The position numbers and the translations under genes are program-made. Of a stretch of 35,086 nt of DNA, positions 1 to 35,086 are shown piece by piece; within the stretch, counting starts at the first letter, position 1, and every line of letters begins with the position of its first letter. The notes below the pieces were generated by a model. The model ran no database searches. It had not been told where the DNA came from and was given only the letters and a program-made list of their open reading frames with translations. Origin of the DNA: an uncultured bacterium (GTDB taxonomy: Bacteria; Cyanobacteriota; Vampirovibrionia; Gastranaerophilales; Gastranaerophilaceae); assembly GCA_902777605.1 (NCBI GenBank), contig CACYUI010000016.1:1-35086 (forward strand), in the 5' to 3' direction.

Positions 1-33
1 TTTTTCCTTTTACCCCGCAATTAAAAGGAAAAA
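1..33. terminator. 12-bp inverted repeat, possible terminator after gmk
   Basis: Arms 1-12 (TTTTTCCTTTTA) and 22-33 pair perfectly around a 9-nt loop. The stem is AT-rich. On the minus strand it lies about 100 nt beyond the gmk stop, so it could end that operon. What follows on the minus side is outside the window, so the T-run cannot be judged. Confidence 0.35.
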
Positions 34-66
34 GAAAATAGTAGAAATCTTTTTGACTAAAGTTGA

Positions 67-83
67 CAATACTAGAAGTATTG
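67..83. repeat. 7-3-7 dyad (CAATACT/AGTATTG)
   Basis: A perfect 7-bp dyad around AGA lies downstream of gmk. It is embedded in a triplet of TTGAC words (53-57, 63-67, 81-85). No gene start is next to it, so it may be an operator or weak hairpin. Little else can be said. Confidence 0.25.
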
Positions 84-129
84 ACGACTTTTGCACCAAA
101 ATATATATTTGGATGCATAAGTTAATTTT

Positions 130-675
130 TTATTTACATATAATTGTCTCTAATTGTTGTACTGCATTCTCTACAGTATCATTTACAACTTGGTAATCAA
201 AATGTTTGGAATTTTCTATTTCTAATTTAATAGATGCAAGCCTTTTTTGAATTGCCTCTTCTGTTTCTGTATGTCTACCTCTGAGCCTAGCTTCCAATTC
301 TTCAATAGATGGTGGTGCAATAAAAATAAGAACAGCTTCAGGCATAATTTTTTTTACATTCAAAGCACCTTTTGTATCAATTTCTAAAATCAGCTTTTCA
401 CCTTTTTGCAAGCATCCTTCTACAAAAGTTTTTTTTGTACCGTAACAATTACCGGAAAATTCTGCCCACTCCAAAAATTCTTCATTTTTTACACACTCTT
501 CAAATTTATTCTTATCCAAGAAGAAATAGTTTACACCATCAACTTCGCCTTCTCGAGGCATTCGTGTAGTACACGAAATTGATAGTTTTATTTCCGAATG
601 TCTTGCTAAAAACTCTTTAATTACAGTACCTTTACCGACACCGGATGAGCCTGATATTACAAATAACTTACTCAC
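130..675 (-). CDS. gmk: Guanylate kinase
   Basis: ATP-dependent phosphorylation of GMP (and dGMP) to GDP in the cytoplasm, an essential purine step. The P-loop GSSGVGKGT sits near the N-terminus. The GMP-binding region follows, with SCTTRMPREGEVDGVNYFF and the LEWAEFSGNCYGT segment, then LILEIDTKGA and the lid segment RLRGRHTETEEAIQKRL. An in-frame ATG at 702 exists, but the GTG at 675 is the better start. It has GGAG about 9 nt upstream, begins directly at the conserved SKLFVISG strand, and gives an 8-nt GTGAGTAA overlap with the stop of the decarboxylase gene. That overlap suggests translational coupling. At 181 residues it is slightly short at the C-terminus compared with typical bacterial enzymes (about 200), but all motifs are present. 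Confidence 0.95.
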   Translation of the reverse strand: MSKLFVISGSSGVGKGTVIKEFLARHSEIKLSISCTTRMPREGEVDGVNYFFLDKNKFEECVKNEEFLEWAEFSGNCYGTKKTFVEGCLQKGEKLILEIDTKGALNVKKIMPEAVLIFIAPPSIEELEARLRGRHTETEEAIQKRLASIKLEIENSKHFDYQVVNDTVENAVQQLETIICK

Positions 676-2482
676 TTTCTTCTTCTCCAAACATATCTTC
701 ACTCAAACTTTTATGAACAACTGTTTCATATTTCATGCCATTATAACTTGAAGTCCGAATAGATTCTTCCTTTATATTCTGTATTTCAGGCTTTACTATT
801 TTCTCCTGTTCGTATATTTTTTGTTCAGTATCTATATCAATTAATTCAGAAAAATCTACTTTATGCCCTTTAATTTCTGAAATATAGTCCTGTGTGAGTT
901 TAGGCATATCTAACTTTTGTAGACATGCTTCTATATAGCACATTTTGTTCATAATCTGAGTAACTTTTAATGCCTTGTCAAAATCTTCTTCTGTTGCCAC
1001 TTTAGTTGCCCATATATCTCCGTCAAAAGTTCTTGCAAACTTTGAATAATTCATTTGAACAATATCACTGAAATTGCTACTTGCATCTTGAGAAAGAGCT
1101 CTTTCAATAGTATAACCGTTATTGTTGAACACTATAACAATAGGTTTTGCTTTGTATTTTAGCATATTTCCAATTTCTAATGCACTCATCTGATGTGCAC
1201 CATCGCCTGTTATCAATACCACTCTGGAATTAGGCTTTGCAATACATGCTCCGAACGCAGCAGGAGTTGCCCAACCAATTGAACCCCATAATATTTGCAT
1301 TTGCACATCTACATTAGCAGGAAATTTCATCAACCCAATACCATGGGGCACAGTACCTGTTTCTGCAAATATAATATCATTTTGCTTAAATAATTCTTGA
1401 AGTCTGGGGTATACATAATTACATGTCAAAGACTCTTGTATTGCAGACTTTTCTTTATATCCTATATTAGGCTTTTCTGCTTCAATAGATTTTTCTTCTA
1501 TTCTTTGTGTAATATATTCAAGTATATCCGACATTTTTATATCATCATACTTTTTACCTTCTATACAAGTATATGTACCATATATTGCAATATCATTATT
1601 TATGTCATTTGTGATATTTTGACCAAATGAGTTTATATCACTATATATTGCACCTACAAAAATTCTGCAATCAGAATCGATAACACATTTTTCCGCAATT
1701 GGATTCTTTAATTTTCCAAAATAACCACCAATATAATTATCTAAATCAGAGTTAATTAAATTTGTTCCCATTAAAAAATTTGTAACGGGAAACTTAGACT
1801 TTGAAACAAACTCTTCATAATCTAGCATCGAATCAAAACGCTTAACAAGAACATCGCCAATTATTACCGGAGATTTTGAATTATTTATTTTTTCAACAAT
1901 CCTATCACCTGCCTCTTTTAATTTGTCTTGGTCTGTTATCCAATCAGATGAAACATATCTCTCAGAAATATCAAGTACTGCGACATCCTCCGGAAGCGCT
2001 ATATAAACAGGTCGTTTTTCTTTTACAAGAGTTTTAAAAACTCTGTCAATTTCCATCTTTGCATTATCTCTGTTCAAAAAAGCAGTAGCTGCAGTAATTG
2101 TCTTATATGAATCAATAAATGCATTATAATTCACTTCCTGAAAATTATGATGTATCAAAGATTTTTTTTCAATATTTTTTGTACTGGGAATTCCTACAAT
2201 ATGAACAATAGGAATATTTTCTGCATTGCTTCCGGCTATGGCATTCATTGCACTAAGTTCACCAACTCCATATGTAGTTACCAAAGCTCCATATCCTCTG
2301 ATTCTACCATAACCATCCGCTGCATACCCTGCATTGAGTTCATTAGTACAACCAATAAATCTTGTTTGAGGGTTATTTTCTATAGAATACAAAATGTTGA
2401 AATTATAATCTCCTGCAACTCCAAAAAAGTCATTTACACCAAGTTCTTCTATTTTTTTTACTATATAATCAGCTGTATTCAT
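668..2482 (-). CDS. TPP-dependent 2-keto acid decarboxylase (pyruvate/indolepyruvate decarboxylase family)
   Basis: Thiamine-diphosphate enzyme that decarboxylates a 2-keto acid to an aldehyde. Key family residues are visible: Asp25 in AGDYN, the cofactor-activating Glu48 in TNELNAGYAADGYGR, the HH pair at 111-112, the TPP/Mg motif GDGAHQ...NN, and a Glu in NNNGYTIE. This set marks the PDC/IPDC/phenylpyruvate decarboxylase branch and not acetolactate synthase. Substrate cannot be decided from sequence; pyruvate (to acetaldehyde) and aromatic keto acids are both possible. The 604 residues exceed the usual 550-570 because of a polar C-terminal tail of about 55 residues that contains no recognised domain. 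AGAGGAA lies about 7 nt before the ATG. It is the first gene of a pair with gmk, which it overlaps. Confidence 0.9.
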   Translation of the reverse strand: MNTADYIVKKIEELGVNDFFGVAGDYNFNILYSIENNPQTRFIGCTNELNAGYAADGYGRIRGYGALVTTYGVGELSAMNAIAGSNAENIPIVHIVGIPSTKNIEKKSLIHHNFQEVNYNAFIDSYKTITAATAFLNRDNAKMEIDRVFKTLVKEKRPVYIALPEDVAVLDISERYVSSDWITDQDKLKEAGDRIVEKINNSKSPVIIGDVLVKRFDSMLDYEEFVSKSKFPVTNFLMGTNLINSDLDNYIGGYFGKLKNPIAEKCVIDSDCRIFVGAIYSDINSFGQNITNDINNDIAIYGTYTCIEGKKYDDIKMSDILEYITQRIEEKSIEAEKPNIGYKEKSAIQESLTCNYVYPRLQELFKQNDIIFAETGTVPHGIGLMKFPANVDVQMQILWGSIGWATPAAFGACIAKPNSRVVLITGDGAHQMSALEIGNMLKYKAKPIVIVFNNNGYTIERALSQDASSNFSDIVQMNYSKFARTFDGDIWATKVATEEDFDKALKVTQIMNKMCYIEACLQKLDMPKLTQDYISEIKGHKVDFSELIDIDTEQKIYEQEKIVKPEIQNIKEESIRTSSYNGMKYETVVHKSLSEDMFGEEESE

Positions 2483-2509
2483 TCAAAATTCCTCTCAAAT
2501 ATTGCAATA

Positions 2510-2538
2510 ATGATATCATGCGAAAAAGTTTTACGCAA
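2510..2538 (-). promoter_or_regulatory. Putative sigma-70-type promoter of the decarboxylase-gmk pair
   Basis: On the minus strand TTGCGT (2533-2538) and TATCAT (2510-2515) are separated by 17 nt. This lies just after the terminator of the upstream SLH gene and about 28 nt before the decarboxylase start. Confidence 0.5.
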
Positions 2539-2540
2539 TA

Positions 2541-2570
2541 AAAAAGCTCCCTTAATAAAGGGAGCTTTTT
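2541..2570 (-). terminator. Rho-independent terminator of the SLH gene
   Basis: A perfect 13-bp stem (AAAAAGCTCCCTT, 2541-2553, with 2558-2570) has a 4-nt AATA loop. A/T runs flank both sides, so it can act in both directions. It lies 16 nt past the SLH stop at 2586. Confidence 0.9.
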
Positions 2571-2585
2571 ATAATTATACATAAA

Positions 2586-3722
2586 TTATTCGTATATGTA
2601 ACCGTTTGTCAAGTCAATTTTCAATGGTCCTAAAAGTCTTATATTAACAATTTGACCGTTTGTTGTAAGAACTTTTTTGTTTTTAAATAATTTGCTCCAA
2701 AAACCTTTAACTTCTGGTTCCAAAGTAGCTACACCATATAACATTACAGCTTGATCATTTGGTGTAACAAGAAGTTCATTCTTTATTATAATTTCACCAT
2801 TTTGTTTAAAGCGTCTTGCTCTTTGAACATATTTTACCTGACCTTTCAAATCGCTGCCTTGAGAAACAAGAAGGTATTTTTCTTTTGTTACAATGTTTCT
2901 TGGAACTTTTGCTGTATAAATATCTGCAACATTCGATATTTCAGATCCTACAACACTCTCCATTTGAATTGGGAATATAGCACCTGCAGGAATTACACCA
3001 ATAGAACCTTGTACCCTTACATTATCAAGGACATATCCTTCACCGGTTCTTTTCTCCATTGTTTCAGCCAATTTCGCGTTTGGATTAAGCTTTGCTTCTT
3101 GCATCATTTTATAAAGAAGTGCTGCAACTTCTGCTCTGTTCATTGGTCTGTTAGGTTCTAATTGACCTTCGTGACCAGGAGCGACAATATTCAAATCAAG
3201 AAGTTCTGCCTTTGCAGCTGACATCAAGAACCAAGCCGGCATTTTTGTATAATCATCATAGCTCTTTGATATAATATTTTGTGCTCTTTGCTCGCTTATA
3301 TCAGATGTTGTAATTGCATTTACCGCAATTGAAGTAGCTTCTGCTCTTGTTACAGGATCATAAGGTCTGAAATCTGCACCTTTACCATTTGGAATAAGGT
3401 CAAAATATACAGCCTTTTGAATTATATTATAACCCCAAAAATCAGGTTCAATATCCGCATAATCTATCGGCTGAGTAATTTTTGCATCTTCTTGACCAAG
3501 TGACTTAATTACCATAGATGCAAACTCTGCTCTTGAAACAGGAATATCCGGTTTATAAGTTCCATCCGGATAACCAACCAACACACCAATTTCAGTTAAA
3601 AATTTGATAGATTGGTAGCACCAATGGCTTTCATCCATATCTGTATAAAAAGCATTTGCTGGAGAGCTAAACATATATAGCATGCAAAAAAACAGTAATC
3701 CTTTAATTAACTTCTTGAACAT
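2586..3722 (-). CDS. Exported SLH-domain envelope protein
   Basis: The N-terminus is a signal peptide (MFKKLIKGLLFFCMLYMFSS, cleavage likely after ANA near residue 24). Three SLH repeats follow at about residues 25-77, 86-140 and 155-215. The first is textbook: DESHWCYQSIKFLTEIGVL, GYPDGTYKP, then SRAEFASMV. SLH domains bind peptidoglycan-linked polymers. In two-membrane Firmicutes and Cyanobacteria they tether outer-membrane proteins to the wall. The C-terminal 150 residues are beta-rich with IPAGAIFPIQM, resembling the C-terminal segment (TFPAGSTVKG) of the second SLH protein here at 22340-23761. There is no obvious pore-forming barrel, so this is probably a periplasmic linker. AAGGAGG 7 nt before the ATG is a strong ribosome site. 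Confidence 0.85.
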   Translation of the reverse strand: MFKKLIKGLLFFCMLYMFSSPANAFYTDMDESHWCYQSIKFLTEIGVLVGYPDGTYKPDIPVSRAEFASMVIKSLGQEDAKITQPIDYADIEPDFWGYNIIQKAVYFDLIPNGKGADFRPYDPVTRAEATSIAVNAITTSDISEQRAQNIISKSYDDYTKMPAWFLMSAAKAELLDLNIVAPGHEGQLEPNRPMNRAEVAALLYKMMQEAKLNPNAKLAETMEKRTGEGYVLDNVRVQGSIGVIPAGAIFPIQMESVVGSEISNVADIYTAKVPRNIVTKEKYLLVSQGSDLKGQVKYVQRARRFKQNGEIIIKNELLVTPNDQAVMLYGVATLEPEVKGFWSKLFKNKKVLTTNGQIVNIRLLGPLKIDLTNGYIYE

Positions 3723-3754
3723 TAATAGTCCTCCTTTTCATATACTAGCTTACC

Positions 3755-3781
3755 ATAATACTATATTAAAGAAAGTATTAT
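3755..3781. repeat. 8-bp inverted repeat in the SLH gene promoter region
   Basis: ATAATACT (3755-3762) and AGTATTAT (3774-3781) are perfect arms around 11 nt, 33 nt upstream of the SLH start. No T-run follows, so an operator is more likely than a terminator. The binding protein is unknown. Confidence 0.35.
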
Positions 3782-3798
3782 TGCAATTTATGAAAAAT

Positions 3799-3815
3799 TA
3801 GATTTAACAAATCTA
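3799..3815 (-). terminator. Weak hairpin after mutL
   Basis: TAGATTT-GTT-AAATCTA on the minus strand is followed by AATTTTTC, 12 nt past the mutL stop. The stem has a single G-C pair per arm, so termination would be weak. Confidence 0.4.
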
Positions 3816-3826
3816 CATAAAATTAT

Positions 3827-5611
3827 CTATTTATTTCTTTGGAAAAATTTAGCAATATCTTTATGTTCTACGATATGCGAAATAGGTCTGCCATGTGGAC
3901 AAGTAAACGGTTTCTCACAAGTTCGCCAATTTCTTATAATTTCTTGCATTTGAAATTGATTCAAATATGTATTTGCTTTTACTGCAGCCTTACAAGATGT
4001 TGTAATTAATATTTGCTCTTCTATATTATCAATATCACCTGATATATGCTCTAAAATATCTGATAGAATTTCTTTCGGAGCAACTTTTGAAATTAGCTGA
4101 GGAACTTTTCTGAATATAATTTCTTTGTCTGATAAAAAGTCTATTTCGTATCCAAATTTTTCAAGTTTGTCCTTATTATTTTGCAAAAGTTCTTTATCGC
4201 TGGGAGAAACTTCCAAGATATCAGATATAAAGAGCAATTGGCAATCTATGTTTTTAGATTTTTTGAGTTGTTCGTATATGTATCTTTCTTCCGCTATATG
4301 CTGATCAACAATTTCTAATCCATCTTCTCGTTCTATCAATATATAAGTTTTCTTATACTGACCAATAATAACATCTTCATTTACAGGAGCAGGCTCTTTT
4401 ATGAATTTTTCCTGAGTGACAATGTTTGTTTGTTCTTTTTTAGGAAATTCATGAACAACAGCTGTTTCTTGTTTTGGTTTTGCAAAAATTTCTGCAATAT
4501 TGCTATTAATATCTATATAAACATCTTCTTGCTCTTGACATTTTTGTTCAATCTTTGCCGACTCAATCCACTTTTCTTGTTTTTTTTCAAATCTAGACTG
4601 AGCTTCTTGAATTATCGATTTCGGTATATTAGAAAGCGCTGAATCTACGGAAGAATAAATAAAATTAAATATTTGATTCGGATTTTTATATCTTACTTCT
4701 TTTTTTGTCGGATGAACATTTACATCAACATCTTCCGGCGGTATTTCCAAATTCAATACAATAAACGGATATCTAGCGTTTCCTATCAAATTTTTATAAA
4801 CAGTATCTATTGATTTTTGAAATATCGGGCATTTTACGATGCGAGAATTAACATATGTATAATAATCCTTCTTGCTTGAGCGTGTGTAATCAGGAGTGCT
4901 TACATAACCGGAGATTTTTATACCGGATATTTTATCTTCCTTATTGACTTCACGAAAATTTTTATTTACATCTTCGCCGAAAACTTCTTTTAATGTTTGT
5001 GGCAGATTATTCTGTCCCGTAGTTTTTAGTACAGTTTTACCATTGTTCTTTAGTTCAAATGCCACACTAGAATGAACAAGGGATAATGATTGCAAAAGCT
5101 CATTTATATAAGCAAACTCCGTTTTTGCCGATTTTAAAAATTTTAAACGAGCAGGAATATTATAAAATAAATCTCTTATCTCCATTATTGTACCGACTGC
5201 ACAACCTGTTTTGGATTGTTTAACTTCGGAGTTTTCACACTCTACTTTTACACCTGTATCAAATTCTTTAGTCCTTGTTATACAAGTAAGTTTTGAAATA
5301 GAAATAATACTTGCAAGAGCCTCTCCTCTAAACCCCATGGTTTTAACAGCATACAAATCTTCGCCTGTTTGAATTTTACTTGTAGCATGTTTTGAAAATG
5401 CCAAAATAATATCATCAGGATGAATTCCTGAGCCGTTATCCGCAACCCTTATATTCCTGCACTCGTTAGAAATCTCTACACTGACTTTTGTAGCACCAGC
5501 GTCAACAGAATTTTCAACTAACTCTTTTACAACAGAAAACGGGCGTTCAATAACTTCTCCTGCCGCTATTTGATTAATAACATTTTTTGATAGTTGAATA
5601 ATTCTTCCCAT
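3827..5611 (-). CDS. mutL: DNA mismatch repair protein MutL
   Basis: Links MutS mismatch recognition to strand removal. The N-terminal GHKL ATPase shows NQIAAGEVIERP, ELVENSVDAGA (catalytic Glu), DNGSGI, HATSKI and MGFRGEALASI. The C-terminal dimerisation domain carries endonuclease motifs: DQHIAEERYIYE (family DQHAx2Ex4E, with Ile for Ala), SCKAAVKA and CPHGRP. So this MutL is expected to nick DNA itself, as in bacteria lacking MutH. An upstream ATG at 5644 is open, but the ATG at 5611 has GGGGAG just before it and matches the conserved protein start, giving 594 residues. MutS is not in the window. The gene is divergent from the 5732 gene and followed by the SLH gene 104 nt away. Confidence 0.95.
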   Translation of the reverse strand: MGRIIQLSKNVINQIAAGEVIERPFSVVKELVENSVDAGATKVSVEISNECRNIRVADNGSGIHPDDIILAFSKHATSKIQTGEDLYAVKTMGFRGEALASIISISKLTCITRTKEFDTGVKVECENSEVKQSKTGCAVGTIMEIRDLFYNIPARLKFLKSAKTEFAYINELLQSLSLVHSSVAFELKNNGKTVLKTTGQNNLPQTLKEVFGEDVNKNFREVNKEDKISGIKISGYVSTPDYTRSSKKDYYTYVNSRIVKCPIFQKSIDTVYKNLIGNARYPFIVLNLEIPPEDVDVNVHPTKKEVRYKNPNQIFNFIYSSVDSALSNIPKSIIQEAQSRFEKKQEKWIESAKIEQKCQEQEDVYIDINSNIAEIFAKPKQETAVVHEFPKKEQTNIVTQEKFIKEPAPVNEDVIIGQYKKTYILIEREDGLEIVDQHIAEERYIYEQLKKSKNIDCQLLFISDILEVSPSDKELLQNNKDKLEKFGYEIDFLSDKEIIFRKVPQLISKVAPKEILSDILEHISGDIDNIEEQILITTSCKAAVKANTYLNQFQMQEIIRNWRTCEKPFTCPHGRPISHIVEHKDIAKFFQRNK

Positions 5612-5672
5612 AATACTCCCCATGAATATTATATTACAGTTCAAAATTATCTAAACCGTTTTATACAAAATG

Positions 5673-5701
5673 TTACAATAGGTATTCCGAGAAACTATAA
5701 C
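5673..5701 (+). promoter_or_regulatory. Putative promoter of the activase-related gene
   Basis: TTACAA (5673-5678), 17 nt, TATAAC (5696-5701). A second extended -10, TGGTATAAT (5703-5711), overlaps downstream. RNA from the first would start near 5708 and include the GAGAGGAAG ribosome site before the ATG at 5732. The -35 word is part of a TGTTACA motif repeated in other spacers of this window. Confidence 0.5.
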
Positions 5702-5731
5702 ATGGTATAATTTCTTTGAGAGGAAGTATAA

Positions 5732-6871
5732 ATGGCAATTAAACGAGATAAAAACAGAAAATTAAAAGTAGCATTCCCTCATATGGGAACGATTTCTATA
5801 GCTTGGGCTGCAGGACTAAGAAAAATAGGTGTGGAACCTTATGTTCCGCCATATACAAGCAAGAGAACTTTATCATTTGGAACCAAAAATTCACCTGAGG
5901 CAATTTGTTTGCCATACAAATTAATCTTAGGTAATTTTATTGAGGCGATCGAAGGAGGGGCTGATTATGTCGCAATGATTACATCTCCTGGAATTTGCAG
6001 ACTTGGTGAATATGGGAACAACATATATACTACTCTTAAAGATCTCGGATACAATGCTAATTATATCGAACTTTCACTTTATGATGGCATAAAAGGTTTG
6101 TACAAATTTTTAAAAGAAATTTCAGGCAAAAATGATCCAATATTAATACTTAGAGCAATAAATATTACAATAAGAAAAATTTTTGCAATTGATGATTTGG
6201 ATAGAGCACTTGCTTATTATAGAGCAAGGGAGGTAAAAGTCGGTGATGCGGAAAAAAATTATAAAAAAGCTTTAAAATTAATTGACAAAGCGGATTCAAC
6301 CCACGATTTGGGAAAAGCCTATGACAGAGCACTTAAAGAAATTGAAAAAACGGAGATAGATCCGAACAGGGAAGTTTTGCATGTCGATTTAACCGGAGAA
6401 ATATTTGTTGTTAATGATGAGTTTTCTAACCAAAATATTGAACGCGAACTTGGTAGAATGGGCGTAGAAACAAGAAGAAGTTTGACTGTCGGAAGTTTCT
6501 TAAAGGATGCTATTATTCCAAAAGCTTTTCAAAGTAAAGAAACACACTTGCAACGAGCTGAACGAATGGCTAAGCCATATTTGATGAGAGACATCGGCGG
6601 CGATGCATTGGAATGTGTTTCGGATGTCGTTTTTGCAGACAGTAAAGGAAAAGACGGGATTATTCATATCTCCCCATTTACTTGCATGCCGGAAATTATG
6701 TCACAAAATATTTTTCCGACGATGAGAGGTGACCATGATATTCCAATTCTTCCGCTCATTATGGATGAGCAAACAGGAAGAGCAGGTTATATAACTCGTT
6801 TAGAAGCATTTGTCGATTTAATGAGAAGAAAAAAACGCGCAAAAGAAAGTAAAAATAAAACAAGAGTATAG
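5732..6871 (+). CDS. Acyl-CoA dehydratase activase-related protein (HgdC/BadF-associated Cys protein)
   Basis: Resembles the cysteine-containing domain found alone or fused to ATP-dependent activases of 2-hydroxyacyl-CoA dehydratases and benzoyl-CoA reductases. An opening KVAFPHMGT strand is followed by Cys59 in SPEAICLPYK, Cys89 in SPGICRLGEYGNN, then Cys295 and Cys318 (SPFTCMPEIM). In relatives these cysteines bind an iron-sulfur cluster; that role is by homology only. No ASKHA ATPase domain and no HgdA/HgdB dehydratase gene is present nearby, so the partner is unknown. The middle (residues 115-225) is helical and the C-terminus is highly basic. Start: GAGAGGAAG about 7 nt before ATG. A small gene follows 11 nt downstream. 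The family call is fairly secure; the function is not. Confidence 0.75.
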   Translation: MAIKRDKNRKLKVAFPHMGTISIAWAAGLRKIGVEPYVPPYTSKRTLSFGTKNSPEAICLPYKLILGNFIEAIEGGADYVAMITSPGICRLGEYGNNIYTTLKDLGYNANYIELSLYDGIKGLYKFLKEISGKNDPILILRAINITIRKIFAIDDLDRALAYYRAREVKVGDAEKNYKKALKLIDKADSTHDLGKAYDRALKEIEKTEIDPNREVLHVDLTGEIFVVNDEFSNQNIERELGRMGVETRRSLTVGSFLKDAIIPKAFQSKETHLQRAERMAKPYLMRDIGGDALECVSDVVFADSKGKDGIIHISPFTCMPEIMSQNIFPTMRGDHDIPILPLIMDEQTGRAGYITRLEAFVDLMRRKKRAKESKNKTRV

Positions 6872-6882
6872 GAACAATCGTT

Positions 6883-7195
6883 ATGAAACTGACACCACTA
6901 CAACTTAATCGAGTTTCACAACTTAGAAATTCTATGATGATGGACGCTATTTTAGGCAACTACAAAGATTTTAAAAATGCAAAAAAAAGAATATGCATCT
7001 ATTGTAATACAAGACTTTGAAGCAGTAAAAAAATTACCTGCTCAAAAAGCAGAAGTACCACTCTTTTCTATATTTGGCTTAAGAATGATGGATGTTATGA
7101 TTAGAGATTTTTTCAGAATTAAAACTCCGGAAGAAAAACGACTTAAAGAAATTGGAAAACAAACAAAAGCAGAAAGCTTTATAAAACAGGCATAA
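6883..7195 (+). pseudogene. Small hypothetical gene split by a +1 shift at an A8 run
   Basis: An ORF starting at ATG 6883 (AGGA 9 nt upstream, 11 nt after the previous stop) reads MKLTPLQLNRVSQLRNSMMM and on to NYKDFKNAKK, then hits a stop at 7018-7020. A second ORF in the next frame, usually called from ATG 6977, reads KKEYASIVIQDFEAVKKLPA to 7195. That inner ATG has no ribosome site. Removing one A from the A8 run at 6981-6988 joins the two into one protein of about 103 residues, so the two halves are probably one gene. The shift may be a sequencing indel, a true mutation, or a slippery or phase-variable site. The protein has no recognised domain; it is basic with an amphipathic middle and probably belongs with the activase-related gene upstream. 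Confidence 0.6.
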
Positions 7196-7231
7196 AGTAT
7201 TATAATGCACTCTGTATAAAGCATTACCCCC

Positions 7232-7259
7232 TTGAAAAATCGATTGTTTTCTGTACAAT
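7232..7259 (+). promoter_or_regulatory. Putative pgi promoter
   Basis: TTGAAA (7232-7237), 16-nt spacer, TACAAT (7254-7259), 24 nt before the pgi ATG. The match is good on both boxes. Confidence 0.6.
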
Positions 7260-7283
7260 TAATTATAGAAAAGGTAAAGTTTA

Positions 7284-8669
7284 ATGCTAACACTAAATTG
7301 CACTAATGCTGATTCAATGATTATCGGAGAAGAACATGGCTTAAACATAAGTCAAGAGTTTGATAATTACTCTGATAAAATTGCAGATATAATAAAAAGC
7401 CTAAACCAGCGTAAAGATAAGTTAGGTGAAGGTTTGCAATGGATGAATCTTGGCTATAACGAAGAGACTGTTTGGTATGTAAAAGAATTTGCCTCAATGG
7501 TGGAAGGCAGATTTGAAAATATAGTTGTGTTAGGTATAGGAGGATCCGCATTAGGAGGGCTTGCCATTACGGAAGCTTTGCTAAAGCCATACTGGAATTT
7601 TCTCACCCTTGAACAAAGAAACAATTTACCGAGGATATTCTTCTTGGACAATATTGATCCTGATTCAATTAACGGATTGCTTGAAGTTTTAGATTTAAAA
7701 AAGACTTTAGTTAATGTAATAACAAAATCAGGTGACACAGCCGAGACAATGTCACAATATATGATCTTAAAAGACCTTATGGAAAAAGAACTTGGCGATG
7801 AATACAGGAAAAATATTGTAGTAACAACAGACAAAAAAATGGGAATCCTTAGACAACTTGCCGATCAAGAAGGATATAAAATATTTTATGTTCCGGACGA
7901 TGTTGGCGGAAGATTTTCTGTATTTTCATCAGTAGGTCTTGTTCCTTTTGCCCTTGTCGGACTAGATATCGACAAAATAATGAATGGCGTTAAAGATATG
8001 GATTTGGAACTTAAAAATACCAATATCCATCAAAATAAAGCTGCTCAAGGAGCATTGATTCAATACTTGATGGATAAAAAAGGTAAGGACATTTCTGTTC
8101 TAATGCCATACTCAAGCAGGCTTAAACATATTCCTGATTGGTACATTCAAATGATTTCAGAGTCTTTAGGCAAAGCATATAACAGAAACGGTGAAGAGGT
8201 TCATACAGGAATTACACCAATAAAAGCTATTGGTGCAACTGACCAGCATTCGCAAATGCAGCTATACAATGAAGGACCAAATAATAAATTAATAACATTC
8301 ATCAGGGTAAAAGAGTTTGATACAACTTTAGAAATACCTAAAATATTTGAATATACAGGTATTGGATATTTAGGCGGAAAAACTGTTAACGACCTTATAA
8401 ATGCAGAAGCTGATTCTATTAAAGTTTCACTGTCAGATTATAAACGCCCGACAATAACAATTACTATTGACAGAATTGATGAATACCATATTGCTCAACT
8501 TTTATATTTATTAGAAGTTCAGACGGCAATAACAGGAGAATTATATAATATTGACACATTTAATCAACCGAGCGTTGAACAGGCTAAGAACTATATGTAT
8601 GCTCTAATGGGACGCGCAGGCTATGAAGGTTCTGCAGAATCAATACAAAACAAACTTGCACAAGTTTAA
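7284..8669 (+). CDS. pgi: Glucose-6-phosphate isomerase
   Basis: Interconverts glucose 6-phosphate and fructose 6-phosphate in glycolysis and gluconeogenesis. Two SIS sugar-phosphate domains are visible: VVLGIGGSALGG and TKSGDTAET in the first, and VGGRFSVFSSVGL with PYSSRLKHIPDW in the second. The catalytic Glu lies in SESLGK and the His in GATDQHSQ, both intact. At 461 residues it belongs to the short bacterial/archaeal PGI type and not the 550-residue form. The start has AAAGG upstream and its own promoter. The stop codon overlaps the stop of the converging barrel-protein gene within the shared palindrome TTAA. Confidence 0.95.
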   Translation: MLTLNCTNADSMIIGEEHGLNISQEFDNYSDKIADIIKSLNQRKDKLGEGLQWMNLGYNEETVWYVKEFASMVEGRFENIVVLGIGGSALGGLAITEALLKPYWNFLTLEQRNNLPRIFFLDNIDPDSINGLLEVLDLKKTLVNVITKSGDTAETMSQYMILKDLMEKELGDEYRKNIVVTTDKKMGILRQLADQEGYKIFYVPDDVGGRFSVFSSVGLVPFALVGLDIDKIMNGVKDMDLELKNTNIHQNKAAQGALIQYLMDKKGKDISVLMPYSSRLKHIPDWYIQMISESLGKAYNRNGEEVHTGITPIKAIGATDQHSQMQLYNEGPNNKLITFIRVKEFDTTLEIPKIFEYTGIGYLGGKTVNDLINAEADSIKVSLSDYKRPTITITIDRIDEYHIAQLLYLLEVQTAITGELYNIDTFNQPSVEQAKNYMYALMGRAGYEGSAESIQNKLAQV

Positions 8670-9886
8670 ATTAATATCTGCGTACCAAACATCAGTCTGT
8701 GAGAATCTTTTCCTCCATCATTTTGACAAAATGCATAGTTGAATATGAGTCTTAAAGCTTGTCCTTTTATAAAATAATTTAGTCCTACAACATATTCTCG
8801 CCTTTTGTTGCCGTTAACATGGGTGTCCGGATCAAATTGGTCATAACATATAAGTGCTTGCAACTTTTTTGTTATCATATACCCGAGCGTTGCATAAAAA
8901 CCGCTGGCATGGTCAGTTACTGAACGACCAAGAGTACCATTATATCCATTTGCATGTGACCACTCAAACTCTGCCATTACTCTTTTGTATTCATAGCCGA
9001 TATAAGCACCTGTTACACAATAATTGTTATCCCTTTTACCGGCCTGCATACCACCGCCAATTTTAAGCCTACCATATCTGCCATCAGTTTTACCGAGGGG
9101 TTTAAAATTAACCCAGCCAACAAACTCTGTTCCAGGAAAAAATTCTTGAAAATATGTATCTGATGAATAAACTCCAAAATCATAATCAATAAGGCTGTAT
9201 TCACCTCTTCCTCTAACACCAAGTTTTCTTGCCGTACCAAATGTTCTGGCAATTTGAGAACGACCTAAAAATGACAATGTATAAGAACTTGAACCACCTT
9301 CATAACCAACAGGAGGACGAGTATGACCTATCAAAAATCTATGATGTGGTATTTTGTTTGAAGCTATATAAACATCAGCAGGCATCCCTTGTACCATGTT
9401 TCTATCAGAACGAGGTGAAATACCTAGCATAATTCTAAAATCAGCATTATTGTTTTTCAAAAATCCATCTAAACCAACATTTACGGCATTAAAATCGTAA
9501 TGGTTTGAAATTGCACCATCCTGCCTAATGCTAAAATCTAGTTCCCCATTATATGCACCCCAAAGATGTAGCCTATCCATTTTTGAATCTTCATCAAATC
9601 TTTTTGTTAAAACTTCATCTAATAAATAACTGGGTTTGTCGTATTTATAAATTTCTAAATTATATACATCTTGAAGTTTTTCTTTTAAGCTTTTTTGCTC
9701 AGCAAAAACAGATACTGCCTGCGGAGCAGTTTCTTCCTTTATATCTACACTGTCATCTGCATCGGGTAATGTCAGAGTAACCTCTGAATAATCATCCTTT
9801 TTTTCGGCTATCTCTTCTGCACTTATGGGATTGATAGTTAATACCAAATTAATAAGCAAAAGAATTAGTAAAACCCTTTTCTTCAT
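8666..9886 (-). CDS. Outer-membrane beta-barrel (porin-like) protein
   Basis: A signal peptide (MKKRVLLILLLINLVLTINP, cleavage after ISA) is followed by a polar linker of about 60 residues. The rest, from residue 105 onward, has alternating hydrophobic/aromatic strands: LHLWGAYNGELDFSI, ADFRIMLGISP, RYGRLKIGGGMQAG, YIGYEYKRVMAEFEWS, GFYATLGYMITKKLQALICY and REYVVGLNYFIKG. The C-terminal strand is HRLMFGTQILI. The pattern matches phosphate-selective or general-porin type barrels of roughly 14-16 strands. There is no SLH domain, unlike typical cyanobacterial porins. No clear Shine-Dalgarno is seen before the ATG; a TAAAAT box lies 7 nt upstream, so the mRNA may be leaderless or nearly so. It converges on pgi with a 4-nt overlap. 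Confidence 0.75.
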   Translation of the reverse strand: MKKRVLLILLLINLVLTINPISAEEIAEKKDDYSEVTLTLPDADDSVDIKEETAPQAVSVFAEQKSLKEKLQDVYNLEIYKYDKPSYLLDEVLTKRFDEDSKMDRLHLWGAYNGELDFSIRQDGAISNHYDFNAVNVGLDGFLKNNNADFRIMLGISPRSDRNMVQGMPADVYIASNKIPHHRFLIGHTRPPVGYEGGSSSYTLSFLGRSQIARTFGTARKLGVRGRGEYSLIDYDFGVYSSDTYFQEFFPGTEFVGWVNFKPLGKTDGRYGRLKIGGGMQAGKRDNNYCVTGAYIGYEYKRVMAEFEWSHANGYNGTLGRSVTDHASGFYATLGYMITKKLQALICYDQFDPDTHVNGNKRREYVVGLNYFIKGQALRLIFNYAFCQNDGGKDSHRLMFGTQILI

Positions 9887-10001
9887 AATTTATATTTTAT
9901 ATTAAAAACCATAAAGAACAAAATAATAACTGCATATATCATCCGTCTTGATGAGGTTTTTATATTTTTGAAGTAAATAATTATGAAAAAGCGAGGTTAA
10001 A

Positions 10002-10532
10002 ATGTCTGAAGTAAAATTTTTAAAATATGTTTTTTATAAAGGGATTTTTCTTACATTTTTAGGCTTATTTTTATTACTGGCGCCTAAAATAACAGATTTG
10101 AACTTTGGACTAACATTATCTATTTCTTATCTTCTATATGGCTTTTTAAAAACAATTTGCGGTTTTTCAATGAGACATTTTTCTAAATTTTTTATTGTAG
10201 ATATTTTAATTGGTTTAATTATTTCCGTTACCGGTATTTTACTTTTTTATACTCCATATATTGATATTATGACCATCATATCATTCATAGGACTCTATTT
10301 TATATTACAAAGTATATGTTCACTTGCTTTTTGTTCAAGAACTAGAAAAATTTTTCAATTTTGGTGGACTAACTGTTTAATTGCGTTTTTTGAAATATTT
10401 TTTGGAATAATTGTTATAATAACTCTTTCTCCTTCTGCCTTGTGGCTTGCAGGAATACTTACCGGACTTGATTTTTTATTAAAAGGTTTTATTTTTATTA
10501 GTTTAAATATTTTTGAAGAATACAAAATATAA
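10002..10532 (+). CDS. HdeD/DUF308-like membrane protein
   Basis: 176 residues with about six hydrophobic helices in three repeated pairs, as in HdeD-family (DUF308) inner-membrane proteins: GIFLTFLGLFLLLAPK, LTLSISYLLYGFLKTI, FIVDILIGLIISVTGILLFY, IMTIISFIGLYFILQSI, CLIAFFEIFFGIIVIITL and LAGILTGLDFLLKGFIFI. The repeated pattern of a helix pair ending in a GxxxxxxG-like turn is typical. HdeD is linked to acid resistance in E. coli, but the family is broad and no function should be transferred. GAGG 6 nt before the ATG supports the start. It is divergent from the barrel-protein gene. Confidence 0.7.
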   Translation: MSEVKFLKYVFYKGIFLTFLGLFLLLAPKITDLNFGLTLSISYLLYGFLKTICGFSMRHFSKFFIVDILIGLIISVTGILLFYTPYIDIMTIISFIGLYFILQSICSLAFCSRTRKIFQFWWTNCLIAFFEIFFGIIVIITLSPSALWLAGILTGLDFLLKGFIFISLNIFEEYKI

Positions 10533-10851
10533 TTTTATAACTTTGCAATTACAATCCGACCATTGTCAGCACGCGTAGCACAAAAAAAAGTTGCCTTTTT
10601 GATAAATGGCAACATTAAATAAACACGAGGATATTAAGAGAGAGTATAATAATCTTTTTATAAACCAATATTGTTATTCCAATTTGGTTTTATTTTCCGC
10701 CTTTTCCTTACTTAAGTCTTACATATATATAAAGTTATTTTGTTTTAAAAAATTGCCTTTTTGGAGTAAATATTTTTCAGAATTGTTACACTCCTTAAAA
10801 CTGTATACACAACAGACTTAAAAAATATATATGTATTATTCATCAATTATT
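10533..10851. other. 319-nt spacer without a convincing gene
   Basis: Lies between two convergent genes. It holds a minus-strand terminator (10582-10613) and otherwise only AT-rich sequence. A 71-codon plus-strand ORF (10606-10821) has no ribosome site and unnatural composition, and I do not accept it. The word TTGCCTTTTTG occurs twice (10591 and 10753 areas). Confidence 0.6.
10582..10613 (-). terminator. Rho-independent terminator downstream of the AAA+ gene
   Basis: On the minus strand GTTGCC...GGCAAC closes a short hairpin, extended by TTT/AAA pairs with a bulge, followed directly by eight T. It lies about 240 nt beyond the AAA+ stop, so a long 3' untranslated region is implied. Confidence 0.65.
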
Positions 10852-12117
10852 TCATGCGGCATTCTTAGATTCTTTTAACCAGTTGTTTACCATGTCTGTT
10901 GTAATCTTAATTTTTTCACCACTGTTCTTTGGCATTATAAATATTTTATGAGCAATGTTTTCCGCTATATCAGTAGCTTCACGACCACCTTGATCAGATA
11001 CACTATTTGCTATCAAATTAAATATTTCTTGATCAACTTCTACTTTGTCATCCATTTTATGATATTTCATAGATCGGTCAAACTTAAATTTTGCTACCTT
11101 TGCTTTTTCATCAAGCGTATACGGTTGAATTTTAAATTTGTATGAAATTCTATCTCTTAGAGGTTCGCTAAGTTTTTTAAAATCGTTTGTTGTTATTAAT
11201 ACTATAGAATCAGATATATCAACATCGACTCCTAAGAAATCGTCTTTTATTTTATGTCTGCCATCTAACAACGGCAAAATAGTATCTTCTATTTTACCAT
11301 TATGATCAGATGTACCTGTTTTTTCCAATTCATCTAGAGTATAAACAATATTTTTTGTTTTGTACTCAAGTTGTGCATCGGCAAATTCACCCCAACTTGA
11401 ACCTGTATACACCGATTCATTACCTATAATTTTTGATTTACCTGTTGCACCTGCCATATTGATTTCTTTGTGAGGAAGACCTGCTGCTTTTGCAATCGCT
11501 CTTCCTATAGTTGTTTTAGCAGTACCTGCAGGACCATCTAATGATACTACAAGAGGTTTATCTGGTTTTATCCCTTGTTCTATACATTTATTCCTGTAAT
11601 CTAAAAATTCCAAAACTTGTTTTTTTACACCATCCATACCAATAATTTCTTCATCTAACACTTTTTTTGCATTTGCAATATCAATTGATTTTACAGTGTC
11701 TTCTTTCATTTGAGCTAAGTCTTTTAAAGCTTCTATTTTTTTATTAGACATCATCATTGGACCTTTAGCATATTCTTCAGCCAAAGCTCTTTTTATCTGA
11801 TCATTTTTGCAATTTTGCATAATATCCGTTAAACTATCACTTGCTTTTTCTGTTGTTTTTTTCATTGCCTTTGCAACTTTTCGTTCCAAATAACTAGATT
11901 TTAGTTCTCTGCCAAGCAATAAACCAAAGAACGCTAAAACTACAACAGAACTTGCCGTTCCGATAATCTGAGTTGCGGAATATTTTTTCTTAGGTTTTTT
12001 TGTCGTTACTATATCATATTGCGGTTCTATAACATATTGCGGGCTTAATTTTCTTTGGCTATCAGCTTTAAAATTTAATTTATTTGCATACGGGGTAATG
12101 CTATTCACTTCAAACAT
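10852..12117 (-). CDS. Membrane-anchored Lon-type AAA+ ATPase lacking a protease domain
   Basis: Order: a short cytoplasmic leader (with the word NKLNFKAD near residue 15), a basic KKPKKK stretch, one transmembrane helix at about 49-69, a charged helical/coiled region 70-150, then an AAA+ module at 155-400. Walker A is GPAGTAKTT (195-203), Walker B is YTLDELEK (Asp262, Glu263), sensor-1-like TTND is at 309-312 and the arginine-finger segment is EPLRDRI (318-324). IIGNESVYTGSSWGEFADAQ matches the pore-loop region of Lon (RGHRRTYVGAMPGR type), so Lon is the closest well-known family. The LAN substrate domain and the Ser/Lys protease domain of Lon are absent: the protein ends about 20 residues after the small helical domain. 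It probably remodels or extracts proteins at the membrane; substrates are unknown. ATG with AAAGGAG upstream. Confidence 0.7.
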   Translation of the reverse strand: MFEVNSITPYANKLNFKADSQRKLSPQYVIEPQYDIVTTKKPKKKYSATQIIGTASSVVVLAFFGLLLGRELKSSYLERKVAKAMKKTTEKASDSLTDIMQNCKNDQIKRALAEEYAKGPMMMSNKKIEALKDLAQMKEDTVKSIDIANAKKVLDEEIIGMDGVKKQVLEFLDYRNKCIEQGIKPDKPLVVSLDGPAGTAKTTIGRAIAKAAGLPHKEINMAGATGKSKIIGNESVYTGSSWGEFADAQLEYKTKNIVYTLDELEKTGTSDHNGKIEDTILPLLDGRHKIKDDFLGVDVDISDSIVLITTNDFKKLSEPLRDRISYKFKIQPYTLDEKAKVAKFKFDRSMKYHKMDDKVEVDQEIFNLIANSVSDQGGREATDIAENIAHKIFIMPKNSGEKIKITTDMVNNWLKESKNAA

Positions 12118-12220
12118 CTAACAACTCCTTTACACACATTTAGTCTTCTACCATGTATAAAACAAAATCTTCATAAAAATTGCCTTATATATAAAGAAAT
12201 GTAACAATTTATACATTCCA

Positions 12221-12241
12221 TTTTGTAAATTTTTGTAACAA
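12221..12241. repeat. 21-nt copy of a repeated TTTGTAAC motif
   Basis: This 21-nt stretch (beginning TTTTGTAAATTTTTGTAACA) is identical to 22230-22250. A related word, AAGAAATGTAACAA, lies just before it (12194-12207) and recurs inside the palindrome at 31602-31639. It sits in the divergent spacer between the AAA+ gene and the first MGLAxSQ gene, so a shared regulator-binding site is plausible. Confidence 0.45.
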
Positions 12242-12308
12242 ATTTTTATAAAAAGTTAAAGTTTTCACTTAAAATGCCGATAACTATAATAAGAATTTGG
12301 GATGGGTT

Positions 12309-12350
12309 GACCCCTCACCCCAACCCTCTCCCCAAGGCGAGGGAGAATTC
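12309..12350 (+). repeat. GC-rich repeat-like insertion (CCTCACCCCAACCCTCTCC)
   Basis: About 40 nt of markedly GC-rich sequence in an AT-rich spacer, containing CCTCACCCCAACCCTCTCC and then AAGGCGAGGGAG. TCTCCC and GGGAGA can pair around 8 nt. The wording matches a dispersed intergenic repeat I know from many unrelated bacterial genomes, though no second copy is in this window. It lies in the leader of the 12380 gene. Confidence 0.45.
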
Positions 12351-12379
12351 ATTCAAAGGGAAAATAAAGGAAAGCGAAA

Positions 12380-13366
12380 ATGGGATTAGCCGTTTCACAA
12401 GTTAGATTTTTAGCACTGACCGCCCGCAAAGCTGATTGCGAGTACGGTATCTCTGTTAATTCTATGGAAAAAATGGCTCTTACAAGAGAGCAGGCCAACC
12501 TTTCGCAAGAATACTACAGTAAATTAAAGGCTTCGAAAATTACTTATTTCGCAAATGGCCAATATAATAAGATGAATTATGGATATCTAATGGGATATGG
12601 TAAAAATTATACAGCTATTACTGCAGGAACCGCGGCACTAAAAAGCGATAACTCAATGATTTTGACAGACTTTAGAGGCTCTGTTGTCATTAACGGAGGT
12701 ATTGCCTCTATTTTAGAAAGCAAATATGGAATTAATGCACAAGGAAGAGGTGGTACCTTCTCTCAAAGTGATATCCCAGAATTAATTTCTGAAGTAATGA
12801 ATGGTGTCATTACTGCAGACGAAGTTAAAACAATACAAGACGGAGGAAAGGTTAACCGAGTTTGCACAGCTACTGTATATAAAACATTAACCGGTGAAGC
12901 CGTTGGTAAAAATGACAACTACGATTATTCTGAAAAAACAACTGAACTTTTCAAAAAGATTATCGATTTTTATGCTCCAATTTTCCAAGCATGCGCAGCA
13001 AACGGGTGGACAACAGAATACAACCAAGACATGGCTGCAAATGATGATTACATAAGCGATGCGTTGGTTACAGGGACTTTCTGTTTAGCGAAAGTTGATG
13101 AAGAAGGCACATATGAACCTAACACTTCTTTAACTTACTTTATGACAGCAGGACTTGTTCAAGAAAGAACTGACTCCGATGTCAGAGAAGAAATTACTGC
13201 ATGGTATAACGCTGAAAAAGAAAGAATTTCCGAAAAAGAAAACTTTTTAGATATAGAAATTAGAGATTTATCAACTGAGCTTGAAGCAATTAATACAGAG
13301 TTGCAATCTCTTAAATCTCTAATCGATGATGCAATTCAGTCTGTATTTGATTGGGGTAGTTCATAA
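12380..13366 (+). CDS. MGLAxSQ-family protein of unknown function (first copy)
   Basis: 328 residues, no signal peptide and no membrane helix. The N-terminus MGLAVSQVRFLALTARKADC is followed by a helical segment (MALTREQANLSQEYYSKLKA). A variable globular middle follows (residues 70-260). The C-terminus is a coiled coil (EKENFLDIEIRDLSTELEAI then LKSLIDDAIQSVF). Both ends match the protein at 31717-32889: MG-A-SQ near the start, and D-x-E-x2-L-x-T-x3-A-x2-T-x4-LK-x-I-DD near the end. Helical conserved ends around a variable centre resemble flagellin or hook-associated proteins and some type III-secreted proteins. That is a resemblance only. AAAGGAAAG about 6 nt before the ATG. A GC-rich repeat is in its leader and a terminator lies 22 nt past the stop. 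Confidence 0.65.
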   Translation: MGLAVSQVRFLALTARKADCEYGISVNSMEKMALTREQANLSQEYYSKLKASKITYFANGQYNKMNYGYLMGYGKNYTAITAGTAALKSDNSMILTDFRGSVVINGGIASILESKYGINAQGRGGTFSQSDIPELISEVMNGVITADEVKTIQDGGKVNRVCTATVYKTLTGEAVGKNDNYDYSEKTTELFKKIIDFYAPIFQACAANGWTTEYNQDMAANDDYISDALVTGTFCLAKVDEEGTYEPNTSLTYFMTAGLVQERTDSDVREEITAWYNAEKERISEKENFLDIEIRDLSTELEAINTELQSLKSLIDDAIQSVFDWGSS

Positions 13367-13387
13367 TAAATAGTTAATATAACAATA

Positions 13388-13420
13388 AAAAATCCTCAAT
13401 TGTAAATATTGAGGATTTTT
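13388..13420. terminator. Bidirectional terminator between the MGLAxSQ gene and aspS
   Basis: 13-bp perfect stem (AAAAATCCTCAAT 13388-13400; 13408-13420) with a 7-nt loop and T-runs in both directions. It serves both converging genes. Confidence 0.9.
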
Positions 13421-13438
13421 ATTATTTAATTATTTTAT

Positions 13439-15214
13439 TTATTGTTTTGTTACTGTACTCTTTATGTGAAGTTCTCTCATTTGTTGAAGAGAAGCTTCAC
13501 CTGGAGCATCTGACATCAAGCATTTTGCACTTGCATTTTTCGGGAATGCAATAACATCACGAATTGACTCTGTCCTGCAAAGAAGAGCAACAAGTCTGTC
13601 TAAACCTATTGCAAGTCCAGCATGAGGAGGAGTACCGTATTGAAGAGCATTAACCATAAATCCAAATTTTTCTGTTGCTTCTTCTTCTGTTAAACCTAGT
13701 GCCTTAAATATTTTCTTTTGAACTTCAGAAGAGTGAATTCTAACTGAACCGCCACCTAGTTCGGTACCGTTATAAACGATATCATAGGCAATTGATTTAA
13801 CATTGCCTAAATCACCACTATCCAATTTATCCAAATCTTCTAAATTTGGTGATGTGAATGGGTGGTGCATTGCCATATATCTGCCTTCTTCGTCTGAATA
13901 TTCAAACATCGGGAAGTCTACAACCCAAAGAAGATTGTGCTTGCTTTCGTCTATAAGGTTCAATGATTTTCCAAAATGTAATCTTAATCTGCCCATAATA
14001 TCATAAACAAGTTTTGGTCTATCTGCAACAAAGAAAATTATATCACCAGCCTGAGCACCAGCTCTTTCTTGAATAGCTTTAGCTTGTTCTTCTGTTACAA
14101 ACTTAAGGACAGGAGATTTTGCTGTTCCGTCTTCTTGGTAAATTATGTTAGCCAAAGCCTTTGCGCCAAAAGATACTGCAAGTTTTGTGATATCATCAAT
14201 ATCTTTTCTTGAGTATTTAGCCCCGCCCGGAATCCTGATACCGCGGACAATACCGCCAGCTTCAAGAGTTTTCTTAACAATTTCAAAATTAGATTGAAGA
14301 ATAATGTCACCAATATCAAATAATTCTAACCCAAATCTTGTATCAGGCTTGTCTGAACCGTATCTGTCCATTGCTTCTTGCCATGGCATTTGAATAAACG
14401 GAGGTTTTATATCAACTCCTGCAGCTTTAAAAGCATCAACCAATAAGCCTTCAACAATTTCTATTACATCCTGTTGTTTTACGAAAGAAAGCTCCATGTC
14501 GATTTGAGTAAATTCAGGCTGTCTGTCTGCTCTCAAATCTTCATCACGGAAACATTTTGCAATTTGATAATATCTTTCAATACCACCTACCATTAACAAT
14601 TGTTTGAAAATTTGAGGTGATTGAGGAAGTGCAAAGAATTTTCCCGGTTGAACACGAGAAGGAACCAAATAATCTCTTGCACCTTCAGGAGTTGTCTTAA
14701 TAAGAATAGGTGTTTCAACTTCCAAAAATTCTTTGTTATTCAAATAATTTCTAACAGCTTGAACGATATTGTGTCTAACCTTCAAGTTGTTTAACATTTT
14801 TTCGTTTCTTATATCTAAATATCTGTATTTTAGTCTAACATCTTCAGAAACATTTTCATCTCCCAAAACAAAAGGAAGAACTTTTGATTCTGATAAAATT
14901 TCTACAGACTTAGGATACATTTCAACCTGACCTGTAGGATACTTTTCGTTATATGTTTCTTCAGGTCTTTTTGAAACAATACCTTTTGCTTGAATTACAT
15001 ATTCACTTCTTACCTTTGAAAATACTGCGTGAACATCCGGATTAACTTGAGGGTTAGCTACAAGTTGAAAAAATCCGCTTCTGTCACGAAGTTCTATAAA
15101 CAAAATACCGCCTAAATCTCGTACAGTCGAAACCCAGCCGCATAATGTAACTTCCTGTTCTAAGTTGTTGAGGTTCAATTCACCGCAATTAACTGATTTC
15201 ATACTAGTTTTCAA
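13439..15214 (-). CDS. aspS: Aspartyl-tRNA synthetase
   Basis: Class II synthetase charging tRNA-Asp. Domains in order: OB-fold anticodon-binding domain (VTLCGWVSTVRDLGGILFIE), catalytic motif 1 region, motif 2 FRDEDLRADRQPEFTQ, the bacterial GAD insertion (residues about 300-410), and motif 3 GLAIGLDRLVALL. The anticodon-loop contact VRDLGG has Leu, where non-discriminating enzymes such as that of Pseudomonas have His. This hints at a discriminating, tRNA-Asp-specific enzyme. The start is a TTG at 15214 with GGGAG 9 nt upstream. The internal ATG at 15202 would be 21 nt from that site, too far. It has its own promoter upstream, separate from nrdD. 591 residues is the normal bacterial length. 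Confidence 0.96.
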   Translation of the reverse strand: MKTSMKSVNCGELNLNNLEQEVTLCGWVSTVRDLGGILFIELRDRSGFFQLVANPQVNPDVHAVFSKVRSEYVIQAKGIVSKRPEETYNEKYPTGQVEMYPKSVEILSESKVLPFVLGDENVSEDVRLKYRYLDIRNEKMLNNLKVRHNIVQAVRNYLNNKEFLEVETPILIKTTPEGARDYLVPSRVQPGKFFALPQSPQIFKQLLMVGGIERYYQIAKCFRDEDLRADRQPEFTQIDMELSFVKQQDVIEIVEGLLVDAFKAAGVDIKPPFIQMPWQEAMDRYGSDKPDTRFGLELFDIGDIILQSNFEIVKKTLEAGGIVRGIRIPGGAKYSRKDIDDITKLAVSFGAKALANIIYQEDGTAKSPVLKFVTEEQAKAIQERAGAQAGDIIFFVADRPKLVYDIMGRLRLHFGKSLNLIDESKHNLLWVVDFPMFEYSDEEGRYMAMHHPFTSPNLEDLDKLDSGDLGNVKSIAYDIVYNGTELGGGSVRIHSSEVQKKIFKALGLTEEEATEKFGFMVNALQYGTPPHAGLAIGLDRLVALLCRTESIRDVIAFPKNASAKCLMSDAPGEASLQQMRELHIKSTVTKQ

Positions 15215-15253
15215 TTTCGTTATCTCCCTTTATATTTCGTGTTCATATTTTTA

Positions 15254-15282
15254 AATTTATCCCAAACAGGGCTAAAATACAA
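15254..15282 (-). promoter_or_regulatory. Putative aspS promoter
   Basis: Minus strand TTGTAT (15277-15282), 17 nt, TAAATT (15254-15259), about 40 nt before the TTG start. It lies just after the nrdD terminator, so aspS should be independently transcribed. Confidence 0.5.
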
Positions 15283-15286
15283 GTAA

Positions 15287-15316
15287 AAAAAAGAGACACA
15301 AAAGCATCTCTTTTTT
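15287..15316 (-). terminator. nrdD terminator
   Basis: AAAAAAGAGA (15287-15296) pairs with TCTCTTTTTT (15307-15316) around a 10-nt loop, with a T-run after it on the minus strand. It begins 28 nt past the nrdD stop. Confidence 0.8.
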
Positions 15317-15343
15317 ATTTATTCTATGAAATTTTGCGTTACA

Positions 15344-17626
15344 CTACATAGATTTTCTGTCTGCGATTTCTTCCATTTTGTGATCAGCCAATCTTGAATC
15401 GCCTTTTACACGAGAGTATGAAAGATATCCGTTCATACGGTCAATCTTTGTTAGATTTCTGCTGCCACATTTTGGACATACATCCATATTTAGTTCTTCG
15501 TGACCGCAATCATCACAGTATGAAAGTGAAAGGTTTACCCCTTCATAAAAGCCCATATCCATTGCTCTCAATACAAGAGTTTTAACCGCATCTGTATTGT
15601 AGTCAAGCGGATATTTTACATATTGTATCTTGCCGCCGTTCATCAAGTCCCAAAATCTCTTTTCCAAATCTTGTTTTTGAATTGGTGTAATATCTTCACT
15701 GACATGGCAATGGAAAGAATTTGAAACATAAGGCTTGTCAGATACATGTGCTATAACACCATATTTTTTACGGAATTGCTTTACTTGTAATCCACAAAGA
15801 TTTTCAGCAGGAGTTCCGTACAAAGCGTACATATTTCCGTCTTCTTCTTTAAATTGGTTTACTTTCTTATTAATGTATTCCATAACCTCAATTGCAAACT
15901 GACCATCTTCAACCAAAGACTTGCCGTTGTATAATTCTTGAAGTTCGTTCAACGCTGTAATACCAAATGATGCTGTAGCTGATTTTAACAACGGTTTAAT
16001 CTTATCGTGGATACCAAGATGACCACCTAAGAAACCGCCTTCGCAGTATGCTAAAGGGTTAACGGAAGCTTTCATTTCTCCGAGGTAATCGTATGTTCTT
16101 ATATGAAGCTGTCTGATAAGCTCCATATAGTAATCAAGAACTTCGTAAAAATCTTTGCTTTCTTTCTTAGCTTTAGCGTAAATCATCGGTAAGTGTAAGC
16201 TGATTGCACCAATGTTGAAACGACCTACAAAAATCGGTTCGTCATTTTCGTCAGCAGGCTTCATACCGCCTCTTTCATACCAAGGTGACAAGAATGCTCT
16301 GCATCCCATTGGAGAAACAACTTTTCCGTATTTCTTGTACATTGAAGCAACATATCCTTCTCCTGAAAGTGATAACCAATCAGGATACATAGCTTTTTTA
16401 GAGCATTCAATACCTGCTTCAAACACATCATGATTAATTTTGCCTTCTCCGTGTAAGTTTTCATCATATAAGAAAACTATCTTAGGGAACAATACAGGTT
16501 TTTTGTTTCCCTTTTTGCCCTGACCGTTCATACGAATTTTTAACATAGCTTTCGTTGCCATTCTTTCGTATTCTTCTGTTCCAAGACCAGCTGTTACTGT
16601 GATGAACGGATAATCACCACGAGATGAAGCTACTGTGTTAAACTTGTATTCCCAGCCTTGGAAACCTTGTTCAAAATCTTTTTGAACATCGGCCATTGCT
16701 GCCTCTCTTGCTTTTTCAAAGGATAGACCTAAGCATAAATATTTTTCATTTTGTCTTTCAAAAGTTTTGTGAGCATACGGTGCCAAAATCTTATCAACTT
16801 CCGCTACGGTAAAACCACCATATTGTTGGCTTGCTGCAGCCATAACAATATCGCCTATTACATCAAATGCAACATCTAATGATTTTGGCTCATTATACCA
16901 AAGGTTACCCATTTCAAATCCACCTTTTAAAACTGATGCCACATCAAATAAGCAGCAGTTCATTGTATCACGACGAGCGGACATATCGTGGATATAAATA
17001 TAACCATCTCTTATTGCTTGAAGTTCATCTACTGTTAAGAAGAACTTTTTGTACAATTCTTTATTTAGTTCATTGAATATCAAAGAACGCTTTGTTGAAA
17101 CTAATGTTGAATCAGCATTGGAGTTTTCCTTGTCACCTATATACATAATTCTTTGAGATTCTTGATAAACCTTATCTAACATATGTACGAAATCTTGTTT
17201 ATAGTTTCTGTAGTTTCTGTAACTTTGCGCAACAGAAGGATTAAGTGCTTCCAGAGCACCCTCTACAAGATTATGCATTTCGGAGATTTGGATTTCAGTC
17301 TTACCCATTCTTGCAATATTGCTGTCTACAAAATTGCAAATATCATTTAATTCTTCATCAGAAAGTTCAACAAGCATTCTTGTTGCAGATTTTTTTACAG
17401 CATTAACAATTTTAGAATTATCAAACTCTTCTTTTGTACCGTCTTTTTTAATAACATACACATGTTCCAATTTCGCAGGCTTAATTTGTTGAGCTTTAAG
17501 CTGAGCAACCTGAGAAATAAACTCTTTATTCGGAGTTGCTGAATTACGCATTATATCTGTCGCAACACCTGTTTTTGCTGATGAGAAATCTACTACATTT
17601 GCTTCTTTATTTAAACTGTTCTGCAT
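15344..17626 (-). CDS. nrdD: Anaerobic (class III) ribonucleoside-triphosphate reductase
   Basis: Oxygen-sensitive glycyl-radical enzyme making dNTPs from NTPs. After a 50-residue N-terminal extension comes an ATP-cone (VYVIKKDGTKEEFDNSKIV) for allosteric control. The catalytic barrel follows, with IHDMSARRDTMNCCLFDV and ASQQYGGFT. Near the C-terminus is a zinc site of two CxxC pairs (CDDCGHEELNMDVCPKCG). The glycyl-radical loop is RMNGYLSYSRVKG; the radical Gly is in NGY. The enzyme needs the radical-SAM activase NrdG, which is not seen in this window. AGGAGG lies 12 nt before the ATG, rather far. The 392-nt spacer upstream holds candidate regulatory dyads. Presence fits a strict or facultative anaerobe. 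Confidence 0.95.
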   Translation of the reverse strand: MQNSLNKEANVVDFSSAKTGVATDIMRNSATPNKEFISQVAQLKAQQIKPAKLEHVYVIKKDGTKEEFDNSKIVNAVKKSATRMLVELSDEELNDICNFVDSNIARMGKTEIQISEMHNLVEGALEALNPSVAQSYRNYRNYKQDFVHMLDKVYQESQRIMYIGDKENSNADSTLVSTKRSLIFNELNKELYKKFFLTVDELQAIRDGYIYIHDMSARRDTMNCCLFDVASVLKGGFEMGNLWYNEPKSLDVAFDVIGDIVMAAASQQYGGFTVAEVDKILAPYAHKTFERQNEKYLCLGLSFEKAREAAMADVQKDFEQGFQGWEYKFNTVASSRGDYPFITVTAGLGTEEYERMATKAMLKIRMNGQGKKGNKKPVLFPKIVFLYDENLHGEGKINHDVFEAGIECSKKAMYPDWLSLSGEGYVASMYKKYGKVVSPMGCRAFLSPWYERGGMKPADENDEPIFVGRFNIGAISLHLPMIYAKAKKESKDFYEVLDYYMELIRQLHIRTYDYLGEMKASVNPLAYCEGGFLGGHLGIHDKIKPLLKSATASFGITALNELQELYNGKSLVEDGQFAIEVMEYINKKVNQFKEEDGNMYALYGTPAENLCGLQVKQFRKKYGVIAHVSDKPYVSNSFHCHVSEDITPIQKQDLEKRFWDLMNGGKIQYVKYPLDYNTDAVKTLVLRAMDMGFYEGVNLSLSYCDDCGHEELNMDVCPKCGSRNLTKIDRMNGYLSYSRVKGDSRLADHKMEEIADRKSM

Positions 17627-17693
17627 ATGACTGATAAACCTCCTAATCGTACATTGAAAGGCTAGCTATTTTATTTCTAACTTACCTCTATTT

Positions 17694-17710
17694 AGAGAAT
17701 AACATTCTCT
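17694..17710. promoter_or_regulatory. Operator-like dyad upstream of nrdD
   Basis: AGAGAAT-AAC-ATTCTCT is a perfect 7-bp dyad 68 nt upstream of the nrdD start. No T-run follows. It may bind a regulator of anaerobic dNTP synthesis; it does not match the NrdR consensus. Confidence 0.4.
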
Positions 17711-17942
17711 TCCCAAAATCTAATCCACTATATAAATGATAATTCAAACCTTACATCTAATCAACAAATTAATAAATCTATACAAAGGGGGCAAATGCCA
17801 TAATAGCAATGATTTTACATTTTGTAATATTATTAAATTTGTAACATTTTTTTCATGAAAAATTTTAAAAATTCTTGACAAAATCTTAAACCCTTTTTAA
17901 TTGTGAATTAGACACTTCTTGCATAAAAACAATCAGAAAATT

Positions 17943-17963
17943 GGCATGACTTTTGGTCATGCC
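17943..17963. repeat. 8-bp hairpin GGCATGAC/GTCATGCC
   Basis: Perfect 8-bp, relatively GC-rich stem with a 5-nt TTTTG loop. Flanks are TTTCAC on one side and AATTTTC on the other, so neither direction has a proper T-run. It could end a short plus-strand RNA started from the TTGACA at 17875, but this is uncertain. Confidence 0.4.
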
Positions 17964-17983
17964 TTTCACAAAAAAATTTATAT

Positions 17984-18012
17984 TTGAAACAAAAAAAATT
18001 TTAGTATATATT
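17984..18012 (+). promoter_or_regulatory. pgeF promoter, predicted leaderless start
   Basis: TTGAAA (17984-17989), exactly 17 nt, TATATT (18007-18012). Only 6 nt separate the -10 box from the pgeF ATG, so transcription should begin at or next to the A of ATG. No Shine-Dalgarno is present. Confidence 0.65.
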
Positions 18013-18018
18013 TAGCCT

Positions 18019-18675
18019 ATGTTTTATTTTGATGATTATTTAGGGAATAAAGTTTTAAGAAGTGACTATCTTAAAAATATTAATGCGTTTTTTACAACAA
18101 GAGGGGTAAATATATATCCTCGAAATGGTATTAGAGTAATTTCTCCCATTCAAACTCATAGCGACCATATTGAAGTTGTTGATAAAAGGAACGGTTATCC
18201 TGATACAGACGGACTTATTGTCACAAAGCAAAACATAATGATATATCTCAGGTTCGCAGATTGCACTCCGTTAATATTTTATGATCCGATCAATAAAATT
18301 GGCGCGGTTTCTCATGCCGGATGGCGCGGAACTGCTGCAAAAATCGGTGTTAAAACAATAAAAAAAATGGGCGAAATTTTTGGATCTAAAGCAAAAGATA
18401 TAGTTGCATTAATTGGACCTGCTATATCTGTATGCTGCTATGAAGTTTCCGATGATGTGAGAGAAAAACTTATATCAACAGTAAATAATATTGACGGACT
18501 GATTCTAGGTAAAAATGTAGATTTAAAACAAATTAACGCAAGACAACTTCAAGAAGCCGGAGTTGAAAAAATTGACATTTGTCCATATTGCACCTCTTGT
18601 AATAACGATTTATTTTATTCGTACAGAAAAGAGAACGGCACGAAAGAAAGACATTTTGCCGCATTAATGCTTTAA
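18019..18675 (+). CDS. pgeF: Laccase-domain purine nucleoside phosphorylase / multicopper-type protein (YfiH/PgeF family)
   Basis: Members act as purine nucleoside phosphorylase/adenosine deaminase and were earlier called polyphenol oxidase. Family motifs are in order: PIQTHSDHIEVV, RFADCTPLIF, SHAGWRGTA, IGPAISVCCYEV, CPYCTSC and FYSYRKENGTKERHFAALM. The metal-binding His and Cys residues in QTHSD, ADC and HAGWRG are present. 218 residues is shorter than the common 240-250 because the N-terminal strand region is trimmed. The ATG has no ribosome site but a strong promoter right before it, supporting a leaderless start. It converges on the next gene, sharing the TTAA of both stop codons. Confidence 0.88.
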   Translation: MFYFDDYLGNKVLRSDYLKNINAFFTTRGVNIYPRNGIRVISPIQTHSDHIEVVDKRNGYPDTDGLIVTKQNIMIYLRFADCTPLIFYDPINKIGAVSHAGWRGTAAKIGVKTIKKMGEIFGSKAKDIVALIGPAISVCCYEVSDDVREKLISTVNNIDGLILGKNVDLKQINARQLQEAGVEKIDICPYCTSCNNDLFYSYRKENGTKERHFAALML

Positions 18676-20303
18676 GCTATTTGTTCTTTATTAGCTTCGG
18701 CTTTTCTTTTTTTATCAAGAGCGTTAGTAATATATATATTCAAGTTTGGAATACCCAAACCAAGTACAAGACCAGAGAACAAGTATCCTGCAGCTTGAGC
18801 TTTATTTAAAGTTGATAAGCGTTTTTTAGTCATCTTTTGCAATTCCGGTGACAGCTTATTCAAATCAGCTTGCATTTCTTTAAATGTTTTTGCAACAAGA
18901 TTTCCATCTACATTCTTAGTAGACTTTATACCATTCTTAGCCAATGTTTCTATCAAAATTTCATCTCTTGTTTTTAAAGAAGAGTTAAACATTTTCTTAA
19001 AGTAACCGGCTTTTTCAGTACCTTTTTTGAAATTCATTACAGACGGATCAAGCTTTCCTGCTGCCATTCTATTAACAATATCGCCGAGTACTAACCAACT
19101 TAAGTATCCGAGAGTATCTTTTGTCAGAACTTCTCTTAGTTCATCCTTATCACGAGCAGAGAAGATTCTTGAAATAATGGTGACCCCGTAGATTCCTTTT
19201 AACTGGTTAATTGTAGGCATTTTACCAGTAAATGCCATCTTATCCATAAATTTCTTAGGAGTAAACTGCCATGGTTTAATATTTAGAGTTGATAAAATCA
19301 TGCTAAAGAATGCAGCACTACTTAAACCTTTTAAGCCAAAGAAACCTGCACTTGTATCTTTCGAACGACCTTCAACACCAACAAAACCATCTTGACCTGT
19401 TTTTAGTTTTGTCAGGTACATATTAATAGGCTGAACAGAAAGACCAATAGCGGAAGCTATTGCAAATCCCATTCCAGCTCTGGTTTTCATAAATCTTTGA
19501 ACTCCTTTAACAAAAGCATTGTCTTTTATGCCTTTATTATTCTTAATTTGTTCAACAAAAGCTGCATTTACTTTTTGCTTATTAAATGAATCTGACACTA
19601 TATATATATCATTCAACAAAGATTTTAAGTTAGTTTTACTTACAATCTTTTTATCAGCAGATTCCAAGATATAATCAGATTGAGCACCTGTATCCTCAGT
19701 TATTCTATTAATTAAAACTGCTCTGGCATTTTCTGTTTTATCTTTAGTCCAAGTATGGAAATCTACTTTTTCATTCAATAATTTATCATATAAGCCTGCA
19801 ACTTCATCTATTGTTGATTTAGAAAGTTTCACATAACCGTCTTTATCAGCGTTTACAGATGCAGGATTATATGCTCTTACACTATTTAAAGTCTCTTTTA
19901 TGTACTCTAGCTGAGTCTTATTATTCTTCAGTTGTTCTGATTTATTTTCTGCCAATATATCCAATGTTTCAGGAGCCGTAAACATTCTATTAACATTTGC
20001 ATCAAATTTCTTATTTACAGCACCGGCAATCAATGCACCTGCAGCAGCTCCAAACAAACCGACGCAAGAATCATTTACAGTACCCATAATCTCACGACGA
20101 AAAGTTTCAAGACCTGCTGCTGGTCCTCTTTTTACAGTATCAGAAGCTGTTCTTGGTGTAACCATAAAACAAAAGTCAACACCATTTGCACCAATCGCCT
20201 GATTGGTAGCTAAATATCTGAATGTTGAATCCACAGCACCGTTAAACTGAGGGTGCTTTACTGCATTTTGATTTTCTTTTGTTGTGATTGATTGTACTTT
20301 CAT
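18672..20303 (-). CDS. Tandem paralogous multi-pass membrane protein (downstream copy), unknown family
   Basis: 543 residues. A cytoplasmic-type leader with the word HPQFNGA near residue 20 is followed by PRTASDTVKRGPAAGLETFRRE and about five hydrophobic segments (SCVGLFGAAAGALIAG, GMGFAIASAIGLSVQP, LSSAAFFSMILSTL, LGYLSWLVLGDIV, YLFSGLVLGLGIPNL). It clearly matches the preceding gene product (20324-22003): PRT...AG.E.FRRE..G...C, then S.Q.IN, then the region PTINQLKGIYGVTIISRIFS beside PTMDQARVISTTTFASRMAA, then D-K-x-E-L and GD. So the pair arose by duplication. AGGAAACT before the ATG; 20 nt from the upstream copy's stop, so co-transcribed. No known domain is recognised. The C-terminus is basic (KKRKAEANKEQ). 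Confidence 0.75.
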   Translation of the reverse strand: MKVQSITTKENQNAVKHPQFNGAVDSTFRYLATNQAIGANGVDFCFMVTPRTASDTVKRGPAAGLETFRREIMGTVNDSCVGLFGAAAGALIAGAVNKKFDANVNRMFTAPETLDILAENKSEQLKNNKTQLEYIKETLNSVRAYNPASVNADKDGYVKLSKSTIDEVAGLYDKLLNEKVDFHTWTKDKTENARAVLINRITEDTGAQSDYILESADKKIVSKTNLKSLLNDIYIVSDSFNKQKVNAAFVEQIKNNKGIKDNAFVKGVQRFMKTRAGMGFAIASAIGLSVQPINMYLTKLKTGQDGFVGVEGRSKDTSAGFFGLKGLSSAAFFSMILSTLNIKPWQFTPKKFMDKMAFTGKMPTINQLKGIYGVTIISRIFSARDKDELREVLTKDTLGYLSWLVLGDIVNRMAAGKLDPSVMNFKKGTEKAGYFKKMFNSSLKTRDEILIETLAKNGIKSTKNVDGNLVAKTFKEMQADLNKLSPELQKMTKKRLSTLNKAQAAGYLFSGLVLGLGIPNLNIYITNALDKKRKAEANKEQIA

Positions 20304-20323
20304 AGTTTCCTATTTGCTATTTA

Positions 20324-22003
20324 TTATGCGGTTTGTGATTTCTTATCAGCACGAAATCCTGCTGTAAGGTTGGTATATTTTACATTCAATGGAGTTATAC
20401 CATCATTTTTATTATTGTCATCGACTTGTGTAATATTGTTTTCTTGTGCCAATTTTAAAGCTTTTTCATGCTTTTTCTTTGTACTGCGACGAGTGAAAAT
20501 CGGTATAATTAATCCCAACAATGCTAATGATACACCGATATTAGCTCCTTGGCAAGCCGCTCTTAAATTTTTAGCATGGCTAATTTCTTTTGCAATCTTC
20601 TTAGCTTGTTCTTCTGTCGGTTTTACACCTTTTAGAGCTTGTTCTGTTTTACTCAATACTTCGTCTGAAGATTTTATATTAACATCTTTTACCCAATGTA
20701 TAAATCTTTTAACCATAGAAGAATTTTTATCTATTGATTTTGTATCATTTAGAAGCGTAACACCTGTTTTCTTTTGTAATAATGTTGCCATACCTTTTGC
20801 AGCATAATCACCAAAGAAATACAGACCGCAGAATGTAGCAATATCTCTAACTGTAGATTCTGCCAGCTCATTCTTATCATCTGCTGCTGCCATACGAGAA
20901 GCAAAAGTTGTAGTAGAAATGACTCTTGCCTGATCCATTGTAGGAAATATTCCTTTAAATTCAAGAATTTTCATTGTTGGCATTTTCATCATAGAAAGCA
21001 ATCCAACACCAATCATTGAAGATATTGAAATTATTTTTTGTTTTAATAAACCTTCTTTTGCTTTTGGGTTTTCTTCTATATTGTCATCACCTTTGCCAAA
21101 ATCATCGTATATTGGAGCACCCTTTGTACCTGAAACTTTTCCTGTTATCCATCTATTAATATATTGCATTGAAGCAGCTAGCGGAAGAACAACTGCTAAC
21201 CCGAGTAAGCTCTTTGTTCGAACCATTCTTCTACATTTTTTAGCAAATTCTTCAATACCAATTCTTCCTTCTGTTCTTTGGAATTCTCTGTAGAACTTAA
21301 CAGTATCATTAAGCATTGATTTTACAGTAGATGCTTTTACATTTTCTACTTTTACATTGTCTGAAACATGAGTTTTTGAAACAATTTCTTCTGCGATTGT
21401 TTTTATTTGTTTACTCATTTCGCTATTGCTTATATTAGCTCTTGATATTTCTGCGAGTTTTTTAGCATAATTATTAACTACTTCCTCACCAAGCGCATCT
21501 TTAAATAAAACTTTTTTATCTGTTTCAAATCCTTCAAGATTTCCAACCATTTTGCGCATAGCTTCTTCTACTTTGTCTGTTGAAGATGCATTCTTGTAAT
21601 AATCAGTAGCTTTAGTTAGCAAATCACTATCAGCCCAGCTTCCTGACATGTTTATTCCTTTTGGCATAAATGCCGGATTTAAACATTTTGCTATTCCTAG
21701 CGTTATAACGCTTGGAATCATACAGTTTACAATTAGACCGGAAGACTCTCTTCTAAAAGCTTCAAAACCGGCAAACCAATTAGTCATAGATTCAACTATA
21801 GTTCTCGGAAGAATAGCAGACAACATGTCAATTACAGCAACATTCACCATTGGAATTTGCTCACATTTCTGAATTCCTGCAAGAACAAGTGCACCCGCTC
21901 CTTTAAAGTTTGGGCTCTGTATCCCTTTCTTATTCTGACGGTTTACTTTGCTATTTATTATGCTAGTTTCGTCTACACTACTAATTTTCTCGATCATACA
22001 CAT
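20324..22003 (-). CDS. Tandem paralogous multi-pass membrane protein (upstream copy), unknown family
   Basis: 559 residues. The leader carries QSPNFKGAG (like HPQFNGA in its paralogue). Then come PRTIVESMTNWFAGFEAFRR, hydrophobic segments (LIVNCMIPSVITLGIA, LLGLAVVLPLAAS, IISISSMIGVGLLSMM, IATFCGLYFFGDYAA, GANIGVSLALLGLIIPIF) and a basic tail TRRSTKKKHEKALK. A charged helical domain spans about residues 125-235. It is likely an integral membrane protein with both ends in the cytoplasm. The ATG at 22003 or the one at 21997 could be the start; neither has a strong ribosome site. TATAAT lies about 20 nt upstream. Function unknown; no catalytic motif seen. Confidence 0.75.
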   Translation of the reverse strand: MCMIEKISSVDETSIINSKVNRQNKKGIQSPNFKGAGALVLAGIQKCEQIPMVNVAVIDMLSAILPRTIVESMTNWFAGFEAFRRESSGLIVNCMIPSVITLGIAKCLNPAFMPKGINMSGSWADSDLLTKATDYYKNASSTDKVEEAMRKMVGNLEGFETDKKVLFKDALGEEVVNNYAKKLAEISRANISNSEMSKQIKTIAEEIVSKTHVSDNVKVENVKASTVKSMLNDTVKFYREFQRTEGRIGIEEFAKKCRRMVRTKSLLGLAVVLPLAASMQYINRWITGKVSGTKGAPIYDDFGKGDDNIEENPKAKEGLLKQKIISISSMIGVGLLSMMKMPTMKILEFKGIFPTMDQARVISTTTFASRMAAADDKNELAESTVRDIATFCGLYFFGDYAAKGMATLLQKKTGVTLLNDTKSIDKNSSMVKRFIHWVKDVNIKSSDEVLSKTEQALKGVKPTEEQAKKIAKEISHAKNLRAACQGANIGVSLALLGLIIPIFTRRSTKKKHEKALKLAQENNITQVDDNNKNDGITPLNVKYTNLTAGFRADKKSQTA

Positions 22004-22024
22004 ATACTTCTATGCTATAAGTCG

Positions 22025-22053
22025 ATTATATCAACTTATATATATATTTAAAA
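22025..22053 (-). promoter_or_regulatory. Putative promoter of the tandem paralogue operon
   Basis: Minus strand consensus TATAAT (22025-22030); the -35 position (TTTTAA, 22048-22053, 17 nt away) is weak. AAGT...ACTT arms flank the -10 box. Transcription would start about 15 nt before the ATG. Confidence 0.45.
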
Positions 22054-22229
22054 GCGCGAGAAATTGAAAATTGCCTAAATTTTCCTTAATGTTAAGAGAA
22101 TGTAAAGATGAATTTTTGAATATTTTTTTCGCATAACAAATCTTTTGTTAATTTGATTGAATTTTAGTTTACTAGTTTTTTGAAGTATTTGAAAGAATGT
22201 TCAACTATCTCCTTTTTATGCACAAAATT

Positions 22230-22250
22230 TTTTGTAAATTTTTGTAACAA
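22230..22250. repeat. Second copy of the 21-nt TTTGTAAC repeat
   Basis: Identical over 21 nt to 12221-12241, and followed by a T-run in both places. It lies about 230 nt upstream of the tandem paralogue operon on the minus strand. Confidence 0.45.
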
Positions 22251-22287
22251 TTTTTCTTATAAATGTTTTTTTGATGGATTAACATGC

Positions 22288-22323
22288 AAAAATTCCCGCA
22301 TGGAAAACCACACGGGAATTTTT
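22288..22323 (-). terminator. Terminator of the second SLH gene
   Basis: AAAAATTCCCG (22288-22298) pairs with CGGGAATTTTT (22313-22323); an inner TGG/CCA extends the stem past a one-pair bulge. It lies 17 nt beyond the stop. Confidence 0.85.
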
Positions 22324-22339
22324 ATATAGAGTTAATCTA

Positions 22340-23761
22340 TTAGAAAATAATAGTTAATTCTTCGTCTGGATTCAAGCTAGAATCGTTAGTTGTGCTTGGA
22401 ACAAAGATGTATTTTACTTCATCAACTAATTCGTAACATACACCAAATACACCTGTTGTAGCTGTCTTAGTGATATTGTAAACACCTTTACCAACTGCGA
22501 TAACGCCGCTACCAACACTCTTAGCACCTTTTAATGGGTGAAGAGATGCTGTATCAGATAATGCATCAGCTAAGTTGTCAACAATTTCTTCTGTACCATT
22601 AGCTACAACTTCGCCAGTTTGAGTAACTGTTCTACCTGAAACACCTGCTGTTCTGCCAATGAACTCTACAGGAGCACTAAGTACTCTTGAGATAATATTT
22701 GGATTCTTTTGAACATCTACTGAAGCGTTAGTAGCATATTTCGGGAATTCAGCTTTGCAAGAACCGCTCTTGATTTCCTTGAATGTTACTTCTACATAAC
22801 CAGGGTTCTTAACACCAGGTCTTACAACGCTTGTTACAACACCCTTAACTGTAGAACCTGCAGGGAATGTAGTTCCGTTGATAGATACTTCTTCAGTTGT
22901 CTTAGCTGTGAATGTATCGCCTGCTGTTGATGTTCTAGCAGAAATTCTTTCGCTCAATTTAATCTTAACTGTTGTAGGAGCGTATAATGTAGCACAACCA
23001 GCTGCACCTTTAGATGTATCAATAGAGAAAGCTGCTTTCATTGCATTAAGCATATAAGAAACTTGTTCTTTTGAAAGATATTCATCATTGATAATTTTGT
23101 CTTGGTTTGGAACTGATTTAAGAATACCAGAAGCGATAACTTCGTTTGTACATCCTACAGCCCAATTAGGAATGTATTTTACTGCTTGACCGTTGTATAC
23201 AGGAGCTTTTGTTGCATCATGTTCTACAACCATCATCTTAGCAAATGTAGCGAATACTTCTGCCTTTGTGATTGCTTGATCAGGTTTAAATGTATTGTCA
23301 GGATAACCAATCATTACATCAGCTGCTAAAGCTTTATCGATTTCTTCTTTTGCCCAATATGCTGAATCTAAGTCAGTATATTTGTTTTCAGCTGATTGAG
23401 TAAGTCCTAAACCTGTTGATACGATGTAAGCAATTTCTGAACGAAGAACAGGCATCTTAGGATCATACGCATTAGCTCTGTTTACATCCATTTTTGATTT
23501 CATATCGTTCAACAATTTTTTTGCTTCACGACCAATAACAACATTGTCTTTACCTGCAATTGTTTTTGCATTGCATGGCTTGCAAATTTTTGTACCTATA
23601 GTCACATCTGTTGGGTTAGTTAAAAGTGTATGACCTTCTGTACTAATCCATGATGGATGTGCATAAGCTTGAACATTTGTAGTTTCGCAGCCTGCGAAAG
23701 CTACGCCTGAAGTTAAACATACAACACCAAGTGTTGCTAAAATTTCTTTAGATAGTCTCAT
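22340..23761 (-). CDS. Exported SLH-domain envelope protein (second copy type)
   Basis: 473 residues. Signal peptide MRLSKEILATLGVVCLTSGV, ending FAGC; the lipobox has Phe at -3, so lipoprotein status is doubtful. SLH repeats lie about residues 90-140 (PVLRSEIAYIVSTGLGL), 143-200 (YWAKEEIDKALAADVMIGYP then NTFKPDQAITKAEV) and 205-265. A beta-rich domain follows (KIKLSERISARTSTAGDTFT, FPAGSTVKGVVTSVV) that resembles the end of the SLH protein at 2586-3722. The last 130 residues hold small-residue-rich helices. Codon use is more biased than its neighbours and AGGAG precedes the ATG, suggesting high expression. It likely bridges the wall and outer membrane. It has its own promoter and terminator. 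Confidence 0.85.
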   Translation of the reverse strand: MRLSKEILATLGVVCLTSGVAFAGCETTNVQAYAHPSWISTEGHTLLTNPTDVTIGTKICKPCNAKTIAGKDNVVIGREAKKLLNDMKSKMDVNRANAYDPKMPVLRSEIAYIVSTGLGLTQSAENKYTDLDSAYWAKEEIDKALAADVMIGYPDNTFKPDQAITKAEVFATFAKMMVVEHDATKAPVYNGQAVKYIPNWAVGCTNEVIASGILKSVPNQDKIINDEYLSKEQVSYMLNAMKAAFSIDTSKGAAGCATLYAPTTVKIKLSERISARTSTAGDTFTAKTTEEVSINGTTFPAGSTVKGVVTSVVRPGVKNPGYVEVTFKEIKSGSCKAEFPKYATNASVDVQKNPNIISRVLSAPVEFIGRTAGVSGRTVTQTGEVVANGTEEIVDNLADALSDTASLHPLKGAKSVGSGVIAVGKGVYNITKTATTGVFGVCYELVDEVKYIFVPSTTNDSSLNPDEELTIIF

Positions 23762-23789
23762 ACTTCTCCTTTCGTATAATTACTCGTTT

Positions 23790-23818
23790 ATTTTACTACA
23801 AAAATTAAAATTTGTAAC
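23790..23818 (-). promoter_or_regulatory. Putative promoter of the second SLH gene
   Basis: Minus strand GTTACA (23813-23818), 17 nt, TAAAAT (23790-23795). The -35 again carries the GTTACA word seen in other promoters of the window. Confidence 0.5.
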
Positions 23819-23847
23819 CTTTTTATTTTATTTTTCCAACTTTAGTA

Positions 23848-24837
23848 TTACTTTTTGCTAACTAAATATGCTTGAGGATAACAAAAATCTTCTCTAAAAC
23901 CTATTCTTCTATATAGTTTCAGAGCTTTATAGTTATTTGTTTCTGTTGTCACATTCACTTCTGAAAAATCTCTCTTACCTAATTTTGTCCAATCTACGAT
24001 TGTTTTTATTGAACGATTTAACAAATATTCTGAAAAACCTTTTCCTCGGTGTTCTTTTTGAATTGCTACAAGAGGAAGATTCGCAATTTTACCGCCTGTT
24101 ACATTAGAAAATGCAAAACCTATAGGAATATTATTATATAACAATACAGAAGTTACTTCCGGTAAAAATTCTCCATATACACTTTCTACAACCTTATTTA
24201 CAATATCACGAGTTCCTTCAAGGGTTTTATATCTTGTGTCATATAGTGCATCTTGAGTGTCTTTAAAGGACTCGTGTATAACCTTTATTGCATCTTCCAA
24301 GAACGATTCATCATACCCTGAAATACTGTATCCATCAGGCAGCTGTTCTAATTTCATGTTTTCCAATATTCTTTCTGACGATGCATTTCCCATAAAGAAT
24401 CTTAAAACAGCCAAACCGACAAATTTAAAACCAAACTTTGTAATATCAGCCGTATATACTGATTGATGTCCCAACATAGGATAAGATACAACTTTATTTC
24501 TTCTCTCGAACTCTGTCATAGATAAGAACTTTTCTATAAGAAGTTTCACCTTTGTTATCTCATCCTCATTCCCAAGACAATGAATAATGTTGAGTTCTAT
24601 TGATTCTGAAATTGATGTTGTATAAACAAGAAATGCTGTAGGAATATTATTTTCTTTTAATATAATACAATTTAGGTATTTCTTTTCCACTGCATCTATA
24701 AATTCGTCATATTCCAGCGGTTCCAACTCAAATTTGTAGTCACTAACGGCATGCGCACGAAAATCGTTATACACTCCCGCAAAAATTTTGTACGAATGAG
24801 TATTCAATATTTCTACTTCATAAGTTGTTTCTGACAT
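23848..24837 (-). CDS. GNAT-family N-acetyltransferase (two GNAT-like halves)
   Basis: 329 residues. The C-terminal half (about 165-325) is a clear GNAT fold: motif A is LPLVAIQKEHRGKGFSEYLL (R-G-K-G binds acetyl-CoA pyrophosphate), and motif B is NNYKALKLYRRIGF. The N-terminal half (residues 1-150) has GNAT-like strands (CIILKENNIPTAFLVYTTS) but no intact R/QxxGxG/A motif, so it is probably a degenerate copy. Substrate unknown. It follows ribBA by 18 nt and is probably co-transcribed with ribE-ribBA, though no riboflavin role is shown. Start ATG with a weak AAGAGG site. Confidence 0.8.
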   Translation of the reverse strand: MSETTYEVEILNTHSYKIFAGVYNDFRAHAVSDYKFELEPLEYDEFIDAVEKKYLNCIILKENNIPTAFLVYTTSISESIELNIIHCLGNEDEITKVKLLIEKFLSMTEFERRNKVVSYPMLGHQSVYTADITKFGFKFVGLAVLRFFMGNASSERILENMKLEQLPDGYSISGYDESFLEDAIKVIHESFKDTQDALYDTRYKTLEGTRDIVNKVVESVYGEFLPEVTSVLLYNNIPIGFAFSNVTGGKIANLPLVAIQKEHRGKGFSEYLLNRSIKTIVDWTKLGKRDFSEVNVTTETNNYKALKLYRRIGFREDFCYPQAYLVSKK

Positions 24838-24855
24838 AAAAAACCTCTTAATTCT

Positions 24856-26070
24856 CTACATAATATGGTGCATTTTTGTACGCTTCGTTTCCATATAACG
24901 CGCATTATATGGAGTTTCCTCCGATTTAATATTTATATTTTCATGTATTGTAAGTCCATATCCTTTTAACCCTATTATTTTTTTAGGATTATTGGTTATT
25001 AGATTAAAGTTATTGAAACCCAAATCTAATATAATTTGCGCTCCGACTCCGTAATTTCTAAGGTCAGGTGCAAACCCCAGAGATTCATTAGCTTCTACAG
25101 TATCTTGTCCTTGCTCTTGAAGTTTATAAGCTTTTAACTTATTAATCAACCCAATACCTCTGCCCTCATGATCTCTTATATATATAACAGCACCTTTTCC
25201 GTATTCTTCTATCATTCTTAGTGCGGCATGCAGCTGCCAATTACAATCGCATTTCAGACTATGAAAAACATCTCCTGTTAAACATTCACTATGCACTCTA
25301 ACTAAAGGAACTTTATCAGAGCCATCATCTTTGACCATAGCAACATGCTCACACCCTGTTATAGTATCTGTATAACCTATTATATTAAATTCACCAAACT
25401 TCGAAGGCAAAAATACTTCAACTTCTCGTTTAACAAATCGTTCTTTTCTAAGTCTGTAAGCAATCAGATCTGCCACAGTTATAATCTTAATGTCATATTT
25501 ACGAGCAAACTCAAACAAATCATCTCTGCGAGCCATTGAACCATCGTCTTTCATGATTTCACACATTACACCGGCCGTTCTGTGACCGCATATTTTAGCC
25601 AAATCAACAACTGCCTCAGTATGTCCGCAGCGTTTTAAAACTCCGCCTTTTCTTGCAACACATGGGAACAAATGTCCCGGACGCCTTAAATCATTTGGTT
25701 GAGCATCAGGGGCTATTGCGACCTCAACGGTCTTTGCTCTGTCGAAAGCCGACACACCTGTTGTGACACCGTATTTTGGATGCGCATCTATACTCAATGA
25801 AAAGGCTGTTTGCATGCTTTCTGTATTTCGCTCTACCATTTGAGGAAGTTCCAGTTTTTTGGCTATTTCATCAGATATTGCCAAACAAACAATACCTCGA
25901 CATTCTTTTGTAATAAAATTAATTATTTCAGGCGTAACAAACTCTGCTGAACATATAAAATCACCTTCGTTTTCTCTGTCCTCGTCATCAGCAACAACTA
26001 GAGGTTTCCCTACTTTAAAATCCTCTATAGCATCTTCTATTTTATTGAATTGATTTGTGTTTGAGCTCAT
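24856..26070 (-). CDS. ribBA: Bifunctional DHBP synthase / GTP cyclohydrolase II
   Basis: Supplies both precursors of riboflavin. The N-terminal RibB domain (1-205) makes 3,4-dihydroxy-2-butanone 4-phosphate from ribulose 5-phosphate; DDEDRENEGD, GVTTGVSAFDR and CGHTEA are intact. The C-terminal RibA domain (about 210-400) opens GTP. Zinc cysteines are in SECLTGDVFHSLKCDC, the catalytic segment DHEGRGIGL is present, and RNYGVGAQIL is typical. 404 residues is normal for the fusion. The ATG is 2 nt after the ribE stop, so translation is probably coupled. Confidence 0.96.
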   Translation of the reverse strand: MSSNTNQFNKIEDAIEDFKVGKPLVVADDEDRENEGDFICSAEFVTPEIINFITKECRGIVCLAISDEIAKKLELPQMVERNTESMQTAFSLSIDAHPKYGVTTGVSAFDRAKTVEVAIAPDAQPNDLRRPGHLFPCVARKGGVLKRCGHTEAVVDLAKICGHRTAGVMCEIMKDDGSMARRDDLFEFARKYDIKIITVADLIAYRLRKERFVKREVEVFLPSKFGEFNIIGYTDTITGCEHVAMVKDDGSDKVPLVRVHSECLTGDVFHSLKCDCNWQLHAALRMIEEYGKGAVIYIRDHEGRGIGLINKLKAYKLQEQGQDTVEANESLGFAPDLRNYGVGAQIILDLGFNNFNLITNNPKKIIGLKGYGLTIHENINIKSEETPYNARYMETKRTKMHHIM

Positions 26071-26072
26071 TT

Positions 26073-26699
26073 TTAAAAACCATTTTGTTGAAGGAATTCC
26101 AAGCTTATTCCTGACCTATTATCTCTCGTTGATAAAAATTTTTCAACATATTTGGCTAAAATGTCTGTTTCAATATTTACAATATCACCATTTTTAATTT
26201 CTTTTAGTGATGTATTTTCTACAGTATGCGGAATTACCGCTACCATAATAGAATTCGAATTTTGTTCAGCAACTGTTAAACTTATGCCATTAATAGTTAT
26301 TGAGCCCTTTTTTACAACATATTTTTCTTCTTTTTTATCCAGTTCGATAACTAAGTTATAAAATTCACCATTTTTCGTAAATGATTTTACAATACCTGTG
26401 CCATCTACATGCCCGGAAACTATATGGCCACCAAATCTTCCATTTACAGACACTGCCCTTTCAAGATTTACAGCCATTCCAACTTTAAACTTACACAACG
26501 ATGTAACATTAAATGTTTCAGGAGATACATCTGCAATAAAACCATCTTTTACAAAATTTGTTACCGTTAAACAAACTCCATTTACAGCAATACTATCTCC
26601 TATTTTTGTTCCTTCAAGAACCTTTTTAGCTTGCAGAGATATACTTTTATTTGTGATAGTTACAATTTTTCCGATTTCTTCAATAATGCCTGTAAACAT
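26073..26699 (-). CDS. ribE: Riboflavin synthase, alpha subunit
   Basis: Dismutates two 6,7-dimethyl-8-ribityllumazines to riboflavin and the pyrimidinedione. Two lumazine-binding barrels repeat: MFTGIIEEIG with AVNGVCLTV in the first, GGHIVSGHVDGTG with TINGISLTVAE in the second. The N-terminal MFTGIIE is fully conserved. 208 residues is normal. The ATG lacks a ribosome site, but an extended -10 box ends 6 nt before it, predicting a leaderless mRNA. ribD and ribH are not in the window, and no FMN riboswitch was seen in the 48-nt gap upstream. Confidence 0.95.
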   Translation of the reverse strand: MFTGIIEEIGKIVTITNKSISLQAKKVLEGTKIGDSIAVNGVCLTVTNFVKDGFIADVSPETFNVTSLCKFKVGMAVNLERAVSVNGRFGGHIVSGHVDGTGIVKSFTKNGEFYNLVIELDKKEEKYVVKKGSITINGISLTVAEQNSNSIMVAVIPHTVENTSLKEIKNGDIVNIETDILAKYVEKFLSTRDNRSGISLEFLQQNGF

Positions 26700-26705
26700 A
26701 GGTAT

Positions 26706-26734
26706 ATATTATCATGGGAAAAGTATTTGTGCAA
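26706..26734 (-). promoter_or_regulatory. ribE promoter, predicted leaderless start
   Basis: Minus strand TTGCAC (26729-26734), exactly 17 nt, extended -10 TGATAATAT (hexamer 26706-26711). Six nt then the ribE ATG, so the first transcribed base should be at or next to the A of ATG. Confidence 0.65.
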
Positions 26735-26747
26735 AAAACAATTATAA

Positions 26748-27626
26748 TTATTCTTCTATTTGTTCTTGTATTTCTGTTTCTACATCTTTTTTCACAGTTG
26801 TTTCAGTTTCTGCAATTTCTGCATGAACATCTTTTTCTACGACTTCATTTTCTATTGCATTTTCTACAACTGAACAGTTAACTAATTTTTTTTCGTGCTT
26901 AAGTTCTCTTTTTAATGCCTTTTTCTCTTTTTTCTCAATTCTATGTGCAGCTTGACGCTCAAATCTTGCATTTCGCTTATCTATTTTTTCAATAAGCTTA
27001 TCTACTTTTTCAGGTTTTATATCCTTTATTTTTACTTGATCTCCATCGGTCAACTCAATCGGCTTACCTTTTTGTGGAAACCAAAAAATTGAATTATCAT
27101 ATGCATTTCTAACACCCGCCTTAAACCAATGAGGATGTTTTTTTCTTTGTATAGCACCCTTTATAAAGAAATACCCAATATCAACACCCGGTGCAAATAC
27201 TGATGCACCTTGAGCAAGAACGAGTTCGGTTCCCAAAATCCATGCTTCTTTTTTGTCAATTTCTTCATACTTTCTTATTGTTAAATATATATTTTTATCT
27301 TGAACATCCAGAGGAACTGAACAATCTTGAAGTGTATAACTTTTAAGTTTGCATAATATTAAACCGCCTTTATGCCATCTTAGCTCTCTTTGTGCCCTAA
27401 TCACTTCAAGTGTAATGGTTGAATTTTCAGGAATATTAATTATGCTTGGAACAGTTTGAGCTTCGGTTACCTTCAATTGAATTTCATTAGGTAAATCTTT
27501 ATACATAATAGTAAAATCATCATTTACATCAGCATGCATTTTTATATTACTTTTTGCATAAGAAACTCCGCTAAAAAGTATCAAAGAAAATCCTATAACT
27601 ATTATCTTTATATAAAAGCTCTTCAT
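26748..27626 (-). CDS. Exported protein of unknown function with charged C-terminal tail
   Basis: Signal peptide MKSFYIKIIVIGFSLILFSG, cleavage after SYA. Residues 25-200 look like beta-rich periplasmic domain(s): SIINIPENSTITLEVI and VPLDVQDKNIYLTIRKYEEI. The C-terminus (about 210-290) is highly charged: a Lys/Arg-rich helix (RIEKKEKKALKRELKHEKK) then a Glu-rich tail ending EIQEQIEE. An alternative TTG start at 27635 adds three residues; ATG 27626 is preferred by codon but AAGG lies 13 nt upstream, so the choice is open. No domain recognised. The tail could be a coiled-coil or wall-contact region. ribE follows 48 nt on with its own promoter. Confidence 0.6.
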   Translation of the reverse strand: MKSFYIKIIVIGFSLILFSGVSYAKSNIKMHADVNDDFTIMYKDLPNEIQLKVTEAQTVPSIINIPENSTITLEVIRAQRELRWHKGGLILCKLKSYTLQDCSVPLDVQDKNIYLTIRKYEEIDKKEAWILGTELVLAQGASVFAPGVDIGYFFIKGAIQRKKHPHWFKAGVRNAYDNSIFWFPQKGKPIELTDGDQVKIKDIKPEKVDKLIEKIDKRNARFERQAAHRIEKKEKKALKRELKHEKKLVNCSVVENAIENEVVEKDVHAEIAETETTVKKDVETEIQEQIEE

Positions 27627-27691
27627 TACATTCAAAAAACCTTATGATACCATATCTAAAATATAACACACAAATATAAAAGTTTTTATCG

Positions 27692-27697
27692 TATAAT
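27692..27697 (+). promoter_or_regulatory. -10 box of the HAD gene, predicted leaderless start
   Basis: Consensus TATAAT ends 6 nt before the ATG at 27704, the same spacing as at pgeF and ribE. No good -35 is seen. The AAGGGA directly abutting the ATG is too close to act as a ribosome site. Confidence 0.45.
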
Positions 27698-27703
27698 AAG
27701 GGA

Positions 27704-28330
27704 ATGGAAAATATAAAATCAATATACTGTGATTTTGACGGAACAATAACAAAAAAAGATGCCGTTAATACTTTTTTCGAAATGTATGCATCACCCGAGT
27801 GGCTTGAGTATGAGCAGCTGTGGATTGATGGGAAAATAACCTCTCAGGAAAATGCAATAGCACAAGTAGCATTATTACAAAATGTTTCACAAAAACAACT
27901 AAATGATTATATAAATAACATTGAGATTGATGACTATTTTTTAGAATTCGTTAAATTTACAAAAAATAACAATATAAAACTTACTATTTTAAGTGACGGG
28001 TTTGATTTATTTATATATAAGACATTGGGAAGGTTCGGCATAAAAGATATTCCAATTTATGCAAATCACTTAATTTATAAAAACGGAAGTTTCAAAATTG
28101 AATTTCCTTATAGAAATGTTAAGTGTGATATTGGAGCAGGTATGTGCAAATGTAACAAAATTAAAGAAGAAAAATTTTGTTACATAGGGGACGGAACTAG
28201 CGATTTATGCGTAGCTAAGCGGGCACATATTTTATTCGCAACAAAAAATTTGCATAAGTTTTGTAAACAAAATGAAATAAAACATTATCACTTTGAGTCT
28301 TTTCGTAATATTATAGATATGTTGATATAG
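27704..28330 (+). CDS. HAD-superfamily phosphatase (MtnX/SerB-like)
   Basis: Phosphomonoesterase with motif I DFDGTIT (nucleophile Asp10, acid/base Asp12), motif II ILSDG, and motif IV GDGTSD. The helical cap between motifs I and II (WLEYEQLWIDGKITSQENAI) resembles MtnX of the methionine salvage pathway and phosphoserine phosphatase-like enzymes. No other methionine-salvage gene is near, so substrate is open. 208 residues is normal for MtnX-like proteins. It is followed 28 nt later by an aminotransferase and is likely the first gene of an operon (HAD, aminotransferase, hydrolase, 4-TM protein). Confidence 0.8.
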   Translation: MENIKSIYCDFDGTITKKDAVNTFFEMYASPEWLEYEQLWIDGKITSQENAIAQVALLQNVSQKQLNDYINNIEIDDYFLEFVKFTKNNNIKLTILSDGFDLFIYKTLGRFGIKDIPIYANHLIYKNGSFKIEFPYRNVKCDIGAGMCKCNKIKEEKFCYIGDGTSDLCVAKRAHILFATKNLHKFCKQNEIKHYHFESFRNIIDMLI

Positions 28331-28358
28331 ATATATTTAATATAAATGGGTGTGGAAA

Positions 28359-29795
28359 ATGGCAATATTAGAACAAGACATTAGATCCAACCTGAGAAAA
28401 ATAAGCTCTCAGGAAAACAATGAAAAAGTGTACATGACCGATAGCGAATTATTAAGTATTGATAAAGAATATTGTACTTATGGCGATAAGGTGCATGCAG
28501 TACCTGTTCCAAAAATCTTCAGAGATTGTAATGGTGTTTTTATGTATGATTCGGAAGATACACCGTATTTGGACTTAGAAATGTGGTTTGCGGCATGCAA
28601 TTTAGGATACAAAAACAAAAGAGTCAGAGATGCTGTTGTTGATCAAATTGATACTTTGCCACAAATTTCATCTCATTTTCAATATGATTACAAAGTCTTA
28701 TTATCAGAAAAAATTGCGAAAGCTAATATAAAAAGATTTGGTAAAAAAGGTAGAGTTCACTTTAATGTAGGTGGTTCTCAAGTAATTGAAGATGCTCTTA
28801 AATTGGTTAGAAACTATACTCATAAAAATAGAGTATTTTCATTCTATGGCGGCTTTCACGGTCGTACTTTAGGAGCAAGCTGCTTAACAGCCGGTTATCG
28901 TTACAGAAAACCATTCGGTCATTTTAGTGACGAGGCTCATTTTGTTCCTTATCCATATTGCTACAGATGTCCATATGGTAAACATTGTGACTCTTGTAAT
29001 TACTATTGTGTTCAACAACTCAGAAGAGAATTTGAAGACAATTGTGCAGGTATTTATGATCATTCTTCAAAAGAATGTGCAATGGGTGCTTTCTTTGTTG
29101 AACCAGTGCAAGGTTCAGGCGGATATATCATTCCACCAAAAGGATACTTTAAAGAACTTAAAAAAGTTCTTGATGATTTTGGAGTTCTTTTGGTAGATGA
29201 CGAAATTCAAATGGGATTCTACAGAACAGGAAAACTATGGGCTATGGAACATTATGATGTTAAGCCTGATGTTATTACTTTCAGCAAATCATTAACTAAC
29301 GGTTTGAATCCTCTAGGCGGTATGTGGGCAAAAGAAGAATTAATTAATCCTGAAATTTGGCCAAACGGCAGAACACACTCAACATTCTGCAACAATCCAA
29401 TAGGCATGAGAGCCGGTTATGAAGTTATGACAATATTTGAAGAAGGTGACTTTGAAAGAGAAGTTGCAAATAAGGGTAAATACTTCTTAGACGGTTTAAA
29501 AACATTAGAAAAGAAACATAAACGAATTGGCATGGTTGATGGTTTAGGACTTGCTCTTAGAATTGAATGTGTTACAGAAGACGGTTACACCCCAGATCCT
29601 AAACTTCTTAATGACATTTTAGAAGAAGGTTTAAAAGGTGATTTAAGATATAACGGTAAAAAATGCGGTATTATCTTAAATAAAGGCAGCCACTATAACA
29701 ATTCTATTACATTAGTTCCTGCTGTTACCATTTCTTATGCAGAAATTGATATGGCAATATCACTTATTGACCAGTTGTTTACGAGGTTGTCATAG
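28359..29795 (+). CDS. Class III PLP-dependent aminotransferase with Cys-rich insert
   Basis: Omega-amino acid / ornithine-type aminotransferase fold. PLP Lys310 lies in TFSKSLTNG; Asp281 in VDDEIQMGFYRTG binds the pyridine nitrogen; GGFHGRTLGA holds the phosphate/ring contact; NVGGSQVIEDALKL matches family sequence. A cysteine cluster at 201-217 (CYRCPYGKHCDSCNYYC, five Cys) also occurs in some 4-aminobutyrate/putrescine-type members and may bind metal. A GTG at 28350 is in frame, but the ATG at 28359 is preferred with GTGTGGA before it. Its stop TAG overlaps the GTG start of the hydrolase by one base. Substrate not decidable; diamine or amino-acid substrates are the usual ones. Confidence 0.85.
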   Translation: MAILEQDIRSNLRKISSQENNEKVYMTDSELLSIDKEYCTYGDKVHAVPVPKIFRDCNGVFMYDSEDTPYLDLEMWFAACNLGYKNKRVRDAVVDQIDTLPQISSHFQYDYKVLLSEKIAKANIKRFGKKGRVHFNVGGSQVIEDALKLVRNYTHKNRVFSFYGGFHGRTLGASCLTAGYRYRKPFGHFSDEAHFVPYPYCYRCPYGKHCDSCNYYCVQQLRREFEDNCAGIYDHSSKECAMGAFFVEPVQGSGGYIIPPKGYFKELKKVLDDFGVLLVDDEIQMGFYRTGKLWAMEHYDVKPDVITFSKSLTNGLNPLGGMWAKEELINPEIWPNGRTHSTFCNNPIGMRAGYEVMTIFEEGDFEREVANKGKYFLDGLKTLEKKHKRIGMVDGLGLALRIECVTEDGYTPDPKLLNDILEEGLKGDLRYNGKKCGIILNKGSHYNNSITLVPAVTISYAEIDMAISLIDQLFTRLS

Positions 29796-30637
29796 TGTCG
29801 AGCAGTATCGATTTTGAACTGTTACATACTGAAGATGAAATTCAAGAAAACAAGAATGCTGTATTGTTATTTCATGGGCTCACAGGTAGTCCTTATGAAA
29901 TGAAAAAATATGGCGATTTCTTGTATAAAAACGGATACGATGTTTTTTGTTATTCATTTCCGGGGCATGGTGACAGAATTAGTGAAATTGAAACTGTTAC
30001 TTGGCAGGATTGGTGTAAATTTGCACAGGAAAAATACGACTTGCTCAGACAAAAATACAACAATTTTTATGTATCAGGACTCTGTCTTGGTGCTGCCATG
30101 GCAGTATATTTAGGAGAGTACAATAAAGATATTACAGGCATTATTGCTCTTTCTACAACACTGTTTTTGGATGGTTTTTGCATTCCTTGGACAGTAAAAC
30201 TATTACCATTTGCCCTAAGTACAATTATAAGATTTTATTTTACATTTCCGGAAGATGATTGTTTTGGTGTAAAAAATGAACGCACAAGGAAAAGCTTGGC
30301 AAAAATGACTGCTAAGGCAAATGTTAGCATGGACAATTATCCTCTCAATTGTGTTGACGGACTTTTGAAATTGTCTAAAAATGTAAGAAAAAATCTTGCA
30401 AAAGTAACATGCCCGATATTATGTATTCATTCAAAATATGATAATCTTGCAAGCGTAAAAGGTGCAAAAATTGTTATCAATGGAGTATCTTCCCCATGCA
30501 AAAAATATGTAGAAATAGAAGATAGTTATCACATGGTTCTATATGATAACGAAAAAGAATTTGTTATGAATACAGCTAAAGAATTTATGGAAGAAGTTGC
30601 ACCAAAATACGAGGAAAGAGTTTTAGAAACAGTATGA
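29795..30637 (+). CDS. Alpha/beta hydrolase with Cys nucleophile (Est30-like)
   Basis: Carboxylesterase/monoacylglycerol-lipase-like fold: oxyanion segment LFHGLTGSPYEM, PGHGDR loop, nucleophile elbow SGLCLGAAMA, then Asp216 (HSKYDNLAS) and His246 (DSYHMVLYDNE). The elbow has Cys97 in place of the usual Ser (GxSxG becomes GLCLG). The triad would be Cys-Asp-His, as in dienelactone hydrolase; thioester or lactone chemistry is possible but unproven. GTG start, GAGG about 9 nt upstream, overlapping the aminotransferase stop by one base; its own stop overlaps the next ATG (ATGA). So it is translationally coupled on both sides. 280 residues. Confidence 0.8.
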   Translation: MSSSIDFELLHTEDEIQENKNAVLLFHGLTGSPYEMKKYGDFLYKNGYDVFCYSFPGHGDRISEIETVTWQDWCKFAQEKYDLLRQKYNNFYVSGLCLGAAMAVYLGEYNKDITGIIALSTTLFLDGFCIPWTVKLLPFALSTIIRFYFTFPEDDCFGVKNERTRKSLAKMTAKANVSMDNYPLNCVDGLLKLSKNVRKNLAKVTCPILCIHSKYDNLASVKGAKIVINGVSSPCKKYVEIEDSYHMVLYDNEKEFVMNTAKEFMEEVAPKYEERVLETV

Positions 30638-30975
30638 TAATTGCCGCAGGAATAACACTAATATTTAACCTATTAACTATACTAATACTTCTATTTGGTC
30701 TGTTTTATCAATTTGAAAACCCCAAAAATAAAGCGGTATATGGTTATGTTATGGCCGGAGGAATGATTCCTTATCTAATTCTGCTATCTTTGTATATTTT
30801 ATTAGAATTAGCATACAAAAACAGTTACTCATCTGCTATTCTAATTTTATGCATTCTTTCACCTTTCGTCATTGGAAAATTAGTAACTTATGAAACATTA
30901 AAAAAATATACATTTATTCAAATTATTTGTTTCTCTGTTAGTGTCGCATTCTTAGTTTTAAAATATTTTATTTAA
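30634..30975 (+). CDS. Small four-helix membrane protein, unknown family
   Basis: 113 residues almost wholly in four hydrophobic segments: IIAAGITLIFNLLTILILLF, YVMAGGMIPYLILLSLYILL, AILILCILSPFVIG and FIQIICFSVSVAFLVL. It starts at an ATG overlapping the hydrolase stop (ATGA), so it belongs to that operon. No charged catalytic residues in the helices. It may anchor or feed the pathway at the membrane. Family not recognised. Confidence 0.65.
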   Translation: MIIAAGITLIFNLLTILILLFGLFYQFENPKNKAVYGYVMAGGMIPYLILLSLYILLELAYKNSYSSAILILCILSPFVIGKLVTYETLKKYTFIQIICFSVSVAFLVLKYFI

Positions 30976-31039
30976 GATAACTGATAGTATTACTACTTTT
31001 ATCCAATGTATTATATTTATATTTTGAGAAAATATAAAT

Positions 31040-31429
31040 ATGTACAATTCTGTTTGGTATAACAATTTAATACGACCATTTTTAGCTCCACCTTCATACA
31101 TTTTTACACCTGTATGGATTGTCCTTTACTTGAGTATAATAATTGCCTTAATATTGTACATAACCTCTTTTAGTATTAAAGATAAAAAAATAGGATACAT
31201 ATTTTTTACCATACAACTAATATTAAATTTAATCTGGAGTCCTATTTTTTTCGGTATGCAAAACATTTTGCTTGCACTAATTATAATTTTACTCATGGAT
31301 GTATTTTTAGTACTTACAATTAAAAAGTTCTACTCTATATCAAAACTATCAGGATTAATCTTAATCCCTTACCTTATTTGGATACTCTTTGCCACATATC
31401 TTAATATAGGATATTTTGTATTGAATTAA
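31040..31429 (+). CDS. tspO: TspO/MBR-family membrane protein, short form
   Basis: Family binds porphyrins and cholesterol-like ligands at membranes. Signature segments: LIRPFLAPPSYIFTPVWIVL, then QLILNLIWSPIFFG and PYLIWILFATYLNIGYFVLN. The usual first transmembrane helix before the WY..L..P segment is missing: the protein starts at MYNSVWYNNL, and an in-frame stop five codons upstream rules out an extension. So four helices instead of five, 129 residues instead of about 150-160. The start has no clear ribosome site. It sits 64 nt after the 4-TM gene and may share its transcript. Confidence 0.85.
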   Translation: MYNSVWYNNLIRPFLAPPSYIFTPVWIVLYLSIIIALILYITSFSIKDKKIGYIFFTIQLILNLIWSPIFFGMQNILLALIIILLMDVFLVLTIKKFYSISKLSGLILIPYLIWILFATYLNIGYFVLN

Positions 31430-31458
31430 TTTTCTTATCTGCTCTACTCAAATAGAAC

Positions 31459-31485
31459 AAAAAAAACTTCTCGATAATCGAGAAG
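31459..31485 (-). terminator. Minus-strand-oriented terminator with no minus-strand gene upstream
   Basis: CTTCTCGAT/ATCGAGAAG (31467-31475, 31477-31485) folds tightly; on the minus strand eight T follow (31459-31466). On the plus strand the hairpin is followed by CGGAAAA, so it does not fit tspO. It implies a minus-strand RNA arising between here and about 31700. Confidence 0.65.
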
Positions 31486-31558
31486 CGGAAAATTAGTTAG
31501 GAAGGGATTTAGGAATAAATTTTGTTTTACCTTAGCTTAGCTTACATCTTACTTACAT

Positions 31559-31577
31559 GTATATAAAGTTTATATAC
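31559..31577. repeat. 9-1-9 palindrome GTATATAAA-G-TTTATATAC
   Basis: A perfect 9-bp dyad with one central base in the spacer between tspO and the MGMAxSQ gene. It contains TATA-type words and may be a promoter on either strand or an operator. Confidence 0.4.
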
Positions 31578-31601
31578 TTTATACAATTTCACTCGCTGAT
31601 A

Positions 31602-31639
31602 GTTTTGTTACATTTCTTAATTAAGAAATGTAACAAAAC
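31602..31639. promoter_or_regulatory. 38-bp perfect palindrome upstream of the MGMAxSQ gene
   Basis: GTTTTGTTACATTTCTTAA (31602-31620) is followed at once by its exact reverse complement (31621-31639), with no spacer. It lies 78 nt before the ATG at 31717. No T-run follows, so an operator or cruciform-forming site is likelier than a terminator. The half site AAGAAATGTAACAA recurs at 12194-12207 upstream of the sister gene. Confidence 0.7.
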
Positions 31640-31716
31640 AGCTTTTAACCCTAAAGTTTTTGACTGAGCGTGCCGTAAATCATGGTACTAGGGAAATTAT
31701 AAGGAAAAGTACCACC

Positions 31717-32889
31717 ATGGGAATGGCAGCGTCACAAGCACAATTATTATCAATTACAGCGCAGATGCACGACATTGAACGCAAAGCTCAAACTATACAG
31801 AATAGAAAAATTGAACTTGCAACTCAAAAAGATGATCTGTATCAAAAGTACTGCGATGCTTTGGATGCTAAAAAAATACAAGTTGCCATGCCCGATATTA
31901 CAACAGGAAAAATGACATATGTTGATGCAAACTTTAACAATGTTTGCAACTACCAAGAGGGGAGAAATGTACAATATGCTCTTCGCGATGCCAAAACAAA
32001 CAAGGTTATTGTAAGTCAAGATGTATATGATATGTACTATGGAAGCGATGAAGACTTTGCATACAGCAATGATAAATATTCATTTGCTTGGGCAATGCTT
32101 GATTATGACGGACAATTTTGCTTCGAAGATTTTGAAAATAAGGATGGATTCTGTGTTGGGACATGGCAAGAAAGTGATAATGAAGCTGGTGAAGAATTTA
32201 TCACCATGACACAAGCTGAAGAATTGGTTTACCGTAATCATGAAAGTGAATTAGCAGGCAGTTATGACACTTTGCAGCAAGCTATTGAAGGTGGTAATTC
32301 TGGTGAAATAAATGATGCATTAGGAAAATTTAGAGATGAACTATATAGAAAATTCTCAGCAGAAATTCTTGAATATATGAATGTTGGTAAAGACATAATA
32401 TATGATGAAGAAGAGTTTATACTCTCTGATTATCAAGATGAACCTTGGAATCCTGATTTTGACCAAAATGAATTCAATTATTATGTCCGTTTATTTGAGG
32501 AAATACAAGCCTCTGGAGGATGCGAAACCATTGATTCATTGGCAGAAGATGGTGACACCGGAAAAGATTGGTTTAATAGCATGGTTAATTCGGGCAGAGT
32601 ATTAATTGATTTTTATAACACAAATAATCCACAAAAAGGCTGGACAGAAACAAGCGTTGCGACTTCTACTACACAAAACTACTTACAAAAAATTCATGAT
32701 GATTCAAAAGATCAAATTGCAGAAGCAGAATACGAACATGAACTTGGTCTCATAAATGCAAAAGACAAAAGATTTGATCAAGAACTGAGTAACTTAGAAA
32801 CTAAAAGAAGCGCACTTAAAACTCAACAGGATGCACTCAAAACTATTATTGATGACAACCAAGGCAGAACATTTGGTATATTCAGTTAA
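31717..32889 (+). CDS. MGMAxSQ-family protein of unknown function (second copy)
   Basis: 390 residues from the ATG at 31717. An in-frame TTG at 31660 would add 19 residues, but MGMAASQAQLLSITAQ matches the start of the family member at 12380, and AAGGA lies 11 nt upstream. No signal peptide or membrane helix. A helical N-terminus (KIELATQKDDLYQKYCDAL) leads into an acidic, aromatic-rich variable middle (about residues 60-300) and a C-terminal coiled coil ending TQQDALKTIIDDNQGRTFGI. The protein is strongly acidic. Shared ends with the 12380 gene imply common handling, perhaps by a secretion or assembly system. A strong terminator follows about 90 nt downstream. Confidence 0.7.
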   Translation: MGMAASQAQLLSITAQMHDIERKAQTIQNRKIELATQKDDLYQKYCDALDAKKIQVAMPDITTGKMTYVDANFNNVCNYQEGRNVQYALRDAKTNKVIVSQDVYDMYYGSDEDFAYSNDKYSFAWAMLDYDGQFCFEDFENKDGFCVGTWQESDNEAGEEFITMTQAEELVYRNHESELAGSYDTLQQAIEGGNSGEINDALGKFRDELYRKFSAEILEYMNVGKDIIYDEEEFILSDYQDEPWNPDFDQNEFNYYVRLFEEIQASGGCETIDSLAEDGDTGKDWFNSMVNSGRVLIDFYNTNNPQKGWTETSVATSTTQNYLQKIHDDSKDQIAEAEYEHELGLINAKDKRFDQELSNLETKRSALKTQQDALKTIIDDNQGRTFGIFS

Positions 32890-32976
32890 TAGAATTTGTT
32901 TCATTTTAGTTTATTTTTTACCCACCAAAACAATAATCCCTACATAATATAACAATTTTCCCTTTTCCCTTTTTCC

Positions 32977-33005
32977 GCTTGAGTCTATAACTCAAGCTTT
33001 TTTTT
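32977..33005 (+). terminator. Terminator of the MGMAxSQ gene
   Basis: GCTTGAGT (32977-32984), 5-nt loop, ACTCAAGC (32990-32997), then eight T. It lies 88 nt past the stop. Confidence 0.9.
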
Positions 33006-33090
33006 GTGATATGAAATATAGAGTATTTAAACAAACACTTTTTAAACTCAATTGAAAAACCACTTACATATTCTGTTGAGCATAAAAATA

Positions 33091-33099
33091 TGATATAAT
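33091..33099 (+). promoter_or_regulatory. Extended -10 promoter of the prepilin-like gene
   Basis: TGATATAAT (TGn plus consensus TATAAT), about 28 nt before the ATG at 33127. The -35 region is weak (TTCTGT), as is usual for extended -10 promoters. Confidence 0.6.
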
Positions 33100-33126
33100 T
33101 AGTTTATAAAAAAGAGGTACTTAAAT

Positions 33127-33849
33127 ATGAAGAAAAAAGCTTTTACACTTTCAGAACTACTAATTTCGCTTGCAGTCATCGGTGTTATTGCCGCTCTAAC
33201 CATACCTGCTATTTCTAACATGATGCCGGACAAAAACAAAGTAAAATACATGAAAGCTTATAATGCTTTAGCAGAATTAGCCCCAGAAATTGCAAATGAT
33301 GAAACCCTTCACCGCACAATAAGAAACGGTAATAATACTGCAGGATTACTTAATTGGGAATCTGCAAATGTTACTAAAGATTTTATTGATCCAATATATT
33401 TTAAAGATGGACTTTTTACCAGAAATCAAGGTGTCTTATCATCTTGTGGTCCCGCAGGTCCAAACAAGTTTGCTTACTTTTTATCAAGAAGATTAAATCT
33501 AGCAGATTATTCATGTCCTAATAATATAGCTACATTTACTACTACAGATGGTATTTCTTGGGTGGTAAAGGGGACTGGCACAGAAGGAAGTTATACAACT
33601 AATTATCGAGGTGTAATTAATCCTAATAATGCAACTGACTACCGACAGATTGTTAAGATTGATGTAGATGGAAATGATGGAAATAATTGTATTTTTGGAA
33701 ATAACTGTCAAAAACCCGACCAATTTATATTTTATGTATCTAATTACGGTCAAGTAAGTGCTGCTGATCCTATGGGCAGGGCTTATTTGATGAATTCAAC
33801 AAACATGAATGATAAAGAAACTGACTTAAATAGAGCTAAATCATTTTAA
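33127..33849 (+). CDS. Type IV prepilin-like / pseudopilin protein
   Basis: 240 residues. The N-terminus MKKKAFTLSELLISLAVIGV is a prepilin signal: basic leader, cleavage before Phe by prepilin peptidase, Glu at +5 of the mature protein, then the hydrophobic helix that enters the membrane and filament. The residue before the cut is Ala and not the common Gly. The globular part has Cys pairs (SSCGPAG, DYSCPNN; NNCIFGNNCQK) and an acidic VDGNDGNN loop that could bind calcium, as in type II secretion pseudopilins. It is probably a minor pilin or surface pseudopilin. AAGAGG lies 9 nt before the ATG. It stands alone, with no pilus assembly genes nearby. Confidence 0.85.
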   Translation: MKKKAFTLSELLISLAVIGVIAALTIPAISNMMPDKNKVKYMKAYNALAELAPEIANDETLHRTIRNGNNTAGLLNWESANVTKDFIDPIYFKDGLFTRNQGVLSSCGPAGPNKFAYFLSRRLNLADYSCPNNIATFTTTDGISWVVKGTGTEGSYTTNYRGVINPNNATDYRQIVKIDVDGNDGNNCIFGNNCQKPDQFIFYVSNYGQVSAADPMGRAYLMNSTNMNDKETDLNRAKSF

Positions 33850-33869
33850 TAATTTTAATATTTAAAAAG

Positions 33870-33910
33870 AAATCAAGTCTTTATATTAAAAATAAAGACT
33901 TGATTTTTTT
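33870..33910. terminator. Bidirectional terminator between prepilin gene and M48-like gene
   Basis: 15-bp stem (AAATCAAGTCTTTAT 33870-33884; 33892-33906) with a 7-nt loop and T-runs on both strands. It serves both converging genes. Confidence 0.9.
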
Positions 33911-33922
33911 ATTCAAACTTTT

Positions 33923-34744
33923 TTATTTTTTCTTTGTTGTAAGTTCGTTCAAAATAGCATAAGTTGCATCCCAACTGCTCATACCATTTCTATATTGAGC
34001 CAAATTCTTTGCTCTTTTTTGTTTAATTTTTTCTTGTTCTTTCTTAAACTTTTTCAAAGCACTTTTGCTTTTATTTCTTGAGGCAACAATTGGATTTGCA
34101 TAAGCTAAAAAAGTTCTGTATTCTTGGCAATTATATCCTGCTTTAACTTTGTTTTCATAATTATACAAAAGATAATTATAAACACTCATTGCTCTTTCTG
34201 AGTTAGCAGGCTTACCCAAAGCTATTTCTATGTTACTGCCAGGCATTTTGGTTATCACAACTACCATAGCAAGCGGATTGTAACCTGCATTAATCATCAA
34301 ATCAACACCTGTCATATCAGCTTCTTTTTTGTCTGCAAGTGACTGTTTATTGTTTAAAAATTCACTATTAGCCGCTGTATTAAGAATATTATCTTTACTT
34401 AACTTTTCTGCTAATGCAGCTTTTGCAGCTTTTCTGAATTTATCTTTACCTTCTTTGCCGTTAATAAGTTGACCAATTTCATATGATATAACTGCTGCCA
34501 CTTCATTATCATTACCAGCATATGTTAAATCTGTACTTGAAATTTGAATAACATTAGTTGTTGATGTCATTGAATTATCTGCCACTCCGTTTACAACCTT
34601 AAATGTAATTTTGTTTGGCAAACTATTCTTTTCTACAAGAACCTTTCCGACAGGTGCTACTCTATCTGCTGCAACCCAAGTAGCTGCGGTAGCCGGTGCA
34701 ATCATTACTACCAAAGCAAAAATTGATAAAATAATCTTTTTCAT
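33923..34744 (-). CDS. Exported M48-like protein with destroyed HExxH motif (pseudoprotease)
   Basis: Signal peptide MKKIILSIFALVVMIAPATA. Residues 45-190 follow the layout of periplasmic M48 metalloproteases: a strand with VIQISSTDL, then NDNEVAAVISYEIGQLINGK, then KKEADMTGVDLMINAGYNPL. In active enzymes the second segment is HExxH; here it is Tyr88-Glu89-Ile-Gly-Gln92, so both zinc histidines are gone while Glu89 and the downstream Glu141 (third ligand) remain. It is probably catalytically dead and may bind proteins instead. The C-terminal 70 residues are basic and helical (KSALKKFKKEQEKIKQKRAK). AGGAGGG about 6 nt before the ATG is strong. 273 residues. Confidence 0.65.
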   Translation of the reverse strand: MKKIILSIFALVVMIAPATAATWVAADRVAPVGKVLVEKNSLPNKITFKVVNGVADNSMTSTTNVIQISSTDLTYAGNDNEVAAVISYEIGQLINGKEGKDKFRKAAKAALAEKLSKDNILNTAANSEFLNNKQSLADKKEADMTGVDLMINAGYNPLAMVVVITKMPGSNIEIALGKPANSERAMSVYNYLLYNYENKVKAGYNCQEYRTFLAYANPIVASRNKSKSALKKFKKEQEKIKQKRAKNLAQYRNGMSSWDATYAILNELTTKKK

Positions 34745-34823
34745 AAACCCTCCTTATTAAAATCCTGTAAAAGCATTTTATCATGAAAAGAACCCGATAG
34801 ATAAATAGAGAAATATAAATAAT

Positions 34824-34847
34824 AAAAAAAAGCCCCAAAGTGGGGCT
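34824..34847 (-). terminator. Terminator of the gene at the right edge
   Basis: AGCCCCA (34831-34837), 3-nt loop, TGGGGCT (34841-34847); on the minus strand seven or more T follow. It belongs to the minus-strand gene entering from the window edge. Confidence 0.85.
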
Positions 34848-34965
34848 AAAATTGTAGTAAGATGTAAGATTATAAGAGAGTGTAATTTTATTTAAGTTGT
34901 TATGTAAGGTTTTACCTGAACTGCTTGTACTTGACGATTGTCTATTGTATCTATGTGCGCATCAC

Positions 34966-35086
34966 TTAGGCGATGAAGTTGTTTCCAAATCTGTTTGCTC
35001 CGTAGAAGAATGATTCTTTCATTACTTGTTGAAGATTTCTTTTTCTGACTACTCTGTTTCCAACATGAGTATTTGCTATTTCTTCT
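34966..35086 (-). CDS. 3' end of a minus-strand gene (partial)
   Basis: An open frame enters from the right edge and ends at TAA (34966-34968). The visible C-terminus is EEIANTHVGNRVVRKRNLQQ followed by VMKESFFYGANRFGNNFIA, 39 residues with natural composition. A terminator lies 118 nt further on. The next frame is also open, to 34892, and its last part (DAHIDTIDNRQVQAVQVKPY) looks plausible too, so the frame choice or a frameshift is uncertain. Family not recognised. Confidence 0.5.
   Translation of the reverse strand, partial: EEIANTHVGNRVVRKRNLQQVMKESFFYGANRFGNNFIA

What the first reader, a model, noticed from the sequence alone, without database searches (positions are those of the whole stretch)
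18672..22003. Tandem pair of undescribed paralogous membrane proteins (FRRE family)
The two adjacent proteins (543 and 559 residues) share a spaced signature: PRT, AG.E.FRRE..G, S.Q.IN, PT..Q, SR..., D-K-x-E-L and GD. They have similar hydrophobic segments and basic tails. I recognise no known domain. Size, duplication and a dedicated promoter suggest a lineage-specific membrane system.
Basis: partly seen in the sequence, partly recalled or inferred. Interest (0 to 1): 0.6.

Follow-up and report, generated by a model that had tools for sequence, protein, structure and literature searches.

The report
Tagged tandem membrane-protein pair, Gastranaerophilales
Two neighbouring genes in a gut bacterium related to cyanobacteria encode an undescribed, always-paired membrane protein duo that carries a short N-terminal tag also found on unrelated proteins, which hints at a protein-sorting or secretion route not described before in this group.

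Summary
The pair is real. ORFs 18672-20303(-) (P1, 543 aa) and 20324-22003(-) (P2, 559 aa) are 22% identical paralogues with shared, conserved motifs. No Pfam, NCBIfam or PDB-sequence relative and no significant PDB fold match was found. They are conserved in Candidatus Gastranaerophilales, where P2-P1 stand in tandem in 78 of 80 loci; the other two lie at contig ends.

(2) Each chain has a disordered N-terminus with an F-[KRGNST]-[GSAN] tag. Unrelated tagged proteins (M16 peptidase, HD hydrolase, PlsC-like acyltransferase) conserve it in their orthologues far above shuffles. (3) P1 has the weakest transmembrane hydrophobicity of 63 polytopic proteins sampled, P2 the sixth weakest. (4) The genome holds a second, non-flagellar type III export apparatus, kept in species without flagellar FliF.

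Best mechanism (0.4): an exported, membrane-inserting hetero-oligomer, the tag being its export signal. Main rival (0.35): a resident inner-membrane complex with a localisation tag. The link from tag to apparatus is inferred, not shown.

The parts
18672..20303 (-). P1, 543-aa tagged polytopic membrane protein (downstream gene of the pair)
   Evidence: orthologues; AlphaFold2 model pLDDT 85.4, pTM 0.83
20324..22003 (-). P2, 559-aa paralogue (upstream gene of the pair)
   Evidence: BLASTP to P1 E 5e-14; model pLDDT 75.2, pTM 0.70
20238..20252 (-). N-terminal tag of P1, P18-Q-F20-N-G22
   Evidence: F20 nearly invariant in A3; tag found in 59 of 64 orthologues vs shuffled mean 18.5, max 28; residues 1-21 disordered (pLDDT < 50)
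21899..21913 (-). N-terminal tag of P2, P31-N-F33-K-G35
   Evidence: F33 invariant in A4; tag in 53 of 59 orthologues vs shuffled mean 10.1, max 17
20091..20156 (-). P1 repeat 1, first motif P50-R-T...D55...E66-T-F-R-R70-E71
   Evidence: P50, R51, E66, R70, E71 invariant in 102 sequences
19410..19433 (-). P1 repeat 1, second motif Q291-P-I-N294-x3-T298
   Evidence: Q291, N294 invariant, T298 nearly so; aligned to the repeat-2 motif by hhalign
19116..19169 (-). P1 repeat 2, first motif R379...D385-K-D-E388-L-R-E391...D396
   Evidence: R379, D385, E388, L389, E391, D396 invariant; internal repeat
18726..18740 (-). P1 repeat 2, second motif N522-x3-T526
   Evidence: T526 nearly invariant; internal repeat
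21746..21808 (-). P2 repeat 1, first motif P66-R-T...E81-A-F-R-R85-E86
   Evidence: invariant columns of A4
21143..21166 (-). P2 repeat 1, second motif Q280-Y-I-N283-x3-T287
   Evidence: invariant columns of A4
20843..20896 (-). P2 repeat 2, first motif R370...D376-K-N-E379-L-A-E382...D387
   Evidence: invariant columns of A4
20480..20503 (-). P2 repeat 2, degenerate second motif P501...R505...T508
   Evidence: P501 and T508 nearly invariant, R505 invariant
22025..22052 (-). sigma-70-like site upstream of P2 (TTTAAA-16-TATAAT, extended -10)
   Evidence: number of such sites in the region is at chance level

Best explanation
P1 and P2 are two subunits of one membrane complex. Each is a tandem duplication of a helical unit that bears an E-x3-R-[ED] helix start and an N-x3-T helix end. 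SHOWN: paralogy, constant pairing, internal repeat, split-gene relatives, weak transmembrane hydrophobicity, a conserved N-terminal F-x-G tag shared with unrelated proteins, and a second non-flagellar type III export apparatus in the same genome. INFERRED: the tag is an export or routing signal read by that apparatus; the weakly hydrophobic helices avoid the SRP/Sec route; the pair leaves the producing cell and inserts as a hetero-oligomer into another membrane, functionally like a type III translocator pair or membrane effectors.
For: Tandem in 78 of 80 loci. Internal repeat: hhalign 95.6%, E 1.2e-8, score 49.5 against a column-shuffled maximum of 19.1. Split halves match profile columns 26-302 and 347-509 at E 8e-24 and 3e-22, and several split chains carry their own F-x-G. 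The tag is conserved in orthologues of M16 (24/30, shuffled mean 4.7), HD (21/24 vs 6.7) and PlsC-like (6/7 vs 1.3) proteins. P1 is the least hydrophobic of 63 polytopic proteins, two paralogues are 2nd and 3rd, P2 6th; tagged versus untagged p = 0.009 and 0.016 in two genomes. Type III membrane substrates mostly escape SRP by moderate hydrophobicity (PMC12981334, citing Krampen 2018). Second FliE-FliF-x-FliH-FlhA cluster and SctQ-like/FliO-FliP-FliQ-x-FliR cluster; genomes with one FliF keep the short FliP only. The family is found where the second apparatus is found: f1, f6, f9, f15. In two f9 genomes the family block lies about 8-9 kb from the SctQ-FliR cluster. Genes stand alone apart from their partner.
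Against: No experiment or interaction data link the tag to the export apparatus. Co-occurrence is phylogenetically confounded; f14 has the second FliF but no family hit, and one f1 genome (G248) has the apparatus without the family. Type III membrane substrates mostly have one or two helices, whereas these are predicted with about six or seven. Tagged enzymes such as PlsC and AAA+ would need cytosolic cofactors. A simple genome-wide count of tagged N-termini is only weakly above shuffles (21 vs 11.8 +/- 3.5 in G000; 8 vs 6.3 +/- 2.5 in G068). No type III chaperone gene lies beside the pair.
Confidence: 0.4

Rival explanations
1. Resident inner-membrane hetero-oligomer (transporter, channel or scaffold). 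The duplicated E-x3-R-E / N-x3-T units build a pseudosymmetric core, and the N-terminal F-x-G is a docking tag that brings several cytosolic enzymes and membrane proteins to a common site inside the same cell.
For: Conserved gene pair throughout the genus and related genera. Confident multi-helix model with a soluble insert. Tagged enzymes include acyltransferase, GNAT, HD and AAA+ types that normally work in the cytosol. Duplicated helical units are common in transporters (general knowledge).
Against: Weakest hydrophobicity among polytopic proteins sampled. No transporter fold or family match. No conserved functional neighbour.
Confidence: 0.35
2. Structural or assembly parts of the second type III apparatus itself (for example a membrane platform around the gate), not substrates.
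For: Co-occurrence with the apparatus; family block 8-9 kb from SctQ-FliR in two f9 genomes.
Against: The same tag is on enzymes with no structural role. Gene loci are separate from the apparatus in G000, where they lie on different contigs, and in G101. f14 has the second FliF without the family.
Confidence: 0.1
3. The F-x-G tag is not a sorting signal but a degradation or translation feature of lineage-specific N-termini, and the pair is an ordinary orphan membrane family.
For: Genome-wide enrichment by simple counting is modest.
Against: Conservation of the tag inside otherwise variable N-termini in five families and its presence on separate chains of split relatives.
Confidence: 0.15

Closest known systems
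Type III translocator pairs and type III membrane effectors (YopB/YopD and Inc classes, named from general knowledge)
   Same: Tandem pair of moderately hydrophobic proteins with disordered N-termini and no Sec signal, in a genome with a type III export apparatus
   Different: No sequence match to any such family in Pfam/NCBIfam; more predicted helices; a conserved F-x-G consensus, unlike the usual poorly conserved type III signals; no chaperone gene beside the pair; export not shown
Duplicated-unit membrane transporters (3+1+3 helix architecture such as SWEET, from general knowledge)
   Same: Two homologous helical units in one chain, with a connecting helix in the model
   Different: No fold match by Foldseek or VIA-align (best Z 5.3 to membrane pyrophosphatases, 146 residues, 4.1 A); charged conserved motifs at helix starts; large soluble insert inside repeat 1
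Flagellar/non-flagellar type III export apparatus
   Same: Second set of FliE, FliF, FliH, FlhA, FliO, FliP, FliQ, FliR homologues is present in the genome
   Different: This is the proposed machinery, not the pair; the second FliF and FlhA score below the curated flagellar and SctV/SctJ cut-offs

Membership tests
Type III secretion membrane substrates (works like) | Functional type III export apparatus in the same cell | tested here: inconclusive
   Second FliE-FliF-x-FliH-FlhA and SctQ-like/FliO-P-Q-x-R clusters found; a second ATPase, FlhB and secretin were not searched; function not testable
Type III secretion membrane substrates (works like) | N-terminal, unstructured, non-Sec signal | tested here: met
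   Residues 1-21 of P1 and 1-34 of P2 pLDDT < 50; no hydrophobic signal peptide; conserved F-x-G tag
Type III secretion membrane substrates (works like) | Moderate transmembrane hydrophobicity | tested here: met
   P1 rank 1 and P2 rank 6 of 63 from the low end
Type III secretion membrane substrates (works like) | Simple topology, one or two helices in most substrates | tested here: not met
   Models with about six or seven membrane-type helices; norm quoted from PMC12981334
Type III secretion membrane substrates (works like) | Dedicated chaperone gene beside the pair | tested here: not met
   No recurrent neighbour in 80 loci other than the partner
Type III secretion membrane substrates (works like) | Secretion demonstrated | not testable with these tools
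   needs experiment
Known transporter or other curated family | Profile match above curated cut-off | tested here: not met
   Pfam and NCBIfam, no family above cut-off
Known fold in PDB | Significant structural match | tested here: inconclusive
   No Foldseek hit at E <= 0.001 for P1 or P2; best VIA-align Z 5.3; AlphaFold DB not available
Non-flagellar type III apparatus (second system of the genome) | Second core export set distinct from the flagellum | tested here: met
   Flagellar P-Q-R-FlhB-FlhA at C2 and separate second sets at C1 and C11; most f1 genomes keep only the second FliF, and the sampled ones only the short FliP
Non-flagellar type III apparatus (second system of the genome) | Export ATPase, SctU/FlhB and outer-membrane secretin of its own | not tested

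The most novel reading that the evidence does not exclude
Gastranaerophilales and related orders have a conserved non-flagellar type III-like export system whose clients carry a consensus N-terminal F-x-G signal, and P1/P2 are its core membrane-inserting hetero-oligomeric substrate with a new fold built from duplicated helical units.
Probability: 0.3. Interest if true: 0.85.

Novelty: new variant of a known kind. Interest (0 to 1): 0.62.

Why it matters
Gastranaerophilales are widespread gut bacteria whose interactions with hosts are little known. A conserved F-x-G tag would turn many unknown proteins into a testable set of co-routed proteins, and the pair would be its most conserved membrane client. 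The one related genome paper read here describes flagella and type IV secretion in Vampirovibrio and holds no mention of type III secretion (PMC4451040). A full-text search found only two open papers that hold the words Melainabacteria, type III secretion and flagellar together.

Tried and rejected
Viral origin: no relative in viral contigs and only chance-level PHROGs hits. Profile A1 was too diverse for a collection scan, so A2 was used. Genome-wide counting of the tag was only weakly above shuffles, so the argument rests on conservation among orthologues. The AAA+ protein of the window gave only distant hits inside larger ORFs (716-828 aa), uninformative. A tagged protein at L147:14308 has no relatives at E <= 1e-8 in 57 genomes other than itself. 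The murC neighbourhood of one paralogue suggested a cell-wall role but is not conserved. The ATP-synthase operon next to the pair in about 19 loci is convergent and clade-specific. Internal repeat: weak with P1-only or P2-only alignments; clear only with the diverse alignment and with segments that I chose after seeing the motifs. It is confirmed independently by the split genes. Structure libraries gave no significant match.
Full report
OBSERVATION. Two ORFs lie in tandem on the - strand: P2 (20324-22003, 559 aa) then P1 (18672-20303, 543 aa), 20 bp apart. They are 22% identical over 483 residues, E 5e-14. Two further paralogues sit elsewhere in the genome, on contigs C22 and C15. In an alignment of 102 P1 and P2 orthologues P50, R51, E66, R70, E71, Q291, N294, K325, P363, Q367, S378, R379, D385, E388, L389, E391, D396, G407 and others (P1 numbering) are invariant.

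DISTRIBUTION. The window belongs to a Candidatus Gastranaerophilales genome: the closest named relatives are rumen and gut assemblies with that name. Members are present in 79 of 97 relatives with P1 as query. With a profile, 114 of 194 genomes of the class match: nearly all of family f1, plus f6, f9 and f15, and weak single hits in f11 and f12; none was seen among the listed f8, f10, f13 or f14 genomes. In 80 loci from public genomes the P2-P1 tandem is present in 78; the other two are at contig ends. No other neighbour recurs generally, and the paralogues have no conserved neighbours either. The pair is therefore the only conserved unit.

NO KNOWN FAMILY. Pfam and NCBIfam gave no family above cut-off, PHROGs only chance-level hits, PDB sequences none of note. 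AlphaFold2 models are good for P1 (pLDDT 85.4, pTM 0.83) and fair for P2 (75.2, 0.70). Foldseek and VIA-align found no significant PDB match (best Z 5.3 to membrane pyrophosphatases over 146 residues). A missing match does not prove a new fold, and predicted cellular structures could not be searched.

ANATOMY. P1 has a disordered N-terminus (1-21), membrane-type helices around 35-100, a soluble insert (about 100-262), helices 263-302, 319-339, 365-382 and 386-418, a small insert, and a final helix 486-542. The protein is duplicated: E66-T-F-R-R70-E71-x2-G74 matches E391-x3-K395-D396-x2-G399, and N294-x3-T298 matches N522-x3-T526. With the diverse alignment A1, hhalign of the two units gives 95.6% probability, E 1.2e-8 and score 49.5; 59 column-shuffled controls reach 19.1 at most and the reversed control 20.2. 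The segments were chosen after seeing the motifs, but uncut halves also match locally.

SPLIT RELATIVES. In families f9 and f15 the two halves are separate, adjacent genes. The first protein (about 470-560 aa) matches profile columns 26-302 at E 8e-24 and the second (about 230-290 aa) columns 347-509 at E 3e-22. A divergent second pair is transcribed in the opposite direction in three of these genomes; its second member is related to the other second half (E 1.9e-7). So the two halves work together even as separate chains, which supports a hetero-oligomer. In G110 and G121 this block lies about 8-9 kb from a SctQ-like/FliO-P-Q-R cluster.

THE TAG. Both proteins start with a short conserved stub, then a variable linker, then F-[KRGNST]-[GSAN]. 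P1 orthologues keep it in 59 of 64 (shuffled mean 18.5, max 28), P2 in 53 of 59 (mean 10.1, max 17). Unrelated proteins of the same genome have the same N-terminus and keep it in their orthologues: an M16 peptidase in 24 of 30 (mean 4.7, max 12), an HD protein in 21 of 24 (6.7, max 12), a PlsC-like acyltransferase in 6 of 7 (1.3, max 5). Several separate chains of the split relatives carry their own tag (FSG, KFSG, RFGG, RFQG). Simple genome-wide counting is only weakly above shuffles (21 vs 11.8 +/- 3.5), so the tag claim rests on conservation, not on counts.

HYDROPHOBICITY. Among 63 polytopic proteins in sampled stretches of the genome, P1 has the lowest mean peak hydropathy, the two paralogues are second and third and P2 sixth. 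Tagged polytopic proteins are less hydrophobic than untagged ones in this genome (p 0.009) and in a genome of another family (p 0.016); without family members the effect weakens (p 0.098 with n=3, and 0.039 with n=2). Moderate hydrophobicity is a known feature of membrane substrates of type III and type IV secretion, which mostly escape SRP (PMC12981334).

A SECOND TYPE III APPARATUS. The genome has three FHIPEP (FlhA/SctV) matches. One belongs to a flagellar P-Q-R-FlhB-FlhA set. A second lies in a FliE-FliF-x-FliH-FlhA cluster whose FliF and FlhA fall below the curated flagellar cut-offs, with a second SctQ-like/FliO-P-Q-x-R cluster on another contig; both clusters recur in relatives. The third match is partial. 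Most f1 genomes have only the second FliF; the single-FliF f1 genomes checked have a single, short FliP. This is a non-flagellar export apparatus kept after loss of the flagellum. Its ATPase, FlhB and secretin were not searched.

MECHANISM. Shown: pairing, duplication, tag conservation, weak hydrophobicity, presence of the second apparatus. Inferred: the tag is the signal for this apparatus, and the pair is exported and inserts elsewhere as a hetero-oligomer (0.4). The main rival is a resident inner-membrane complex with a localisation tag (0.35). The co-occurrence is confounded by phylogeny, f14 breaks it in one direction, and the predicted number of helices is high for a type III substrate. 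Experiments in the next-steps field would separate the two.

NOVELTY. The family is undescribed by the libraries used. I rate it a new variant of a known kind (a membrane protein pair that may be a type III client), with a more novel reading at probability 0.3.

Noticed in passing
G000:C1:203940-209926 (L292) and G000:C11:4769-8749 (L146): Second, non-flagellar type III export apparatus (FliE-FliF-x-FliH-FlhA; SctQ-like/FliO-FliP-FliQ-x-FliR), kept in relatives that have no flagellar FliF; the open papers searched hold no description of it.
   Followed up: partly
window 10852-12117 (-): AAA+ protein with one membrane segment (weak Torsin similarity) bearing the same N-terminal tag (LNFKA).
   Followed up: partly
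window 12380-13366 (+) and 31660-32889 (+): Two proteins of a 'MG[ML]A.SQ...LTAR' type; similar proteins stand near the second FliE-FlhA cluster in genome G101 (L317:1560-4454) and might be axial or filament parts.
   Followed up: no
L137:5638-8451, L139:15665-16423, L150:10881-11777 (genome G000): M16 peptidase, HD-domain protein and PlsC-like acyltransferase with conserved N-terminal F-x-G tags.
   Followed up: yes
L357:15013-20000, L359:2968-8478, L360:3095-8048: In f9/f15 genomes the family forms two divergently transcribed gene pairs of split halves, next to a diadenylate-cyclase-like gene in all three.
   Followed up: partly
L036:5560-11204 (genome G000, contig C22): One paralogue and another tagged, weakly hydrophobic membrane protein flank murC in a murC-murB-ddl stretch; the murC link was absent around the paralogues in the other genomes checked.
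   Followed up: yes
L145:6019-7482 (genome G000, contig C10): A protein that matches only the C-terminal half of FlhA/SctV (FHIPEP) behind an unrelated N-terminus.
   Followed up: no
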